Below, in pieces: positions 1 through 64,000 of a DNA stretch of 64,000 nt. The stretch is from an uncultured Veillonellaceae bacterium. GTDB lineage: Bacteria; Bacillota; Negativicutes; Veillonellales; Dialisteraceae. The notes under the pieces are model-generated. The model was not told the origin of the DNA, did not search any database, and saw only the letters and a program-made list of their open reading frames with translations. The DNA lies in contig CASEBK010000020.1 in the NCBI GenBank assembly GCA_949286115.1, forward strand, positions 1 through 64,000, written 5' to 3'. The stretch's first letter is position 1; every line of letters starts with the position of its first letter. The position numbers were made by a program, and so were the translations under genes.

Positions 1-4
1 AGAG

Positions 5-121
5 ATTCAGTGGCGACAGCTATGAGGAAACACCCGTACCCATGCCGAACACGGTAGTTAAGCTCATAAACGCCGAAAGTACTTGGCTGGAAGCGGCCTG
101 GGAGGATAGGAAGCTGCTGAT
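5..121 (+). rRNA. rrf: 5S ribosomal RNA
   Basis: The sequence has the 5S core: a CCATGCCGAACACGG block near 41-55, a GAAAGTACTTGG block near 75-86 and a terminal helix in which TCAG (7-10) pairs with CTGA (117-120). The length of about 117 nt is normal. It is the last gene of an rRNA operon whose 16S and 23S genes lie upstream of the window. The exact ends are inferred from the terminal helix. Confidence 0.93.
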
Positions 122-130
122 AAAGAGAGA

Positions 131-157
131 AACGTCTACAGGAATGTAGACGTTTTT
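131..157 (+). terminator. Intrinsic terminator of the rRNA operon
   Basis: A perfect 10-bp stem (AACGTCTACA / TGTAGACGTT) closes a GGAA loop and is followed by T residues. It lies just after the 5S gene and ends the rRNA transcript. Confidence 0.9.
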
Positions 158-290
158 CATTTATATGGAAGACCTATACATAGAACACTGGCAAAGGGAA
201 AGAGGCAGGAGACAGTCTCTTTTTTGGGGCTTACCGTTCAGCTCATGGAGGCGCGGTCTCACATCGAGCAGACCATGAGGTGTTCTTATC

Positions 291-319
291 TTGAAAATAT
301 GGGAAAAACACCATAAAAT
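291..319 (+). promoter_or_regulatory. Promoter of the toxin-antitoxin pair
   Basis: TTGAAA (291-296) and TAAAAT (314-319) are 17 bp apart, just upstream of the toxin start at 333. GGTGTT (279-284) and AACACC (307-312) form an inverted repeat around this promoter, so they could be an operator for the downstream antitoxin; that part is inference. Confidence 0.6.
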
Positions 320-332
320 ATAAGCAGAGGTC

Positions 333-707
333 ATGAATATGAAAGAAGAGCCATTTGAAATATTCTTTTTTACGTTTGCGGATGGAGCATGCCCGGTGAA
401 ACAATTTCTTGATTCTCTGGAACTCAAGATGAAAGTCAGGGCATATCGGCTGCTTGAGATTCTATCAGAGTCGGGCAACGAACTGCGCGAACCGTATTCC
501 AAGCACTTGGATGATGGAATTTTTGAATTGCGCATCAAGGTGAGTACGGATATATCGAGGCTCCTGTATTTCTTTTATACAGGGCGGAAGATCATCGTGA
601 CAAATGGCTTTATCAAAAAGACACAGAAGACGCCTCGCAGAGAGATCGAAACGGCGAAGACGTATCGTGCCATGTATGAGGCGCGGCAGCAGAGAGGAAA
701 GGAGTGA
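333..707 (+). CDS. higB: HigB/RelE-superfamily toxin (phage Gp49-like)
   Basis: A 124-residue basic protein whose central pattern (YSKHLDDGIFELRIK, then SRLLYFF and a late FIKKTQKTP) matches the HigB/Gp49-like branch of the RelE/ParE toxin fold. Members cut mRNA, usually on the ribosome, and are neutralised by a partner antitoxin. An XRE-type gene follows at once, and toxin-first order is typical of HigBA. ATG 333 is used; ATG 339 is an alternative, and the ribosome binding site (GCAGAGG) is modest. It sits directly behind the rRNA operon. Family membership is fairly secure; activity is inferred. Confidence 0.82.
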   Translation: MNMKEEPFEIFFFTFADGACPVKQFLDSLELKMKVRAYRLLEILSESGNELREPYSKHLDDGIFELRIKVSTDISRLLYFFYTGRKIIVTNGFIKKTQKTPRREIETAKTYRAMYEARQQRGKE

Positions 708-712
708 GACCG

Positions 713-1006
713 ATGCTGGCATTTCGTGAGGCACTGCGGGAAGAAATGAAAGACGAGGCATTCCGAAAGGAATACGAAGCCATGCAGCCGGAGATGGATA
801 TCATCCGCGCACTGGTCCGGGCGAGGAAAGAACAGCATCTGACGCAATCAGAGCTGGCGGCGAGGACCGGGATCGATCAGAGCGACATCAGTCGGTTGGA
901 GAATGGCAGCCGGAATCCTTCGCTGAATCTGCTCAAAAAACTGGCCGAAGGGCTCGGGATGACTCTTCGCATCGAGTTTGTTCCGCGCGACCGTTCTGCG
1001 ATGTAA
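713..1006 (+). CDS. higA: HigA-like XRE-family antitoxin
   Basis: A 97-residue protein with a classic helix-turn-helix (LTQSELAARTGIDQSDISRL, about residues 43-62), as in XRE/Cro antitoxins that bind both the toxin and the operon's own promoter. A GTG at 704 overlaps the toxin stop, but the GGAG at 701-704 is spaced 8 nt from ATG 713, so 713 is preferred. It is the partner of the upstream toxin and probably autoregulates through sites near 279-319. The rather long N-terminal region before the helix-turn-helix is usual for HigA partners of Gp49-type toxins. Confidence 0.82.
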   Translation: MLAFREALREEMKDEAFRKEYEAMQPEMDIIRALVRARKEQHLTQSELAARTGIDQSDISRLENGSRNPSLNLLKKLAEGLGMTLRIEFVPRDRSAM

Positions 1007-1011
1007 AAGGG

Positions 1012-1044
1012 AAGAGACTTCTGCAAAAGGGAAGTCTCTTTTTT
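1012..1044 (+). terminator. Terminator after higBA
   Basis: A stem pairing AAGAGACTTC with GAAGTCTCTT is followed by TTTT, 6 nt past the antitoxin stop. Confidence 0.85.
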
Positions 1045-1127
1045 CATGCAATCCGCTGCTTCGGGGCGGAGCGGCTATCGGGCGTGTCGTGCGCCCGGTG
1101 GATTTCCATGGGCACGGATGCAAAGTG

Positions 1128-1152
1128 AGGCCGTCTGAGAGGCGGCCTTTTT
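1128..1152 (+). terminator. Second terminator-like hairpin
   Basis: AGGCCG and CGGCCT pair around a short loop and are followed by a run of T. With the hairpin at 1012 it insulates the toxin-antitoxin unit from the next operon. The stretch between the two hairpins contains no gene I can support. Confidence 0.6.
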
Positions 1153-1189
1153 TGCGTGGGCGAAAATGAAGAAATTGCGCATTATCAGC

Positions 1190-1219
1190 TTGACAGAAGA
1201 ATTTTAGGGGGGGCATAAT
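1190..1219 (+). promoter_or_regulatory. Promoter of the nuclease-like/Sel1 operon
   Basis: A consensus -35 (TTGACA, 1190-1195) and CATAAT (1214-1219) are 18 bp apart, 33 bp ahead of the ATG at 1252. Confidence 0.6.
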
Positions 1220-1251
1220 AGGAATGAATAGTACAGGACAGGGAGGCAGCG

Positions 1252-3135
1252 ATGAAGGACGGGAAGGACATGACGCCCGGCGGGGGAAATATCCTCCGCT
1301 CGGAGAAGTACAGAAAGCGCGCGGAGGAAAAAGCGCGGCGAGAACAGGAAGCGGCGGAAGCGGCTCGGCAGGCGAAGGTGCGCACGGAGCCTCTCGCGGA
1401 CGCCGCCGACATCCGCAGAAACGCCGGTGTGATGGACAGCATCGCCGAGAGCGGCGCGCAGAATATCAACGTCAGTAAATTTCATGCGAGCCAGGGGCAT
1501 GGATTCGCCGCGGAGCAGGCCAATACCTTTCTGGACCGAATGCACGGGCTCGATGCGCACGTCGTAGGAAATGACAATGCGGCGAACGGTGCAGACCGTC
1601 TCGTGGACGGCCGGCTCATTCAGGTGAAATATTGCCAGAATGCGGCGGCCAGCGTGGACGCGGCATTTGAAAATCATGAGTATCGGTATTACGACGCTCA
1701 TGGCAAGCCCATGCAGATCGAGGTGCCCAGCGACCAGTACGAGCAGGCCGTAGCAAACATGCGGGAGCGCATCGCCAAAGGAGAAGTCAAAGGCGTGACC
1801 GACCCGAACGATGCGAAGAAACTCGTCAGAAAAGGGAGCGTCACCTATGAGACGGCGAAGCGGATCGCGCAGGCGGGCACCGTAGAGTCTCTCACCTTCG
1901 ATGCGGTGCAGGGGGCGGTCATCGCGACGGGCGTCTTTGGCATCTCCGGCACCATCACCTTTGCAAAAGCCCTCTGGGATGGAAAGAACATGGACGATGC
2001 GGTGGATGAAGGCCTCTGTACCGGCTTGTCTGCGGCCGGTACCTGCGAAGTCTCTTATATATTGACCCAGCAGCTTACGCGATGCGGTGCCAGTGCGCTT
2101 CTGGCGGCTCCTGCGAAGGGGGCGGTGAAACTGCTTCCTGTAAGCGTGCGAAAGGCACTGCTTGATGGATTGAAGAACGGTGCGCCTGCCTATGGGGCAG
2201 CCGCAGGAAATCTGGCGAAGACGGAAGGGACGAAAGTTACTGCCCAGACCGCGACGAATAATCTGGCGAAGCTCCTCCGGGGCAACGTCATCGCCGCGGC
2301 GGCGACTGTGCTCGTCCTGTCTGCCGGGGATATCGTGAACTGCTTCCGCGGGCGCATCTCCGGTAAGCAGCTCTTCAAGAATCTTACGGTAGCGACCGGT
2401 GCGGTCGGCGGCGGTGCAGGCGGCATGATGGCAGGCGCGCTGGCCGGGGGTGCCGTGGGCAGCCTCCTTGGTCCCGGAGGGACTGTGGCAGGCGCGAAGG
2501 TCGGCGCCTTCCTCGGCGGCATCGCAGGCGGCGCAGCCGGCGGGAACGCTGCGAAGGCCGCCATGGATGCGCTCATCGAAGACGACGCCGTCCAGCTCGT
2601 GCGCATCCTCGAGAGCCGCATCGTGCCACTGGCCCAGACGTACCTTCTGAATGAAGAGGAGCTCTCCATCGTCTTAGACGACCTGCAGCGGGTCCTGACG
2701 CAGGGGAAGCTCTACGAGATGTATGCCGCAGACGACCGGGAAGCCTTCGCGGACGAACTGCTCACGGCGCTCATCCGGCGGACCATCGGGTTCCGCACGC
2801 GGGTGCGCCTGCCCACGGGCGAAGCCGCCGTAGAGAGCCTTCTCCGCCTCATGGCGCGGAGCGAAGCGGGCCAGCCCCTCCTCGCGCCGCAGAAAAAAGC
2901 GGACCCCGAGGCCGTGGCCCGGGCCGTGCTGGGGCGGGACGTCTCCCGGCCTGCCGCGAAGAAAGCGTGGTACGTCACGAAGCAGATGCACAACGTGACG
3001 AAGCAGCAGGAACAGGACCTTTTCACGATGAAAGCGGCAGAAAAGGTCGCCGCCTCTGAAAACGAGGCCCGGCGGCAGCGCAAGGCCCATTTTGAAGAAA
3101 TGATTAAAAACTATACCGGTAATGGGGAAAATTAA
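1252..3135 (+). CDS. Large protein with nuclease-like N-terminal domain and glycine-zipper region
   Basis: 627 residues. I do not recognise a named family. Residues 1-45 are charged and helical. Residues 80-215 look like a compact domain containing E88, D115 and Q124-V-K126, with a GADRLVDGRLIQVKYC stretch that resembles the D...(E/Q)xK core of PD-(D/E)XK nucleases. Residues 215-290 and 345-360 are hydrophobic. Residues 383-431 form a long glycine zipper (GAVGGGAGG, then GAFLGGIAGGAAGG), typical of membrane-inserting or oligomerising segments. The C-terminus is charged and helical. The start has GGGAGG 5 nt upstream. The Sel1-repeat gene follows after 39 nt, so the two are probably co-transcribed. 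An effector or defence role is possible, but only a guess from architecture and location beside a toxin-antitoxin pair. Confidence 0.75.
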   Translation: MKDGKDMTPGGGNILRSEKYRKRAEEKARREQEAAEAARQAKVRTEPLADAADIRRNAGVMDSIAESGAQNINVSKFHASQGHGFAAEQANTFLDRMHGLDAHVVGNDNAANGADRLVDGRLIQVKYCQNAAASVDAAFENHEYRYYDAHGKPMQIEVPSDQYEQAVANMRERIAKGEVKGVTDPNDAKKLVRKGSVTYETAKRIAQAGTVESLTFDAVQGAVIATGVFGISGTITFAKALWDGKNMDDAVDEGLCTGLSAAGTCEVSYILTQQLTRCGASALLAAPAKGAVKLLPVSVRKALLDGLKNGAPAYGAAAGNLAKTEGTKVTAQTATNNLAKLLRGNVIAAAATVLVLSAGDIVNCFRGRISGKQLFKNLTVATGAVGGGAGGMMAGALAGGAVGSLLGPGGTVAGAKVGAFLGGIAGGAAGGNAAKAAMDALIEDDAVQLVRILESRIVPLAQTYLLNEEELSIVLDDLQRVLTQGKLYEMYAADDREAFADELLTALIRRTIGFRTRVRLPTGEAAVESLLRLMARSEAGQPLLAPQKKADPEAVARAVLGRDVSRPAAKKAWYVTKQMHNVTKQQEQDLFTMKAAEKVAASENEARRQRKAHFEEMIKNYTGNGEN

Positions 3136-3174
3136 ATTTTCTCGTGCCATATACAAATTACAAAGGAGGATATC

Positions 3175-5298
3175 ATGGACAAAGAATTATCATTGGTGGA
3201 AACGGCTGTGCTCACGCCGGACGAAAAGGTTGAGCTGGGTGAGGAACTGGACCGCATCATCGAAGCGCACAAAGCGAATCGAAAAGAGATCAATCGCCTC
3301 GTCTTCGAGAGCGTCGCCGCTATGACCGAGGCGGACGAAGCAGGACAGAAACTTGCCAGCAAGGGATTTTGGAAACGTATCGGCGGCAGCATCACCGGAA
3401 GCAATAAAAAATTGCAGGACAAGATCAATGCGAGCCGCGCCGCCGCGCAGTACGCTTCCCAGCAGACCCTCCAGAAATTGGCTGAGCAGAATCTCCTCAC
3501 CTTCGACCTGCTCGCTGCGGTGAACAACAAACTGAACGCCTCCATGAAGCTCGTGGGGACGGAGTTCACGAAGCTCTACACGGGACTTGAGAAATTCTTC
3601 CAGTACAACCAGAGCCAGCTCGTGCGCATGGAACTTCGCCTGGCGAAAGTCGAGAAGAACGTGAATCTCCTGAATTGGCAGAACTCCATCGAATACCTCG
3701 AATGGAATGGGGACCTCTACCCTGACCTGGACGACGCAGCAAAGATCGTCTGCCTCGCTCGGGATTTCTGCGATATCACGAAGGGCGAATACGGCACCTC
3801 CGACCTGCTTCTTCTGAAAGCATCCATGGATGCCATTGGCATCTCTCCCAGAGCGCAGGTCAACTACGGGCAAGTGCTTGAAGAAATTGCCGAAAATGAC
3901 GCGCTTCAAGAAAAGCTCTTTGGTGGGAAATCTATCCGACCTATCGCCGACCCGGGCAGCCTCATCGCCATGAGCGGCATTCAGAAATTGAATGCATTCC
4001 GTCATGAAGACAAATATCTCGTGGATACCGTGGCAGGCTATGCGGCTTCCTGTGGCGCGAGCGTCTCCGAAGAGCAGATAGGCCGTGACCTGACAAAAGC
4101 CTATCTCAAGAACAATGCCGGGGCGGACGTGGATATGGATGTAGACAGCTTCGATATGGTGCTTGACTTGATCTATGGCGTGCAGCAGGCCGACGCAGAA
4201 GGGCTGCTCCTTGCGCCGGGAGAAACGGCGGAGACGAAGGCAGAGGAAGTTGCGGTACAGCCGGAAGAGGAAACAAAGCCTGCCGTGCCGAAGAAAGATG
4301 AAAAACTTGTCGAGGCGGAAAAGCTTTTCTGGGCCTACAAGCTGCCGGAGGCATATCAGAAATTCAAAGAACTGGCGGAAGCAGGCAATGGACGTGCTAT
4401 GTACTACCTCGGCTTGTATGCAGCGGAAGGATATGCCCCCGTTGCAAATGATGAAAAAGCGGCCCGTGAATGGTGGGAGAAAGGGGCCAATGCGGGAGAT
4501 GCTCTTGCCGCTGTGCGTTATGCGGCTGTCCTGCCAAAGACCTCAAAGAAGCGCAAGACCCTCCTTGAGACATACGTCCCGCAGGCGCTCGAAGCAGCGG
4601 AAGCGGATGACCCCACAGCACAGTATGAAGCGGCTCAGATGTGTCGAGACGGCTTCGGCACGGAACAGGACTTCTCCAAGAGGGCAGAGTATCTCTCCGC
4701 GGCGGCTGAAGAAGGATTCTGGCTGGCAGAATGTGAGTTGGGGAAATGCTATGAAGAAGGAACAGGTGTAGAGCAGGATGCAGAAGCGGCCGTCGAATGG
4801 TATACCCCGGCGGCGGAAGCAGGCTATGCGGAAGCACAGTGGTGCCTCGGTATGTGCTCTTATGAAGGGAAAGGTACTAATCAGAATTTTGAAGAGGCAC
4901 TTTCCTGGTTCCACAAGGCGGCCGATCAAAATTATGCACCGGCGCAGAAATCCATTGGTGATTGCTATATGAATGGCTATGGCGTTGATCAAAATGAATA
5001 TGATGCAATTGATTGGTATGAAAAATCCGCGAATCAAGGATATGTTGAATCACAACTATACTTGGGGGATTATTATAAAGATTACGATAGAGGCGATGAT
5101 GAGTATCAGGCTGTAGAATGGTATAAAAAGGCGGCCAATCAGGGGAACGCTTATGCACAGTATATGCTTGGTTATTGTTATTATCAGGGAGAAGGTGTGG
5201 ATGAAGATGATAACGATATAGCCAAAGCTTGGCTGGAAAAATCAGCAGCTCAGGGATATGAGGATGCAAAGAAAGCCTTGGAAAATTGGGCATTCTGA
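3175..5298 (+). CDS. Sel1-repeat protein with helical N-terminal domain
   Basis: 707 residues. Residues 1-170 are predicted helical or coiled-coil, with a conserved-looking core (AQYASQQTLQKLAEQN and LLAAVNNKLN). Residues 170-345 form a second domain I cannot assign. From about residue 380 to the end there are seven or eight Sel1/TPR-like repeats of about 36 residues (for example AEAGYAEAQWCLGMCSYEGKG), which usually bind proteins. There is no signal peptide, so it is probably cytoplasmic. AAAGGAGG precedes the ATG. The last third is much richer in A+T than the rest, suggesting repeat gain or recombination. It is probably the partner of the preceding nuclease-like protein. The repeat assignment is firm; the function is unknown. 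Confidence 0.82.
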   Translation: MDKELSLVETAVLTPDEKVELGEELDRIIEAHKANRKEINRLVFESVAAMTEADEAGQKLASKGFWKRIGGSITGSNKKLQDKINASRAAAQYASQQTLQKLAEQNLLTFDLLAAVNNKLNASMKLVGTEFTKLYTGLEKFFQYNQSQLVRMELRLAKVEKNVNLLNWQNSIEYLEWNGDLYPDLDDAAKIVCLARDFCDITKGEYGTSDLLLLKASMDAIGISPRAQVNYGQVLEEIAENDALQEKLFGGKSIRPIADPGSLIAMSGIQKLNAFRHEDKYLVDTVAGYAASCGASVSEEQIGRDLTKAYLKNNAGADVDMDVDSFDMVLDLIYGVQQADAEGLLLAPGETAETKAEEVAVQPEEETKPAVPKKDEKLVEAEKLFWAYKLPEAYQKFKELAEAGNGRAMYYLGLYAAEGYAPVANDEKAAREWWEKGANAGDALAAVRYAAVLPKTSKKRKTLLETYVPQALEAAEADDPTAQYEAAQMCRDGFGTEQDFSKRAEYLSAAAEEGFWLAECELGKCYEEGTGVEQDAEAAVEWYTPAAEAGYAEAQWCLGMCSYEGKGTNQNFEEALSWFHKAADQNYAPAQKSIGDCYMNGYGVDQNEYDAIDWYEKSANQGYVESQLYLGDYYKDYDRGDDEYQAVEWYKKAANQGNAYAQYMLGYCYYQGEGVDEDDNDIAKAWLEKSAAQGYEDAKKALENWAF

Positions 5299-5340
5299 AC
5301 GGAATTGAATAGAGTTAATTTGTTGTTATCAAACATAAAA

Positions 5341-5370
5341 AAGGAACCGACGATGGTATCGGTTCCTTTT
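5341..5370 (+). terminator. Terminator after the Sel1 gene
   Basis: AAGGAACCGA pairs with TCGGTTCCTT around an 8-nt loop, followed by TT and a T-rich tract. Confidence 0.88.
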
Positions 5371-5496
5371 CGTTTGCTTTTTATCAGTCGTGAGCGGCAC
5401 TGAGGCGGGCCATGGTCTCTTCTGCTCACACGGGGAGGCGGCGGGCTTTGCGGGATCGGGCGGGGAGGCCGGCTCCTGCGGCACACACCCTTCACT

Positions 5497-5961
5497 GTGA
5501 CCGGCACGATGGAAGCGGACGAAAAGGGGCCGTACCTTAAGATGGAACGGGTGAACTACCGTGACCCGGACCCTCTGGCCGAATACGGAGCGGCGAAATC
5601 CTCCGCAGCGGCTGCGGCGATATCTGCGGAGGAAGGCACAGCAGACAATACATATGCTGTCTCGGAAGACCCAAATTATTTCACAAGCGGCGCGAAGGCG
5701 ATCGATAAGACGGCCTATACGCCGGCGCAGGCAAAAGATCTCGCCATCATGGACGAGGGAGCGCGAGCGGCTGTGACGGGACGGGCGATCCGTGAGACCG
5801 CGCGGGGGCTGCTCTTCTGGGATGAGGAAAATGCTCCGGTGGATACGGTGATGAATGGTGTCTATGCGCCACTCGGGCAGCGCTGCACGATTTACGGCAC
5901 AGTGCATCACGAGGAGGGCACGATGGTGCTCTCCGTAGACCGGGTGGAAAGCGTGGCGTAA
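5497..5961 (+). CDS. Hypothetical protein, probably 5'-truncated
   Basis: An open frame of 154 codons with normal codon use, followed by a terminator. No ribosome binding site precedes GTG 5497 or ATG 5509, and the frame stays open back to 5404 without a better start. The first residues (VTGTMEADEKGPYLKM) read like the middle of a beta-rich, OB-like domain, and the end (YGTVHHEEGTMVLSVDRVE) looks like a second such unit. I therefore think the 5' part of a longer, perhaps exported, gene has been lost. No function is assigned. The 5299-5496 gap holds only a terminator and this degenerate upstream reading frame. Confidence 0.45.
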   Translation: MTGTMEADEKGPYLKMERVNYRDPDPLAEYGAAKSSAAAAAISAEEGTADNTYAVSEDPNYFTSGAKAIDKTAYTPAQAKDLAIMDEGARAAVTGRAIRETARGLLFWDEENAPVDTVMNGVYAPLGQRCTIYGTVHHEEGTMVLSVDRVESVA

Positions 5962-5974
5962 GCGCATAAAAAAG

Positions 5975-5994
5975 AGGACCCTTATGGGTCCTTT
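5975..5994 (+). terminator. Terminator after the hypothetical gene
   Basis: AGGACCC and GGGTCCT pair around TTAT, followed by TTTT. It also lies at the convergent end of the minus-strand nitroreductase gene. Confidence 0.8.
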
Positions 5995-6012
5995 TTGGGT
6001 GGGGAAATCAAG

Positions 6013-6585
6013 TCAGTCGAAGAAGCGTACGCGGCGGGTGATGGTTTCGCCTTCTTTTTCCGCGGCGGGAGCGGCGATGCCTCCGAAGGGCATCTGGGCG
6101 ATGAGCTGCCATTCGGAGGGGAGGCCGAAGAGGCGCTTTACGGGCTCGTCGATGACGGGATTGTAGTGTTGGATGTTCGCGCCGATGCCGGCCGCGCGGA
6201 GGGTGGTCCATAGATTGAATTGGAGCATGGCGTTCGCATGGTTCGCCCAGAGGGGGAAGTTTTCCATGTAGCGCGGGAATTTCTCCTGCATGGCGGCGAC
6301 GACGGCGGTGTCGATGAAGTAGAGCACGGTGCCGCAGGCGGCGCGGAATCCGTCGATCTTTTCGCGGGCGACTTTGCCGCCGAACGCATCGTACACGGCG
6401 TCCCAGAGGGCGTCTTGCTTTTCGCCGAGGGCGACGGCGAGGCGGGCGCTCCGCATGTTGAACGCGTCCGGCGTCAGGGCGGCGGTCTCTTCGATGAGGC
6501 GGCGCAGGGTATCTTCGGTGCAGGGGATGTCTTTATTCAGCGCGTAATGTGAGCGGCGCGCGGCGAGAGCTTCCATATATTCCAT
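6013..6585 (-). CDS. Nitroreductase-family oxidoreductase
   Basis: 190 residues, matching the small FMN-dependent nitroreductase type related to yeast Hbn1/Frm2. Visible marks are an N-terminal RRSHYAL (the RRS..F/Y flavin-contact motif), an internal NMRSARL stretch and the C-terminal GLPSEWQLIAQMPFGG, the usual dimer and FMN-site region. It should use FMN and NAD(P)H in the cytoplasm to reduce nitro or quinone-like substrates; the true substrate is unknown. On the minus strand an AGGAGG lies ahead of the ATG, and a TATAAT (6641-6636) lies about 50 bp upstream. It is transcribed divergently from the esterase. Confidence 0.88.
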   Translation of the reverse strand: MEYMEALAARRSHYALNKDIPCTEDTLRRLIEETAALTPDAFNMRSARLAVALGEKQDALWDAVYDAFGGKVAREKIDGFRAACGTVLYFIDTAVVAAMQEKFPRYMENFPLWANHANAMLQFNLWTTLRAAGIGANIQHYNPVIDEPVKRLFGLPSEWQLIAQMPFGGIAAPAAEKEGETITRRVRFFD

Positions 6586-6669
6586 GGTATTCCTCCTTTG
6601 TGCTAAGATACAGATACATTTTATTTCCTGTTTCTATTATACCGCATGGAGCGGGGGGAGGCAGAAACG

Positions 6670-8067
6670 GTGGAGGGGACCATTCGTACGTGGCAGGGGG
6701 TCCGCCGCGGGAGAATAGTACAGTACAGAGGCATTCGCTATGGTCTCGCGCCGCGGCGGTTCTGCCGGGCGGACATGGCACCTCTGCCGCCCGTCGGTTG
6801 GGACGGAAGGCGATATGGTCCGGCGGCACCGCAGCCCTATGAACGTGCAGGCCATGCAGGGGCGCCGACGTTCTCGGAGGACTGCCTCTTTCTCAACGTG
6901 ACGGCGCCTGCGGGGGGCGGGCCATATCCGGTGCTGGTGTGGCTCCATGGCGGAAGCTTTCAGAGAGGCTCTGGGGCGTGGGATTTCGCGCCGTACCGCT
7001 TCGCTCGGGAAGAGATCGTTACGGTGACGGTCAATTACCGGCTGGGCGTGCTGGGATTCCTCGACGTGTCGGCCCTCCTTGGCCGCGGCTATGAAGAGGC
7101 GGGACGGCTAGGAGTGCTGGACGCGGCGCTGGCGCTCCGTTGGGTGCGGGCGCATATCGCAAGCTTCGGAGGGGATCCCGCGGCGGTGACGGTGATGGGA
7201 CAGAGCGCGGGCGCGCAGATCGCCGCGATACTGTCGATTCTCCCCGAAGCGGAGGGGCTCTTTTCGCAGGCAGTGCTCTTCAGCGGAGCGCTGCAGGGGC
7301 TGCTGGATCGCCGCGCGGCGCGGCAGGAGGCGGAGCGATATCTGGCGGCTCTCGACACGGCGGACGTCTCTGCGCTCCTGACGTTTCCCTGGGAGGCGCT
7401 CCTTGCGGCGCAGGAGACCGTCTTCGGCGGCCTTCGCAGCCATAGGCTTGGTCCGGTGTGGGACCGGGAGACGGAGGGGGACCCGATGGCAGCGCTCGCC
7501 TGGAGAAACAGGCCGCTCCGTACTCTGGCGGGGACGAATCGCGACGAGGCGGAGTGGTACGCCCATGTGTACGGTCTGGGTGCACTGGACGAAAGCTCGG
7601 CGGAGGCGCTCTTCGGAGAGCGGGCAGACGCGGTGCTCCGCGAATATGAGAAGCTTCCCCGGGACGGCCGCTTTCGCGAGCGGTCCATCGCCTTCCTGAC
7701 AGAGCGTCTCTACCGCGCGGAGATGGTGCGCATGGCCGAAGGGGCGGCTGCCGCGGGCTTTCCTTTCTGGCTGTACCGGCTCGACTGGGACCGGCAGAGC
7801 TGGCGCGCGTGCCACATGTCAGAGAGCCAGTTCTTTCTGGGCCGGTCGGCTCCTCTGCCGGACATCGACCATTCGCCGGCGCAGAAAGCGCTCGCTGCAA
7901 TGATGGAGGAAGCGCTCCTTTCCTTTATACGGACGGGCGCGCCGGCCGCAAAGGGGCTTCCGCCGTGGCCGCCTTTTACGAAGGAAGACCGCGCGGAGAT
8001 GATCTTCGACGAGAGCTGCCGCGTCGGACAGATCGATGAGGCGGGCGGCGCGGGACCGTCCGTCTGA
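6670..8067 (+). CDS. Type-B carboxylesterase (para-nitrobenzyl esterase family)
   Basis: About 465 residues of alpha/beta hydrolase fold. It carries the SEDCLFLNV signature, the oxyanion-hole motif WLHGGSF, the nucleophile elbow GQSAG, a GTNRDE stretch that supplies the acid and a late CHMSES with the probable catalytic histidine. These enzymes hydrolyse carboxylic esters. No signal peptide is seen, so it is cytoplasmic. GTG 6670 is chosen because GGGGGGAGG lies 8 nt upstream; the ATG at 6646 extends the frame by 8 codons but has no binding site and overlaps the divergent nitroreductase promoter. The physiological substrate cannot be told. Confidence 0.88.
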   Translation: MEGTIRTWQGVRRGRIVQYRGIRYGLAPRRFCRADMAPLPPVGWDGRRYGPAAPQPYERAGHAGAPTFSEDCLFLNVTAPAGGGPYPVLVWLHGGSFQRGSGAWDFAPYRFAREEIVTVTVNYRLGVLGFLDVSALLGRGYEEAGRLGVLDAALALRWVRAHIASFGGDPAAVTVMGQSAGAQIAAILSILPEAEGLFSQAVLFSGALQGLLDRRAARQEAERYLAALDTADVSALLTFPWEALLAAQETVFGGLRSHRLGPVWDRETEGDPMAALAWRNRPLRTLAGTNRDEAEWYAHVYGLGALDESSAEALFGERADAVLREYEKLPRDGRFRERSIAFLTERLYRAEMVRMAEGAAAAGFPFWLYRLDWDRQSWRACHMSESQFFLGRSAPLPDIDHSPAQKALAAMMEEALLSFIRTGAPAAKGLPPWPPFTKEDRAEMIFDESCRVGQIDEAGGAGPSV

Positions 8068-8112
8068 GAGCCAAACAAGGCGAAATAAAGGAGAAATTTC
8101 CTCCGATTTCAT

Positions 8113-8141
8113 TTGACAAGGACAGGGAAAAACGTTAAAAT
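8113..8141 (+). promoter_or_regulatory. Strong promoter of rplM-rpsI
   Basis: TTGACA (8113-8118) and TAAAAT (8136-8141) are separated by 17 bp. Confidence 0.85.
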
Positions 8142-8147
8142 ACCCTT

Positions 8148-8212
8148 TGTGAGATTTGTCCGGACACCACTAGCCCCGGAGGAAGGATGGAATCTTGCGG
8201 TCAGTATTTTAA
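8148..8212 (+). other. 5' leader of rplM
   Basis: The transcript begins about 75 nt before rplM. The leader can form a hairpin (TCCGG 8159-8163 with CCGGA 8177-8181) and ends at the AAGGAGG before the start. Ribosomal-protein leaders for L13 are known in Firmicutes and bind L13 to limit its own synthesis. I cannot match this one to a consensus by eye, so autoregulation is only suggested. Confidence 0.35.
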
Positions 8213-8224
8213 GGAGGAAACAGC

Positions 8225-8665
8225 ATGAAAGATACATTTATGGCCAATTCGAGCAACATCACTCGGAAATGGTACGTTGTTGACGCTGAAGGCAAGACTC
8301 TTGGCCGTCTGGCTGCTGCAGTGGCAGAGATCCTTCGGGGAAAAAATAAAGTCACGTTCACGCCTCATGTGGACACCGGCGACTATGTGATCGTCGTCAA
8401 TGCCGACAAAGTCGTCCTGACGGGCAAGAAACTGACGAAGAAAGTGTATTTCCACTACACCGGATACATCGGCGGCGACCGCTATGAAAAGGCGGACTAC
8501 ATGCTGAAATACAAGCCGGTCAAGATGGTGGAACACGCGATCCGCGGCATGCTGCCGAAGAACAAGCTCGGCGATCAGATGTACAGAAAGCTCCATGTCT
8601 ATGCGGGCGCTGAACATCCGCATGCAGCGCAGCAGCCTGAAGAGATCAAGTTCGACATCCGTTAA
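8225..8665 (+). CDS. rplM: 50S ribosomal protein L13
   Basis: 146 residues with the full L13 pattern: [17 protein letters not shown] near the N-terminus, the GDYVIVVNA and [10 protein letters not shown] blocks, then [12 protein letters not shown] and the [14 protein letters not shown] tail. It is an early-assembly protein of the large ribosomal subunit. AAGGAGG precedes ATG 8225; ATG 8240 (MANSSN) is an in-frame alternative. It is first in the usual rplM-rpsI operon, 23 nt ahead of rpsI, behind a strong promoter. Confidence 0.98.
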
Positions 8666-8688
8666 TACCAGAAGGGAAGGGAAATCAC

Positions 8689-9081
8689 ATGGCAGAAGCT
8701 ACTTACTACGGCACCGGCCGCAGAAAAACATCCGTTGCCAGAGTCCGTCTGGTACCGGGACAGGGAAATATCACGATCAATGGCCGCACTCTCGACGACT
8801 ATTTCGATCTGAAAACTCTTGAACTCATCATCAAACAGCCGCTGGAACTGACCGGCACCACCGCGTCCTACGACGTCATCGCAAACGTACAGGGCGGCGG
8901 CCGCACGGGCCAGGCGGGCGCGATCCGTCACGGCATCAGCCGCGCGCTCCTCGAAGTGGACGGCGACTACAGAAAAGTCCTGAAGAGCGCCGGCCTCCTC
9001 ACCCGCGATCCGCGTATGAAGGAACGTAAGAAATACGGCCTCAAGAAAGCAAGAAGAGCAAGCCAGTTCAGCAAGCGCTGA
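8689..9081 (+). CDS. rpsI: 30S ribosomal protein S9
   Basis: 130 residues with the S9 hallmarks: [16 protein letters not shown] at the start, [20 protein letters not shown] in the centre and the basic [12 protein letters not shown] tail that reaches the ribosomal P site. It is the second gene of the L13-S9 operon and ends 11 nt before a terminator. Confidence 0.98.
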
Positions 9082-9092
9082 TACGGACTTCA

Positions 9093-9127
9093 GAAAAGAT
9101 GTGTGGGATATCCTGCACATCTTTTTT
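9093..9127 (+). terminator. Terminator of rplM-rpsI
   Basis: AAAAGATGTG pairs with CACATCTTTT around a 12-nt loop and is followed by T residues. Confidence 0.85.
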
Positions 9128-9192
9128 CGTGTCATGGACACGCAGGTCCTCATCATGGGAAAATGCGCAGACAGACTGGATGATGCGGGAAG

Positions 9193-9250
9193 AGCTGCAA
9201 TAAAAAACGGGAAAGACTGTAAAGGGTCTTTCTCGTTTTTTATTGCAGCT
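9193..9250. terminator. Long-stem bidirectional terminator
   Basis: The arms 9193-9217 and 9226-9250 are inverted copies over 25 bp with one mismatch (a G.U pair in RNA), closing an 8-nt loop. The stem contains A-runs on one side and T-runs on the other, so it can stop transcription from rpsI on the plus strand and from the serine operon on the minus strand. The stem is longer than usual. Confidence 0.85.
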
Positions 9251-9266
9251 CGCAGTGAGAGCGCTC

Positions 9267-9905
9267 TTATAATCCTTTCTGCTCGATGCCGCTCACGAGA
9301 TAACCCAGGTGGACGGTAGAGTTGGTGAGGACGAGGCGCCAGGCGCCCTTGTCGCGCTCTATGACGTTGATGCAGGCGTTGTCCTGCTTGATCTGCCAGA
9401 AATGGTCCATGCCGAGGCCGAGGATGTCGCAGAGGAGGACTTTATTCACCGCGTCGTGGGCGGCGACGAGGACGGTCTTGCCGTCGTATTTCGCGGCGAT
9501 GTCGTCCAGCGCAGCACGGGCGCGGCGGCGCACGTCTTCGAGGTTTTCTCCGCCGGGCATCTGCACGAGGTCGGGCCGGGTATGCCACAGGTGAAATTCT
9601 TCGGGATATTTCGCCTCGATGTCGTCGGCGTAGGCCCCTTCCCACGCGCCGTGGGCGATCTCGGTGAGGCGGGGCTCGGTCAGAACGGGCAGGCCCCGCG
9701 GAGCGGCGGCGAATCGGCAGGTCTCCTGCGCGCGAGAGAGGGGGCTTGCGATGCATACGTCGATGGGGACGGTTTCCAGCGCAAGAGCGGCGAGACGGCC
9801 CTGCTCGAGGCCCCGCTCAGAGAGGGGCGTGTCCACCTGGCCCTGATAGCGTCCGGCCACGTTCCATGTGGTCTCGCCGTGTCGGATGAGGATGATGCGT
9901 ACCAT
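9267..9905 (-). CDS. Histidine phosphatase family protein; candidate phosphoserine phosphatase
   Basis: 212 residues of the phosphoglycerate-mutase-like fold. The catalytic RHGET is at residues 8-12, with RYQGQVDTPLSERG after it, the SPLSRAQET motif, the acid in AHGAWEG and the second histidine in VAAHDAVN. Members include cofactor-dependent mutases, CobC-type ribazole phosphatases and metal-independent phosphoserine phosphatases. It is the last gene of the serC-serA operon (8 nt after serA) behind a serine T-box. The pathway otherwise lacks its final phosphatase here, so phosphoserine hydrolysis is the most economical reading. That function is inference from context; the family is certain. 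Confidence 0.85.
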   Translation of the reverse strand: MVRIILIRHGETTWNVAGRYQGQVDTPLSERGLEQGRLAALALETVPIDVCIASPLSRAQETCRFAAAPRGLPVLTEPRLTEIAHGAWEGAYADDIEAKYPEEFHLWHTRPDLVQMPGGENLEDVRRRARAALDDIAAKYDGKTVLVAAHDAVNKVLLCDILGLGMDHFWQIKQDNACINVIERDKGAWRLVLTNSTVHLGYLVSGIEQKGL

Positions 9906-9913
9906 GGCGGGCC

Positions 9914-11506
9914 TCAGTGCTTCTCGCAGTTGATGACCTTGAGGTCGATGATGCCTTCGATGTTGCGGAGCGCCACGACGACGTCGTTCGGAAGGTCCGC
10001 GTCAAGGGCGACGGCCATGATATTCGTCCCCGCCTGGGGCGTGCGGCCTACCTGCATGCCGTTGATGTTGATGCCCGCCTGTCCGAGGACACCGGCGATC
10101 TGGCCGATCATGTTCGGGCGGTCCGCATGAGGAGCGATGAGGAGGTAGCCTTTCGGCTCGAAGTCCATGAGGTAGCCGTCGATCTGAACGATCTTCGCTT
10201 CTTTCCGGTCGAAGAGGACGCCCGTCACCTGATGAGTGCCTTTGTCGGTCTCGATGGTGACGGTGATGGAGGTGGTGAAGTAGGCGCCTTTGCCGCTCTT
10301 CACTTCCCGCACGTCCATGTGGCGCTCTTCGGCGATGTTCCGGGCGTTCACGAAATTGACCGTCGCCTGCAGCACCGGCGTGAGGAGCCCCTTCACGACG
10401 GCGGTGGTAAGAGGCGCCACTTCCGTGTCTTTCAGCTCGCCGGTATACTCCACGGTGACGCGGGAGATGTGGCCGTCGGCGAGGTAGATGCCGATGTTGC
10501 CCATGCGTTCGCACAGGTCGAAATAGGGCTGGATGACCGCGAGGGTGCTCTTCGTGATGGGGGAAGCGTTCACCGCGGTGGCGACGGGCTCGCCGTGGAG
10601 AGCGTCCGCCACGCCGCGGGCGACGTCGGTGGCCACGCCGATCTGTGCTTCCACGGTGGACGCGCCGAGGTGAGGCGTGAGGACCACGTTCGTCATGCCG
10701 AGGAAGGGGTTCTCCTCCGGTTTCAGAGGCTCCTTCGCCCACACGTCGATGGCTGCGCCGGCCACTTTGCCGGATTTCAGAGCTTCCGCCAGGTCTTCGA
10801 TCTGAATGACCGCGCCGCGGCTGGCGTTCACGATGCGCACGCCGTCTTTCATCTTCGCGATCTCCCGGGCGGAGATCATGTGCCGCGTCTCATCGGTGAG
10901 AGGCGTGTGGAGGGTGATGTAGTCCGACCGTGCGAGGAGCGTGTCCAGATCCACCAGCTCTACGCCAAGCTGCTTGCCCCGCTCGAGGGGGATGTAGGGG
11001 TCGTAGCCGATGGTGTGCATGTTGAAGGCCTGCAGGCGCTTGGCCACGTTCGACCCCACGCGGCCCACGCCGATGATGCCCACGGTCTTGTCGAGGAGCT
11101 GGATGCCGGTGAAGCTCTTCCGATCCCAGCGGCCTTCCATGATGGACTGGTGCGCCTGCGGGATGTGGCGGGTCATGGCGAGCATGAGGGCGATGGTGTG
11201 CTCGCATGCGGCGATGGTGTTCGACTCGGGGGTGTTCACCACGGTGATGCCGTGCTTCGTCGCGGCGGGGATGTCTATGCCGTCCACGCCGACGCCCGCC
11301 CGGCCGATGACTTTGAGCCGCCGCGCCGCCTCGATGACTTTCGCGGTGATGCGGGTCTGGCTGCGGGTGATGATGGCGTCGTAATCGCCGATGGCCTGGC
11401 AGAGCTCGTCTTCCTCCATATTCGGACGGATGTCGACCACAAATTCTTTTTCCAGATATTCCTTCGCTTCTTTCGCGACGTCGTTGGTGATGAAGATCTT
11501 GTACAT
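9914..11506 (-). CDS. serA: D-3-phosphoglycerate dehydrogenase
   Basis: 530 residues, the long form. A D-isomer 2-hydroxyacid dehydrogenase region carries the Rossmann motif GIIGVGRVGSNVA and the RGAVIQ and HLGAST blocks with the catalytic Arg/Glu/His set. An intervening domain (about 315-440) and a C-terminal ACT domain (about 455-527, LLIAPHADRPNMIGQIA) follow. It oxidises 3-phosphoglycerate with NAD in the first step of serine synthesis, and the ACT domain is where serine feedback usually acts. The middle gene of the operon, 28 nt after serC. Confidence 0.97.
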   Translation of the reverse strand: MYKIFITNDVAKEAKEYLEKEFVVDIRPNMEEDELCQAIGDYDAIITRSQTRITAKVIEAARRLKVIGRAGVGVDGIDIPAATKHGITVVNTPESNTIAACEHTIALMLAMTRHIPQAHQSIMEGRWDRKSFTGIQLLDKTVGIIGVGRVGSNVAKRLQAFNMHTIGYDPYIPLERGKQLGVELVDLDTLLARSDYITLHTPLTDETRHMISAREIAKMKDGVRIVNASRGAVIQIEDLAEALKSGKVAGAAIDVWAKEPLKPEENPFLGMTNVVLTPHLGASTVEAQIGVATDVARGVADALHGEPVATAVNASPITKSTLAVIQPYFDLCERMGNIGIYLADGHISRVTVEYTGELKDTEVAPLTTAVVKGLLTPVLQATVNFVNARNIAEERHMDVREVKSGKGAYFTTSITVTIETDKGTHQVTGVLFDRKEAKIVQIDGYLMDFEPKGYLLIAPHADRPNMIGQIAGVLGQAGININGMQVGRTPQAGTNIMAVALDADLPNDVVVALRNIEGIIDLKVINCEKH

Positions 11507-11534
11507 GCTTTTTCCCTTTCTTCTGAAATGCGGC

Positions 11535-12605
11535 TCAGCCGCGGATGCGCTGGTATTCTTTCATGAAATCGGCCATGGCCTCCGCCGCTTCCGGCGTGAC
11601 CGCGTTGTAGAGAGAGACGCGGCAGCCGCCTACGAGCCGGTGGCCGCCCACGCCGACGAAGCCTTCTGCCTTTGCCCGGGCGATGAAGTCTGTTTCCTTC
11701 TCTGCGTCGGCGAGATTGAACGTCACGTTCATGCGGCTCCGGTGGGCCTTCTCCGCGTGGCCCCGGTAGAAGCCGCCGCTTGTGTCGATGGTGTCATAGA
11801 GGAGGGCTGCTTTCTTTTTGTTGCGCACTTCCATGGCGTCCACGCCGCCCATGTTCTTCACCCAGTGGAGCATCTTGTTGAGCGTGTAGATGCAGAAGAC
11901 CGCCGGCGTATTGTACGTGGAGTCCTTGTCCACGAAGGTGCGGTACTGGAGGAAGGCCGGCACGTCCGTCCGGGCCGTCTCGAGGAAATCCTTCTGAATG
12001 ATGGCGAGCGCCGTGCCCGCCGCGCCGAGGTTCTTCTGAATGCCCGCCCAGATGAGAGCGAAGCGGGAAGCGTCTACCCGGCGGGAGAGGATATCGCTGG
12101 ACATGTCGCACACGATGGGCACGTCTACGTCGGGGAAGGTCCAGTACTCCGTGCCGTAGATGGTGTTGTTCGCCGTGATGTGGAGGTAGTCCGTGCCGGG
12201 ACGGATGTCATACCTGTCCGGGATGTAGGAGTAGTTCCTGTCTTTGGCGGAATTCGCGTCGTAAGCCTCTCCGAAGAACGCCGCCGCGTCCCGCGCTTTG
12301 TGCGCCCACACGCCGGTGTCCGCATAGGCCGCGCGGGCATGGAGGAAATTGTACGCCTCCATGACGAACTGCATGGAGCCGCCGCCCTGGATGAAGACGA
12401 TGGCCCGGTCCTTCGGGAGCTCCATGAGTTCGGCGAGGAGCGCCTTCGTCTCGTCGAGAAGAGCCTGAAATTCTTTCGACCGGTGGCTCATCTCGATGAT
12501 GCCCATGCCGCAGCCTTTGTAATCGGTCATCTCGTCCCTGATCTCTTCGAGAACGGAGAGGGGCATCGGGGACGGCCCTGCATTGAAATTCCATACGCGT
12601 TTCAT
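11535..12605 (-). CDS. serC: Phosphoserine aminotransferase
   Basis: 356 residues starting MKRVWNFNAGPSPMP, the standard SerC opening. The YKGCGMGIIEMSHRS block, the WAGIQKNLGAAG stretch with the PLP lysine and the C-terminal GHRLVGGCRVSLYNAV are all present. It transaminates 3-phosphohydroxypyruvate with glutamate. The frame is open for 50 more codons upstream, but that stretch is the T-box leader; ATG 12605 has AGGAGGC (12617-12611) before it. First gene of the serC-serA-phosphatase operon. Confidence 0.97.
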   Translation of the reverse strand: MKRVWNFNAGPSPMPLSVLEEIRDEMTDYKGCGMGIIEMSHRSKEFQALLDETKALLAELMELPKDRAIVFIQGGGSMQFVMEAYNFLHARAAYADTGVWAHKARDAAAFFGEAYDANSAKDRNYSYIPDRYDIRPGTDYLHITANNTIYGTEYWTFPDVDVPIVCDMSSDILSRRVDASRFALIWAGIQKNLGAAGTALAIIQKDFLETARTDVPAFLQYRTFVDKDSTYNTPAVFCIYTLNKMLHWVKNMGGVDAMEVRNKKKAALLYDTIDTSGGFYRGHAEKAHRSRMNVTFNLADAEKETDFIARAKAEGFVGVGGHRLVGGCRVSLYNAVTPEAAEAMADFMKEYQRIRG

Positions 12606-12925
12606 ATGTTGCCTCCTGTGAGAAAACAAAAAAGAGAAGCGTCCCATGGGACGAGCTTCTCTTCTCGCGGTGCCACCCAATTTGCCCGAAGCGCGATCCG
12701 GTGGAAATAAAAAAAGGCTCTCATCCCTAAGGGACGAGAACACCCGCGTTGCCACCCAAATTGCCTTCCGGCCGTCTTGTGTCTGCTGTAACGGGCAGTC
12801 CCGATGAATTCTTCACTCATCGCTCCGAAGCGGAAAGACGTGTTCCTCCTGACAGCTCGCACCGCCCGCTGCCTCTCTGTAAGGATTCCCGGTCCCTTCT
12901 CCATCCTCGCGTCTGGATTTGAAAA
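12606..12925 (-). promoter_or_regulatory. Serine T-box riboswitch with two antiterminator/terminator modules
   Basis: Read on the minus strand, the leader has one Stem I region (about 12920-12830) with the GGGCGGTGCGAGC apical motif. It then has two T-box sequences, TGGGTGGCAACGCG (12758-12745) and TGGGTGGCACCGCG (12679-12666). Each is followed by its own terminator: an 11-bp stem with T7 at 12742-12709, and a long stem with T6 at 12664-12628. Only about 29 nt separate terminator 1 from T-box 2, leaving no space for a second Stem I. Uncharged tRNA should bind and allow readthrough into serC-serA. The serine specificity is inferred from the genes; a TCA on the 3' side of Stem I (12852-12850) is a possible specifier. 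Confidence 0.93.
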
Positions 12926-12926
12926 C

Positions 12927-12956
12927 AGTATAGCGGAGGAGGCGGCGCTCTGTCAA
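12927..12956 (-). promoter_or_regulatory. Promoter of the T-box/serCA operon
   Basis: On the minus strand TTGACA (12956-12951) and TATACT (12932-12927) are 18 bp apart, immediately upstream of the T-box leader. Confidence 0.82.
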
Positions 12957-12990
12957 GGGGCGATCTTTTGCGCGGCGCCGGACCGCGATA

Positions 12991-12999
12991 TGCTATAAT
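12991..12999 (+). promoter_or_regulatory. Extended -10 promoter of the acetolactate decarboxylase gene
   Basis: TGC followed by TATAAT (12994-12999) makes an extended -10 element. No good -35 is seen. Confidence 0.6.
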
Positions 13000-13063
13000 A
13001 GACAAAACAAAGTAAGAAAAAATTTTTTCCGCCTGCGGAAATTTTCAAAAAGGAGACAGAGTC

Positions 13064-13813
13064 ATGGAAGAAGCATTTCACAAAGAACGGTGGATCAACC
13101 GGCATTCGGTGTATCAGGTATCGGTGATCGATGCGCTCATGCAGGGCGTCATGGAGGGCGTGATCTCCGCCAGGGAGCTGCTCCGCCGGGGCGACTTCGG
13201 CATCGGCACCTTCGAAGGGCTCGGGGGCGAGCTCATCGTATGGGGAGACAAAGCGTACAACTGCAAAGACGACGGCACGGTGGAAGAGGTGGCGCCGGAG
13301 GAGATGATCTCCTTCGCGCAGGTGACCTGCTTCGACCGCTTCGCGCCGCTCCATCGGGTGGAGGGCATCCGCAGCACGGCGGAGCTGGAAGAAAAGCTCG
13401 GCGCGTGGACGCTGGAGGACCCGAACATCATCTACGCGGTGAAAGGCCACGTGGACGGCGCATCGGTGGAGCTCCGCAGCATCGGCCGGCAGGAGAAGCC
13501 CTATCCCACGCTGGTGGAGGCTTCGAAATCGCAGAAGGTCTTCCATCATGAGGGCGTGTCCGGTTCGGTCTTCGGGTTCCTTTTCCCGAAATTCATGATG
13601 AACGTGAACCTGCCGTTCTGGCATTTCCATTTCCTCGCCGACGACCTTGCCTGCGGCGGGCATCTGCTGGACCTCCAGGCGGATTCGATAGATCTCCAGA
13701 TCTACCCGATCTTCGAGCACGTCATCCGTCTGCCGGAAGGGAAATCCTTCTCCCGCATCCGTCTCTCCGATGCGAAGGAGATGGAGAAGGTCATGAAAGA
13801 CGTCAAGGGCTGA
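13064..13813 (+). CDS. budA: Alpha-acetolactate decarboxylase
   Basis: 249 residues matching BudA/AlsD. The zinc site FWHFHFLADDLACGGH supplies three histidines in the known H-x-H-x10-H spacing, and GIGTFEGLGGELIVWGD and the QVTCFDRFAP block are typical. It converts 2-acetolactate to acetoin, either as a neutral fermentation outlet or to drain acetolactate from branched-chain amino acid synthesis. The protein is cytoplasmic and of normal length. AAGGAG precedes the ATG. It stands alone, without an acetolactate synthase or regulator nearby, and ends in its own terminator. Confidence 0.95.
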   Translation: MEEAFHKERWINRHSVYQVSVIDALMQGVMEGVISARELLRRGDFGIGTFEGLGGELIVWGDKAYNCKDDGTVEEVAPEEMISFAQVTCFDRFAPLHRVEGIRSTAELEEKLGAWTLEDPNIIYAVKGHVDGASVELRSIGRQEKPYPTLVEASKSQKVFHHEGVSGSVFGFLFPKFMMNVNLPFWHFHFLADDLACGGHLLDLQADSIDLQIYPIFEHVIRLPEGKSFSRIRLSDAKEMEKVMKDVKG

Positions 13814-13821
13814 AGCAAAAC

Positions 13822-13848
13822 AAAGGCAGCGCGAATGCGCTGCTTTTT
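13822..13848. terminator. Terminator between budA and ybaK
   Basis: AAGGCAGCGC and GCGCTGCTTT pair around GAAT, followed by T residues. It lies between convergent genes, and the A-run on the left arm allows it to serve both. Confidence 0.8.
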
Positions 13849-13858
13849 CTGTATGGAT

Positions 13859-14341
13859 TCATTTCTGCGTGAGGTCTTCCACATGGGCGCCGAGGAAGCG
13901 GATGAGGTCCTCCGGCGCAAGGCACACCTGATGGCCCCGCTGACCGGCGCTGATGCTGATGATGCCGTGAGCGCGGCAGGCGGCATCGATGTAGGTGGGG
14001 AACTGTTTCTTCATGCCGATGGGGGAGCATCCGCCGCGGATGTAGCCGGTGAGGCCGGGGAGGTCTTTCACGTGGAGCATGGCGACGCTCTTGTTGCCGG
14101 AGACGCGGGCGGCGGCCTTGTGGTCGAGCTCTTTTTCCGAGGGGAGGCAGAAGACCACCGGGCCGGTGCGGTCTCCCCGGGCGACGATGGTCTTGAAGAC
14201 CATGTCCGGGTCGAAGCCGAGCGCTTCCGCGGCGTGCACGCCGGAGAGGTCGCTCTCGTCGAAGTCGTAGGTCTTCGTGGTGTAGGGGATCTTTTCCTTG
14301 TCGAGGATGCGCATGACGTTCGTTTTCTTTTCGTGTTTCAC
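13859..14341 (-). CDS. ybaK: YbaK/EbsC-type aminoacyl-tRNA deacylase
   Basis: 160 residues of the YbaK/ProX editing fold. The KTIVARGD stretch, ELDHKAAARVSGNKSVAML with the conserved lysines, and GCSPIGMKKQFPTYID are characteristic of the Cys-tRNA(Pro) deacylase branch. It should hydrolyse cysteine mischarged on tRNA(Pro) in the cytoplasm. It is a single gene on the minus strand, convergent with budA and divergent from thiC. Confidence 0.94.
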   Translation of the reverse strand: MKHEKKTNVMRILDKEKIPYTTKTYDFDESDLSGVHAAEALGFDPDMVFKTIVARGDRTGPVVFCLPSEKELDHKAAARVSGNKSVAMLHVKDLPGLTGYIRGGCSPIGMKKQFPTYIDAACRAHGIISISAGQRGHQVCLAPEDLIRFLGAHVEDLTQK

Positions 14342-14402
14342 AGGGATGCCTTCTTTCTGAGATTTCCTCCATCATGCAGGGGCGGGCCGCTTTTGTCAAG
14401 CC

Positions 14403-14431
14403 TTGCGGGACGGGCTGCCTGCCGGTATAAT
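14403..14431 (+). promoter_or_regulatory. Promoter of thiC
   Basis: TTGCGG (14403-14408) and a perfect TATAAT (14426-14431) are 17 bp apart, just before the riboswitch. Confidence 0.7.
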
Positions 14432-14439
14432 GAGGTCGA

Positions 14440-14521
14440 TGCTGGGGGAGCCGAAGGGCTGAGAGGCGGAGACCGACCCTTTGAACTTGATGCAGTTCGT
14501 ACTGCCGTAAGGAAGCAGGAG
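14440..14521 (+). promoter_or_regulatory. TPP riboswitch (THI element)
   Basis: The conserved CTGAGAGG (14459-14466), the ACCCTTTGAACTTGAT joining region (14475-14490) and the GTAAGGAAGCA 3' block (14507-14517) identify a thiamine pyrophosphate aptamer. It precedes thiC, which it should repress when TPP is abundant, through the terminator that follows. Confidence 0.96.
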
Positions 14522-14536
14522 CATGACCGCTCATCC

Positions 14537-14566
14537 GATCCGCCGAAAGAGGCGGATCTTTTTTTA
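14537..14566 (+). terminator. Expression-platform terminator of the TPP riboswitch
   Basis: GATCCGCC and GGCGGATC form an 8-bp stem around a 6-nt loop, followed by seven T. It lies between aptamer and thiC, so it is probably the regulated terminator. Confidence 0.9.
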
Positions 14567-14595
14567 TTGCGGGCGAGGCCCGCGAAGGAGGACAT

Positions 14596-15882
14596 ATGAC
14601 ACAGCTGGAAGCAGCGAGACAGGGGATCGTCACGGCGGCGATGGAGACCGTGGCGGCAGAGGAGCACCTGGACGCGGAGACGGTGCGGGCGCGCGTCGCC
14701 GAGGGCACGGTGGTCATCCCGGCCAACGTGCTCCACAAGTCGCTCCATCCCTGGGGCATCGGCAAGGGGCTGCGCACGAAGATGAACGTGAATCTGGGCA
14801 TCTCCAAAGACGTGTGCGACTATGAGACGGAGAAGGCGAAGGCGGAGCTCGCAGCCGCGATGAAGGCGGAGGCCATCATGGATCTCTCTTGCTATGGAAA
14901 GACCGCGCCTTTCCGGGAGTGGCTCGTGGCGCACAGCCCGGCGGCGATCGGCACGGTGCCCATGTACGACGCGGTGGGGCTCCTCGGCAAGGGCCTGAAG
15001 GATATGACCGCAGACGACCTCTTCTCCGTGGTGGAGAAGCACGCGAAGGACGGCGTAGATTTCATGACCATCCACGCGGGCATCAATCAGGAAGTGGCGG
15101 GCCATGTGTGGCGGAACCATCGCCTCACGAACCTCGTCTCCCGGGGCGGGTCCATCCTCTTCGCGTGGATGTACATGAAGGGGAAAGAGAATCCTTTCTA
15201 TGAACAGTACGACCGGCTCCTCGAGATCTGCCGCGCCTACGACGTGACGCTCTCCCTGGGCGACGCCTGCCGGAGCGGGAGCTGCCACGACTCGACGGAT
15301 GCGGTGCAGATCTCCGAGCTCATCAATCTGGGCGAGCTGGTGCTCCGCGCGCGGGCAGCGGGCGTGCAGGTCATGGTGGAAGGGCCTGGCCACATGCCGC
15401 TCTCGGACGTGCGCATGAACGTGGAAGCGGCGAAGAAGCTCTGCCACGGCGCGCCGCTCTACGTGCTGGGCCCGATCGTGACGGACGTGGCGCCAGGGTA
15501 CGACCACATCACTGCTGCCATCGGCGGGGCGCTCTCCGCGGCGTGCGGCGCGGATTTCCTCTGCTATGTGACGCCGGCGGAGCACCTGCGCCTCCCCGAT
15601 ATCGATGACGTGCGGGAGGGCATCATCGCCTCGAAGATCGCCTGCCACGCGGCGGACCTCGCCAAGGGCGTGCCCCATGCGGCGGATTGGGATGAGGCCA
15701 TGAGCCGGGCGCGGCAGAAGGTGGACTTCTCCGCGATGATCCCTCTTGCTATCGATCCGGAGAAAGCGCGGCGCTACCGCGAGAGCAGCCGGCCGGAGGA
15801 CGAGAACACCTGCACCATGTGCGGCCCCATGTGCCCCATGAAGACCATGTCGGAGATCCTCGCGCGGCGGCAGGGAAAATGA
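14596..15882 (+). CDS. thiC: Phosphomethylpyrimidine synthase
   Basis: 428 residues, the short form common in anaerobes. The [20 protein letters not shown] block, [31 protein letters not shown] and the C-terminal CTMCGPMC radical-SAM cluster motif (CX2CX4C) are all seen. It rearranges aminoimidazole ribotide to the thiamine pyrimidine in a radical SAM reaction. GGAGG precedes the ATG. It is a single gene under the TPP riboswitch; no other thiamine gene is in the window. Confidence 0.97.
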
Positions 15883-15893
15883 ATCTGATCTTT

Positions 15894-15925
15894 GAAAAAT
15901 CTCCGAAAGGGGCTTTTTCTTTTTG
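15894..15925 (+). terminator. Probable terminator after thiC
   Basis: AAAAATCTCC and GGGGCTTTTT pair (one mismatch, one G.U) around GAAA and run into T-rich sequence, 11 nt past the stop. The rest of the gap to 16075 holds only the next promoter. Confidence 0.55.
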
Positions 15926-16029
15926 TGCTGAAAGGGAAAGAGGCGGACGGGCCAACGGCGGGCGCGCTTTTCGGATCTCTTTTTTGGGGCCGAAAGAGGG
16001 GCGGCTCCGATTTTAAGGGCTGAAAATGA

Positions 16030-16035
16030 TATAAT
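16030..16035 (+). promoter_or_regulatory. -10 element of the OLD-type gene
   Basis: TATAAT preceded by TGA makes an extended -10 (16027-16035), 40 bp before the start at 16075. No convincing -35. Confidence 0.5.
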
Positions 16036-16074
16036 AAAGAAAAGACACGGCCGGGAGCCGGAAGGGAGGAGCCT

Positions 16075-17703
16075 ATGTACCTGGCGAAGATCGAGATCGA
16101 CAATTACCGCACATTCCGCCATCTGGAGCTGACCTTTCACGAGCGGGTGAACTATCTCGTGGGGGACAATAACATCGGGAAGAGCAATTTCCTCGACCTG
16201 CTCGAGACGACGCTCTCCGGGAAGGGCTTTCAGGAAAGAGACTTCAAAGATCCGGAGGCGCCCATCTGTGTGACGTACACGCTCTCTTCCGGAGACAGCG
16301 GCGCTGAGGAGACCGTGCGCATCGCCCTCTCCCAGTACATCCACGAGGTGATGCCGCATCTCATCAATGCGGATACAGGGGAGGCGCTGCCGCTGGAATA
16401 CATCCGGCGGATGTACTACATCGCCCAGTCGATCCCCGAAGTGGTCCAGCGGGACCGCGCTGCCCGCACGGCCAAGGAGATCCGAGACCTGTTTGAAGCG
16501 TGTCTCCATTTCGGAGCGGACGAGCGGGCCTGCATCCGGGAGAGCTTCGTCAGGAGCGGCATACCGGTGGAGATGGACGGCCCGGCGGAGACCGTGGCGC
16601 TTCGGCTCATGCAGGCGATCTTCGGAGAGGGGACGAACGGGGCGGGGCGGAGCACCATGCAGGTGCTGTTCGCTGTAGGGACGTACATCCTGGCCCGGCT
16701 CTATCAGAAAAAGAAGAGCCGCGCCGTGCCCTTCGAAGAGATCGTCATGACGGACCGAAAAGGGAAACGGTATCTGCCCGTGCTGGTGAGCATCGACGAG
16801 CCGGAGAACCATCTCCATCCGTACATGCAGCGGGCGATGCTGTCTTTTCTTCAGCGCATACTGAACAACCGGGAGCCCTTCTTCGTCCATCTTCTGCAGG
16901 AGGTGCTCGGCATCGACGGGCTGGACGGGCAGATCTTCGTGGTGACCCATTCGGCAGATGCGCTCATCAATGATTACCGCACGATCATTCGCCTCTACTG
17001 GGGAGAGGGCGGCGAGGTGCGCGCGGCGTGCGGCGCGGCGTTCCATTTCGACAACGAGCTGGAAAAGCACCTCATCATGCATTTCCCGGAAGTGAAGGAA
17101 GCGCTCTACGCGCGGTGCGCCGTGCTGGTGGAGGGGGAGACGGAGTACGGCTCCTTTGAATACTTCGCCCGGACGCTTCGGGCGGACTTCGACTATCACG
17201 GCATCTGCCTCATCAACGCCCGCGGAGAGAGCTCCATCGGCAAGATCGCCCAGCTCATGCGGCGCTTCCACGTGCCGGCAGTGTGCCTCTACGACAGGGA
17301 CGTGATGGACGGGAAGAAGTCTTCGCCGTATGTCTTCTATACGGACCGCATCTGCTATGAGATGGACGTGGTGGACACCTGCCTTGCCAGGGGGAAGAGA
17401 AAGCTTCTGGACGAAGTCATCCGCGAGGTGGGCGAGGGGAGCACCTACGTCTCCTCGGCGCTCGTGAAGAAGGCAAGCCAGAAGCTGGGCCTTGCCCGCT
17501 ATACGAACCGCCCGCGGAAGCTGGAGAACATCTCCGGACGGGACGAGGCGGCGCTGGAATTTTATTATTTCGCCTGGCTCTACGGGAATAAAGGGGTCAT
17601 CATCGGACGGGCGATCGGTCTGGCGCTCACGGAGGGGGAGATCCCGCCGTCGTTCCGCCGAGTCATCGAAGCGGCGGTAGCCTTTTCCCGGGGAAGAGGA
17701 TGA
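16075..17703 (+). CDS. OLD-family ATPase with TOPRIM nuclease domain
   Basis: 542 residues. The N-terminal ABC-type ATPase carries Walker A GDNNIGKSN (30-38), Walker B and signature-like residues around IDEPENHLHP (240-249) and the switch histidine in VTHS (290-293). The C-terminal TOPRIM domain shows VEGETE (352-357) and YDRD (406-409), the metal-binding glutamate and DxD pair. This is the overcoming-lysogenisation-defect family, whose members are ATP-dependent nucleases, several acting in phage defence (Gabija GajA is a relative). No helicase partner adjoins, so it fits the solitary class 1. It stands alone between thiC and the pyrimidine operon. Defence is plausible but unproven. Confidence 0.88.
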   Translation: MYLAKIEIDNYRTFRHLELTFHERVNYLVGDNNIGKSNFLDLLETTLSGKGFQERDFKDPEAPICVTYTLSSGDSGAEETVRIALSQYIHEVMPHLINADTGEALPLEYIRRMYYIAQSIPEVVQRDRAARTAKEIRDLFEACLHFGADERACIRESFVRSGIPVEMDGPAETVALRLMQAIFGEGTNGAGRSTMQVLFAVGTYILARLYQKKKSRAVPFEEIVMTDRKGKRYLPVLVSIDEPENHLHPYMQRAMLSFLQRILNNREPFFVHLLQEVLGIDGLDGQIFVVTHSADALINDYRTIIRLYWGEGGEVRAACGAAFHFDNELEKHLIMHFPEVKEALYARCAVLVEGETEYGSFEYFARTLRADFDYHGICLINARGESSIGKIAQLMRRFHVPAVCLYDRDVMDGKKSSPYVFYTDRICYEMDVVDTCLARGKRKLLDEVIREVGEGSTYVSSALVKKASQKLGLARYTNRPRKLENISGRDEAALEFYYFAWLYGNKGVIIGRAIGLALTEGEIPPSFRRVIEAAVAFSRGRG

Positions 17704-17712
17704 GATAAGCTC

Positions 17713-17741
17713 TTGAATTTTGCGCCCATCTTCGATATGAT
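17713..17741 (+). promoter_or_regulatory. Promoter of the pyrimidine operon
   Basis: TTGAAT (17713-17718) and TATGAT (17736-17741) are 17 bp apart, about 110 bp before pyrB. Confidence 0.65.
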
Positions 17742-17771
17742 TTATGGGAATGTGTATTTTGTGATTTATCA

Positions 17772-17817
17772 GAAGGAAAACTCATGACGGAATACTTTTT
17801 CCGCGGGGTTTTCCTTC
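17772..17817 (+). promoter_or_regulatory. Hairpin in the pyrB leader
   Basis: GAAGGAAAAC (17772-17781) and GTTTTCCTTC (17808-17817) are perfect 10-bp inverted repeats with a 26-nt loop that contains an in-frame ATG (17784). It may act in attenuation or translation control of the operon. I see no PyrR-binding consensus. Confidence 0.4.
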
Positions 17818-17852
17818 GGCTGCGCAGACCGCGCATGGGAAAGGAGGCCGAC

Positions 17853-18818
17853 ATGGGAGAGATCAGGCTCACCGGACGTTCCATCCTGGGATTGGAGGAT
17901 CTCACCGCTGACGAGATCCGCCGCGTGCTGGAGATGGCGGATCAGATGAAGCGGATAGTGCTTTCGGGAAATAAGAAGAAGGATTACCTCAAAGGGAAAT
18001 CCGTGGTCACCGTTTTTTCGGAAGCGTCTACGCGCACCCGCAGTTCTTTTGAATTGGCGGGAAAATATCTCGGTGCGGATGTAGTGAATATTACAAAGAG
18101 CGGCAGCTCGATGACGAAAGGGGAGAGCATGAGAGATACCCTCCTGACAGTATCTGCCATGGGGGTCGATGCAGTGATCATTCGTGATTCGTCAGAGGGC
18201 GCCGCTGTTTTTGCGTCCGGGGTATGGAGCCCCATGGTGAAGACGCCGCTGGTCTTCAATGCCGGCGACGGCGCGCACGAGCATCCCAGCCAGGCGCTGC
18301 TCGATCTCTACACGGTGCGGCAGGCGGGCATTCCCTTCGAAGGGATGAAGTACGTCATCCTGGGGGACATCCTCCACTCCCGCGTGGCGCGGAGCGACAT
18401 CTACGGCTTCCTCAAGATGGGCGCGGAGGTGCACCTCTATGGCCCGCGGACGCTCGTGCCGAAAGAGCTCGAAGACATGGGCGCCATCATTGACGACAAC
18501 ATGGAAGATGCGCTCCGCGGGGCGGACGCCATCAATGTGCTCCGCATCCAGCTCGAACGGGCGGCGGCAGGCTTCTTCCCCACGCTCCGCGAATACGCCC
18601 GCATCTTCGGCCTCAACGCGGAGCGGCTCCGCCTCGCCAAGCCGGGCGCGGTGGTGCTCCATCCCGGTCCGATGAACCGCGGCGTGGAGATCGCCTACGA
18701 CGTGGCCTATGACGAGCAGTCCATGATCCAGGAAGAAGTGCGGAACGGCGTGGCCATCCGCATGGCGCTTCTGTATTTGACACTGACGGAGGGAAAAGAC
18801 CTTGAAGCTGATCATTAA
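17853..18818 (+). CDS. pyrB: Aspartate carbamoyltransferase catalytic subunit
   Basis: 321 residues. The carbamoyl-phosphate loop EASTRTRSSFE, the HEHPSQALLD stretch, GDILHSRVARS and LHPGPMNRGVEI are all diagnostic. It joins carbamoyl phosphate and aspartate, the first committed step of pyrimidine synthesis. ATG 17853 has AAGGAGG six bases before it; the frame runs up to an ATG at 17784 inside the leader hairpin, which I judge too early. No pyrI regulatory subunit follows. First gene of pyrB-pyrC-carA-carB-pyrK-pyrD, overlapping pyrC by 17 nt. Confidence 0.97.
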   Translation: MGEIRLTGRSILGLEDLTADEIRRVLEMADQMKRIVLSGNKKKDYLKGKSVVTVFSEASTRTRSSFELAGKYLGADVVNITKSGSSMTKGESMRDTLLTVSAMGVDAVIIRDSSEGAAVFASGVWSPMVKTPLVFNAGDGAHEHPSQALLDLYTVRQAGIPFEGMKYVILGDILHSRVARSDIYGFLKMGAEVHLYGPRTLVPKELEDMGAIIDDNMEDALRGADAINVLRIQLERAAAGFFPTLREYARIFGLNAERLRLAKPGAVVLHPGPMNRGVEIAYDVAYDEQSMIQEEVRNGVAIRMALLYLTLTEGKDLEADH

Positions 18819-20094
18819 AAACGGCACCATCATCAATCCCGCCATGCACCAGCATGAGACGGGCGACGTGGTCATCAAAAACGGGCGGATTCTCTCCGTC
18901 GGGCCCGCGGCGGAAGACGATCCGGCGGCGGTCGTATACGATGCGAAGGGATGCTTCGTCCTGCCGGGGCTCATCGATATGCACGTCCATCTCCGCGAGC
19001 CGGGACAGGAAGCGAAGGAAGATATCCATACGGGCACGCAGGCGGCGGCCTCCGGCGGCGTGACCCGCGTGGCTACCATGGCAAACACGGCGCCGGTCAT
19101 CGACAATGCGGCGGTCCTCCGGGACGTGCAGGAGCGCGCCGAGCGGCAGGGCGTGGTGAAAGTGAGCATCATCGGCTCCGTGTCGAAGAATCTCGAAGGA
19201 AAGCAGCTCTCCGAGATGGGCGACATGGCGGCGGCAGGGGCAGTCGCTTTTTCCGACGACGGCCACTACGTGGAGAGCGCCAATTTCATGCGCCGCGCTA
19301 TGGAGTATGCTCACATGTTCGGCAAGATGGTCATCGATCATGCGGAAGACACCACCATGTGCGCCGGCGGCTACATGAATGAAGGGAAAGTCTCCTACCG
19401 CCTCGGCGTGACGGGACGGCCGGCAGCGGGGGAAGATCTGGCGGTGGCAAGAGACATCATCCTCGCTAAACTCACCGGTTGCCACATGCATGTGGCGCAC
19501 CTCAGCTCGAAAGGCGCGGTGGAGCTCGTGCGCCGCGCGAAGGCGGACGGACTGCCTGTCACGACGGAAGTGACGGCGCAGCACCTCTTTTTCACCGACG
19601 AATGCCTCCGGGGCTACGACACGGCTTTCAAGATGGCGCCGCCCATCCGCACGGAAGAAGACCGGCAGGCGCTCATCGAAGGCGTCCTGGACGGCACCAT
19701 CGACGCGATCATCACAGACCATGCGCCGCATACGAATGAAGAAAAAGACGTGCCTTTCTGCTGCGCGCCGAACGGCATTGCCGGTCTGGAGACGTCGCTC
19801 TCCGCGGTGCTGACCGAGCTCTACCACAAAGGAAAGATCACGATCGACCGCATCGCTGAGCTCATGTCCGTCAACCCTGCACGGCTCCTCGGCGTGGAAG
19901 GGGGCGTCCTCAAAGAAGGCGCGCCGGCGGATGTGACCGTGGTCGATCCGGAGAAGGAGTGGACGGTCCACGGCAAAGACCTCTATACGAAAGCCCTCTT
20001 CACACCCTTTGAAGGCATCACCCTGAAAGGCCGGGCGGTGCTCACCGTGGTGGACGGAGAGATCGTCATGAAGGAAGGACAGGTGCTCAAATGA
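18802..20094 (+). CDS. pyrC: Dihydroorotase
   Basis: 430 residues of the type I dihydroorotase/amidohydrolase family. The metal-site DMHVHLREPG, the FSDDGHYV and IDHAEDT regions, HVAHLSSKGA and DHAPHTNEEK provide the zinc ligands and catalytic aspartate. It cyclises carbamoyl-aspartate to dihydroorotate. The start is TTG 18802, placed after GGAGGG (18789-18794) and giving the expected MKLIIKNGTI opening; the gene overlaps the end of pyrB, implying coupled translation. Confidence 0.97.
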   Translation: MKLIIKNGTIINPAMHQHETGDVVIKNGRILSVGPAAEDDPAAVVYDAKGCFVLPGLIDMHVHLREPGQEAKEDIHTGTQAAASGGVTRVATMANTAPVIDNAAVLRDVQERAERQGVVKVSIIGSVSKNLEGKQLSEMGDMAAAGAVAFSDDGHYVESANFMRRAMEYAHMFGKMVIDHAEDTTMCAGGYMNEGKVSYRLGVTGRPAAGEDLAVARDIILAKLTGCHMHVAHLSSKGAVELVRRAKADGLPVTTEVTAQHLFFTDECLRGYDTAFKMAPPIRTEEDRQALIEGVLDGTIDAIITDHAPHTNEEKDVPFCCAPNGIAGLETSLSAVLTELYHKGKITIDRIAELMSVNPARLLGVEGGVLKEGAPADVTVVDPEKEWTVHGKDLYTKALFTPFEGITLKGRAVLTVVDGEIVMKEGQVLK

Positions 20095-21151
20095 AAGGTT
20101 ATCTCATCCTGGAGAATGGAGCCCGCTTTGAAGGGGAGCTCCTCGGAACGGCGGAAGGGCTTGGCGAGGTCGTATTCAATACGGGCATGACGGGGTATCA
20201 GGAATGCTTCACGGACCCGTCCTATGAAGGGCAGATCCTGACGCTCACCTATCCGCTCATCGGCAACTACGGCGCGAGCAATGAATTCATGCAGAACGCG
20301 AAGCCGGCAGCGGCAGGCTACGTGGTGGATCAGCTCTGCTTCCATCCGAGCAACTGGGAGTGCAAAGAGCCCATTTCCGACTTCATCGAGCGGTACCGCG
20401 TGCCCTGCCTCTACCATGTGGACACCCGCGCGGTGACGCGGACGCTCCGCACAAAAGGCGTCATGAAAGGCATCATCGTGAGCGCCGAGCGCACGGAAGA
20501 AGAGATCAAAGAGCTCCTCTCGCAGCCGCTCCATCACGATCAGGTGGAGCGCGTCACCACGGCCGTTCCCTATACCTATGGAAACGGCACGTACCACGTG
20601 TCGCTCCTCGACTGCGGCCTGAAGAAGAATATCCTGAAGAGCCTTGCGGCCAACGACTGCACGGTGCATGTCTTCCCGGCGCACACGCCGGCGGAAGAGC
20701 TTCTCGCCATCGCCCCGGACGGCATCTTCCTCTCGCCCGGACCGGGGGACCCGGAGGACCTCACCTATGTGGTGGAGACGGTGAAGAAGCTCATAGGAAC
20801 GAAGCCCATCTTCGGCATCTGCATGGGCATCCAGGTGCTGTCCCTTGCTTTCGGCGCGCACACCTTCAAGCTGCCCTTCGGCCACCGCGGAGCGAACCAC
20901 CCGGTGAAGGACCTCCGTACGGGCCGCGTGTACATCACGAGCCAGAACCACGGCTACGCTGTCTCTGACGAGGGACTGCCGGACTGCCTCGAAGTGACCT
21001 ACCGGAGCGTGAACGACGGCACCATCGAAGGGTTCCGCCACAAGACGCTTCCCATCCAGGCGGTGCAGTACCATCCGGAAGCCGCGCCGGGACCGACGGA
21101 CAATTTCTATCTCTTCACTCAGTTTAAGGAAGCAATGGAGGCCGCGCGCAA

Positions 21152-21155
<4 letters not shown>
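20091..21155 (+). CDS. carA: Carbamoyl-phosphate synthase small subunit
   Basis: 354 residues. The N-terminal domain holds [14 protein letters not shown] and [13 protein letters not shown]; the C-terminal class I glutamine amidotransferase has IFGICMGIQ with the nucleophile cysteine and [11 protein letters not shown] with the His/Glu pair. It hydrolyses glutamine and passes ammonia to CarB. The ATG overlaps the pyrC stop by 4 nt (ATGA). Confidence 0.97.
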
Positions 21156-24352
<3,197 letters not shown>

Positions 24353-24355
24353 GCC

Positions 24356-25123
24356 GTGGCAGGATACATCGAAAAAGGGGCCATCCGCCGGCATGAGCTG
24401 GTGGGGCCTGAGATCTGGCGCATGGAGATCGAGCTGCCCCGCACCGCCCGCGAAGCGAAGCCGGGCCAGTTCATCGATATCCGCATTCCCGACGGCACGC
24501 GCATCCTCCGCCGGCCCATCTCCATTGCCGGGACCGATCCCGGCCGGGGCCTCGTGGAGATCTTCTACCGCGTGGTAGGCAAGGGCACGGAGATCCTTTC
24601 CCATCTGAAGCCGGGCGAAGTCATCGACAGCCTGGGACCGCTCGGCCGGGGATTCACCATTCCTGAAGGGCACATCGTCGGCGTGGGCGGCGGCGTGGGC
24701 ATCGCGCCCATCCTCTTCACCGCGCGGCGCACCGCCCCCGGACAGATGACCGTCGCCATCGGCGGGCGGAACCGGGACGAAGTGTTCTGGAAAGATTTCT
24801 TCCCGAAGACGCTCCGCGAGCTCATCGTCACCACCGATGACGGCTCCTACGGGGTGAAAGGTTTTGCCATCGCGGCGCTGCCGGAGCTCTTTGCGAAGGG
24901 CGACGTGGCGGAAGTGGTCACCTGTGGACCGGGCATCATGATGAAGAAGACCGCCGAGCTCGCTGAGGCGGCAGGCATTCCCTGCGAGGCCTCCCTCGAG
25001 CGGCGCATGGGCTGCGGCACCGGTGGGTGTCTGGCCTGCGTGTGCGACCGGCGGGACGGCAAAGGCCATTACAAAGTGTGCCTCAACGGCCCGGTGTTCA
25101 ATACGAAGGAGGTCATCTTATGA
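24356..25123 (+). CDS. pyrK: Dihydroorotate dehydrogenase electron-transfer subunit
   Basis: 255 residues of the ferredoxin-reductase type. FAD-binding marks include RILRRPISIAG, an NAD-binding VGGGVGIAPI stretch follows, and near the C-terminus CGTGGCLACVC plus a later cysteine (KVCLNG) ligate a [2Fe-2S] cluster. PyrK carries electrons from PyrD's FMN to NAD. It begins with GTG 24356 and the AAGGAGG (24343-24349) within the end of carB. Its presence means the partner PyrD is class 1B. Confidence 0.95.
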   Translation: MAGYIEKGAIRRHELVGPEIWRMEIELPRTAREAKPGQFIDIRIPDGTRILRRPISIAGTDPGRGLVEIFYRVVGKGTEILSHLKPGEVIDSLGPLGRGFTIPEGHIVGVGGGVGIAPILFTARRTAPGQMTVAIGGRNRDEVFWKDFFPKTLRELIVTTDDGSYGVKGFAIAALPELFAKGDVAEVVTCGPGIMMKKTAELAEAAGIPCEASLERRMGCGTGGCLACVCDRRDGKGHYKVCLNGPVFNTKEVIL

Positions 25124-26031
25124 ATCTGGCCATCGACTTCCTCGGCATGCCCATGAAGAATCCCATCATCGCCGCCTCCGGCACCTTTGGATTCGGACTG
25201 GAATACGCCCGCTACATGGATCTCAATCGGGACGTGGGGGCGATCTCTCTCAAGGGACTGGCCTGCGAGCCCTGGAGCGGGAACGCCGGCGTGCGCGTGG
25301 CGGAGACGCCGGCAGGCATGCTGAACTGCATCGGGCTTGAAAATCCCGGCGCGGAATATTTTAAGAAATATTATCTGCCGGAGCTCCGCCGCTACGACGT
25401 GCCGCTCATCGCAAACATCGTGGGCCACACGGAAGAAGAGTACGGCCGCGTGGCCGAGATGCTCTCCGTGCCGGGCATCTCGGCGATCGAGATGAACATC
25501 TCCTGTCCGAACGTGAAGAACGGAAGCCTTGCCTTCGGCACGCACCCGGAGACGGCAGCGGAAGTGACGCGCATCGTGAAGACGCACACAGACCTTCCGG
25601 TGATGGTGAAGCTCTCGCCGAACGTGACGGACATCGTGGCCATCGCAAAGGCGGTGGAAGAAGCGGGGGCCGACGCGATCTCCCTCATCAATACGCTCAT
25701 GGGCATCGCCATCGACCTTAGGACCCGCCGGCCTATTCTGGGCAATATCACCGGCGGTCTCTCCGGCCCGGCGGTGAAGCCCGTGGCGCTCCGCATGGTG
25801 TGGCAGGTGGCAAAAGCAGTCCATATCCCCGTGTGCGGACTGGGCGGCATCATGACCGGCGAAGACGCGGCGGAATTTATAGTGGCCGGCGCGTCTGCCG
25901 TGCAGGTGGGCACCGCTACTCTTTCGAGCCCCGATGCCATCCCGCGCATCGCCTCCGAGCTCGCCGCCTGGGGCGACGCGAACGGCGTAGCGAACGTCTC
26001 CGACCTCACGGGCACGCTCGTGACGGACTGA
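25120..26031 (+). CDS. pyrD: Dihydroorotate dehydrogenase, class 1B catalytic subunit
   Basis: 303 residues. AASGTFGFGLEY and ISLKGL bind FMN, MNISCPNVKNG carries the class 1 catalytic cysteine, and SLINTLMGIAID and CGLGGIMTGEDAAEF complete the barrel. It oxidises dihydroorotate to orotate in the cytoplasm, with PyrK as electron acceptor. ATG 25120 overlaps the pyrK stop (ATGA) and has AAGGAGG upstream; the frame is open further back inside pyrK. Last gene of the operon. pyrE and pyrF, needed to reach UMP, are not in the window. Confidence 0.96.
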   Translation: MNLAIDFLGMPMKNPIIAASGTFGFGLEYARYMDLNRDVGAISLKGLACEPWSGNAGVRVAETPAGMLNCIGLENPGAEYFKKYYLPELRRYDVPLIANIVGHTEEEYGRVAEMLSVPGISAIEMNISCPNVKNGSLAFGTHPETAAEVTRIVKTHTDLPVMVKLSPNVTDIVAIAKAVEEAGADAISLINTLMGIAIDLRTRRPILGNITGGLSGPAVKPVALRMVWQVAKAVHIPVCGLGGIMTGEDAAEFIVAGASAVQVGTATLSSPDAIPRIASELAAWGDANGVANVSDLTGTLVTD

Positions 26032-26052
26032 TGGCGCACACGGATACATAAA

Positions 26053-26106
26053 ATAAAAGGCCGCATCCCCTGAAATGAACTTTCGGGGGATGCGGCCTTT
26101 TGTTTT
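26053..26106. terminator. Terminator of the pyrimidine operon
   Basis: AAAAGGCCGCATCCCC pairs with GGGGATGCGGCCTTTT, a 16-bp stem with A and T flanks that can work in both directions. Confidence 0.92.
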
Positions 26107-26136
26107 ATTCGTGCGCTGCGCGCGGGCGCATAGGAA

Positions 26137-26166
26137 AAGAGCATTCCTCTGTGGGAATGCCCTTTT
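26137..26166 (-). terminator. Terminator of the DUF362 gene
   Basis: Read on the minus strand, GGCATTCC and GGAATG(C) pair and are followed by CTCTTTTCC, 10 nt after the minus-strand gene. Confidence 0.55.
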
Positions 26167-26176
26167 GTTTTTGCCC

Positions 26177-27184
26177 TTATTCTTCTGCCTGGAAGGGGAC
26201 CACGTGAGCCACGGCTTCGGCCGGGGTGATGATCTCATCTTTATTGTCGATGTCGATGAGCTCGTATCTGTCATTCCCCATGCGGAGCTCCTTCATGTAG
26301 GAGAGCTGACGGAGCCCGTGGCGGGTCTCGATGCGCTCCACCAGGTCGTGGTGGTCGCTCTCTTTGAGCGCATACACCAGGTCGATGGAGGCCTGATCGG
26401 CGGCGAGGATGTCCAGCGAGGCGACGATGCCGATGTTCGGCGTGACCACCGGCGCGGCGGCGGTGCCTTCGCAGTCGCAGGACACAGACATATTACGGAG
26501 CACGTTCACGAACGAGATGCGGCTTTCAAAATGATCCACCACCGCTTTCGTCGATTCGGTCATGCGCTCCATAAATTCTTCTGTCTTGATGTCCCACTGA
26601 TCGTCCGAGCCCGGCGTGGTGTGGATCATGGCCTTGCCGATGCGGCCGTCCGCGCAGCCGATGCCGATGTTCTTGTCGGAGCCGCCGAAGCCGCCCTGCA
26701 CGTGCCCTTTGAAATGGGTGAGCACGAAGAGGGAGTCGTAGTCGAGAAGATGGCTCCCTACGGACATCTCGGTGAACCATTTGCCGCCGGTGACGGGGAG
26801 CATCGCTGTGCCTTCTTCATCCATGATGTCCACCGGACAGAAGGTCCAGCCGTTCGTCTGAAGCGTCTGACGGTGGAGCTCCGTGGTGTGGCGGCCCCCT
26901 TCGTAGTAGGCGTTCGTCTCCACGATGTGCGCGCCGGGAAGATCGCTCTCGATGAGCGCCTTCACCCACGGGCGGGGGATGATATTCGGTCCGTGAGGCT
27001 CGCCGGTGTGGAGCTTGATGGCGATGCGGCCGGTGAGATTTTCACTCACCCGGTGGAAGATCTTCCGCAGTCCCTCTGCGGAGAGATCGCGCGTGAAATA
27101 TACGGCGGATTCACGGCCGCTCCGCTCGGCATAGGGGACGTAGCGGTCGCCGCCGGTCCCGGGAATGGGTCTCTGTTTTTCCAT
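26177..27184 (-). CDS. DUF362-domain protein
   Basis: 335 residues matching the DUF362 pattern: an early IAIKLHTGEPH, the middle HFKGHVQGGFGGSDKNIGIG, and a C-terminal half with scattered acidic residues. DUF362 proteins often accompany ferredoxin domains and have been linked to iron-sulphur or redox enzymes, but this one has no 4Fe-4S motif of the CxxCxxCxxxC type, only a lone SCDCEG. No signal peptide. ATG 27184 is chosen for the GGGAGG seven bases upstream; ATG 27199 lies before that site. Function unknown. Confidence 0.85.
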   Translation of the reverse strand: MEKQRPIPGTGGDRYVPYAERSGRESAVYFTRDLSAEGLRKIFHRVSENLTGRIAIKLHTGEPHGPNIIPRPWVKALIESDLPGAHIVETNAYYEGGRHTTELHRQTLQTNGWTFCPVDIMDEEGTAMLPVTGGKWFTEMSVGSHLLDYDSLFVLTHFKGHVQGGFGGSDKNIGIGCADGRIGKAMIHTTPGSDDQWDIKTEEFMERMTESTKAVVDHFESRISFVNVLRNMSVSCDCEGTAAAPVVTPNIGIVASLDILAADQASIDLVYALKESDHHDLVERIETRHGLRQLSYMKELRMGNDRYELIDIDNKDEIITPAEAVAHVVPFQAEE

Positions 27185-27289
27185 GGTGATTCCTCCCATC
27201 TATATGACTTCTTCTTTTGTTATACCATATCGGCGGCGTTTCTCCTATGACGGGGAGAAGGAGCCGCGGCCGATACCTCAACAGAAAGA

Positions 27290-27325
27290 GAAGCGCGGGC
27301 GCCTTTTCCCAGGCGTCCGCTTCGT
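27290..27325 (-). terminator. Terminator after the small exported protein gene
   Basis: On the minus strand GAAGCGGACGCC and GGCGCCCGCGCTTC pair imperfectly and are followed by TCTTTCTGTT, just after the stop at 27329. Confidence 0.5.
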
Positions 27326-27328
27326 TTC

Positions 27329-27661
27329 TCACTTCTGCTGCGCTTCCTGCTGAGCCGCCCGCTGGTCGGCGAGCTTGTCCTGCATGTTGGCGGCCCGGTC
27401 CCGCACGGCGTCGCTCTGGGCCTGCGTGCGGTTCGACGGGTCGCCCGGGCGGACCTGCTCGCGGTAGCGCTGCTGCCGCGCTGTGCGGGCCTGCCGACTC
27501 TGGTGACGGAGCTGGGTGTCGCGCTGGGCGTTCTGCTGATGGAGCGCGCGGTTCGCCTGAGCAGCGGCGCGGTTCGTAGCCGGCGCGGCCATGGCGGGCG
27601 CTGCGGCCGCGGAGAAGAGCGCCGCGGCGGCGAGAGTGAGGGCGATCAGTTTCCGTTTCAT
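27329..27661 (-). CDS. Small exported Gln/Arg/Ala-rich protein
   Basis: 110 residues. A clear Sec signal peptide (MKRKLIALTLAAAALF, cleavage near AMA-AP at about residue 25) is followed by a low-complexity helical segment rich in Gln, Arg and Ala with no cysteine. I do not recognise a family; it may be a periplasmic chaperone-like or envelope protein. On the minus strand GGAGG precedes the ATG. It is divergent from hisZ, sharing the 27662-27855 intergenic region. Confidence 0.72.
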   Translation of the reverse strand: MKRKLIALTLAAAALFSAAAAPAMAAPATNRAAAQANRALHQQNAQRDTQLRHQSRQARTARQQRYREQVRPGDPSNRTQAQSDAVRDRAANMQDKLADQRAAQQEAQQK

Positions 27662-27801
27662 GGAGACCTCCTTTATGTATTAAAAATAATTCCTTATCCA
27701 TCTTTACTATATCACAAAGGACAGGGCGGGACACGGAGCGGGGGCATCTTTTTCCGCGGCCTGGGCCAAAATTTTACAGGAAATTTTCTTTACTTTTCTT
27801 C

Positions 27802-27830
27802 TTTATCGTGGTAACGTATTACCATATACA
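27802..27830 (+). promoter_or_regulatory. Histidine operon promoter with palindromic operator
   Basis: TTTATC (27802-27807) and TATACA (27825-27830) are 17 bp apart. The spacer contains the perfect palindrome TGGTAA-CGTA-TTACCA (27809-27824), the usual place for a repressor site. The cognate repressor is not in the window. No his leader peptide or T-box is visible. Confidence 0.6.
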
Positions 27831-27855
27831 AAACAGAAAGACATAAGGAGGATAT

Positions 27856-29070
27856 ATGCAGCAGACGCTGGAAGACTTGCAGATGGTCCACGAAGAGGAG
27901 ATGGTCAATTATGACCGCATCCAGACGGAGGTCCTCCGGGTGATGCATCGGCACGGATGCCGGATCATCCAGACGCCCACTTTCGAGGACTATGACACTT
28001 ACGGACGCTATTTCCCCACGCTGCAGCGGGAGATGGTGAAGACCATCGGCGCGGACGGCTCGGTGCTGGTCATGAGGCCGGACGTGACGCTGCCTCTGGT
28101 GAAGACGGTGGCCCGGGAGTATCCCGACACGAAGCAGCTTTTGAAATTCGGCTACGTGTCCACGGTCTTCCGCGAATATTACGGACGATCCACCCACGGC
28201 CGGTATTTTCTCCAGAGCGGCGTGGAGGTCCTGGGGGACGGCTCGCCGGAGTGCGACGGGGAAGTGATCGTCACGGCGGCGGAATCGCTGGAGGCGCTCG
28301 GCATTTCGTCCATGCGCATCGATCTCGGCACCGTGGCGTACATGGACGCGCTATTTGCCGATCTCCGGCTCTCACCGAAGGCGCTCACCGCGGTGCGGCA
28401 GGAGCTGGAGGAGCGGAATCTGGTGGCCCTTCGCGCGACGGCGGACGAGCTGCCGGTAACGAAGCTCCAGCGGGATGTCCTCACGGAGCTGCCGCGGCTC
28501 TTCGGTGACTATGAAGCGACGATGCTCCGCGCAGAGGAGCTCTCGCTGAATCGCGGCATGGCGGAGGCGCTCATGCGGACGAAGAAGGTCTACGGATACC
28601 TGGAAGACGCGGGCTGCGGCGGCCGGGTGCAGCTGGACTTCGGATTCACGTCGCACATGGGTTACTACACAGACACGGTCTTCAAGATCTACGGGGACGG
28701 CGCGCTCTATTCCCTCGTGAACGGCGGCCGCTACGACAGCCTCTCCGCGCAGTTTCAGGCAGAGCGTCCGGCGTGCGGCTTCGGCATGAATCTGAACCTG
28801 CTCTACGAGTACATGGCGGACGCGGGGATGCTCGAGGAGGCGCGGCCCTCGGCGGATATGGCGGTGGTCTACGACGAGGCGGCGCCCGCGCTCATCCGGG
28901 ACATCAACCGCTGGCGAAAGGAAGGCTTCGCCGTGCTCGGCGTGAACCGGAAGAACACCATCGCGGAAAAGGATTTTCGCCTCATCGTCCGCTGGAAGGA
29001 CGGCGGCTATGAAATGGACGGGCAGCCCGCGTCAAAGGAAAACGTGGACGCCCGATTAAGGAGGCTCTGA
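27856..29070 (+). CDS. hisZ: ATP phosphoribosyltransferase regulatory subunit
   Basis: 404 residues resembling a class II histidyl-tRNA synthetase without its tRNA-charging role. RPDVTLPLVKTVAREY replaces the synthetase motif 2 region, and VNGGRYDSL and PACGFGMNLN are motif 3-like. HisZ pairs with the short form of HisG and gives it histidine feedback control; the HisG next door is of short form, which agrees. ATAAGGAGG precedes the start. First gene of hisZGDCBHAF-IE. Confidence 0.95.
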   Translation: MQQTLEDLQMVHEEEMVNYDRIQTEVLRVMHRHGCRIIQTPTFEDYDTYGRYFPTLQREMVKTIGADGSVLVMRPDVTLPLVKTVAREYPDTKQLLKFGYVSTVFREYYGRSTHGRYFLQSGVEVLGDGSPECDGEVIVTAAESLEALGISSMRIDLGTVAYMDALFADLRLSPKALTAVRQELEERNLVALRATADELPVTKLQRDVLTELPRLFGDYEATMLRAEELSLNRGMAEALMRTKKVYGYLEDAGCGGRVQLDFGFTSHMGYYTDTVFKIYGDGALYSLVNGGRYDSLSAQFQAERPACGFGMNLNLLYEYMADAGMLEEARPSADMAVVYDEAAPALIRDINRWRKEGFAVLGVNRKNTIAEKDFRLIVRWKDGGYEMDGQPASKENVDARLRRL

Positions 29071-29071
29071 T

Positions 29072-29695
29072 ATGCTGCACATCGCACTGGCAAAAGGGCG
29101 CATCGCTAAGACGGTCATGCGTCGGCTGAAGGCGGGCGGCTGGGATTTTCCCCTCTACGACGACGACAGCCGGAAGCTCATCTTCACGGACGCGTCGGGC
29201 TGCCTCAAGGTGACGCTCGTGAAGTCGCCCGACGTGGCGGTGTACGTGCGCCGCGGCGCGGCGGATATCGGCATCGTCGGGAAGGACGTGCTCATCGAGG
29301 AAGGAGCGGACGACGTGTACGAGCTCTTGGACCTCGGCATCGGGCGGTGCCGCATGGCCGTCTCGGGCATCGCCGGACGGCAGGACGTGATGAAGAAACG
29401 CATCCTCACGGTGGCTTCGAAGTATCCCTCCATCGCGCGGCAGTACTTCGCGAGCCGTTTCCAGCCGGTAGACATCATCAAGCTGAACGGCTCGGTGGAG
29501 CTCGCGCCTCTCGTGGGCTTGGCGGACGTGATCGTCGATATCGTCGAGACGGGGACGACCCTCCGGGAAAACGGCCTCGAGGCGTACGACGAATTCATGG
29601 CGCTCTCGGCGCGGCTCATCTGCAATAAGGTATCGTACAAAATGAAGCAGGCGGAACTTCAGCATTTCATCGAGACCTGCGGTTTTTCAGAATAA
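29072..29695 (+). CDS. hisG: ATP phosphoribosyltransferase, short form
   Basis: 207 residues, the catalytic domain only. IALAKGRI at the start, ADIGIVGKDVL, and the phosphoribosyl-binding GLADVIVDIVETGTTLR are diagnostic. It joins ATP and PRPP in the first step of histidine synthesis and needs HisZ. It begins 2 nt after the hisZ stop. Confidence 0.97.
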   Translation: MLHIALAKGRIAKTVMRRLKAGGWDFPLYDDDSRKLIFTDASGCLKVTLVKSPDVAVYVRRGAADIGIVGKDVLIEEGADDVYELLDLGIGRCRMAVSGIAGRQDVMKKRILTVASKYPSIARQYFASRFQPVDIIKLNGSVELAPLVGLADVIVDIVETGTTLRENGLEAYDEFMALSARLICNKVSYKMKQAELQHFIETCGFSE

Positions 29696-29715
29696 AGAGA
29701 AAGAAGGAATTTTCC

Positions 29716-31005
29716 ATGGAATGGATACAGGTGCCGAAAGAAGGATTCTCTCTCCGGGAGATCCGGAAACTGACGAACCGCGCGGTGAATCTCTCTCTCG
29801 ATGTGGAAAAAGCGGCGTCAGCGATCCTTGCGGACGTGCGGGACAACGGTGACGAAGCGGTGCGCCGCCTTACAAAACAGTTCGACGGGGCGGACCTCAC
29901 GGATTTCCGCGTGACCGAAGGGGAGATCGAAGAAGGGGCCGCTGCAGCCGGGCCGGAGCTCATGGCGGTCCTCGAAGAGGCGAAGGCGAACATCGAGGCG
30001 TATCACCGCGAGCAGGTGCGGAAGAGCTGGCTCAAAGAATTTCGACCGGGCGTGCGTCTGGGCGAACAGTACGAGCCCATCCAGCGCGTAGGGGTGTACG
30101 TGCCGGGGGGCCGCGCGGCCTATCCCTCCACGGTGCTCATGGACACGGTGCCCGCGGTGGTGGCGGGGTGCCCGTCCATCGCGATGGCCACGCCTCCCGG
30201 CCGGGACGGCAAAGTGAATCCGAATATCCTCGCCGCGGCGAAGGTGGCCGGCGTCAGGGAGATCTACAAAGTGGGCGGCGCGCAGGCCATCGCCATGCTC
30301 GCCTACGGCACAGAGACGGTGGAGCCGGTCTTCAAGATCGCCGGTCCGGGAAACGCTTTCGTCGCCATGGCGAAGCGCCTCGTTTACGGCACGGTGGGCA
30401 TCGACATGATCGCAGGGCCGTCAGAGGTGTGCTGTGTCGCCGACGGCAGCGCGAACCAGAAATGGATCGCTGCAGACCTCCTCTCACAGGCGGAGCATGA
30501 CCCGCGGGCGGCGGTCTTTCTCATCACCACGGACAAAGCCTTCGGCGAGGCGGTCGTTTCCGAGATGGAGGCGCAGATGAAGGCGCTTCCTCGGTACGAG
30601 ATCATCAAAAGCTCCGTCGGGGACTATGCGAAGGCGTTCCTCTGCAGGGACGCGGCACAGTGCTTCGACGTGGTGAACAAGATCGCTCCGGAGCATCTGG
30701 AGATCGAGCTGCCCGAGCCGGAGCAGTACCTGCCGCTCGTGCAGAATGCCGGTGCGATCTTCCTCGGCAAGTACACCTCCGAGCCTATCGGGGACTACAT
30801 GGCCGGGCCGAACCACACGCTGCCCACATCGGGCACGGCGGCCTTCTCCTCGCCCCTGGGCGTGCAGGATTTCGTGAAGCACAGCAGCGTGGAGATCTAC
30901 ACGAAAGACGCGTTCCGCCAGATCTCAAAAAAGGTGCAGCGCTTCGCTCTCGCGGAAGGGCTCGGCGCGCACGCGCACGCCATGGAGGTGCGCGATGAAG
31001 ACTGA
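29716..31005 (+). CDS. hisD: Histidinol dehydrogenase
   Basis: 429 residues. Characteristic blocks are PIQRVGVYVPGGRAAYPS, GGAQAIAMLAYGTETV, DMIAGPSEV, LLSQAEHDP and APEHLEI with the zinc and catalytic histidines. It oxidises histidinol twice with NAD to histidine. AAGAAGGAA lies upstream of the ATG. It overlaps hisC by 11 nt. Confidence 0.97.
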   Translation: MEWIQVPKEGFSLREIRKLTNRAVNLSLDVEKAASAILADVRDNGDEAVRRLTKQFDGADLTDFRVTEGEIEEGAAAAGPELMAVLEEAKANIEAYHREQVRKSWLKEFRPGVRLGEQYEPIQRVGVYVPGGRAAYPSTVLMDTVPAVVAGCPSIAMATPPGRDGKVNPNILAAAKVAGVREIYKVGGAQAIAMLAYGTETVEPVFKIAGPGNAFVAMAKRLVYGTVGIDMIAGPSEVCCVADGSANQKWIAADLLSQAEHDPRAAVFLITTDKAFGEAVVSEMEAQMKALPRYEIIKSSVGDYAKAFLCRDAAQCFDVVNKIAPEHLEIELPEPEQYLPLVQNAGAIFLGKYTSEPIGDYMAGPNHTLPTSGTAAFSSPLGVQDFVKHSSVEIYTKDAFRQISKKVQRFALAEGLGAHAHAMEVRDED

Positions 31006-32074
31006 ATGGCTTCGCCGGGAGGTGCGGCAGTTCGCGCCGTACGTGGTGGCGCCCATCCGCGAATCCCGCGTGATCAACGCTAACGAAAACTACGCGAACG
31101 TCTTCGCCATTCCTTCCATTCGGGAGGAAGTCATGGCGGCGCTCTCCTCGTACCAGCCGCAGATCTACCCGAAGCCCCTGGCGGACGGTCTGCGGGAGGC
31201 GCTCTCTGATTACACCGGGTCCGCTCCGGAAGAGCTCCTCGCAGGAAACGGCGGCGACGAGATGATCTCCTACACGCTCCATACCTTCCTGAACGAAGGC
31301 GACACGGTGCTCCTTCACGCGCCCACTTTCGACATGTACGAAGTAGGGGCGGGCCTTCTCGGCGCGAAGGTGGAAAAGGTGAGGGACCTTCCCGGCTACC
31401 GGCGAGACCGGAAGGGACTGCTGGACGCCATCCGCCGGCTCCAGCCAAAGATGACCTTCCTCTGCAATCCGAACAATCCCACCGGCGAGCTCCTCTCCGC
31501 ATCGTTCATCGAGGAGTGCCTTGCGGCGGCGGAGGGCCTTGTCTTCGTGGATGAAGCGTACATGGAGTTCGCTCAGGAAGAGAGCGTGCTTCCACTCATC
31601 CGGAAATATCCGAATCTCATCGTGCTTCGGACGCTCTCGAAAGCGTTCGGCCTTGCGGGGCTCCGGTGCGGCTACATCGCGGCAGACCGGGCCATCATCG
31701 ACGAGGTGGCAAAGGTAAAAAATCCCTACAATCTGAATTCGCTCACCCAGGCGCTCGCCGCGGCCGTGCTCCGCCGCCGGGAGGAGATCTTCCCCATCCG
31801 GGACGGCATCGTCGCAGAAAGAGAGCGGCTCTGCGAGGCGATTCAGCACGTGCGGGGCGTTACCGTCTATCCGTCGCGGACGAATTTCCTTCTCATCCAG
31901 GTGGAGGAAGACCGGGCGGACGAACTGTTTGAAGCGTGGCGGCAGGCGGACATCCTCGTGAAGCGCTACAAAGACAATCCCCTCCTGCCCGGCGCGTTCC
32001 GCATCACCGTCACCACGAGAGACGTGGACGACGCGGTGCTTTCCGTATTGAAAGAGGTGATGCGCCGTGCGTGA
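30995..32074 (+). CDS. hisC: Histidinol-phosphate aminotransferase
   Basis: 359 residues, fold-type I PLP enzyme. NENYANVF near the start, GNGGDEMISY, NPNNPTGELL, the FVDEAYMEF aspartate and TLSKAFGLAGLRCGY with the PLP lysine are all seen. It transaminates imidazole acetol phosphate to histidinol phosphate. It starts inside the end of hisD, so the two are translationally coupled. Confidence 0.96.
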   Translation: MKTEWLRREVRQFAPYVVAPIRESRVINANENYANVFAIPSIREEVMAALSSYQPQIYPKPLADGLREALSDYTGSAPEELLAGNGGDEMISYTLHTFLNEGDTVLLHAPTFDMYEVGAGLLGAKVEKVRDLPGYRRDRKGLLDAIRRLQPKMTFLCNPNNPTGELLSASFIEECLAAAEGLVFVDEAYMEFAQEESVLPLIRKYPNLIVLRTLSKAFGLAGLRCGYIAADRAIIDEVAKVKNPYNLNSLTQALAAAVLRRREEIFPIRDGIVAERERLCEAIQHVRGVTVYPSRTNFLLIQVEEDRADELFEAWRQADILVKRYKDNPLLPGAFRITVTTRDVDDAVLSVLKEVMRRA

Positions 32075-32645
32075 ATCGACCATCGTGCGGAAGACCGCAG
32101 AGACGGACATCTGCCTGCGCCTTGTGCTGGACGGCGACGGGACTTTCCGCGGCACGAGCGGCATCGGGTTCTTCGACCACATGCTGACACTGCTGGCGGT
32201 GCATGGGGGCTTCACCCTCGAGCTCTCCGCCCAAGGGGATCTCGAAGTGGATGATCACCACACGGTGGAGGACATCGGCATCGCCCTCGGCGACGCGCTC
32301 ACAGAAGCGCTGGGAGACAAGCGGGGCATCCGCCGCTACGGGTGTTTCTTCTGTCCCATGGACGATGCTCTCGCTCGGGTCGTGCTTGACCTCTCGGGAC
32401 GGCCATACTTCGTGTACGACGTGGCCATCCCCGTGGAGCGCATCGGGACCTTTGAGACGGAGATGACCCGGGAATTTTTCCTGGCTCTTGCCATGCACGG
32501 GAAGATGAATCTCCACATGGCGCTCCTCTACGGCGTGAACGGTCACCACATCGTGGAGTCGCTCTTCAAGGGGCTGGGCCACGCGCTGGCCGAGGCGGTC
32601 TCCGTCAAAGGACAGCAGATCCTTTCTTCCAAGGGGGTGCTCTGA
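32067..32645 (+). CDS. hisB: Imidazoleglycerol-phosphate dehydratase
   Basis: 192 residues, the monofunctional dehydratase without the N-terminal phosphatase domain of enteric HisB. GIGFFDHML, DDHHTVEDIGIALG and NGHHIVESLFKGL give the manganese-binding histidines. GTG 32067 follows GAGGTG and overlaps hisC by 8 nt. Because the phosphatase domain is missing, histidinol phosphate must be hydrolysed by another protein. Confidence 0.97.
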   Translation: MRESTIVRKTAETDICLRLVLDGDGTFRGTSGIGFFDHMLTLLAVHGGFTLELSAQGDLEVDDHHTVEDIGIALGDALTEALGDKRGIRRYGCFFCPMDDALARVVLDLSGRPYFVYDVAIPVERIGTFETEMTREFFLALAMHGKMNLHMALLYGVNGHHIVESLFKGLGHALAEAVSVKGQQILSSKGVL

Positions 32646-33268
32646 TGAAAACAGCGATCATTGATTACGACGCGGGAAATCTGGCAAACGCGTATCGCGC
32701 GGCAAGGCGGGCGGGCCTCGACTGCGAAGTCACGCGGGACCCGGAGGCCATCCGCCGGGCGGGGGCGCTCATCCTCCCCGGCGTGGGAGCCATGAAGGAC
32801 GCCATGGACCATCTGGACGCGTTCGGTCTCACAGATATTCTGAAAGAGGAAGTGAAGAAAGGGAAGAAGCTCGTGGGCATCTGTCTGGGCATGCAGGCGT
32901 TCTTCGAGTACTCCGAAGAAGGCGGCCATGTGGCGGGGCTCTCGCTCATTCCCGGCGCGGTGGTGCGCTTCCCCGACGGGCCGCTCAAGGTGCCCCACAT
33001 GGGGTGGAACGAGCTCGTCTTCCCGCAGGAGCACTGGATCCGACAAGGGCTCCCGGAGCGCGCCTTCGTCTATTTCGTCCATTCGTACTACAAAACGCCC
33101 GCGGATTCGCCAGACGTCGTGGCCTATGCGGATTACGGCGTCAAGGTGCCCGCCATCGTGGAGAAAGGAAACGTCCTGGGGCTCCAGTTCCACCCGGAGA
33201 AATCCGGTCCCGTGGGAGAGATCCTCTGGAAGAACATCGCCGCGTGGCTGGAAGGAGGGCGCCCATGA
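32645..33268 (+). CDS. hisH: Imidazole glycerol phosphate synthase glutaminase subunit
   Basis: 207 residues, class I glutamine amidotransferase. LPGVGAMKDAMD is the oxyanion region, GICLGMQAFFE carries the nucleophile cysteine and LQFHPEKSG the His/Glu pair. With HisF it delivers ammonia to form the imidazole ring and AICAR. The start overlaps the hisB stop by one base (TGATG), and GGGGG lies before it. Confidence 0.97.
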   Translation: MKTAIIDYDAGNLANAYRAARRAGLDCEVTRDPEAIRRAGALILPGVGAMKDAMDHLDAFGLTDILKEEVKKGKKLVGICLGMQAFFEYSEEGGHVAGLSLIPGAVVRFPDGPLKVPHMGWNELVFPQEHWIRQGLPERAFVYFVHSYYKTPADSPDVVAYADYGVKVPAIVEKGNVLGLQFHPEKSGPVGEILWKNIAAWLEGGRP

Positions 33269-33984
33269 TCATTCTGCCGGCCATCGATATCCAGAACGGA
33301 CAGTGCGTGCGTCTCCGTCAGGGCGACGCGAAGGAGGCCACCGTCTACGGCAGCTCGCCCGAGGCGATGGCTGTGAAATGGGAGATGGAGGGAGCGCGGT
33401 ACCTCCATGTGGTGGATCTGGACGGCGCGTTTCGCGGGAGCGCTGTGAACCGCCGGGCGGTGGAAGCTATCTGCCATGCGACGGCGATCCCCGTGGAAGT
33501 GGGCGGCGGCATCCGCACGGAGGAGGACGTGGAAGCGTATCTTGCGCTCGGCGCGTCGCGGGTCATCCTCGGCTCGGCGGCCATCGAAAAAGAAGGCTTC
33601 GCCGCGGCCATGGCAAAGAAGTACGGCCCGTCCCGCGTGGCGGTCTCCATCGACGCCCGGGGCGACGTCGCCGCTTCTCATGGCTGGACGGATGGCTCAG
33701 GGAAAAAAGTGATCCCCTTTGCGGAGGAGCTCGTCCGAAGCGGCGTCTCCACTATCATCTATACCGACATCTCCCGAGACGGCATGCTCACTGGGCCGAA
33801 CTTTGCCATGATGGAGCAGCTGAACCGCATCCTCGGCATCTCCCTCATCGCCTCGGGCGGCATGGCGGAGGCGGGCGACCTCCAGCGCCTTGCCGCGATG
33901 GGCGTCTGGGGCGCGATCTGCGGGAAAGCCCTCTACGAAGGGCGGATCACCATGGAAGACATTCGTAAGATACAGGAGGCATGA
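33265..33984 (+). CDS. hisA: ProFAR isomerase
   Basis: 239 residues of (beta/alpha)8 barrel. [39 protein letters not shown] and [11 protein letters not shown] with the catalytic aspartates are typical. It isomerises ProFAR to PRFAR, the substrate of HisF. ATG 33265 overlaps the hisH stop (ATGA) with GAAGGAGG upstream; the frame is open far back inside hisH. Confidence 0.97.
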
Positions 33985-34739
33985 TGCTCACCAAACGGAT
34001 CATTCCCTGCCTGGACGTGGACCACGGCCGGGTCGTGAAGGGAAAACAGTTTCAGGATCTCCGCGATGTGGACGACCCTGTGAAGCTCGGCCGGTGGTAC
34101 TCTGACTGCGGCGCCGACGAGCTGGTCTTTTACGATATCACCGCGACGCACGAGCACAGGGCGCTCTTTGTGGATGTGGTGCGCGCCGTCGCCGACGAGC
34201 TCACCATCCCCTTCACCGTGGGGGGCGGCATCCGCACGGCCGACGATTTCCGGGAGATGCTCCTGGCAGGGGCGGACAAAGTGTCCGTGAACTCCGCGGC
34301 TGTGGCGCGGCCCGAGCTCATCAGCGAGAGCGCGGCGCGCTTCGGCAGCCAGTGCGTGGTGCTCTCCATCGACGCCAAACGGAACGGCCGCGGCGGCTGG
34401 GACGTGTACGTCGAAGGGGGTCGGAAGAATACGGGCATCGACGCGGTGGAGTGGGCCCTTCGCGGAGAAGCGCTCGGCGCGGGGGAGATCTGCATGAACT
34501 CCATGGACGCCGACGGCGAGAAGGACGGCTACGACATCGCCCTCAACCGGACGCTTGCCGAGCGGCTCTCCATTCCCGTCATCGCCTCGGGCGGCGCGGG
34601 AAAGAAAGAAGATTTCCTCGAGGTCTTCCGCGCGGGAGCAGACGCTGCGCTCGCGGCGTCGGTCTTCCATTTCGGAGAGATCCCTATCGGGGAGCTTAAG
34701 CAGTATCTTGCCGCAGGAGACGTGCCCATGCGGCTGTAA
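33981..34739 (+). CDS. hisF: Imidazole glycerol phosphate synthase cyclase subunit
   Basis: 252 residues, the sister barrel of His[43 protein letters not shown] and [17 protein letters not shown] carry the catalytic aspartates. It closes the imidazole ring using ammonia from HisH. It overlaps hisA by 4 nt and precedes hisIE by 13 nt. Confidence 0.97.
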
Positions 34740-34752
34740 CAGGGAGGATCAC

Positions 34753-35442
34753 ATGGAAACGGAAATGGAATCGATCAGTTTACAGCACCTTTCCTTCGAT
34801 GAGAAAGGACTCATACCAGCGGTCGTGCAGGACGCGCGCACCGGCGAGGTGCTCATGGTGGCGTACATGAATCGGGACTCGCTCATCCGCACCGTGGAGA
34901 GCGGAGAGACTTGGTTCTACAGCCGGTCGCGGCAGAAGCTCTGGCACAAAGGAGAGGAATCGGGCCATTTCCAGCACGTGCGCCGCATCTATGTGGACTG
35001 CGACGCCGATACCCTCGTAGTGGAAGTCGTGCCCGAAGGCCCCGCGTGCCACACGGGAAGCCGGTCGTGCTTCTTCCGCACGCTCTCCGAATGGGAGAAC
35101 CTTCGCGGGCCTGCGGGCATTTCCATCCTGAGCGAGCTTTTCGAAGAGATCCGTGACCGCCGCGCCCATCCGCAGGCCCGGTCCTACACGAACTATCTCC
35201 AGCAGGAAGGAAAGAACAAGATCGACAAGAAGATCGGCGAAGAGGCAGCGGAAGTGATCATCGCCGACCAGCATGAAAACAGGGAGGAGATCATCGGCGA
35301 GTCCTGCGACCTCCTGTATCACCTCTTCGTTCTCTGGGAGAATGCCGGCGTCGATCTCACCGATGTGCTCGCCGAGCTGGACGCACGGGATGAGAAGAAA
35401 GGAAATAAAAAAGAAGTGGGTCATCAAGACAGGATCTTCTGA
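34753..35442 (+). CDS. hisI: Bifunctional phosphoribosyl-AMP cyclohydrolase / phosphoribosyl-ATP pyrophosphatase
   Basis: 229 residues, a HisIE fusion. The HisI half (1-120) has [31 protein letters not shown] and the zinc cysteines in [13 protein letters not shown]; the HisE half (about 125-215) has [20 protein letters not shown] and [10 protein letters not shown]. It performs steps two and three of the pathway. ATG 34753 follows GGGAGG; the frame extends back into hisF without a binding site. Last gene of the operon, before a terminator. Confidence 0.96.
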
Positions 35443-35446
35443 AGAC

Positions 35447-35471
35447 CGCCCCGCAAGGGGCTTTTCTTTTT
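35447..35471 (+). terminator. Terminator of the histidine operon
   Basis: GCCCC and GGGGC pair around GCAA, followed by TTTTCTTTTT. Confidence 0.8.
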
Positions 35472-35485
35472 ACACTGGATAGAGG

Positions 35486-35511
35486 AAATTTCTATGGCGG
35501 TATAGAAATTT
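35486..35511 (+). promoter_or_regulatory. Inverted repeat overlapping the CDF promoter
   Basis: AAATTTCTAT (35486-35495) and ATAGAAATTT (35502-35511) are perfect 10-bp inverted repeats with a 6-bp spacer, ending on the -35 box of the transporter promoter. It is a likely repressor site; the regulator is unknown. Confidence 0.5.
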
Positions 35512-35538
35512 GGAAATAAATGGAATATATGGTAGAAT
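35510..35538 (+). promoter_or_regulatory. Promoter of the CDF transporter gene
   Basis: TTGGAA (35510-35515) and TAGAAT (35533-35538) are 17 bp apart. The 130-nt purine-rich leader up to 35674 matches no riboswitch I know. Confidence 0.6.
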
Positions 35539-35674
35539 ATAAATAGGGATACAAGATATGCCATAGGCAGGAGCGAAAGAAGGGAGAAGGAGCCATCAAA
35601 TCTGTAAAAACGAAGGATAAAGGAAGCGAGGGATCACGAAATAGGATAAGGATGGTACAGATAAGGAGGCTCTT

Positions 35675-36610
35675 ATGGCACTTTCATTTCAGAAGCAGGA
35701 ACAGCGGCTGCTCATGGCTTCGGCCGCTGTGATGGCCACAGTGGGCGCGGCAGGGATCGGCACGGGGCTTGCGAGCGGTTCCCAGGCCATCTTGACGGAT
35801 GGCATCTTTTCCGCCGTAGCGGTCATCATCAAGCTGCTCATGCTCGGCACGTCGCGGCTCATCGCGAAGGAGACGAGCGTGCGTTTCCAGTTCGGCTACT
35901 GGCAGATGGAGCCGCTGGTGCTCTTCACGGAAGGGGCGTTCACGCTCCTCATCGTGGTCATCGCTGCGGCAGCGGGGCTGGCAGGACTGGCCGGCGGCGG
36001 GCGCGAGATGGATTTCGGGCTGGCCGTGTGGTTCGCCCTTTTCTTTGAGGGGATGTCCGCCTCGTTTTATTTCTACCTGAAGCGGGCGAACCGGACGCTG
36101 CAGTCCAATCTGGTGCACTTCGACAACGTGAGCTGGTATGTGGATATGATGCTCGCCGGCGGGCTGCTCCTGTCGTTCTCCGCGGCGTGGGCGCTCGAAG
36201 AGACGGCGTACGCGTCGTGGAGCCGCTATGCGGACCCGCTCATCATGCTGGCGCTCTCGCTGCACATGATTCGTCCGGCGCTCCGCATCCTCGTGCCGTC
36301 GTTTCGGCAGATGCTGGGCGTCGCGCCGGAAGACGTGCACGCGCGGGTGCAGCAGGTCATGGACGAGAGCATGGCGCAGTACGGCTTTGCGGACTATGTG
36401 TCGAGCGTGCAGCAGTACGGACACACGAAGATCATCGAGATCGACATCCTCGTGGGAGAGGGCTGCTCGGCGAAGACTGTGGCGGAGTTCGACGCCATCC
36501 GTGACACCATCGACCGCGCGCTGGGCTATCCGGCCCATCAGAAGTGGCTCACTATCAATTTCACCGGGGCCAGGCGGTGGATGGCGAGGGATTATCTCCT
36601 GGATGCGTAA
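35675..36610 (+). CDS. Cation diffusion facilitator family transporter
   Basis: 311 residues. Five or six membrane segments fill the first 215 residues, with the CDF marks LTDGIFSAVAVII in the second helix, FGYWQMEPL after it and HFDNVSWYVDMM in the fifth, whose acidic and histidine residues form the transport site. A cytoplasmic C-terminal domain follows (from about 220). CDF proteins export divalent metals such as Zn, Mn, Fe or Co by proton exchange. The metal cannot be told: the D-x3-S and D-x6-D residues differ from the classical zinc H-x3-D. AAGGAGG precedes the ATG; the gene is alone. Confidence 0.88.
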   Translation: MALSFQKQEQRLLMASAAVMATVGAAGIGTGLASGSQAILTDGIFSAVAVIIKLLMLGTSRLIAKETSVRFQFGYWQMEPLVLFTEGAFTLLIVVIAAAAGLAGLAGGGREMDFGLAVWFALFFEGMSASFYFYLKRANRTLQSNLVHFDNVSWYVDMMLAGGLLLSFSAAWALEETAYASWSRYADPLIMLALSLHMIRPALRILVPSFRQMLGVAPEDVHARVQQVMDESMAQYGFADYVSSVQQYGHTKIIEIDILVGEGCSAKTVAEFDAIRDTIDRALGYPAHQKWLTINFTGARRWMARDYLLDA

Positions 36611-36613
36611 GAA

Positions 36614-36639
36614 GGGGACGCGGCAGCGCGTCCTTTTTC
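36614..36639 (+). terminator. Terminator after the CDF gene
   Basis: GGACGC and GCGTCC pair around a short loop and run into TTTTT. A TACAAT (36645-36650) just after it is the likely -10 of the HAD gene. Confidence 0.75.
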
Positions 36640-36680
36640 TGTGTTACAATGAAACGTAGAAACAGCGGAGGAGGGGTCTG

Positions 36681-37811
36681 ATGAAAAAAGTGATCTTTGA
36701 CGTGGACGGGGTGCTCCTGAGCGAGGAGCGGTATTACGACGTGTCGGCGCTCACCGTGTGGGAGATCCTCTACGGCAGGAAATACATGGGGCTCCCGTCG
36801 GAGCGGGATGACTTCGTCGCAGAGACCGTGACGGACGGGCAGATCGCCGCCATTCGATCGGAAGTGTGGGGACGGGACGCGCTCCTGTCGTGGCTGAAGA
36901 GCCGGGGCATCAATTCGAACTGGGACATGGTGCACGCCTGGCTCATCACCTGCTTCTGGCTCCTCGGGGAAGAATACCGGCGGCGTACCGGCGACGTGCT
37001 GCCGCTCCATTTCGCGAGGGAGACTGATTTCCGCAGCGCCGGCCTTGCTGTGATGGGCCTGCCCATGCCGAAGGCCGCGGCGCTCCTTGCGAAGTGGGAA
37101 GCGGCGGTGCCAGAGGCGGCGCGGGGGAGCGAAGTCTTCCGCGTCCTTACAGGCGCCATGGCGGAAACCTTTGGCGAGGAGCCTTCGTGGGCGCCCCTCC
37201 AGTCGGACCTGTGGCGCATGCATACCGAAGCGTTTCAGGCGTGGTATCTCGGCGACGACTTCTTCATCGAGCAGAACCACCGCGTGCCCTGGGCGGGCGG
37301 CAAGCGGGGCTTTCTGCGGGAGGAGATCCCTCTGGCGCCGGCGGAGGCCATCGGCGCGCTCTTCCGCCGCCTGAAAGAAAAGGGCTGGGAGATCGCCGTC
37401 GCCACGGGTCGCTCGCGGAACGAGATGACCGTACCCTTTCGTACGCTCGGCTGGTACGGCGCGTTTGATCCGCTCTACCTGGCGACGGCCACCGACGCTT
37501 TCGAAGCGGAGAAGGCGACAGGCATCGCGCACCTCGACAAGCCCCATCCTTTCCTCTATGAATGCGCCATGTACGGCAGGACGCCTGCGTTCTATGAGGC
37601 TTACGCCCGGGGCGAAAAGAAGGCGGGCCCGGAAGACGACGTGTACGTGGTGGGAGACTCCTTCTCCGATGTCCTCGGCGCGAAGGCCGCCGGCGCGAAA
37701 GCCATCGGCGTTCTGACCGGGCTCGAAGGAGCGGCCGCCGCCGACATGTTTGAAAAGGCAGGCGTCCCCTCGGCGGCGAGGGTCACGGAGATCGAGCTGC
37801 TTCTGAAATAA
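36681..37811 (+). CDS. HAD-superfamily hydrolase
   Basis: 376 residues. Motif I FDVDGVLLS lies at residues 5-13, motif II VATGRSRNEM near 240, and motif IV VGDSFSDVLGAKAAG near 325, so the core is a complete phosphatase-type HAD. Between motifs I and II is a cap of about 200 residues, longer than in most small HADs, which should set substrate choice. Members dephosphorylate sugars, nucleotides or other metabolites; the substrate here is unknown. GGAGGGG precedes the ATG. It stands as a single gene between two terminators. Confidence 0.85.
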   Translation: MKKVIFDVDGVLLSEERYYDVSALTVWEILYGRKYMGLPSERDDFVAETVTDGQIAAIRSEVWGRDALLSWLKSRGINSNWDMVHAWLITCFWLLGEEYRRRTGDVLPLHFARETDFRSAGLAVMGLPMPKAAALLAKWEAAVPEAARGSEVFRVLTGAMAETFGEEPSWAPLQSDLWRMHTEAFQAWYLGDDFFIEQNHRVPWAGGKRGFLREEIPLAPAEAIGALFRRLKEKGWEIAVATGRSRNEMTVPFRTLGWYGAFDPLYLATATDAFEAEKATGIAHLDKPHPFLYECAMYGRTPAFYEAYARGEKKAGPEDDVYVVGDSFSDVLGAKAAGAKAIGVLTGLEGAAAADMFEKAGVPSAARVTEIELLLK

Positions 37812-37812
37812 A

Positions 37813-37862
37813 GACAACAAAAAGGACACAGCTTCATGAAGAGGCTGTGCCTTTTTGTTGTC
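37813..37862 (+). terminator. Long-stem terminator after the HAD gene
   Basis: The arms GACAACAAAAAGG and CCTTTTTGTTGTC with the inner CACAGC/GCTGTG give a stem of about 20 bp with internal mismatches, ending in T-rich sequence. Confidence 0.85.
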
Positions 37863-37919
37863 AGAGATCGCCGCGAAGGCCGATGACACCCGTGGCTTCC
37901 TCCATGCCGGAGGGGCCAT

Positions 37920-37949
37920 CTGTCATTTGCGGGCGCTCCATGTTACAAT
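37920..37949 (+). promoter_or_regulatory. Promoter of the holB operon
   Basis: CTGTCA (37920-37925) and TACAAT (37944-37949), 18 bp apart, with a TG extension before the -10. Confidence 0.5.
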
Positions 37950-37981
37950 AGAGCCAATGGGCGGCGGCGCCGCTGATCGGC

Positions 37982-38008
37982 AGCCCTGCGGGAAGCGGGG
38001 CTTTTTTC
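37982..38008 (+). terminator. Attenuator-like terminator in the holB leader
   Basis: AGCCCTGC and GCGGGGCT form an 8-bp stem (one G.U) around GGGAA, followed by TTTTTT. It lies between the promoter near 37949 and the holB start at 38025, so it may attenuate the operon. Confidence 0.6.
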
Positions 38009-38024
38009 GCAGAAGGAGGAGCCT

Positions 38025-39062
38025 GTGGATCTGTTTCCCCACCTGTACGGCCAGGCGCGGCTGAAGAAAGAGATGGCGCGTCTCCTGGCGGAGCAGTGCG
38101 TGCCTCACACGATGATCTTCTACGGCGATGAAGGGCTGGGGAAGACCACTGCGGCTTTTGACCTGGCGGGGGCGCTCACGGGAAAAGAGGTCTTCGGGGC
38201 GCTCGCTCTGGCCTCGGCCGATCCGCAGCGGGCAAGGGATCTGGTGCTCACCGCGGGAGACGAGCGGGTATGGTATATCCGGCCGCTTGGGGCAGAGCTC
38301 CGCATCGATCAGTTCCGCCTCTTTCTGGAGGCGATGGCCTCTTTTGACGGTGCGCCGCGGGTATGCATCATCGACGAGGCGCAGACCATGATGCCCGCCG
38401 CGGCAAACGTCATGCTGAAGACATTGGAGGAGCCTCCAGCGGGGGTGTATTTCATCCTTATCACGCACGATCTGGACGTGCTTCTGCCGACGATCGTGTC
38501 CCGCGGGGAGCGGTTTCCTTTCTTCCCTCTCTCCCGGGCGGATTATGAGGCGCTCCTGGCGGCGCGGACGAAGGCCTTCCCGCTGAAGACGGCGGAGGAG
38601 ATCGACGAGGCGTTCTTTCTCTCCGGCGGAAATCCGGGGCTCACCCGGGAGATGTTCGGCGAAGAAGGCGCGCCCCAGCCGGAGACGGCCATGGCGCTGT
38701 GGGAGCTCCTCACGGTGAGCGCGGCGCCTTTTTCAGAAGGCACGGCGGGGGCGGTGCAGGATCGGAAGGAATTTCGCCGCCTCATCCGGTGGATGCTTCT
38801 CATCGGGCGGGATCTTCTGGTGTTGGCGGAAGCGCCGGGTGCCGACCTCGTGCGGTGCCGTCAGATGGCGGCGAGGGAGGCGCGCATCGCGCCGGAGTGG
38901 ACGGACGGAAGGGCAGAGGCGGCGCTCCGCGTGCTCTCTGTGGCGGACGAAGCGTGCCGCCGGTATATTTCTGTGAAAAATATCTGGGATATGATCCTCA
39001 TCGCGCTGGTTCGTATCCGGAAAGGGCAAACGTATGGCATTGGCAGCAGGGATCCGGTTTAA
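38025..39062 (+). CDS. holB: DNA polymerase III delta' subunit
   Basis: 345 residues of AAA+ clamp-loader fold. Walker A is GDEGLGKTT (about 34-42), the Walker B region CIIDEAQTM, and VMLKTLEEPP is the sensor stretch typical of HolB. It is a clamp-loader subunit that helps place the sliding clamp on DNA. GTG 38025 has GAAGGAGGAG upstream. It heads a block conserved in Firmicutes: holB, ricT, trmN6, rsmI, metG, tatD. It overlaps ricT by 29 nt. Confidence 0.93.
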   Translation: MDLFPHLYGQARLKKEMARLLAEQCVPHTMIFYGDEGLGKTTAAFDLAGALTGKEVFGALALASADPQRARDLVLTAGDERVWYIRPLGAELRIDQFRLFLEAMASFDGAPRVCIIDEAQTMMPAAANVMLKTLEEPPAGVYFILITHDLDVLLPTIVSRGERFPFFPLSRADYEALLAARTKAFPLKTAEEIDEAFFLSGGNPGLTREMFGEEGAPQPETAMALWELLTVSAAPFSEGTAGAVQDRKEFRRLIRWMLLIGRDLLVLAEAPGADLVRCRQMAAREARIAPEWTDGRAEAALRVLSVADEACRRYISVKNIWDMILIALVRIRKGQTYGIGSRDPV

Positions 39063-39882
39063 GCGGGCCGGAAAGATCTATGATTTCGCGCCGAACGGGC
39101 TCGAACTGCATCTGGATGACGGCGTCATCGTGGAGACGGCGCGGGGGATGGAGTACGGATACGTGGCGGTCGCGCCGCGGGAAGTGGAGCGAAAGGAAGA
39201 GGACGGCGAGCTCAAGCCCATCCTCCGCCGTGCGACGGACAAGGACCGGCTGCAGCTGGAGCGGAATAAAAAGCGCGAGGAGTACGCCTTCGAAGTATGC
39301 CTGAAGAAGATCGAGAAATTCAAGTGTCCCATGAAGCTCCTCCGCGTGGAGTATACTTTCGACCGGAGCAAGATCGTCTTCTTCTTTACGGCCGACGGCC
39401 GGGTGGATTTCCGAGAGCTCGTGAAGGATCTGGCGTCGGTCTTCCACACGCGCATCGAGCTCCGTCAGGTGGGCGTGCGGGATGAGGCGAAGCAGGTCTC
39501 CGGCATCGGTCCCTGCGGGCGGCCTCTCTGCTGCGCCACGTTCCTCGGCGATTTTGCGCCGGTGTCCATCAAGATGGCCAAAACGCAGGGTCTCTCTCTC
39601 AATCCGACGAAGATCTCCGGGGCGTGCGGCCGTCTCATGTGCTGCCTGCGCTATGAAAACGAGCTGTACGCTTCGGGAGAGCTGAAGTGCCCGAAGCTCT
39701 CCGCCGGTGAAAAGAAGCGCGCGGAAGCGGCACCGCGGGTGGGCATGAAGGTGGTCACCGACAGCGGCAGCGGCGTCGTGGTCTACGTGAACAGCCAGCG
39801 CCGTACGGTGAAAGTGCAGCTGGAGGGCCAGAAATCCAGGACGGTTTCCTGGGACGACCTCGCGGCGGAAGAGAACAGATGA
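39034..39882 (+). CDS. ricT: RicT/YaaT, PSP1-domain protein
   Basis: 282 residues with the PSP1 C-terminal domain. The cysteine-rich GPCGRPLCC and GACGRLMCC segments bind iron-sulphur clusters in Bacillus RicT. With RicA and RicF, RicT modulates RNase Y-dependent mRNA maturation in Bacillus. The start lies inside holB, 29 nt before its stop. RicA and RicF are not nearby, and whether this organism has them cannot be told from the window. Confidence 0.93.
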   Translation: MALAAGIRFKRAGKIYDFAPNGLELHLDDGVIVETARGMEYGYVAVAPREVERKEEDGELKPILRRATDKDRLQLERNKKREEYAFEVCLKKIEKFKCPMKLLRVEYTFDRSKIVFFFTADGRVDFRELVKDLASVFHTRIELRQVGVRDEAKQVSGIGPCGRPLCCATFLGDFAPVSIKMAKTQGLSLNPTKISGACGRLMCCLRYENELYASGELKCPKLSAGEKKRAEAAPRVGMKVVTDSGSGVVVYVNSQRRTVKVQLEGQKSRTVSWDDLAAEENR

Positions 39883-39885
39883 AGG

Positions 39886-39920
39886 GAAGGCAGCGCCTCA
39901 AGACGCTGTCTTTTTTGGAA
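39886..39920 (+). terminator. Terminator between ricT and trmN6
   Basis: AAGGCAGCG and CGCTGTCTT pair around a short loop, followed by TTTT. Confidence 0.7.
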
Positions 39921-39933
39921 GAAAGGGGCCCTT

Positions 39934-40668
39934 ATGGATTTTGAACTGCGGGAAGGCGAGCGGCTGGACGATCTCGTCCGGGACGGGATGCGCCTCATCC
40001 AGCGGCCGGATCAGTTCTGTTTCTCCCTTGATTCAGTGCTGCTCGCCCATTTCGTGCGGGTGCGCCGGAAGGACCGCATCGTCGATCTCGGCACGGGAAC
40101 GGCGGTGATCCCGCTCCTCCTCACCGCTTTCGGCGCGGAAGACGTGGTGGGCATCGAAAAGAATCCCGTCATGGCGGAGCTCGCGGAGCGGAACATAAAG
40201 GGAAACAGAAAGGAAGGGAAGATCCGCATCGTCTGCGGCGATTACTGCGAAGCGCCGTCCCTTTTCCCTACAGGGGCGTTCACCTCGGCGGTGGTGAATC
40301 CGCCGTATCGGGAAGTGGGGCGCGGGGCGCTGAATGAGAAAGCCGGCGTCGCCTCGGCCTGTCACGAACTCACCGCATCACTTCCCGACGTGTTTCGCGC
40401 GGCGGCATACCTCCTTGCCTTCGGCGGGCGGCTCACCATGGTGCACCGGGCGGACCGCGTGGGCGATCTCTTAGCCGAGGGGAGGGCGGTGCGGATGGAG
40501 GCCAAGCGTCTTCGTTTCGTCTACAGCCACGAAGGGGAGGAGGCGGTGCGCGTCCTCTGCGAATGGAAATACGGCGGCCATCCCGGCGTCATCGTCGAGC
40601 CGCCGCTCATCGTGCATGAAAAAGACGGCTCCTACACGGAAGAAGTGCGGGCCATCTATGGAAAATAA
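39934..40668 (+). CDS. trmN6: TrmN6/YabB-type adenine-N6 tRNA methyltransferase
   Basis: 244 residues, class I SAM methyltransferase. QFCFSLDSVLLAHF opens the fold, VDLGTGTAVIPLL is the SAM-binding motif and VVNPPYR is the NPPY catalytic motif of N6-adenine enzymes. It corresponds to the YabB/YfiC group; the E. coli member methylates A37 of tRNA(Val). The exact target tRNA here is inferred. GAAAGGGG precedes the ATG. It lies directly before rsmI, as in other Firmicutes. Confidence 0.88.
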   Translation: MDFELREGERLDDLVRDGMRLIQRPDQFCFSLDSVLLAHFVRVRRKDRIVDLGTGTAVIPLLLTAFGAEDVVGIEKNPVMAELAERNIKGNRKEGKIRIVCGDYCEAPSLFPTGAFTSAVVNPPYREVGRGALNEKAGVASACHELTASLPDVFRAAAYLLAFGGRLTMVHRADRVGDLLAEGRAVRMEAKRLRFVYSHEGEEAVRVLCEWKYGGHPGVIVEPPLIVHEKDGSYTEEVRAIYGK

Positions 40669-40683
40669 AGAAAGGGAGACTTT

Positions 40684-41529
40684 ATGAGCGAAGTCACCGG
40701 CGGCACGCTGTACCTCGTGCCCACGCCCATCGGCAACCTGTCGGACATGACCCGGCGCGCCGCGGAGATCCTGCGGGATGCGGACATCGTCGCCTGCGAG
40801 GACACGCGGCACACGCGCATCCTGCTGTCCCATCTGGGCATCGAGAGGGCGGTCGTGTCTTATCACGAACATAATAAAAAGGAAGCGGGGCCAAGGCTCA
40901 TCGAAGCGCTCCTGGCCGGGAAGTCGGTGGCGCAGGTGAGCGACGCGGGCATGCCCGTCGTCTCCGATCCCGGCGCGGATCTGGTGCGCCTGGCGCTGGC
41001 GGAGGACATCCCCGTAGTGCCGCTGCCCGGGCCGAATGCAGCGCTCACGGCGCTCATCGCATCGGGGCTCGACGCGCGGCAGTTCGTCTTCGTCGGGTTC
41101 CTGCCGCGGACTACGGCGAATCGGAAAGAGCTTCTCACGGCCATCGCAAAGATCCCTTTCACTCTTATCTTCTATGAAGCGCCGCACAGGCTGAGGGAGA
41201 CCCTTGTGGCCCTTGAGAATGCGCTGGGCGACCGCCGGGCCGTCACGGCGCGGGAGCTCACCAAGAAATTCGAGACCTTCCGCCGGGCGCGCCTTTCGGA
41301 GCTTCGGGCAGAGCTCTCCGAAGAAGCGCCCCGCGGAGAGTATGTGGTGCTCATAGAGGGGTTCCATGGAGAGGCAGAAGAGGAGGAGGCCGAAGGGAGC
41401 TGGGAGGAAGAAGCGCTCGCTCTGGCGAAGACGCTGCCCGTGAAGGAAGCGGCGCGGCAGATCGCCGCGAAATGGCACCGCTCCCGCCGGGAGGTGTATC
41501 AGTACCTTCTCGCCGCCGCAGACAAATGA
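40684..41529 (+). CDS. rsmI: 16S rRNA (cytidine1402-2'-O)-methyltransferase
   Basis: 281 residues of the SAM-dependent tetrapyrrole-methylase-like fold. LYLVPTPIGNLSDMTRRA at the start, ACEDTRHTRILLSHL, VSDAGMPVVSDPG and PLPGPNA are the RsmI signatures. It methylates the ribose of C1402 in 16S rRNA. The C-terminus is acidic (EAEEEEAEG), then helical. AAAGGGAG precedes the ATG. Confidence 0.97.
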   Translation: MSEVTGGTLYLVPTPIGNLSDMTRRAAEILRDADIVACEDTRHTRILLSHLGIERAVVSYHEHNKKEAGPRLIEALLAGKSVAQVSDAGMPVVSDPGADLVRLALAEDIPVVPLPGPNAALTALIASGLDARQFVFVGFLPRTTANRKELLTAIAKIPFTLIFYEAPHRLRETLVALENALGDRRAVTARELTKKFETFRRARLSELRAELSEEAPRGEYVVLIEGFHGEAEEEEAEGSWEEEALALAKTLPVKEAARQIAAKWHRSRREVYQYLLAAADK

Positions 41530-41536
41530 TCGATGC

Positions 41537-41570
41537 ATATCCTGACAGCGCGCCTGTCGGGATTTTTTTC
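41537..41570 (+). terminator. Terminator after rsmI
   Basis: ATCCTGACAG and CTGTCGGGAT pair around a short GC loop, followed by TTTTTT. Confidence 0.85.
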
Positions 41571-41578
41571 TGCCCTTT

Positions 41579-41607
41579 TTCATTTCCCCGCCCATTTGCG
41601 GTATAAT
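41579..41607 (+). promoter_or_regulatory. Promoter of metG
   Basis: TTCATT (41579-41584) and TATAAT (41602-41607) are 17 bp apart. Confidence 0.6.
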
Positions 41608-41641
41608 AAAAAATACGAATGCTATGCGAGGAGGATCTGCT

Positions 41642-43594
41642 ATGTCTGACAAACCGAAATATTACATCACCACTCCCATTTATTATCCTAGCGCGAAGCT
41701 CCACATCGGGCACACCTACTGCACGACCATCGCCGACTGCATGGCCCGGTTCAAGCGGCTCGACGGCTATGACGTCTTCTTCCTCACCGGCTCCGACGAG
41801 CACGGCCAGAAGATCGAACAGAAAGCGGAAGAAGCGGGCGTGACGCCCATCGAATACACGAATCAGATTGTGGGCATGTTCCAGGAACTGTGGAAAGAGC
41901 TCAACATCTCCAACGATGATTTCATCCGCACCACAGAGGAACGGCACCGCAAAGTGGTGCAGATGCTCTTCCAGAAAGCCTACGACAAGGGAGATATCTA
42001 TAAGGGCAAGTACGAAGGGTGGTACTGCGTGCCCTGCGAATCGTTTTGGCCGGAAAACAAGCTGGACGAGAACCACATCTGCCCCGACTGCGGGCGGCCC
42101 CTGCAGCGGGTGAGCGAGGAAGCGTACTTTTTCAAAATGTCGAAATACGCCGACCAGTGGATGAAATACGTGGAAGACCATCCTGATTTCATCCAGCCTG
42201 CGTCCCGTCGGAACGAAATGATCCAGTTCGTGAAGAGCGGGCTGGAAGATCTCTGCGTGTCCCGGACGAGCTTTTCCTGGGGCATCCCCGTGCCTTTCGA
42301 TCCAAAGCACGTGGTCTACGTGTGGTTCGACGCGCTGGTGAACTACCTTACCGCGGCGGGCATTATCGACGATCCGGAAAAATTCAGAAAATTCTGGCCG
42401 GCAGACGTGCACCTCGTGGGCAAAGAGATCGTGCGTTTCCACACCATCATCTGGCCGATCATGCTCATGAGTCTTGGCATCGAGATCCCGAAGATGGTCT
42501 ACGGCCACGGCTGGCTCATCGTGGACGGGGAAAAGATGTCCAAGTCGAAGGGGAACGTCATCGACCCGATCCCGCTCCTGAAGGAGTTCGGCTCTGACGC
42601 CATCCGCTACTATCTTCTGAACGACATCCAGCTCGGACAGGACGGCAATTTCAGCCGCGACCGCCTCATCGGACGCATCAATTCGGACCTGTCCAACGAC
42701 CTGGGGAACCTTCTCTACCGCACGCTCTCCATGGCGGAGAAATACCGCAAAGGCATCGTGACGAAAGGGGACGCCGCAGGCGATGAGACGGTGGCGGAAG
42801 CATCCCGTCAGGTGGAAGCCCATGCAGCGGAGACGCTCAAAGCGTATCGGAGCAGCATGAACAGCTGGAAGATCAACGACGCGCTCAAGGCGGCGTGGAC
42901 CTTCGTCCGCTCGCTCAATAAATACATCGATGTCACCGCGCCGTGGGTGCTCGCGAAGGACCCGGCGAAGGCGCCGCTTCTCGATGCAGTGCTGTACCAT
43001 CTCTGCGAAGGGCTGCGCATCACAGCGCTCCTCGCCGAGCCGGTCATCCCCATCGCAGCGGAAAAGATCTGGAACCAGCTGGGCCTCTCCGATTTCAAGA
43101 GCGCGCTCCTCGCCGATGCCGCATGGGGCGGTCTCCCGGACGGCATCCAGACGAAGAAGGGCGAGCCGATCTTCCCGCGCATCGAGATCGAAGAAGAGCC
43201 GCAGGAAGAAGCGCCCAAAGCGCCGGTGAAGGAAGAAAAGAAAGAAAAACCGGCGGAGAAGGCGGAAGAGGCGCTCCCGCAGATCTCCATCGATGATTTC
43301 TTCAAGACCGACCTGCGTGTGGCGGAGATCCTCACCGCAGAGAACGTGAAGAAATCGAAGAAGCTCATCAAGATGACCGTAACGCTCGGCGATGAGACCC
43401 GCACGGTGGTATCCGGCATTGCTCAGTATTACAAGCCGGAAGACCTTGTGGGCAAGCACGTCATCTTCGTGGCGAACCTCAAGCCTGCCAAACTCATGGG
43501 CATCGAATCCCAGGGCATGGTGCTCGCCGCTTCGAAAGACGGAGAGCTCGTGGTGCCCTTCGTCGATATGCCCGTGGGAAGCAGGGTGAAATAA
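41642..43594 (+). CDS. metG: Methionyl-tRNA synthetase
   Basis: 650 residues. The class I HIGH motif is at 21-24, KMSKS at 298-302, and a zinc knuckle uses C129, C132, C147 and C150. An acidic linker (about 520-545) leads to the C-terminal tRNA-binding domain (FFKTDLRVAEILTAENV onward), which dimerises the enzyme. It charges tRNA with methionine. ATG 41642 has GAGGAGG before it; an upstream in-frame ATG at 41624 lies ahead of that site and is rejected. tatD follows after 1 nt. Confidence 0.98.
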   Translation: MSDKPKYYITTPIYYPSAKLHIGHTYCTTIADCMARFKRLDGYDVFFLTGSDEHGQKIEQKAEEAGVTPIEYTNQIVGMFQELWKELNISNDDFIRTTEERHRKVVQMLFQKAYDKGDIYKGKYEGWYCVPCESFWPENKLDENHICPDCGRPLQRVSEEAYFFKMSKYADQWMKYVEDHPDFIQPASRRNEMIQFVKSGLEDLCVSRTSFSWGIPVPFDPKHVVYVWFDALVNYLTAAGIIDDPEKFRKFWPADVHLVGKEIVRFHTIIWPIMLMSLGIEIPKMVYGHGWLIVDGEKMSKSKGNVIDPIPLLKEFGSDAIRYYLLNDIQLGQDGNFSRDRLIGRINSDLSNDLGNLLYRTLSMAEKYRKGIVTKGDAAGDETVAEASRQVEAHAAETLKAYRSSMNSWKINDALKAAWTFVRSLNKYIDVTAPWVLAKDPAKAPLLDAVLYHLCEGLRITALLAEPVIPIAAEKIWNQLGLSDFKSALLADAAWGGLPDGIQTKKGEPIFPRIEIEEEPQEEAPKAPVKEEKKEKPAEKAEEALPQISIDDFFKTDLRVAEILTAENVKKSKKLIKMTVTLGDETRTVVSGIAQYYKPEDLVGKHVIFVANLKPAKLMGIESQGMVLAASKDGELVVPFVDMPVGSRVK

Positions 43595-43595
43595 G

Positions 43596-44369
43596 ATGAA
43601 GCTCTTCGACACGCACGCTCACGTGTACGACAAAGCCTTCGACAATGACCGCGACGCCATGATGAAGACCGTGTGGGACGTGTGCGATTACGTGGTATGC
43701 CCGGCGGAGGATCTCGAGACGAGCCGAAAGGCGCTCGCCATGGCGAAGGAATATCCCCATATGTACGCCGCGGCCGGCATCCATCCGCAGCTTACCGCAA
43801 AAGCGACGGAGGAAGAGCTCGCCGCCATCCGCGAGCTGGCGAAGACTGAAGAGAAGATCGTCGCCATCGGCGAGATTGGCCTCGATTATTACTACCTCTA
43901 CAGTGACATCGAGACGCAGAAAGAGTGGTTCGGACGGCAGATCGACCTGGCCGCCGAGCTGGACCTGCCGATCCTCATCCACGACCGCGATGCCCACGGC
44001 GATACGCTCGCTATCCTGAAGGAGCACCAGACAGACCGCCTTCGGGGCATTCTCCACTGCTACAGCGGAAGCCTTGAAATGGCGAAGGAGCTCATCAGGA
44101 TGGGCTTCTACATCTCCTTTGCCGGCCCGGTGGTCTTCCCGAAGAGCACGAAGCTCAAGGAAGTGGCCAGAGAGCTGCCCCTCTCCCGTATCCTCGTGGA
44201 GACGGACAGCCCGTATCTCACGCCGCCGCCCTTCCGCGGCCGCCGGAACGATCCCTCGAAAGTGCAGTACGTGGCCGAAGAGATCGCCCGCCTGAAGGAT
44301 CTCCCCGTGGAGACCGTGGTGGAAGCGACGCGGCGGAACGCGCTGGATATCTATCAGATCAAAGACTGA
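43596..44369 (+). CDS. tatD: TatD-family metal-dependent hydrolase
   Basis: 257 residues, TatD barrel. The metal site is DTHAHVYD at the start, IGEIGLDYYY in the middle, ILHCYSG, and VETDSPYLTPPPFRGRRN near the end. Members act as 3'-5' DNases or D-aminoacyl-tRNA hydrolases. The corresponding Bacillus gene (yabD) also follows metS. No separate promoter is seen; it is co-transcribed with metG. Confidence 0.95.
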   Translation: MKLFDTHAHVYDKAFDNDRDAMMKTVWDVCDYVVCPAEDLETSRKALAMAKEYPHMYAAAGIHPQLTAKATEEELAAIRELAKTEEKIVAIGEIGLDYYYLYSDIETQKEWFGRQIDLAAELDLPILIHDRDAHGDTLAILKEHQTDRLRGILHCYSGSLEMAKELIRMGFYISFAGPVVFPKSTKLKEVARELPLSRILVETDSPYLTPPPFRGRRNDPSKVQYVAEEIARLKDLPVETVVEATRRNALDIYQIKD

Positions 44370-44371
44370 GA

Positions 44372-44397
44372 AAAGCTCCCCTGCGGGGGCTTTTTGC
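44372..44397 (+). terminator. Terminator of metG-tatD
   Basis: AGCTCCCC and GGGGGCTT pair around TGC, followed by TTT. Confidence 0.8.
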
Positions 44398-44472
44398 TTT
44401 GGAAGACTTTAACAGCAAAGAGATATGCTAATTGGTTGGAAAATAAATTTGAAATAGCCTTATAGAGCGATT

Positions 44473-44523
44473 TTGCACTGCGAGCGTATCTCTGCTATAA
44501 TGGATGCATGACAAATATGTCAT
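44473..44523 (+). promoter_or_regulatory. citC promoter with operator at the start site
   Basis: TTGCAC (44473-44478) and TATAAT (44496-44501) are 17 bp apart. Directly after the -10 comes the perfect palindrome ATGACA-AATA-TGTCAT (44508-44523), covering the predicted start site, as expected of a repressor site. Confidence 0.7.
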
Positions 44524-44571
44524 CAAGTTTTACTTTTTCTCATAAAATGACCTTTGAAAGGAGGCACTCCT

Positions 44572-45618
44572 ATGATCACAGAGCAGGAGATCTACCTGAC
44601 CGATCCTGTGGCCAAGGCGGAAGTCATCGAATTTTTGAAGGGCTTCGACCTGACGTTCACCGGCAACATCGACTACACGATGGGCCTTTTTGACGACGGG
44701 AAGCTCATCGCCACGGGCTCTCTCGGCGGCCGCGTCATGCGCGATATCGCCATCTCGGAAGAATATCAGCACAAAGGGCTGACGCACCGCATCATCCGCA
44801 ACCTCGAAGGGGAATCGCACCGCCGGGGCATCACGGGCAATCAGATCTTCACGAAGCCGCAGAACGTGCCGGTCTTCGAGCACATGGGCTTCAAGCTGGT
44901 GTGCGTGGCTGAGCCGTATGCGGCGCTTCTCGAAAAAGGCCAGAATACGCTGGAAGAATACCTGAACCGCATCCGTCCGATCCTCGGCACCGGGGAAGGA
45001 CGGAACCGCGGAGCCATCGTGATGAACTGCAATCCCTTCACGCTGGGCCATCGGTCTCTTGTGGAATACGCGGTGAACAACTGCGATGAAGTGATCATCT
45101 TCGCTGTACAGGAAGACCGCTCCATTTTCCCGTTCTCCGACCGCTTCTCCCTGATGAAGCAGGGCGTGCAGGACATGCGAGGCGTGCAGATCGTCAGCGG
45201 CGGCGACTACATCATTTCCAATGCTACTTTCCCGACGTACTTCATCAAGGGCACGCAGGAATTGGCGGCGCAGACGAAGCTTGACGCGACGGTCTTTGCG
45301 ACGCGCATCGCACCGGCTCTCAATATCACTGTGCGCTTCGTCGGCGACGAGCCGTCTGATAAGACGACGCTCGCCTACAACAGGGCGATGAAGGAAGTCT
45401 TCGGCTCTAACGGGCTGGAGCTCAAGATCATCCCCCGCGAACAGAAAGGCGACCAGGTGGTGAGCGCCTCCACGGTGCGCCGCGCTCTCGTGGACGACGA
45501 TTGGGAGACCGTGCGCCGCATGGTGCCGCGCACGACGCTGAACTATCTTCAGAGCGAAGCGGGCGAGGCCATCATCCAGAAGATGAAGCTCATGGCGAGC
45601 CTGGGACAGAAGATCTGA
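44572..45618 (+). CDS. citC: [Citrate (pro-3S)-lyase] ligase
   Basis: 348 residues. An N-terminal GNAT-like region (about 1-130, AISEEYQHKGLTHRII) precedes a nucleotidyltransferase domain with MNCNPFTLGHRSLVE and the SASTVRRAL motif (ISTxxR type). CitC acetylates the prosthetic group of the citrate lyase acyl carrier protein and thereby switches the lyase on. GAAAGGAGG lies before ATG 44572. Unusually, no citDEFG or citrate transporter gene adjoins; the lyase may be elsewhere, or the enzyme may serve another carrier protein. Confidence 0.93.
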   Translation: MITEQEIYLTDPVAKAEVIEFLKGFDLTFTGNIDYTMGLFDDGKLIATGSLGGRVMRDIAISEEYQHKGLTHRIIRNLEGESHRRGITGNQIFTKPQNVPVFEHMGFKLVCVAEPYAALLEKGQNTLEEYLNRIRPILGTGEGRNRGAIVMNCNPFTLGHRSLVEYAVNNCDEVIIFAVQEDRSIFPFSDRFSLMKQGVQDMRGVQIVSGGDYIISNATFPTYFIKGTQELAAQTKLDATVFATRIAPALNITVRFVGDEPSDKTTLAYNRAMKEVFGSNGLELKIIPREQKGDQVVSASTVRRALVDDDWETVRRMVPRTTLNYLQSEAGEAIIQKMKLMASLGQKI

Positions 45619-45629
45619 GAAAAAAGGAA

Positions 45630-45667
45630 AAAGACCGCAGTCTCTTTCGGGAGGCGGCGGCCTTTTT
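45630..45667 (+). terminator. Terminator after citC
   Basis: AAAAAGACCGC and GCGGCCTTTTT pair around a long loop, followed by T-rich sequence. Confidence 0.7.
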
Positions 45668-46011
45668 GTGTGCTCATTTTTTTCGGAAACGGTGAGAAAG
45701 TGACAAAAGATGAGGGGGCAAAGTCCTTTCGGGAAGGCGGCGAGCGGGCGTTGCCGGGCCGCAGGGCACATCGGGGGCTTTTGCTATGAAAAACGTTTTT
45801 CAAATGAAAAAGGGCAGAGGGGCATGGCGGCCCCGGAGGGAGGCAGAGACCCCGCAGGGGACGAAAAGAGGCAGAGGGGAGCGCAGACCTCGGAAAAAGT
45901 AAAGACCTCTGAGGGGGCAGCAGACATCGAAGGAGGCGGTGGCCGCTGCCAGTTTGAGCGGGAAGGAAGATGTTATTTTTTCAAGACCAAACAAACTTTC
46001 TGATTTTGTGA
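45668..46011. other. Unassigned purine-rich intergenic stretch
   Basis: About 340 nt without a supportable gene. The plus strand is strikingly purine-rich and GGCAGAG recurs at 45813-45819, 45842-45848 and 45870-45876, about 28 bp apart. A 97-codon frame (45710-46003) has no ribosome binding site and low-complexity content, so I do not call it. It may be an old gene remnant or a long untranslated region. Confidence 0.35.
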
Positions 46012-46017
46012 TATAAT
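46009..46017 (+). promoter_or_regulatory. Extended -10 promoter of the radical-SAM gene
   Basis: TGA followed by TATAAT (46012-46017), 32 bp before the ATG at 46049. No clear -35. Confidence 0.55.
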
Positions 46018-46048
46018 GAGAAAAAATGTTTGGGCATAGGAGGAACAG

Positions 46049-47290
46049 ATGGAGCTGGAAGAAAAACTGGCGATCCTGGCGGACGCGGCGAAGTACGACG
46101 TATCCTGCGCGTCCAGCGGTTCGAAGCAGCGGAACACGCCCGGCGGCACGGGGAATGCGAGTTACGCCGGTATCTGCCACAGCTGGGCGGCGGACGGGCG
46201 GTGCATCTCGCTTCTGAAGATCCTCATGACCAATTCGTGTATCTATGACTGCGAATACTGCGTGAATCGGAGGAGCCACGATACGAAGCGGGCCATGCTT
46301 ACCGTGGAGGAGATCGTCCGCGTGACCATGCAGTTTTATCGGAGAAATTACATCGAAGGGCTCTTCTTGAGCTCCGGCATCGTGCGCTCGCCGGACTACA
46401 CCACCGAGCTCCTGCTCTGCGTGGCGAAGACGCTGCGCCTGCGGGAGCGGTTCAACGGCTACATCCATATGAAGGCCATCCCCGGGACGGACGAGCGTCT
46501 GCTGGATGAGCTGGGGCGGCACGTGGACCGGATGAGCGTCAATATGGAGCTGCCGTCGGAGCCGTCTCTCCGGCTGCTCGCGCCGCAGAAGACACGGAAG
46601 GCCATCCTCTCGCCGATGAAATTCATCCACGACCGGCTGGAGGAGCAGTCGGAGGAGAGGAAACAGAAGAGACGACCGGCGCCCTTCGTCCCGGCGGGGC
46701 AGTCCACGCAGCTCATCGTCGGCGCGAGCGGAGAGAGCGACCGCCAGATCCTGCGCCTCACGGAAGGGCTCTACCGCGCGGTGGGACTGAAGCGGGTCTA
46801 TTACTCGGCGTATGTGCCGGTGATGCGCGGCAAGAATCTTCCTGTCATCGTGCAGCCTCCGCTCCTTCGGGAGAACCGGCTGTATCAGGCGGACTGGCTG
46901 CTCCGGTATTACCATTTCACCGCCGACGAGCTGCTTCCGGAGTCGGCGCCGGATTTTGATCTGGCGCTCGATCCGAAAGCGTTCTGGGCGCTTCAGCACC
47001 GGGAGCTCTTTCCGGTGGAGGTGAACCGCGCGCCTTATGAGCTGCTGCTCCGCGTGCCCGGCGTAGGCGTCGCCTCGGCTCGGCGCATCGCAGCGCTCCG
47101 CCGCTATGGCTGGCTCTCTCTGGACAGCCTGCGGAGGGTGGGGCTCGTGTGGAAACGGGCTCGCCATTTTCTTACTGTCCGGGGAAAATATTACGGATGG
47201 GGCGACGCTGAGGCACTTCGGAACGATCTGGTATCGGTCCGGGGGCAGAAGGCCATGGAAGAGATGAGCCTGTTCGAAGGGGAGGTGTGA
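46049..47290 (+). CDS. Radical-SAM protein of the putative DNA modification/repair family
   Basis: 413 residues. The cluster motif is CIYDCEYC (C-x3-C-x2-C) near 65-72, within the long KILMTNSCIYDCEYCVNRRS block typical of this family. A barrel follows, and the C-terminus has a helix-hairpin-helix (LLRVPGVGVASARRIAALRR, about 330-350) that binds DNA non-specifically. It is always described only as a putative DNA modification or repair enzyme. AGGAGG precedes the start. It is paired with the DUF4130 gene that follows, the usual partner. Confidence 0.92.
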   Translation: MELEEKLAILADAAKYDVSCASSGSKQRNTPGGTGNASYAGICHSWAADGRCISLLKILMTNSCIYDCEYCVNRRSHDTKRAMLTVEEIVRVTMQFYRRNYIEGLFLSSGIVRSPDYTTELLLCVAKTLRLRERFNGYIHMKAIPGTDERLLDELGRHVDRMSVNMELPSEPSLRLLAPQKTRKAILSPMKFIHDRLEEQSEERKQKRRPAPFVPAGQSTQLIVGASGESDRQILRLTEGLYRAVGLKRVYYSAYVPVMRGKNLPVIVQPPLLRENRLYQADWLLRYYHFTADELLPESAPDFDLALDPKAFWALQHRELFPVEVNRAPYELLLRVPGVGVASARRIAALRRYGWLSLDSLRRVGLVWKRARHFLTVRGKYYGWGDAEALRNDLVSVRGQKAMEEMSLFEGEV

Positions 47291-47292
47291 CC

Positions 47293-48048
47293 ATGATCTA
47301 CCGGTATGACGGTACGTTTCCCGGCTTTCTCTGCGCGGTCTACGAGGCCTACCACGACGGGACGAGCCATACGGAGGGCATCTGCGCCGGTACGGCCCCG
47401 GCGGGGCTCTTTTCAGAAGAAAAAGAGGTCGCATCCCGGGAAGAGACGGCGCTCAGAGTGGGCGCGGCGTTCTACCGGAACTGCGGCCGCGCGGCGTCGC
47501 AGTGGCTCTACCGGGCGTTTCTCGCCGAAGAGGAGGGGCGGGAGGACGTGCTCTTCACCTATGTGCGGGAGGGGTTCCGTCTGAAGCGGGGGCTCTACGC
47601 CCGGCGCGCGGAGCCATGGGCGTGGACCGTGTTTCAGTGGGCGCAGAAGACCGGCGCGGAAGCGGGCAAGCTCATGGGGCTGGTGCGGTTCCGCGAGCTG
47701 GCGGAAGGGCTGCTCTATGCAGAGATCAGCCCCACTCACGACGTGCTGCCGCTTCTTGCTCCGCATTTCCGGAAGCGCCTTTCGGGAGAGGCCTGGGCGA
47801 TCCACGACGTGCGCCGCCGCCGCGCCGCCTGCTGGGATCGGCATACGCTCTTTCTGGCGGAAGTGCCCGAGCGGGCGGAAGACATCCGAAACAGCGAAAG
47901 CGAAGAAGCGCTGCAGCGAATGTGGCGGACCTATTACCGGCACATCGCCGTGACGGAGCGGCACAATCCGGACCTCCGGCGCTCTTTCATGCCGCAGAAA
48001 TACTGGCGGTACCTGCCGGAGATGCAGGAGAGACCTGGCAGCCGTTGA
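47293..48048 (+). CDS. DUF4130 protein, putative DNA metabolism partner of the radical-SAM protein
   Basis: 251 residues matching the DUF4130 (probable DNA metabolism) pattern: IYRYDGTFPGFLCAVYEAY at the start, RFRELAEGLLYAEISPTHDVLPLLAPHF in the middle and the terminal SFMPQKYWRYLPEM. Related domains are fused to uracil-DNA glycosylases in some bacteria. ATG 47293 has GGGGAGG 7 nt upstream; GTG 47287 overlaps the previous stop and lies too close to that site. It is co-transcribed with the radical-SAM gene. Biochemical role unknown. Confidence 0.9.
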   Translation: MIYRYDGTFPGFLCAVYEAYHDGTSHTEGICAGTAPAGLFSEEKEVASREETALRVGAAFYRNCGRAASQWLYRAFLAEEEGREDVLFTYVREGFRLKRGLYARRAEPWAWTVFQWAQKTGAEAGKLMGLVRFRELAEGLLYAEISPTHDVLPLLAPHFRKRLSGEAWAIHDVRRRRAACWDRHTLFLAEVPERAEDIRNSESEEALQRMWRTYYRHIAVTERHNPDLRRSFMPQKYWRYLPEMQERPGSR

Positions 48049-48049
48049 C

Positions 48050-48081
48050 ATTTCTGTAAAAAGTTTATGATTTCTGTAAAA
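48050..48081 (+). repeat. 12-bp direct repeat upstream of the rhodanese gene
   Basis: ATTTCTGTAAAA occurs at 48050-48061 and 48070-48081, 20 bp from start to start, about two turns of the helix. It lies just upstream of a probable promoter (TTGAAA 48088-48093, TATAAT 48113-48118, 19 bp apart), so it may be a regulator site. Confidence 0.6.
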
Positions 48082-48143
48082 TTTATTTTGAAAACGGGCG
48101 GTCTCTTCCCGGTATAATGAACATACCTGAAAGGAGGACGGCC

Positions 48144-48545
48144 ATGAAAAAGATCATTCTGGCAGCATGTGCGCTCGCGCTGGGGCTCACCGTGGGGTGT
48201 GCCGGAAGCAGCGGCGCGGGATATCAGTCCATCTCGCCGAAGGAAGCGAAGGCGCGGATGGCGGAAGGCGCAGTGGTGGTGGATGTGCGGGAGCCGGCGG
48301 AGTACGACGCAGGCCACGTGCCGGGGGCGCGTCTCTTGCCGCTCGGTACGATCGACGGAAAGACGGCCGCCGCGGTCATCCCGGACAAGGGCACGGAAGT
48401 GCTCGTGTACTGCCGGACCGGCGTGCGCAGCAAAAAGGGCGCGGCAAAGCTCGCGGACCTTGGCTATACGAACGTCTCCGAGTTCGGCGGCATCGTGCAG
48501 TGGCCTTACGAGGTGGTCCGTACTGCCGAAGGCGATAAGGCATGA
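48144..48545 (+). CDS. Rhodanese-domain lipoprotein
   Basis: 133 residues. A lipoprotein signal with the lipobox LTVGC (Cys19) is followed by one rhodanese domain: VVVDVREPAEYDAGHVPGA, then the active-site loop YCRTGVRSKKG with its catalytic cysteine. Such proteins carry sulphane sulphur or bind thiosulphate, here outside the cytoplasm. ATG 48144 follows AAAGGAGG; a start at 48117 would place the signal internally. The end overlaps the next gene by 4 nt. Confidence 0.92.
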   Translation: MKKIILAACALALGLTVGCAGSSGAGYQSISPKEAKARMAEGAVVVDVREPAEYDAGHVPGARLLPLGTIDGKTAAAVIPDKGTEVLVYCRTGVRSKKGAAKLADLGYTNVSEFGGIVQWPYEVVRTAEGDKA

Positions 48546-49279
48546 AGCCGCAGAAGGCGCTTCGCGAAGCGGCAGAGGCGGCTATCGCGGCGCATCCCGG
48601 CGCGCGGGTGCTGCCATTTACCTGCGATGGAGAGAAGTACTGGCTCAAGAGGAAACAGAGCAACGGACGGATACAGCTCGTAAAATACTCTGTGGAGCAG
48701 CAGTTCTACTACGAAGCAGCGCGCATCGAGATCGCATCGGAAGCGTCGGATCATGCGCCGGAAATGGTGCTCCTCACGGATGATTACTTCGTGCTCCGCG
48801 ATGGGGGCCGTTCGGTCCACGACTGGCTCCTCTCCGATGCGCCGGAGGAGGAGAAGCTCCATATTCTGCAGGAAGCGGGAAAGGCACTCTGCGAGCTCCA
48901 TCAGGCAGGACTCTATCACGGGCGGCCGGCACCCCGCGACATGGTATGGGACGGCCGCTGCATCACCTTCCTCGACTGGGAGAATCGCACCTATTTTCAC
49001 GACCTGCCGCACCGGCAGATGACGGACGCGGCGCTCTTCCTGCAGGGACTATATCGCGAGCGGTGGATGAAGGACTCCTATGTCCGCGCGGCGTGGGACG
49101 GTTACCGGAAAGCGGGCGGCGCGGCGATCCTCCTGGAGACGGGGCGCTTTCTGGCCGATCATAAGATCATTTCTCGTCTCACGGGCATCCTCCATCCCTT
49201 TCATTTCAAAGACGTGGAGCCTCTTGAAAAAGTGTATCGCTGGTTCGCCTCGCACGAGGAGGAACTGGTCCATTCATAA
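48542..49279 (+). CDS. Kinase-like protein, LPS sugar-kinase (WaaP/Kdo-kinase) type
   Basis: 245 residues. An N-terminal lobe with YWLKRKQS and a lysine suited to ATP is followed by LHQAGLYHGRPAPRDMVW, which carries an HG..P.RDM catalytic loop like those of WaaP and BUD32 kinases, and FLDWENR in place of the DFG-type metal loop. The group phosphorylates sugars of lipopolysaccharide core or related substrates, which would suit a diderm Firmicute. It is translationally coupled to the rhodanese lipoprotein (ATGA overlap), though no functional tie is obvious. The family call is moderate. Confidence 0.72.
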   Translation: MKPQKALREAAEAAIAAHPGARVLPFTCDGEKYWLKRKQSNGRIQLVKYSVEQQFYYEAARIEIASEASDHAPEMVLLTDDYFVLRDGGRSVHDWLLSDAPEEEKLHILQEAGKALCELHQAGLYHGRPAPRDMVWDGRCITFLDWENRTYFHDLPHRQMTDAALFLQGLYRERWMKDSYVRAAWDGYRKAGGAAILLETGRFLADHKIISRLTGILHPFHFKDVEPLEKVYRWFASHEEELVHS

Positions 49280-49283
49280 AACG

Positions 49284-49318
49284 ATCCTTCCGGCTGTGGC
49301 CCGGAGGGATTTTTTGTG
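49284..49318 (+). terminator. Terminator after the kinase-like gene
   Basis: ATCCTTCCGG and CCGGAGGGAT pair around a 7-nt loop, followed by TTTTT. Confidence 0.88.
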
Positions 49319-49414
49319 TCATGGTAGCCAAAAACAGGGCAGGCATATATAATAAAGGAGTTAAGACCATGATTTTTAGAAAACTCTAATAAATAGGACC
49401 ACAGGAGGACCGAG

Positions 49415-49906
49415 ATGGCGAAAGACTATTCATTCGACGTGGTGTGCCGCACGGATCTGGCGGAGGCGGCCAATGCGGTGAACCAGGCGGCCAAGGAGAT
49501 CCGCACGCGCTACGATTTCAAGGGCAGCAAGAGCTCCGTCACGCTCGCGGACGGGACGCTCACGCTCCTTGGAGACGACGACTTCAAGCTGCGCCTCGTG
49601 CGGGAGATCGTCAATGGGAAGCTGGTGAAGCGGGGCATTTCTCTTAAGAATCTCACCGAGGGGAAGAAGGAGCCTGCCGCAGGCGGCATGGTGCGGCAGG
49701 TGCTTACCTTCAAGAACGGCATTGAGGCTGAGCTTGCCAAGGACATCGTCAAGCGCATCAAGGGCTCCGGTATCAAGGTGCAGGCGAAGATCAACGGGGA
49801 CGAGCTCCGCGTGAGCGGCAAAGACAAGGACGCGCTGCAGGCGACGATCGCTTTTCTGAAGGATCAGGATCTGCCCGCCGAGCTGCAGTTCGTGAATTAT
49901 CGCTGA
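49415..49906 (+). CDS. yajQ: YajQ-family nucleotide-binding protein
   Basis: 163 residues with the YajQ pattern: DYSFDVVCRTDLAEAANAVNQA, YDFKGSKSSVTL, VKRGISLKNLT and the ending LPAELQFVNYR. YajQ has two ferredoxin-like domains; some members bind cyclic di-GMP, while binding to other nucleotides or tRNA has also been reported. ACAGGAGGACC precedes the ATG. A -10-like TATAAT lies at 49348-49353. The stop overlaps the cbiD start by one base, so it is read with the cobalamin operon, an association I cannot explain. Confidence 0.94.
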   Translation: MAKDYSFDVVCRTDLAEAANAVNQAAKEIRTRYDFKGSKSSVTLADGTLTLLGDDDFKLRLVREIVNGKLVKRGISLKNLTEGKKEPAAGGMVRQVLTFKNGIEAELAKDIVKRIKGSGIKVQAKINGDELRVSGKDKDALQATIAFLKDQDLPAELQFVNYR

Positions 49907-51018
49907 TGGAGGCACCGAATCTGGACCGGCCCATGAGGGAAGGCTACACCACGGGGGCGGCGGCCGCAGCGGCTATGAAGGCGGCGCTCTTGGCGCTCCG
50001 CGGGGAATTTCCGAAGACGGTGACGGTGCTCTCGCCGCAGCACGCGGAGATCACCGTGCCGGTGGAAGAGGCGTCCGCCGAGGACGGCACGGGCACGGCG
50101 ACGGTCCTGAAGGACGGCGGGGACGACCTGGACTGCACCCACGGCACGCCGGTCATCGTGAAAGTGCAGTACAGGGCAGAACCTGGACTCATCCTCAAGG
50201 CGGGGAAAGGCGTGGGCATCGTCACGAAGCCAGGTCTTCAGGTGCCGGTGGGACATCCTGCCATCAACCCGGGGCCGCAGCTCATGCTGCGCCAGGTCTA
50301 TGAAACGATCGTCGGCCGGAAGAGGGGCGTGGTAGCGACGGTCTCGGTCCCCCGCGGGGAAGAGCTGGCCAAAGAGACGCTCAATCCCGCCATGGGCGTC
50401 GTGGGCGGTATTTCTATCCTGGGCACGACGGGCATCGTGAAGCCCATGAGCGAAGATGCGTATAAGCGGTCGCTCGCGCCGCAGCTCTCGGTCATCAAAG
50501 CCTGCGGATACAGGACGGCGGTGCTCTGCCCGGGGCGGATCGGCGAGACGGCCGCGTTCCGTATGGGCATCCCTCGGGAGGTCATTGCCGAGACGAGCAA
50601 TTTCATCGGCTACATGATGGAGCAGGCCGCCGCGGTGGGATTTCAAAAGCTCCTTCTCATCGGCCATATGGGAAAGCTCGTGAAGGTCACGTCCGGGAGC
50701 TTTCACACGTATAACCGCATGAGCGACGGACGCATGGAGACGATGGCCGCCTATGCCGCGCTGAACGGAGCGGGCCCTTCCGTCGTGCGGGAGATCCTGG
50801 AGTGCACGACTACGGACGCTGCTTCCGCGGTCATCGTCCGGGAGCATCTCGAAGCGGTATATCTCCAGATGGCGGAGCGCGCCCAGGTGCGATGCGAGCG
50901 CTATCTTTTCGGCAAGGCCCGGGTGGGCGTCGTGTTCGCCGCCATGGACGGCACGGTCATCGCCGCGTCGAGCCGGGCGAAGGAGATCACAGAGGAAGAA
51001 CAATGGCACATCGTTTGA
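49906..51018 (+). CDS. cbiD: Cobalt-precorrin-5B (C1)-methyltransferase
   Basis: 370 residues. MREGYTTGAAAAAAMKAAL at the start and the later GHMGKLVKVTSGSFHTYN are CbiD signatures; GGISILGTTGIVKPMSEDAY is the conserved middle block. It methylates C1 during ring contraction in the anaerobic, early-cobalt route to cobalamin. The ATG overlaps the yajQ stop (TGATG). First of the cbiDETFGHJC cluster; cbiE starts 16 nt before its stop. Confidence 0.95.
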   Translation: MEAPNLDRPMREGYTTGAAAAAAMKAALLALRGEFPKTVTVLSPQHAEITVPVEEASAEDGTGTATVLKDGGDDLDCTHGTPVIVKVQYRAEPGLILKAGKGVGIVTKPGLQVPVGHPAINPGPQLMLRQVYETIVGRKRGVVATVSVPRGEELAKETLNPAMGVVGGISILGTTGIVKPMSEDAYKRSLAPQLSVIKACGYRTAVLCPGRIGETAAFRMGIPREVIAETSNFIGYMMEQAAAVGFQKLLLIGHMGKLVKVTSGSFHTYNRMSDGRMETMAAYAALNGAGPSVVREILECTTTDAASAVIVREHLEAVYLQMAERAQVRCERYLFGKARVGVVFAAMDGTVIAASSRAKEITEEEQWHIV

Positions 51019-51629
51019 TCGTGGCGGGCATCGGCCCGGGGGGAAAAGACTACATCCTGCCGAAAGCGCTCCGGACCATAGAGGAGGCCCGGTATCTCGC
51101 CGGAGGACGCCGGGCGCTTGCTGATTTTGCGTCCGATGGGCAGGAGACCTGCCCCATTACAGGGAAGCTCTCCCTTTTGGCGGAATGGATCGGCGCGTCG
51201 CTCGAAAAGGACGACGTGGTGGTCATGGTGTCGGGCGACCCCGGTTTCTACAGCCTCCTGCCGTGGCTGAAGAAACGCTTCGAAGGGACGCCTGTGGAAG
51301 TGATCCCCGGCATCTCGTCGGTGCAGGCGGCATACTGCGCGGTGGGAGAAGCCTGGCAGGGGGCGGACTGGCTCTCCTTCCACGGCCGCGTGCCACCGGA
51401 GGAGAAGCTCGCCTACGCGCCGGGGCGTCGTCTCGCTTTTCTGACGGATCATGCGCATGATCCCGCGTATATCGCGGGGGCGCTCATGGAGCGGGGCTGG
51501 CCGGAAGATACTGCGGCCGCCGCGGCGGAACATATTTCCTATGAAAATGAGCATATCGTCCGGGGGACGCTCGCAGAGATCGCCCGTCTGCCCGGCTTTG
51601 GTGAATCCGTACTGGTGGTGATGGGATGA
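51003..51629 (+). CDS. cbiE: Cobalt-precorrin-7 (C5)-methyltransferase
   Basis: 208 residues of the tetrapyrrole methylase fold: LIVAGIGPGGKDYILPKA, VVVMVSGDPGFYSLLPWL, VEVIPGISSVQAAY. CbiE methylates C5; with CbiT it performs what the fused CobL does in aerobic bacteria. ATG 51003 is inside the end of cbiD after AGAGGAAG; the frame also extends far back into cbiD without use. It overlaps cbiT by 4 nt. Confidence 0.93.
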   Translation: MAHRLIVAGIGPGGKDYILPKALRTIEEARYLAGGRRALADFASDGQETCPITGKLSLLAEWIGASLEKDDVVVMVSGDPGFYSLLPWLKKRFEGTPVEVIPGISSVQAAYCAVGEAWQGADWLSFHGRVPPEEKLAYAPGRRLAFLTDHAHDPAYIAGALMERGWPEDTAAAAAEHISYENEHIVRGTLAEIARLPGFGESVLVVMG

Positions 51630-52213
51630 AGCATACCTTTGGAATCGCGGATGAGGAGTTCATCCGCGGCAAAGTGCCGATGACGAAGGCGGAGATCCGC
51701 GCGATGGTCATGGTGAAAGCGGCCGTCGCGCCGGGCGACACCGTGGCTGATATCGGCGCGGGGACGGGATCGCTCTCCATCGAAGCGGCGCTTGCTTCGG
51801 AGACGGGGACGGTCTACGCCATCGAGAGAAATCCGGAGGGGATCGCCCTCATCGGGAGAAACGCGGAGAAATTCGGCTGCAAAAATATCGAGGTCGTCGA
51901 AGGGACCGCGCCGGAGGCCATGGAGGGGCTGCCGATGTGTCAGGTGATCCTCATCGGAGGCACGGGCGGGCATCTTTCCGCCATTCTGGACGCAGCGGAC
52001 GCGCATCTTTTGCCGGGCGGGCGGATCGTGCTCACCGCCGTCACGGCGGAGACCACAGGCGATATCGTTCGCGCCTTCGCCGGCCGGGATTATTCGCTGG
52101 AAGGCTTTCAGATGCAGGTGAACCGCCTGCGGAAGCTTGGACGGTACCATCTGTACAGTCCGCTCAGTCCCGTTTTCATTTTTACTGCGGTCAAAGGGGC
52201 CGCAAAGGCATAA
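51626..52213 (+). CDS. cbiT: Cobalt-precorrin-6B (C15)-methyltransferase, decarboxylating
   Basis: 195 residues, class I SAM methyltransferase. GIADEEFIRGKVPMTKAEIR is the CbiT opening, VADIGAGTGSLSIEAAL binds SAM, and VILIGGTGGHLS is typical of CbiT. It methylates C15 and decarboxylates the C12 acetate. ATGA overlap with cbiE. Confidence 0.95.
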   Translation: MKHTFGIADEEFIRGKVPMTKAEIRAMVMVKAAVAPGDTVADIGAGTGSLSIEAALASETGTVYAIERNPEGIALIGRNAEKFGCKNIEVVEGTAPEAMEGLPMCQVILIGGTGGHLSAILDAADAHLLPGGRIVLTAVTAETTGDIVRAFAGRDYSLEGFQMQVNRLRKLGRYHLYSPLSPVFIFTAVKGAAKA

Positions 52214-52238
52214 CAGTTCATCGTTTGAGGAGGATATT

Positions 52239-53009
52239 ATGGGGAAAGTGTATTTCATCGGCGCCGGGCCGGGGGACCCGGAGCTCATCACGGTCAAAGG
52301 ACAGAGGCTCATCTCCGAGGCGGACGTCATCATCTACGCCGGCTCGCTGGTGAATCCGGAGATCCTGAAATACGGAAGGAAAGACGCGGAGATCTATAAC
52401 AGCGCGACCATGAATCTGGATGAGGTGCTGAAAGTAGAGATCGAAGCGGTGCGGGCGGGAAAGACCGTCGCCCGCGTACACACTGGCGATCCAGCCATCT
52501 ACGGCGCGATCCAGGAGCAGATGGACGGGCTCCGCGCGGCGGGCATCGAAGACTTTGAAGTGGTGCCTGGTGTGAGTTCCTTCCTTGCTTCGGCTGCGGC
52601 GCTCAAGCAGGAGTACACTCTGCCGAACGTGTCGCAGACCATCATCATCACCCGCATGGAAGGGCGCACACCCATGCCGCCGAAAGAGAAGCTGACGCTC
52701 CTCGCGCAGCATCAGGCGACGATGTGCATCTTCCTCTCCGTGCAGGCGATCGACGAAGTGATGAAGCAGCTCACCGACGGGGGCTACGCGCCGGATACGC
52801 CTGTGGCCATCGTAGTGCGCGCCACTTGGCCGGATCAGAAGATCCTCCGCGGCACGATCGGGACCATCGCAGGCATCATCCATGACGCAGGCGTCACTCG
52901 CCAGGCGATGATCATCGTGGGCCGCGTGCTGGACAGCGAATACGACCTGTCGAAGCTCTACGACAGCAAGTTCACCACCATGTTCCGCAAGGGCACTGGC
53001 GAGGCATGA
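52239..53009 (+). CDS. cbiF: Cobalt-precorrin-4 (C11)-methyltransferase
   Basis: 256 residues: VYFIGAGPGDPELITVKGQ, IYAGSLVNPEIL, VARVHTGDPAIYGAI and VVPGVSSFLASAA are CbiF/CobM signatures. It methylates C11. ATG 52239 follows GAGGAGG; an upstream frame inside cbiT is not used. Overlaps cbiG by 4 nt. Confidence 0.96.
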   Translation: MGKVYFIGAGPGDPELITVKGQRLISEADVIIYAGSLVNPEILKYGRKDAEIYNSATMNLDEVLKVEIEAVRAGKTVARVHTGDPAIYGAIQEQMDGLRAAGIEDFEVVPGVSSFLASAAALKQEYTLPNVSQTIIITRMEGRTPMPPKEKLTLLAQHQATMCIFLSVQAIDEVMKQLTDGGYAPDTPVAIVVRATWPDQKILRGTIGTIAGIIHDAGVTRQAMIIVGRVLDSEYDLSKLYDSKFTTMFRKGTGEA

Positions 53010-54094
53010 AATACGCAGTGATCTCCGTCTCCCACACGGGGGCGGAGCTCGGCCAAACTGTGCGCGCCGCTCTTTCAGACGATGTGGTCTGCTATGAACG
53101 CGAAGGCGCGGAGAGCGGAGGCACTGCCCGGTATTTCACGAAGACGCTGGCGCTGACGGAGGAGATCTTCTCCCGCTATGACGGGCTCCTCTACATCATG
53201 GCAGCGGGCATTGCCGTGCGGGCCGTCGCGCCGCACGTGGCGAGCAAGGCGTTCGACCCGGCGGTGCTCGTCATGGACGAATGCGGCCGCCACTGCATCT
53301 CGCTCCTCTCTGGGCATCTGGGCGGTGCGAACGCCTGGGCGCGGGAGGTGGCCGCCGCCGTCGGGGCTGATCCAGTCATCACCACGGCCACCGACGTGCA
53401 CGGACGGCGCGCGCCGGACGACGTGGCCCGGGAGCTCTTCCTGCGCGTGGAGCCGCTGGAGGCGCTCAAGCCGGTGAACAGAGCCATCGCTGAAGGCAGG
53501 CCCTTCGCTTGGCTGGTGGACCCGGCGCTTCCCTTCGCGGAGGATGTGCGGACAAAGCTTGCCGCGCTCGGTGTGGAAGCGGCGCTCTATACCGGCGAGG
53601 AAGACTGCGCCGCCGCGGCGGTCGTCTCAGAAGGAACGCTTTCTCTTACCATGCCGCACGTGTACCTCCGGCCGAAGAATCTCTTCGTGGGCATGGGGTG
53701 CAAACGGGGCGTCTCCGAGGGGCGCATCAGGGACGCGTTCTTCGAGGCGCTCGCAAAGATCGGCGCCGCGCCGTGGCAGGTGGCATCCTTGGCCTCGGTG
53801 GACGTGAAATCCGATGAACAGGGCCTTCTGGCCTTTGCTGAGCACATGGGGCTGCCCATCCATTTCTATCCCGCGGAGGAACTGAAGCGGTGGGCGGATG
53901 CGTACCATGTGGACAGATCTGAATTTGTAGAAAAAACGATTGGAGTGGGAAACGTATGCGAATCGGCAGCGCTCAGGGAAGCATGGCAGGGGAAAATCTT
54001 GCTTCCGAAAACAAAATTTGCGGAGGTGACGGCGGCCATCGCCGCGGGCTTATCCGTGTGGTCGGCATCGGGCCGGGTCATGAAGAGGAAATGA
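53006..54094 (+). CDS. cbiG: Cobalt-precorrin-5A hydrolase
   Basis: 362 residues. The N-terminal part holds IMAAGIAVRAVAPHVASKAFDPAV and LSGHLGGANAWAREVAA, and the C-terminal domain FVGMGCKRGVSEGRI and LASVDVKSDEQGL, both standard for CbiG. It opens the delta-lactone and releases acetaldehyde in ring contraction. The last 13 residues run past the usual CbiG end, into the region where cbiH begins. Confidence 0.95.
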   Translation: MKYAVISVSHTGAELGQTVRAALSDDVVCYEREGAESGGTARYFTKTLALTEEIFSRYDGLLYIMAAGIAVRAVAPHVASKAFDPAVLVMDECGRHCISLLSGHLGGANAWAREVAAAVGADPVITTATDVHGRRAPDDVARELFLRVEPLEALKPVNRAIAEGRPFAWLVDPALPFAEDVRTKLAALGVEAALYTGEEDCAAAAVVSEGTLSLTMPHVYLRPKNLFVGMGCKRGVSEGRIRDAFFEALAKIGAAPWQVASLASVDVKSDEQGLLAFAEHMGLPIHFYPAEELKRWADAYHVDRSEFVEKTIGVGNVCESAALREAWQGKILLPKTKFAEVTAAIAAGLSVWSASGRVMKRK

Positions 54095-54780
54095 CGCCCA
54101 AAGCGGCGGCGGCCATCGACGAAGCGGAGATCATCGTCGGGTACAACACGTACATCGCCCTCATCCGCGACCGCATCGCCGGAAAGCCCGTCGTCGGGAA
54201 CGGCATGCGCCAGGAAGTGGAACGCTGTCAGAAAGCGGTGGACCTTGCGGCGGAAGGGAAAAGCGTGGCGGTCATCTCGTCGGGCGATCCCGGCGTGTAC
54301 GGCATGGCGGGGCTCGTGCTGGAGCTCGTGCAGAAGCTCCCCGAGGAGACGCGTCCTGCCTGCGAGATCATTCCGGGGCTCACCGCGGCCAATACATCGG
54401 CTGCGGCCCTTGGCGCGCCGCTCATGCACGACTACGCGGTGATCTCCCTCTCCGACCTCATGACGCCGTGGGAGCAGATCAAGAAACGCGCGAGACTTGC
54501 GGCGGAAGGGGATTTCGTCATCGCTATCTACAATCCGAAGAGCCGCGGCCGCGCCGATTACCTGGACCAGATCCGGGACATCGTGCTGGAGTTCCGCGCA
54601 CCGGAGACGCCCGTAGGCATCGTGCGCAAAGCGGGCCGTCCTGGCATGAACTGGACCGTGAGCACGCTCGAAAAGCTGCCGCAGGAAGACGTGGATATGC
54701 AGTCCACCGTCATCATCGGCAACAGCCGCACCTATATTTCCGGTGGCTTCATGATCACGCCCCGGGGGTATAAACTGTGA
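54057..54780 (+). CDS. cbiH: Cobalt-precorrin-3 (C17)-methyltransferase
   Basis: About 240 residues if the start is GTG 54057: VGIGPGHEEEMTPKAAAAI, VISSGDPGVYGMAGL, EIIPGLTAANTSAAALGAP and AIYNPKSRGRAD are CbiH/CobJ marks. It methylates C17 and starts ring contraction. GTG 54057 gives the family's usual length and 38 nt of overlap with cbiG but has no binding site. ATG 53983 and ATG 53956 have better sites but overlap cbiG by 112 and 139 nt. The start is uncertain; the end is secure. Confidence 0.92.
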
Positions 54781-55574
54781 TCTGGATCATTTCCGGGACG
54801 CAGGACGGTCGGGAGATCGGCGCCCGTCTGGCAGATCTGATCAGAGCGAGGACCGGACGGCCTGCGGACATCCTCATGACCGTGGTGAGCCAGTACGGCA
54901 AGATCCTCGCCGCGCATGAAGGGCTCGACATCGAAGTGGGACGCTTCACGAAGGAGGACATGCTCCGAGAGATTGCGGCAAAAGGGGTATTGCTCATCCT
55001 GGACTGCAGCCATCCCTATGCGGCGGTGGTGTCCGAGACGGCGCGGGACGCGTGCCGCAAAGCGGGCATCGTCTACGTGCGCTACGAGCGGCCGGGCATC
55101 ACGCTCCCGGCGTATGGCCGGCTCCATCTGGCGGCAGACGAAGAAGAGGCAGCGGCCCTGGCGGGGGCTCTCGGGAAGAGCATTCTCCTCACGACGGGAT
55201 CGAAGACGCTTCCCGTATTCGTCCATGCGCCGGCCCTTCAGGGAAAGATGATCTGGGCGCGAGTGCTTCCCACGTCGGGCGTCGTCAGGCTCTGTGAAGA
55301 GCTGGGACTTCCGGCGCGGCAGATCATCGCCGTGCAGGGTCCTTTCTCCTTTGAAATGAACCGCGCCATGATCCGCGACTACCATGCAGACGTTATGGTC
55401 ATGAAGAACAGCGGCCGCATCGGCGGCAGTGATACGAAACTCGAGGCGGCCATGGCCGAAGGCATCCACGTGGTCGTCGTTGAAAGACCGAAAGCCTCTC
55501 TGGAAGGTGCTCCCGTTTTTTCTTCGCAGGAGCAGGTATTGCAATACATGGAGGAACATCATGAATTTTATTAA
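54777..55574 (+). CDS. cbiJ: Cobalt-precorrin-6A reductase
   Basis: 265 residues of the CbiJ/CobK family: WIISGTQDGREIGARLA, DCSHPYAAVVSETARDAC, YVRYERPG, VQGPFSFEMNRAMI and VMKNSGRIGGSDTKLEAA. It reduces precorrin-6A with a nicotinamide nucleotide. It starts with GTG overlapping the cbiH stop (GTGA) and runs 14 nt into cbiC. Confidence 0.95.
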   Translation: MIWIISGTQDGREIGARLADLIRARTGRPADILMTVVSQYGKILAAHEGLDIEVGRFTKEDMLREIAAKGVLLILDCSHPYAAVVSETARDACRKAGIVYVRYERPGITLPAYGRLHLAADEEEAAALAGALGKSILLTTGSKTLPVFVHAPALQGKMIWARVLPTSGVVRLCEELGLPARQIIAVQGPFSFEMNRAMIRDYHADVMVMKNSGRIGGSDTKLEAAMAEGIHVVVVERPKASLEGAPVFSSQEQVLQYMEEHHEFY

Positions 55575-56223
55575 AAATCCGAGGGCCATCGAAGAGAACA
55601 GCATGGAGATGATTTATCCCTTCATCAAAGACCTGGACCTCACAGCGGAAGAGATCACCGTCTACTCCCGCATGATCCATGCGGCGGGGGACGTAGACTA
55701 CGGCCACCTTATCCAGACGAGCCGCGGCGCGGTGGCTGCCGGCATTGAAGCGCTCCGCCGGGGCTGCAACATTTACTGCGACGTCACCATGGTGCAGACC
55801 GGCATCAACAAGCGTGCCCTCTCTGTTCTGGGAGGGAAGGTCTTCTGTCGCATCGCCGACCCGGACGTGGCAAAGCGCGCCAAAGAGAAGAATGTATCCC
55901 GCTCCATGGAGGCGATGAACTCCTTCGGCTCGGACCTGAACGGCTCGATCATCGCCGTGGGAAACGCCCCCACCGCTCTCTTTGAAGCCATCCGCATGAC
56001 GAAGGAAGAGGGCATCACCCCCGCGCTCATCGTGGGCATTCCCGTGGGTTTCGTCGGCGCGGCAGAATCGAAAGAGACTCTCATTCGAGAGAGTACCGTG
56101 CCCTACATCACCGTGCGCGGCACGAAAGGTGGCAGCCCCATCGTGGCCTCCGTCATCAATGCGCTCCTATACAATCTGGTGCGCCGGGACAACATGCTCT
56201 ACGTCGCGGGCATGAAAGACTAA
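55561..56223 (+). CDS. cbiC: Cobalt-precorrin-8 methylmutase
   Basis: 220 residues: SRMIHAAGDVDYGHLI includes the catalytic histidine, and CDVTMVQTGINK, VGNAPTALFEAI and TVRGTKGGSPIVASVINALLY follow. It moves the C11 methyl group to C12, yielding cobyrinate. ATG 55561 has GGAGG (55551-55555) and overlaps cbiJ. cbiL, cbiA, cbiB and the nucleotide-loop genes are not in the window. Confidence 0.96.
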   Translation: MNFIKNPRAIEENSMEMIYPFIKDLDLTAEEITVYSRMIHAAGDVDYGHLIQTSRGAVAAGIEALRRGCNIYCDVTMVQTGINKRALSVLGGKVFCRIADPDVAKRAKEKNVSRSMEAMNSFGSDLNGSIIAVGNAPTALFEAIRMTKEEGITPALIVGIPVGFVGAAESKETLIRESTVPYITVRGTKGGSPIVASVINALLYNLVRRDNMLYVAGMKD

Positions 56224-56229
56224 ATCCCC

Positions 56230-56261
56230 GAGAAGCCGCTTTGTGCGGCTTTTCGTTTTAT
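56230..56261 (+). terminator. Terminator of the cbi cluster
   Basis: GAAGCCGC and GCGGCTTTTC pair around TTTGT, followed by GTTTT. Confidence 0.75.
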
Positions 56262-56290
56262 TGCGGGCAGGTCCCGCTGAAGGAGGCACT

Positions 56291-57295
56291 ATGGATCGGG
56301 GAAATGAAAAGGAAGGAAACCAGCGCGGAGCGCGTCTTTTACTCCTTGCTCTGTTTTGTGCTTTTGCCGCGTCGGTCATGGTGGGGAGCCTGGTCTTCGG
56401 CTCGGCGGACATTCCCTTCCGTCGCATCGTGAGCATTCTCTTTGGGCCTGTGTCGGAGACGGACGGCATGGTCATCTGGAACATCCGCTTTCCCAGAAAC
56501 GTAGTGGGTGCGCTCGTCGGGGCCGACCTTGCCGTGTCGGGGGCCATCCTGCAGGCGGTGATGAAAAATCCCTTGGCCGATCCGGGCATCGTGGGCGTGT
56601 CGAGCGGCGCGGGGCTGGCGGGCGTGGTCATGCTCATCTTTCTGCCCGGCGCGTCGCTTTTGCTGACGCCGGTGGCGTTCATCGGGGCCATGCTTTCGGC
56701 GGGAGCGGTATATGCGCTCGCCTGGAAGAACGGCATCCGTCCGAGCCGCATCATTCTTGCCGGGGTGGCAGTCTCTGCCTTTCTCGGCAGCGGCATCTCT
56801 GCGCTTCTCGTCTTCTATTCAGACCGCGTGCAGGGGGCGCTCCTATGGATGGTGGGGGGACTCGCTGCGCGGAGCTGGCCTCAGGTGGAGGCGCTCTTTC
56901 CGTATACCGTGCTGGGTCTCCTGCTGGCTTTCTGCGGCGCGAAGGCGCTCACCATCCTCTCCCTTGGGGATGAGACGGCCCGCGGGCTGGGGCTTCCTGT
57001 GGAAAAGGTGCGCTTTCTCATGACGGCAGTAGCGGCGCTTCTTGCAGCAGGGGCCGTGTCCATCGCAGGGCTCATCGGTTTCGTGGGGCTCGTGGTGCCC
57101 CATGTGGCGCGGCTCCTCATCGGCTCGGATTATAAATATCTCATTCCCGCCTCTGCTGCTCTCGGCGCGGGGGTGCTCGTGCTCTGCGACACGGTGGGGC
57201 GGACGGCTTTTGCGCCCATTGAGATCCCCGCAGGCATCATCATGGCTTTTCTGGGCGCGCCGTTTTTTCTGTATCTGCTGAGGAGGAGCGCATGA
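56291..57295 (+). CDS. FecCD/BtuC-family ABC transporter permease
   Basis: 334 residues with about nine or ten membrane helices. IRFPRNVVGALVGADLAVSGAILQ, KNPLADPGIVGVSSGAGL and GLIGFVGLVVPHVARLL are permease signatures of iron-siderophore, haem and cobalamin importers. ATG 56291 has GAAGGAGG upstream; a longer frame back to 56243 covers the terminator. Its ATPase follows with a 4-nt overlap, and a binding protein is divergent at 58133. The place between cbi genes and cbiK suggests a corrinoid, haem or chelated metal as cargo. Confidence 0.93.
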   Translation: MDRGNEKEGNQRGARLLLLALFCAFAASVMVGSLVFGSADIPFRRIVSILFGPVSETDGMVIWNIRFPRNVVGALVGADLAVSGAILQAVMKNPLADPGIVGVSSGAGLAGVVMLIFLPGASLLLTPVAFIGAMLSAGAVYALAWKNGIRPSRIILAGVAVSAFLGSGISALLVFYSDRVQGALLWMVGGLAARSWPQVEALFPYTVLGLLLAFCGAKALTILSLGDETARGLGLPVEKVRFLMTAVAALLAAGAVSIAGLIGFVGLVVPHVARLLIGSDYKYLIPASAALGAGVLVLCDTVGRTAFAPIEIPAGIIMAFLGAPFFLYLLRRSA

Positions 57296-58077
57296 TGGAA
57301 AACGCGATCGAAGTGTCGGGCGTGAAGGTGGCTTTCGGCAGCCATGTGGTGCTCCGCGGCGTGGACTGCACCGTCGAGCGGGGAAGCATCGTCACCTTTC
57401 TGGGGCGCAACGGCTGCGGGAAATCGACGCTCCTCAAGGTCATCACGGGAAATCTCCGGCCCAATGCGGGCACCGTTTCCATTGGCGGGCGGCCGCTCGC
57501 ATCGTATCGGAGCGGAGAGCTCGCCCGGGAAGCGGCGTTCCTCCCTCAGATCCACGAGACGCTGAAGGATATGACAGTGCTGGAGCTCGCCGCGTGCGGT
57601 CGCTATCCCTATCAGCACTGGTGGAGCGGGGTCTCCACGAAGGACCGGGAGATCGTGGCGGATGCGCTTCGCCGGACGCACACGTATCATCTGAAGGAAC
57701 GCACTGTGGCATCCCTTTCCGGCGGCGAACGGCAGCGCGTGTGGATCGCCATGGCACTCGCTCAGGAGCCGGAGATCCTCATCCTGGATGAGCCGACGAC
57801 CTATCTCGACATCTGCCATCAGCTGGAAGTGCTCGAGCTCGTGAACCAGCTCAATCGGGAAGAAGGGCTCACGGTGGTGATGGTCCTCCACGATATCGGG
57901 CAGGCCTGCCGCTACTCTACGAAGCTCTGCCTGCTGGAAAACGGCACCATTCGCCAAAGCGGCGCGCCCATGGATGTGCTGACGCGGGAGGTCATCGCGG
58001 ACGCGTTCGGCGTCGAAGCGAATATCGAAATGCGCGGCGGCCGCCCCAGCGTCATCATTGACGGCCTCTGCCGGTAA
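57292..58077 (+). CDS. FecE/BtuD-family ABC transporter ATPase
   Basis: 261 residues. Walker A GRNGCGKSTLL, Q-loop FLPQIHE, signature ASLSGGERQRVWIAMAL, Walker B ILILDEPTTYLDI and a VLHDI switch histidine are all intact. It powers the preceding permease from the cytoplasmic face. ATG 57292 overlaps the permease stop. Two codons later ATG 57295 is an alternative. Confidence 0.95.
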   Translation: MMENAIEVSGVKVAFGSHVVLRGVDCTVERGSIVTFLGRNGCGKSTLLKVITGNLRPNAGTVSIGGRPLASYRSGELAREAAFLPQIHETLKDMTVLELAACGRYPYQHWWSGVSTKDREIVADALRRTHTYHLKERTVASLSGGERQRVWIAMALAQEPEILILDEPTTYLDICHQLEVLELVNQLNREEGLTVVMVLHDIGQACRYSTKLCLLENGTIRQSGAPMDVLTREVIADAFGVEANIEMRGGRPSVIIDGLCR

Positions 58078-58086
58078 ATGGCCAAA

Positions 58087-58126
58087 CGAAAAGAGACATC
58101 GTTTTTTATGCGATGCCTCTTTTTTT
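58087..58126. terminator. Bidirectional terminator between the ATPase and binding-protein genes
   Basis: AAAAGAGACATCG and CGATGCCTCTTTT pair around a T-rich loop; A and T runs flank the stem, between convergent genes. Confidence 0.85.
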
Positions 58127-58132
58127 CTGCCT

Positions 58133-59059
58133 TTATTTTTCAGGATACGCCAGGTCGCAGAGCATATCGAGCGCCTCTGGCGTGCGGATGCCCGGATTCA
58201 GCAGAAAGAGGTCGTAGGGAAGGAAGATGACTTTCCCAGTCTCCACGGCTTTCAGATGCGCCCAGGCGGGGTTGCTGCGCATTTCCTGATCCATCTTTTG
58301 ATTGATCTCCTCGGCGCGGCCCATGGTGACGATGAAAAGGATGTCCGGGTCGTCGGCGGTGAGCTGCTCCAGCGAATAGGGGACGGTCTTGTCGGTGAGC
58401 CGCATCTCGGGATGGGCGGTGATCACGTTGTTCATGCCAAGGTACTCCGCCATGGAAGCACAGATGGACGCAGGCGTCTCGGCTGTGACGGCCTTGCCGG
58501 TGGCGCGGAGGATGGCGATGCGCGCCGGCGTGTGGCCTGCCGCCCGGTCCTTTGCTGCTTTCATGCGTGCTTCGTAGTCTAAGGCGACCGCTTCGGCCTT
58601 GGCTTCCGTGCCGTACACTTCGCCGAGAAAGCGCAGGAGCGGCACATTGTCGTCGATGCCGTCGTAATTGACGAGGAGGTAGGGGATCCTGCTGCTCTGG
58701 AGGAGCGGCTCCAGCTTCTGATTCTGGCTCTTTTCGCCGATCACCAGATCAGGGGCGAGCGCTACCAGTTTTTCCATGTCGATGTGCTGTGTCTGTCCCA
58801 GCTCAGGCAGTTCTTTCGCCGCATCAGGGATGGGGCTCCTCGTGGACGGACGAGCGATGGACGTGCCGCCTACAGCGTAGGTCATATTGAGGAGCGGCGT
58901 AGTGAGCGTCGCCACACGGTGAGGCGGAGCGGCCACTGTAAACGTCTGATCTTTGTAGGTGAATGTTTTTCCGGCGGGAGCCTCGGATGCGGGTGCGCCG
59001 CATCCGGCAAGCGCAAAGGCGAGCGTCAGGGCAGAGAGAAAAGGAAGCAGCTTTTTCAT
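58133..59059 (-). CDS. ABC transporter substrate-binding lipoprotein, FecB/BtuF type
   Basis: 308 residues. The signal ends in the lipobox ALAGC (Cys20). The two-lobed helical-backbone fold is shown by PPHRVATLTTPLLNMTYAVG, MEKLVALAPDLVIGEK and the second-lobe ARIAILRATGKAVTAE. It should capture the cargo for the facing permease/ATPase pair; convergent placement and matching family support this. GGAGG precedes the ATG on the minus strand. Ligand unknown; haem, corrinoid and ferric chelates are all possible. Confidence 0.92.
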   Translation of the reverse strand: MKKLLPFLSALTLAFALAGCGAPASEAPAGKTFTYKDQTFTVAAPPHRVATLTTPLLNMTYAVGGTSIARPSTRSPIPDAAKELPELGQTQHIDMEKLVALAPDLVIGEKSQNQKLEPLLQSSRIPYLLVNYDGIDDNVPLLRFLGEVYGTEAKAEAVALDYEARMKAAKDRAAGHTPARIAILRATGKAVTAETPASICASMAEYLGMNNVITAHPEMRLTDKTVPYSLEQLTADDPDILFIVTMGRAEEINQKMDQEMRSNPAWAHLKAVETGKVIFLPYDLFLLNPGIRTPEALDMLCDLAYPEK

Positions 59060-59085
59060 GGGGACCTCCTCAGAGAATTTTCTTC

Positions 59086-59114
59086 ATCATACCGCAGCGG
59101 TGCACATTTGTCAG
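59086..59114 (-). promoter_or_regulatory. Promoter of the binding-protein gene
   Basis: On the minus strand CTGACA (59114-59109) and TATGAT (59091-59086) are 17 bp apart. Confidence 0.65.
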
Positions 59115-59121
59115 CCGCCGC

Positions 59122-59146
59122 AAAAAGCCCCTGCCGGAGCAGGGGC
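59122..59146 (-). terminator. Terminator after cbiK
   Basis: On the minus strand GCCCCTGC and GCAGGGGC pair around TCCG and are followed by TTTTT, ending the cbiK message before the binding-protein gene. Confidence 0.88.
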
Positions 59147-59179
59147 GAAGAGGAAAGAGAAAACGGCTACGCGGCAGGA

Positions 59180-60196
59180 TCAGCCGTGACGCTTCTGTGC
59201 GGCAGGAGCCGAATCGAGCGCGGCGACCGCTTCGTTCGCCCGCTCCACATACAGAGCGCGGATATTCGGATTTTCACCGAGGCCGTGGATGTAGGCGTCT
59301 ACTGCAAAGCCTTCTTTCTCCAGGAGGCTCTTGTGGCTGTCCGGTTCATCGCCGGCCATATCGTTATTTGCATGGTCGCCGGCCACCATCATGATCGGCA
59401 TGAGAGTCACGTGTTTGATGCCCTTCTGCTTCAGCTGGGGGATGACGTCGTCCAGGTTCGGGCGGCCTTCCACAGAGTAGACGAAGACATTGTTCAGGCC
59501 CAGTTCATGGATGCGGTCCTGAATGACGGAGTAGTACGCGTTAGCCGGATGGGGCGTGCCGTGCGCCATGATGAGGACGGCCTCTTCCGGGCTGGTCTTC
59601 GGAAACTGCGAGGAAAGGGCCTGCAGGAATTCCACCACTTCATCGGGCTCGCCTTCGGTGCCCTGATAGTACATGAGCGGGGTAGCCAGAGAAACTGTCT
59701 TGAACTCTTTCGCATACTGTTTCGTAACGATGCTGTCGTAATCGTACTCCATGCCGGGGATGACGTCCAGAGAAACGACGGCCACGCGGGTGTAACCGTT
59801 CGCTTTGAGCTTTTCAAAGGCTTCTTCCGGGGTGAGCTTCTGAATGCCTTCGTTGGCTTTCACTCGGTCGATGATGATGTGGCTGGTGTAGGCTTCGAAG
59901 ACAGGAATATCAGGGTGGGCCGCCTGAATGGCTTTTTCCACGGCGTCGATGGTCTTTGCACGGGTGTCGGTGAAGGTGGTGCCGAAGGTCATCACAAGGA
60001 TGGCGTCTTTGTTTTCCTTATCAGCCAACGCCGGATTACCGCCGGTCCATACGCCGATGGTGGACGCTTCCCGAAGGGCGGGGGTCGCATCTTTCACTTC
60101 CGGACTGAGCTCGTATGCACTGGCAGTGACGCCGAAAGAGGCGGCGCAGAGGGCCGCCATGGAGACGGCAAGCAGAGTGTTTAGGGATTTGTTCAT
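59180..60196 (-). CDS. cbiK: Sirohydrochlorin cobaltochelatase CbiK with signal peptide
   Basis: 338 residues. Residues 1-27 form a Sec signal peptide (hydrophobic core LLAVSMAALCAAS, cleavage after TASA). The chelatase follows: ILVMTFGTTFTDTRAKTID, VAVVSLDVIPGMEYD, LIMAHGTPHPANAYYSV with the metal-binding histidine, and MPIMMVAGDHANNDMAGDE. CbiK inserts cobalt (or iron in vitro) into sirohydrochlorin. Export is unusual for a biosynthetic enzyme; Desulfovibrio vulgaris has a periplasmic CbiK of this kind beside a cytoplasmic one. ATG 60196 follows AAAGGAGG; a frame 23 codons longer covers the leader. It neighbours the import system. Confidence 0.93.
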   Translation of the reverse strand: MNKSLNTLLAVSMAALCAASFGVTASAYELSPEVKDATPALREASTIGVWTGGNPALADKENKDAILVMTFGTTFTDTRAKTIDAVEKAIQAAHPDIPVFEAYTSHIIIDRVKANEGIQKLTPEEAFEKLKANGYTRVAVVSLDVIPGMEYDYDSIVTKQYAKEFKTVSLATPLMYYQGTEGEPDEVVEFLQALSSQFPKTSPEEAVLIMAHGTPHPANAYYSVIQDRIHELGLNNVFVYSVEGRPNLDDVIPQLKQKGIKHVTLMPIMMVAGDHANNDMAGDEPDSHKSLLEKEGFAVDAYIHGLGENPNIRALYVERANEAVAALDSAPAAQKRHG

Positions 60197-60524
60197 AGGA
60201 TATCCTCCTTTTCTAAAACGGCTCGTAGAAGGATTTCCCTGTGCCTGGATGTTGGCTCCTTCCATGGGCGGTAATGACGGTGATTTCTCTCGATCTCATC
60301 TCTTAGATTGATGAAAGATTAAAATCACAACATCAGTTTACAGCAAAAAATTAGAAAATACTATACAAATACCGGTAAAGGTATGGGAACGATCGTATGA
60401 TCGATACAGGAGAGGCATACCCCGACATTTGGAATGAGTATTGGAAGCATGGACAGCCCTTCTCCTATAATACGGACAGGAAAGATAGACAGGACTCTAT
60501 CATTTCACAGAAAGGAGAATGGCT
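60197..60524. promoter_or_regulatory. Divergent control region between cbiK and the flavodoxin cluster
   Basis: For cbiK (minus strand) TTGCTG (60346-60341) and TTTAAT (60323-60318) are 17 bp apart. For the plus-strand cluster TTGGAA (60441-60446) and TATAAT (60466-60471) are 19 bp apart. Between them are two short palindromes, ATACC-GGTAAA-GGTAT (60369-60384) and CGATC-GTAT-GATCG (60390-60403). They could be sites for a shared regulator. No cobalamin riboswitch consensus was found in either strand. Confidence 0.5.
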
Positions 60525-61223
60525 ATGAAAAAGTATGGTGCATTGGCCGCGGCGGCGGCTCTGACTCTGGCGCTCACCGCGTGCGCTTCTGGGGGCGTAG
60601 GGGGCGCGTCCGCTCCGACAGCGGCTCCCGCAGAGACAGCTCCGGCGGCAGCCGCACAAAACGGCGCGCCGAAGATCCTCATCGCGTATTTCTCATACGG
60701 GGAAAATGCGGAACTTCCCGCAGGCGTGGACGCGTCCGCTTCGGCGAGCATCCAGCCTGCGGAAGGTGGCGTGACAGGCAACACGGGGCTCGTCGCGCGG
60801 GATATCCAGAAGGCGGCCGGAGGGGACCTTTTCTCCATCCGTACGGAGACGCCCTATCCGCCGAGCTATGATGCGACGGTCGATCAGGGGCGGGAGGAAC
60901 AGCAGCGGGGCGCGCGTCCAGCGCTGGCTACGCACGTCGAAAACATCGCGGACTACGACGTGATCTTCCTGGGGTATCCGAACTGGTGGGGCGACATGCC
61001 TATGGCGCTCTATACGTTCCTCGATGAATACGATCTCTCCGGCAAGACGATCATTCCCTTCTGCACTTCCGGCGGCAGCGCGCTCTCCGGGACGGTAGAA
61101 GCCATCCGCCGGGCGGAGCCGAACGCCGTGGTGAGAGACGGATTCCACGTGAGCGGCTCTTCTGCAGCCCGGTCGGAAAATTCTGTCACGAACTGGGTGA
61201 GATCGCTCCATCTGGCGAAGTAG
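60525..61223 (+). CDS. Flavodoxin-domain lipoprotein 1
   Basis: 232 residues. The signal ends at lipobox LTAC (Cys20), then a 25-residue Ala/Pro/Thr linker and a flavodoxin-like domain of the PF12682 type: ILIAYFSYGENAE, TGNTGLVARDIQ, GGDLFSIRTETPYP, YDVIFLGYPNWWGDMP, FLDEYDLSGKTIIPFCTSGG. Flavodoxins carry FMN for low-potential electron transfer, normally in the cytoplasm; here the anchor places it outside. About 20 residues are inserted between strand one and the TGNT phosphate loop. ATG 60525 has AAGGAG seven bases before; ATG 60519 is too close to it. Confidence 0.88.
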   Translation: MKKYGALAAAAALTLALTACASGGVGGASAPTAAPAETAPAAAAQNGAPKILIAYFSYGENAELPAGVDASASASIQPAEGGVTGNTGLVARDIQKAAGGDLFSIRTETPYPPSYDATVDQGREEQQRGARPALATHVENIADYDVIFLGYPNWWGDMPMALYTFLDEYDLSGKTIIPFCTSGGSALSGTVEAIRRAEPNAVVRDGFHVSGSSAARSENSVTNWVRSLHLAK

Positions 61224-61224
61224 G

Positions 61225-61884
61225 ATGAGCGGCGCGCGGGTACGCCGGCTCACTGACGTCGGCATGACGGTGAGCCTCTTTTTCCTCATGGGATTTCCCT
61301 TCTTCGGCATGACAGCCCACATGGCGGCGGGATCGGTCTTCTTTCTTCTCCTTGTCTTTCATCACTGGATGAATCGGCACTGGGCGCCGTCCCTCCGCCG
61401 CGGCCGGTGGAACGCCGTGCGGTATCTTCAGACAGGGGCGAACCTTGCGCTCTTTCTGGTGATCGCGGCGCTCCTCTGGAGCAGTCTCATCTTTGCGCGG
61501 GCCACGTTCGATTTCCTGCCCCGTCTCGGCACGATGTCGCTCGCCCGGGAGATGCACATGGCGGCGGCCTACCGGGGATTTCTCGTGATGAGCTTTCACG
61601 TGGGGCTTCACGGGGACATGTTCGCATCCAGGATGCGGTCCTTTCATGCCAAGCGGCAAAGGGGCCTCTCTGTTGCAGGGACGCTCCTTGCGGCGTACGG
61701 GCTCTGGGCCTTTTGGAGCCGGGGATGGATCGGCTATCTCTTTTTGCAGAGCGATTTCGTGTTTTTTGATTTCAATGAATCGAAATGGCTGTTCTATTTC
61801 GACCATGCCGCGATCATGGCGCTCGGCATCTGGCTGGGCTGGCAGGCCATGAAAGGGGCGCGGCGGTCCATGAGGAGGAAATGA
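61225..61884 (+). CDS. DUF4405-type multi-helix membrane protein with paired histidines
   Basis: 219 residues with four or five hydrophobic segments (about 12-30, 33-48, 70-91, 114-130, 148-165, 190-207). Histidines fall inside or at the ends of the helices: H32, H46, H47, H111, H125 and H129. The layout resembles DUF4405 and small cytochrome-b-like proteins that bind haem between helices; haem binding is inferred. It begins one base after the first flavodoxin stop and overlaps the next gene, so it is part of the same transcript and probably passes electrons across the membrane to the lipoproteins. Confidence 0.8.
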   Translation: MSGARVRRLTDVGMTVSLFFLMGFPFFGMTAHMAAGSVFFLLLVFHHWMNRHWAPSLRRGRWNAVRYLQTGANLALFLVIAALLWSSLIFARATFDFLPRLGTMSLAREMHMAAAYRGFLVMSFHVGLHGDMFASRMRSFHAKRQRGLSVAGTLLAAYGLWAFWSRGWIGYLFLQSDFVFFDFNESKWLFYFDHAAIMALGIWLGWQAMKGARRSMRRK

Positions 61885-62564
61885 TGAAGCGATGGATGGC
61901 GGTACTGGCCGCTGTACTTCTGATGATGCAGCTTTCCGCCTGCAGCGGTATGCCTGAGGCAGGGCCGAACGAGACGCCTGTGGCGGCGCAGACGAACGCA
62001 GCCATACACGGCGGCCGGGTGCTCATCGCCTATTTCACCTGGGCCGAGAATGCGCCGAAAATGACGCCGGAGGATGTCGATATGGATTCGCCTGCTTCGG
62101 CGAGCGTGCTCCTGCCGGGCAACATGGCGCGGATCGCCGGATGGATCGAGGAGGAGACTGGCGGGGACCTGTTCTCTATCCGCACGGCGGAGCCTTATTC
62201 GGGGGATCACGATGCGTGTCTGGATCGGGCGGCACAGGAGAAAGCAGATGGCGCGAGGCCAGCCCTCGTGGGCCGGGTGGAAAATATGGATGACTATGAC
62301 GTGATCTTCCTGTGCTACCCGAACTGGTGGAACGATCTGCCCATGGCGGTATATACGTTCCTTGACGGGTATGATCTTTCCGGGAAGACGGTGATCCCCG
62401 TATGCACTTCCGGCGTGGGAGGTCTGGCAGGTACAGTCGACGCCATTCGTCAGGCAGAGCCCGGCGCGGCAGTTCTGGATGGATATCATCTGAAATCGAC
62501 GGATATCCCCGCTTCGGAGCAGGCGGTGAAAGACTGGGTCCACACGGTGTATGAGAAGGCCTGA
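61884..62564 (+). CDS. Flavodoxin-domain lipoprotein 2
   Basis: 226 residues. Lipobox LSAC (Cys20), then VLIAYFTWAENAPK, SASVLLPGNMARIAGW, GGDLFSIRTAEPYS, YDVIFLCYPNWWNDLP and FLDGYDLSGKTVIPVCTSGVGG. The phosphate loop reads PGNM instead of the TGNT of copy 1. ATG 61884 is spaced 5 nt from AGGAGG; ATG 61881 is closer and less likely. It overlaps the DUF4405 stop. It is clearly a paralogue of the genes at 60525 and 62585, most like the latter. Confidence 0.88.
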   Translation: MKRWMAVLAAVLLMMQLSACSGMPEAGPNETPVAAQTNAAIHGGRVLIAYFTWAENAPKMTPEDVDMDSPASASVLLPGNMARIAGWIEEETGGDLFSIRTAEPYSGDHDACLDRAAQEKADGARPALVGRVENMDDYDVIFLCYPNWWNDLPMAVYTFLDGYDLSGKTVIPVCTSGVGGLAGTVDAIRQAEPGAAVLDGYHLKSTDIPASEQAVKDWVHTVYEKA

Positions 62565-62584
62565 TCCGGGAGAAAGGAGGCAGT

Positions 62585-63280
62585 ATGAAACAGTGGATGG
62601 CGGCGGCACTGGCCGCGTGGGTGCTTGCTGTACTGGCTGGCTGCGGCGGGACTGCGGCAGCTGGGGAGACGGGAGCGCCCGTTCCGGCTGCGGAGGTCGC
62701 ACAGGCAGCAGAAAGTACGAAGGAGGAAAAACCAAGAGTTCTCATCGCCTATTTCACCTGGGCGGAGAATACCCATGTAGCAGACCCGTCGGCGGTCGAT
62801 CCAGATGCGGCCACTTCGGCGAGCGTGCTGCCGCCGGGCAATACGGCCCGGCTTGCCGGATGGATCCAGGAAAGGACCGGCGGGGACCTCTTTTCTATCC
62901 GCGTGAAGGAGCCGTACTCCAGCGACTACGACGAATGTCTGAACAGGGCGGCGGAGGAAAAGGCGTCCCATGCCCGGCCGGAACTTGTGGGCCGCGTGGA
63001 ACACATGGAGGATTACGACGTGATCTTTCTGGGGTATCCGAACTGGTGGTACACGCTTCCCATGCCGGTGATGACGTTCCTTGAGAGCTATGACTTCTCC
63101 GGTAAGACGGTCATTCCCTTCTGCGCCCACGGCACGGGGGGCCTCGCGGAGAGCGTGGACGACCTGCGGGCGGCGCTGCCTGCCTCAGCGAAGGTGGGCG
63201 TGCCCATCGGCGTGTACCGTCCCGACGTGGCCGGAGCTGAGCCCCGCATCGATGAGTGGCTCGCCCGCGCGGGCTGGTGA
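62585..63280 (+). CDS. Flavodoxin-domain lipoprotein 3
   Basis: 231 residues. Lipobox LAGC (Cys20), a linker, then VLIAYFTWAENTHV, SASVLPPGNTARLAGW, GGDLFSIRVKEPYS, YDVIFLGYPNWWYTLP and FLESYDFSGKTVIPFCAHGTGG. It resembles copy 2 in its N-terminal half, but its C-terminal loop AHGTGG differs. AGAAAGGAGG precedes the ATG, 20 nt after copy 2. Its stop overlaps the apbE start by one base. Expected to bind FMN outside the cytoplasmic membrane. Confidence 0.88.
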   Translation: MKQWMAAALAAWVLAVLAGCGGTAAAGETGAPVPAAEVAQAAESTKEEKPRVLIAYFTWAENTHVADPSAVDPDAATSASVLPPGNTARLAGWIQERTGGDLFSIRVKEPYSSDYDECLNRAAEEKASHARPELVGRVEHMEDYDVIFLGYPNWWYTLPMPVMTFLESYDFSGKTVIPFCAHGTGGLAESVDDLRAALPASAKVGVPIGVYRPDVAGAEPRIDEWLARAGW

Positions 63281-64000
63281 TGAAACGGCTCTGGGCGTGC
63301 CTCTTCGCCGTGTGCGTCCTGCTCGCCGGCTGCGGCGGAGAGGCGGCGGAAAAGCAGCGGCGGGATTTCTTCGCCATGGATACGTACATGACGATGACGG
63401 CTTATGGTCCTCATGCGGAAGAAGCGATGAAGGAGGCGGAGGCCCGCATCCGCGAACTGGAAGAGGAGCTCTCTGTCACGAGAGAGGAAAGCAATATCTA
63501 TCGCATGAACCACCGCACAAACGAGTCTGTGCTCCTCGGCGCCGATGCGGCGGAAGCGGTGGGCGCGGCGCTTCGCATCGCCCGCGAGACCGGCGGCGCG
63601 CTCGACCCGACGATCTATCCCGTAGTGGAGGCGTGGGGCTTCACAAAAGATCAGCAGCAGGTGCCTTCCGAAGAGGCGCTCCGGGAGGCGCTCGCCCGCA
63701 CGGGTTGGCAGCGGGCGCATCTCACGGAGCGAACGCTCACATTGGAGCCGGGCATGGAGATCGACCTCGGCGCAGTGGGAAAAGGATTTGCCGGCCGGGA
63801 AGCGGGGAAGGTCCTCCGAGACCGCGGCGTGACGTCAGCCATCGTGAGCCTTGGCGGCAATATCGAGGCGGTGGGCGCAAGGCCGGACGGCACGCCCTGG
63901 CGGGTGGGCTTTCGGGCGCCTGACGGAGAAGGCTATGCGGGAATGCTCTCTGTAGAAGATGCGGCTGTGGTCACCTCCGGGAGCTACGAGAGGTATTTCA
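63280..64000 (+). CDS. apbE: FAD:protein FMN transferase lipoprotein (5' part)
   Basis: Open from ATG 63280 to the window edge (240 codons), so the C-terminus is missing. Lipobox VLLAGC (Cys18) is followed by ApbE marks: FFAMDTYMTMTAYG, LSVTREESNIYRMN, GGALDPTIYPVVEAWGF, EIDLGAVGKGFAGREAG, SAIVSLGGNIEAVG and VVTSGSYERYF. ApbE takes FMN from FAD and attaches it to a Ser/Thr of exported redox proteins, and needs Mg. Linked by TGATG-type overlap to the third flavodoxin gene. None of the visible partners has an obvious S/T-G-A-S/T acceptor motif, so its target may lie beyond 64000. Confidence 0.93.
   Translation, partial: MKRLWACLFAVCVLLAGCGGEAAEKQRRDFFAMDTYMTMTAYGPHAEEAMKEAEARIRELEEELSVTREESNIYRMNHRTNESVLLGADAAEAVGAALRIARETGGALDPTIYPVVEAWGFTKDQQQVPSEEALREALARTGWQRAHLTERTLTLEPGMEIDLGAVGKGFAGREAGKVLRDRGVTSAIVSLGGNIEAVGARPDGTPWRVGFRAPDGEGYAGMLSVEDAAVVTSGSYERYF

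Follow-up and report, generated by a model that had tools for sequence, protein, structure and literature searches.

P1, a 627-residue protein encoded in the window (the whole stretch of 64,000 nucleotides that was analysed), looks from its sequence like a candidate anti-virus defence effector. The explanation that we tentatively favour is that P1 is a membrane-associated nuclease effector, regulated by the product of the neighbouring gene P2 and probably engaged in defence. By homology, the core of P1 is a widespread unnamed family that includes YeeR of E. coli. The computed evidence comprises the two genes and their conservation, the active-site motif, the predicted fold, the linkage of P1 with P2, and the swapping of modules among homologues.

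In the scheme that we infer, which extends to catalysis, membrane insertion, binding of P1 by P2, the trigger and the defence role, a hydrophobic anchor with the glycine zipper would carry the nuclease domain of P1, which is of PD-(D/E)XK type with E88, D115 and Q124-x-K126 as its motif; P2, presumably expressed from a shared transcript, would be the dedicated partner of P1. The N-terminus of P2 would keep P1 in place or in check, and the Sel1 repeats would offer a surface for protein binding through which a trigger is read, the most plausible one being infection by phage or another entry of foreign DNA. The triggered P1 would then act at the membrane and cleave nucleic acid that belongs to the invader or, as in abortive infection, to the host itself. 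Homologues of P1 may do the same job with other modules, namely a BnzA-like domain, the membrane and cysteine-rich N-terminus of YeeR, HPr, acyl carrier protein, and zinc ribbons.

Organization of the locus

The initial annotation had described a two-gene unit with a 39-nt gap, a promoter-like site and a terminator hairpin, in the neighbourhood of rRNA and a toxin-antitoxin pair. All of these elements are found:

6-122: 5S rRNA gene
333-707: Gp49/HigB-type toxin (PF05973)
704-1006: HTH antitoxin, partner ORF of the Gp49/HigB-type toxin
1190..1219, + strand: sigma-70-like promoter site TTGACA-18-CATAAT, predicted to serve P1-P2 (consensus scan, 11/12 matches)
1252..3135, + strand: P1, ORF of 627 aa (homologues; AlphaFold2)
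3175..5298, + strand: P2, ORF of the 707-aa partner of P1
5339..5370, + strand: hairpin with T-tail, predicted terminator (also predicted on the - strand)

Both ORFs are conserved across species, by which P1 and P2 are judged to be genuine genes rather than chance frames. The toxin-antitoxin pair, an ORF pair of its own, was considered as part of the P1-P2 unit and rejected; it looks separate because a predicted terminator intervenes and the P1 promoter site then follows. An incidental look at homologous loci revealed no comparable pair next to them. The flanks of the locus are not syntenic in two congeners, so that no empty site is definable to bear out the island named in the initial annotation, and direct repeats of at least 13 nt between the two flanks were searched for and not found. 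Between the two copies in the genome of the window dN/dS is ~0.2, which was counted in favour of P1 being an effector.

Nuclease-like domain of P1

Residues 66-222 of P1 are predicted to adopt a PD-(D/E)XK-type nuclease-like fold. A nuclease core at D115, Q124 and K126 had been proposed earlier; P1 has all three residues, to which E88 adds the remaining element of the motif. Alignments A1, A4 and A6 of P1 homologues were used to assess its invariance.

1447..1917, + strand: predicted PD-(D/E)XK nuclease-like domain, residues 66-222 (AlphaFold2, VIA-align, invariant motif)
1513..1515, + strand: codon of E88, in the helix before the core, invariant in A1, A4 and A6
1594..1596, + strand: codon of D115, invariant in A1, A4 and A6
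1621..1629, + strand: codons of Q124-V125-K126 (QxK), with Q and K invariant in A1, A4 and A6

P1 thus presents the active-site motif D...[DEQ]xK of the superfamily together with the helix E. When the model of P1 in full was used for a fold search, helices dominated the result and no family could be singled out; a domain-only model was therefore needed. The AlphaFold2 model of residues 66-222 (pLDDT 81.9, pTM 0.78) follows the order helix(E88)-strand-strand(D115)-strand(QxK)-helix-strand-helix, and the model and VIA-align (Z up to 5.5) indicate the alpha-beta-beta-beta-alpha-beta core of the PD-(D/E)XK superfamily, so the nuclease-like fold on which the initial annotation had staked its reading is borne out by prediction. 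The VIA-align rows are headed by CdiA-CT 4g6v (Z 5.5), YaeQ (5.2) and AF1548 (4.9), followed by MspJI (4.7), Hjc (4.5) and VRR_NUC (4.4), with EcoT38I, NucS, LmuA and others lower down; nearly all are PD-(D/E)XK nucleases, each a weak match singly (Z <6). Top rows in Foldseek include MspJI, PspGI, I-Ssp6803I, EcoT38I and Hjc, none of them with E<0.001.

Comparison with QxK PD-(D/E)XK nucleases such as MspJI reveals a shared order of the predicted fold, the D...QxK motif and the Z score already given. In contrast to these enzymes, P1 is attached to membrane-type helices, no DNA-recognition domain is seen, and a sequence search of the PDB with P1 and P1 profiles gave no meaningful match. Neither Pfam nor NCBIfam has a model for any part of P1. 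A tape-measure match to PHROG 167 (1.9e-6) was attributed to glycine-rich hydrophobic composition.

Hydrophobic and glycine-zipper region of P1

The predicted domain is followed by hydrophobic segments and by the glycine-rich region noted previously:

1882..2082, + strand: two long predicted helices, residues 211-277 (AlphaFold2)
2242..2346, + strand: candidate membrane segment, residues 331-365, the most hydrophobic helix (Kyte-Doolittle, AlphaFold2)
2377..2571, + strand: glycine-zipper region, residues 376-440 (21 Gly and 18 Ala of 65)

The segment at 331-365, a helix in the AlphaFold2 model, reaches a Kyte-Doolittle mean of up to 1.89 in a 19-residue window, and the zipper region is modelled as two helices, 371-406 and 408-441. 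Only one segment of P1 passes a plain hydropathy cut-off, which counts against P1 being a membrane effector.

It is conceivable, though unlikely, that the membrane part is itself the effector, in which case the PD-(D/E)XK domain would sense or bind nucleic acid, this binding would set off the zipper to damage the inner membrane, and P2 would act as a brake. The glycine-zipper helices do make up a large conserved share of P1. Furthermore, at two loci (G636 and G646) the start of P1 falls inside the nuclease-like domain, so that E88 and D115 are absent while the zipper-side part and the adjoining P2 are retained; the absent part was sought upstream in all three frames and not found. However, these two loci are fast-evolving, with long branches, and may be decaying, and the invariance of E, D, Q and K in aligned full-length homologues suggests catalysis.

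P2 and its association with P1

The conserved N-terminus and the Sel1 repeats that had been described for P2 are both recovered:

3175..4230, + strand: conserved N-terminal region, residues 1-352 (alignments A2 and A5)
4300..5295, + strand: Sel1-repeat region, limits approximate (PF08238)

Seven stretches in the C-terminal half match Pfam PF08238 in tandem (E=1.4e-45), as in other Sel1-repeat proteins. P2 differs from these in its tie to P1 in Negativicutes and in its conserved N-terminus, which has no named family; the window protein has no Pfam match over residues 1-352, and a sequence search of solved structures with the N-terminus returned nothing meaningful. Kinship with RdcB/YjcZ, raised by a lone weak Pfam match (0.0057, one homologue), failed profile comparison and was rejected.

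Of 380 Negativicutes genomes, 31 carry P1 and 19 carry P2; the two are found together in 15, against an expected co-occurrence of 1.55. The two genes are neighbours in the constant order P1-P2 in 14 of the 19 P2-bearing genomes, which meets the expectation that they would co-occur elsewhere, and adjacent pairs frequently overlap by 4-11 nt. Of the 31 genomes with P1, 16 have no P2, and 4 of the 19 with P2 have no P1; the pair therefore departs from the type II toxin-antitoxin pattern, in which a small toxin and its antitoxin always occur together.

The spread of P1 is patchy (3/398 genomes in the phylum sample, 31/380 in the class sample), and its presence is sporadic even in close relatives. 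Homologues also occur in Lactococcus and Streptococcus, on plasmids, in one phage and in viral contigs; no relatives of P2 were found in viral contigs. Full-length yeeR resides in CP4-44-like E. coli elements. The patchiness and these mobile settings would fit a pair that keeps or protects a mobile element, through addiction, superinfection exclusion or exclusion of incoming conjugative DNA, rather than one for general phage defence. We regard this as distinctly unlikely, since many chromosomal homologues stand alone amid housekeeping genes and either gene can occur alone, which would not be expected of an obligate addiction pair.

YeeR and other homologues

Homologues of the P1 core are labelled 'hypothetical protein' or YeeR. 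Full-length E. coli YeeR matches residues 52-542 of P1 with 36% identity (BLASTP E=1e-62), a match that takes in the zipper as well as the nuclease-like domain and places P1 in the YeeR family. YeeR differs in an additional N-terminal membrane and cysteine-rich part, in having no adjoining Sel1 partner, and in that yeeR shares an operon with the genes flu and irmA. The YeeR core is present in 2125/5426 complete E. coli genomes (~39%). In K-12 the protein is shortened; it ends directly after the nuclease-like domain, and the C-terminal half is lost.

In other settings the P1 core has different companions, either fused to it or encoded next to it: a Bunzi BnzA-like domain, HPr, acyl carrier protein, zinc ribbons or membrane segments. 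The BnzA domain is fused N-terminally to the P1 homologue at locus L048 (E=7.5e-23) and C-terminally at L055 (E=2.2e-8); it is the next ORF after the homologue on a Lactococcus plasmid (E=9.7e-14) and the upstream ORF at L066 (E=7.8e-5).

P1 and P2 might instead serve the host itself, in the envelope or in the metabolism of nucleic acids, with no bearing on foreign DNA; stress response and adhesion are examples. In favour of this, co-transcription of yeeR with flu (Ag43) and irmA has been reported in E. coli (PMC6480617), and metabolic cues are indicated by the fusions to HPr and acyl carrier protein. Such a role appears quite improbable in view of the sporadic presence among close relatives, the loss of half of K-12 YeeR, and the occurrence of a regulator and defence-type partners at some loci.

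Comparison with known defence systems

At one such locus (L051) the genes run WYL-type regulator, PDC-M09A, PDC-M09B and YeeR, and at another (L063) IetA, IetS, HTH, the P1 homologue, PDC-S11 and an integrase-like gene; PDC-M09 and PDC-S11, however, have no more than candidate status as defence systems, which counts against the defence reading. PDC-M09, a PADLOC candidate, is likewise a two-gene unit, and PDC-M09B has a nuclease-like domain followed by a hydrophobic region. P1 matches PDC-M09B weakly over residues 79-217 (E=3.4e-5), with the D and QxK aligned by hhalign (E=6.5e-4), but the two are too distant for a single family, and the pair shows neither a full-length PDC-M09B match nor an adjoining PDC-M09A. 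P2 was rejected as a PDC-M09A homologue, PDC-M09A being a glycine-rich protein unrelated to P2. The likeness to Bunzi rests in the four homologues fused to or beside a domain matching the BnzA N-terminus. The window pair, in contrast, has no BnzA domain; P1 and P2 match neither BnzA nor BnzB (TerB) at E up to 1, and the link runs through homologues only. The literature on yeeR, PDC-M09 and the glycine zipper with Sel1 or defence was searched, and no functional report was found.

Enrichment in defence islands, which the initial annotation had put forward for survey, did not emerge clearly: a crude comparison of the neighbour ORFs of 25 P1 loci with 132 control ORFs gave no clear excess of defence families, with types IIG, III and IV restriction, AbiLi and others beside P1, and types IIG and I restriction and others among the controls. 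The abortive-infection effector proposed in the initial annotation is a possible reading, with indirect support from homologues and relatives that are joined to BnzA-type domains, PDC-M09 genes, WYL-type regulators or IetAS. The contact-type effector that had also been suggested, a toxin with its immunity protein delivered to other cells, is highly improbable despite the CdiA-CT toxin as top VIA-align row and the four genomes with P2 alone, reminiscent of orphan immunity genes, as the charged P1 N-terminus is not a signal peptide, no secretion or delivery domain was seen on search, P2-less homologues are common and the fold is common to many non-toxins.

That P1 is a nuclease effector regulated by P2 is supported by the fold rows, the pairing, the module swaps and the defence-type contexts of homologues; it is weakened by the lack of a clear defence excess, the solitary homologues, the two loci devoid of E88 and D115, and the weakness of single structural matches. 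A broader proposal, possible but doubtful, would group P1 and its relatives as a class of defence effectors not described before, PD-(D/E)XK proteins bound to the membrane whose sensor modules can be exchanged; the long-unexplained yeeR would belong to it. The P1 core is represented in neither Pfam nor NCBIfam, yet its homologues range from Negativicutes through Lactococcus and Streptococcus to phages and about two fifths of complete E. coli genomes. Through the predicted nuclease core, and through the modules that Bunzi also has, a function-unassigned gene frequent in E. coli acquires a role that can be tested. The fusions to HPr and acyl carrier protein suggest a use of metabolic carriers as sensors or baits, which may hold more widely.

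We also note that, where modules are read as exchangeable sensors, these would be the BnzA-like domain, the Sel1 partner, HPr, acyl carrier protein, the zinc ribbon and the membrane part of YeeR.

Organization of the locus

The coordinates and residues that the initial annotation assigned to P1 and its Sel1-repeat partner P2 proved correct. The locus comprises the following features (window coordinates):

6-122, 5S rRNA gene, within which the window starts
333-707, Gp49/HigB-type toxin (family match)
704-1006, HTH antitoxin (family match)
1127-1149, hairpin
1190-1219, TTGACA-18-CATAAT putative promoter site upstream of P1
1252-3135, P1 (ORF)
3175-5298, P2 (ORF)
5339-5370, hairpin downstream of P2

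The toxin-antitoxin pair (333-1006) is of an ordinary kind, and its two genes share 4 nt. A link between it and the P1-P2 unit is unsupported; the hairpin at 1127-1149 separates it from the putative promoter site ahead of P1. Between P2 and the next genes lies an ORF of 154 aa (5497-5961) that has no family match and may be a gene remnant. A TPP riboswitch is situated at 14434-14530 (RF00059, 56.3 bits).

Structure of P1

The AlphaFold2 model of whole P1 has a mean pLDDT of 70.8; between residues 121 and 200, averages taken over ten residues at a time are 86-96. Residues 66-222 modelled alone gave a pTM of 0.78 and a pLDDT of 81.9. VIA-align comparison of this domain model returned CdiA-CT (4g6v, Z 5.5), YaeQ (5.2) and AF1548 (4.9), followed by MspJI (4.7), Hjc (4.5) and VRR_NUC (4.4), and then by EcoT38I, NucS, LmuA and others. 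Nearly all entries in the list belong to the PD-(D/E)XK superfamily, in line with the nuclease-like fold suspected at the outset, each match being weak. In Foldseek, MspJI, PspGI, I-Ssp6803I, EcoT38I and Hjc occupied near-top rows, and no row reached E<0.001. The putative motif residues E88, D115, Q124 and K126 are invariant in the P1 homologue alignments. Considered jointly, the consistent list, the strand order and these invariant residues indicate that the modelled domain is likely of the PD-(D/E)XK type. C-terminal to it are hydrophobic helices of considerable length, together with a glycine-zipper stretch, by which P1 would insert in the membrane. Overall, it is very likely that P1 is of the PD-(D/E)XK type and has a membrane-type tail.

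The P1 family and its companion modules

P1 has zero matches among Pfam and NCBIfam models. Homologues are found in Negativicutes, Monoglobus, an Oscillospirales phage, Streptococcus and viral contigs, and on one plasmid each of Selenomonas, Lactococcus and Klebsiella. Judged by its sequence, E. coli YeeR is a family member, the full-length form being 36% identical to P1 over ~500 aligned residues. Among the 5426 complete E. coli genomes searched, 2125 have a full-length core, counted as places spanning at least 80% of the query. K-12 YeeR stops just past the nuclease-like domain and is missing the zipper, in agreement with the truncation remarked in print (PMC6480617):

NC_000913.3:2074779-2076311 (L047:9780-11312), K-12 yeeR, truncated P1-family member with the nuclease-like domain kept

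A domain of the type found at the N-terminus of the Bunzi protein BnzA is fused ahead of the homologue in locus L048 (E=7.5e-23) and C-terminally in L055 (2.2e-8); it is encoded by the gene that follows the homologue on a Lactococcus plasmid (9.7e-14) and by that just upstream in L066 (7.8e-5). One further homologue carries an N-terminal HPr (PF00381, 1.8e-30; genome G629, L150:8280-9962, minus strand) and another an N-terminal acyl carrier protein (PF00550, 3.9e-15; G698, L156:3232-4947, minus strand); each of the two genomes additionally encodes its carrier in free-standing form. Some have zinc ribbons at the N- or C-terminal end, with scores under Pfam's cut-offs.

Pairing of P1 with P2

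The N-terminal region of P2 is conserved but falls in no named family; P2 also has Sel1 repeats. Its end (4899-5298) has a G+C content of 41%, versus 61% across most of the window, which hints that the Sel1 tail is foreign or recombined.

Among 380 Negativicutes genomes, 31 have P1, 19 have P2 and 15 have both, against 1.55 expected (Fisher p 3.4e-15, shared ancestry ignored). The co-occurrence anticipated by the initial annotation is found elsewhere: the genes adjoin, P1 first, in 14 of these 15 genomes, frequently with overlaps of 4-11 nt. It is highly probable that P1 and P2 are a functional pair in Negativicutes. P1 occurs without P2 in 16 of the genomes, and P2 without P1 in G001, G072, G537 and G747. 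In the P1 tree, P2-linked loci form two groups, with 4 label changes (0 of 500 shuffles were that low), so that the association with P2 may have originated, or been transferred, more than once. In G712, a single P1 gene is followed by two differing P2-type genes (L157:7097-12761).

In G636 and G646, P2 adjoins a P1 gene that starts within the nuclease-like domain and so lacks both E88 and D115; upstream, none of the frames contains a remnant of the missing part. Either these loci are decaying or the pair can work without catalysis. The genome of the window holds a second pair (G000:C8:4850-7630, L072), the P1 of which is 85% identical to the window P1 (dN/dS ~0.2). This pair is damaged: the reading frame of its P1 is broken, and its P2 is interrupted by a stop.

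Defence context

Associations point to a role in defence as the best single explanation, which we advance tentatively. Contact delivery, as envisaged for a contact-type effector, is unsupported. In a PADLOC scan of the nearest ORFs of 25 P1 loci, no clear excess of defence genes was observed (134 neighbour versus 132 control proteins; a crude method, with the top 25 families listed). Each set contained a few restriction systems, of types IIG, III and IV (alongside AbiLi) for the neighbours and of types IIG and I for the controls. On an enterobacterial viral contig (L051:231-5993), a WYL-type regulator, the candidate defence proteins PDC-M09A and PDC-M09B, and full-length YeeR are arranged in series; this PDC-M09B recurs, at 99%, in five of the 5426 E. 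coli genomes. IetA, IetS, an HTH (HTH-zipper) protein, a P1 homologue and PDC-S11 are clustered in L063:76-7397, with an integrase-like gene beyond; the WYL and integrase labels are our reading of the sequences.
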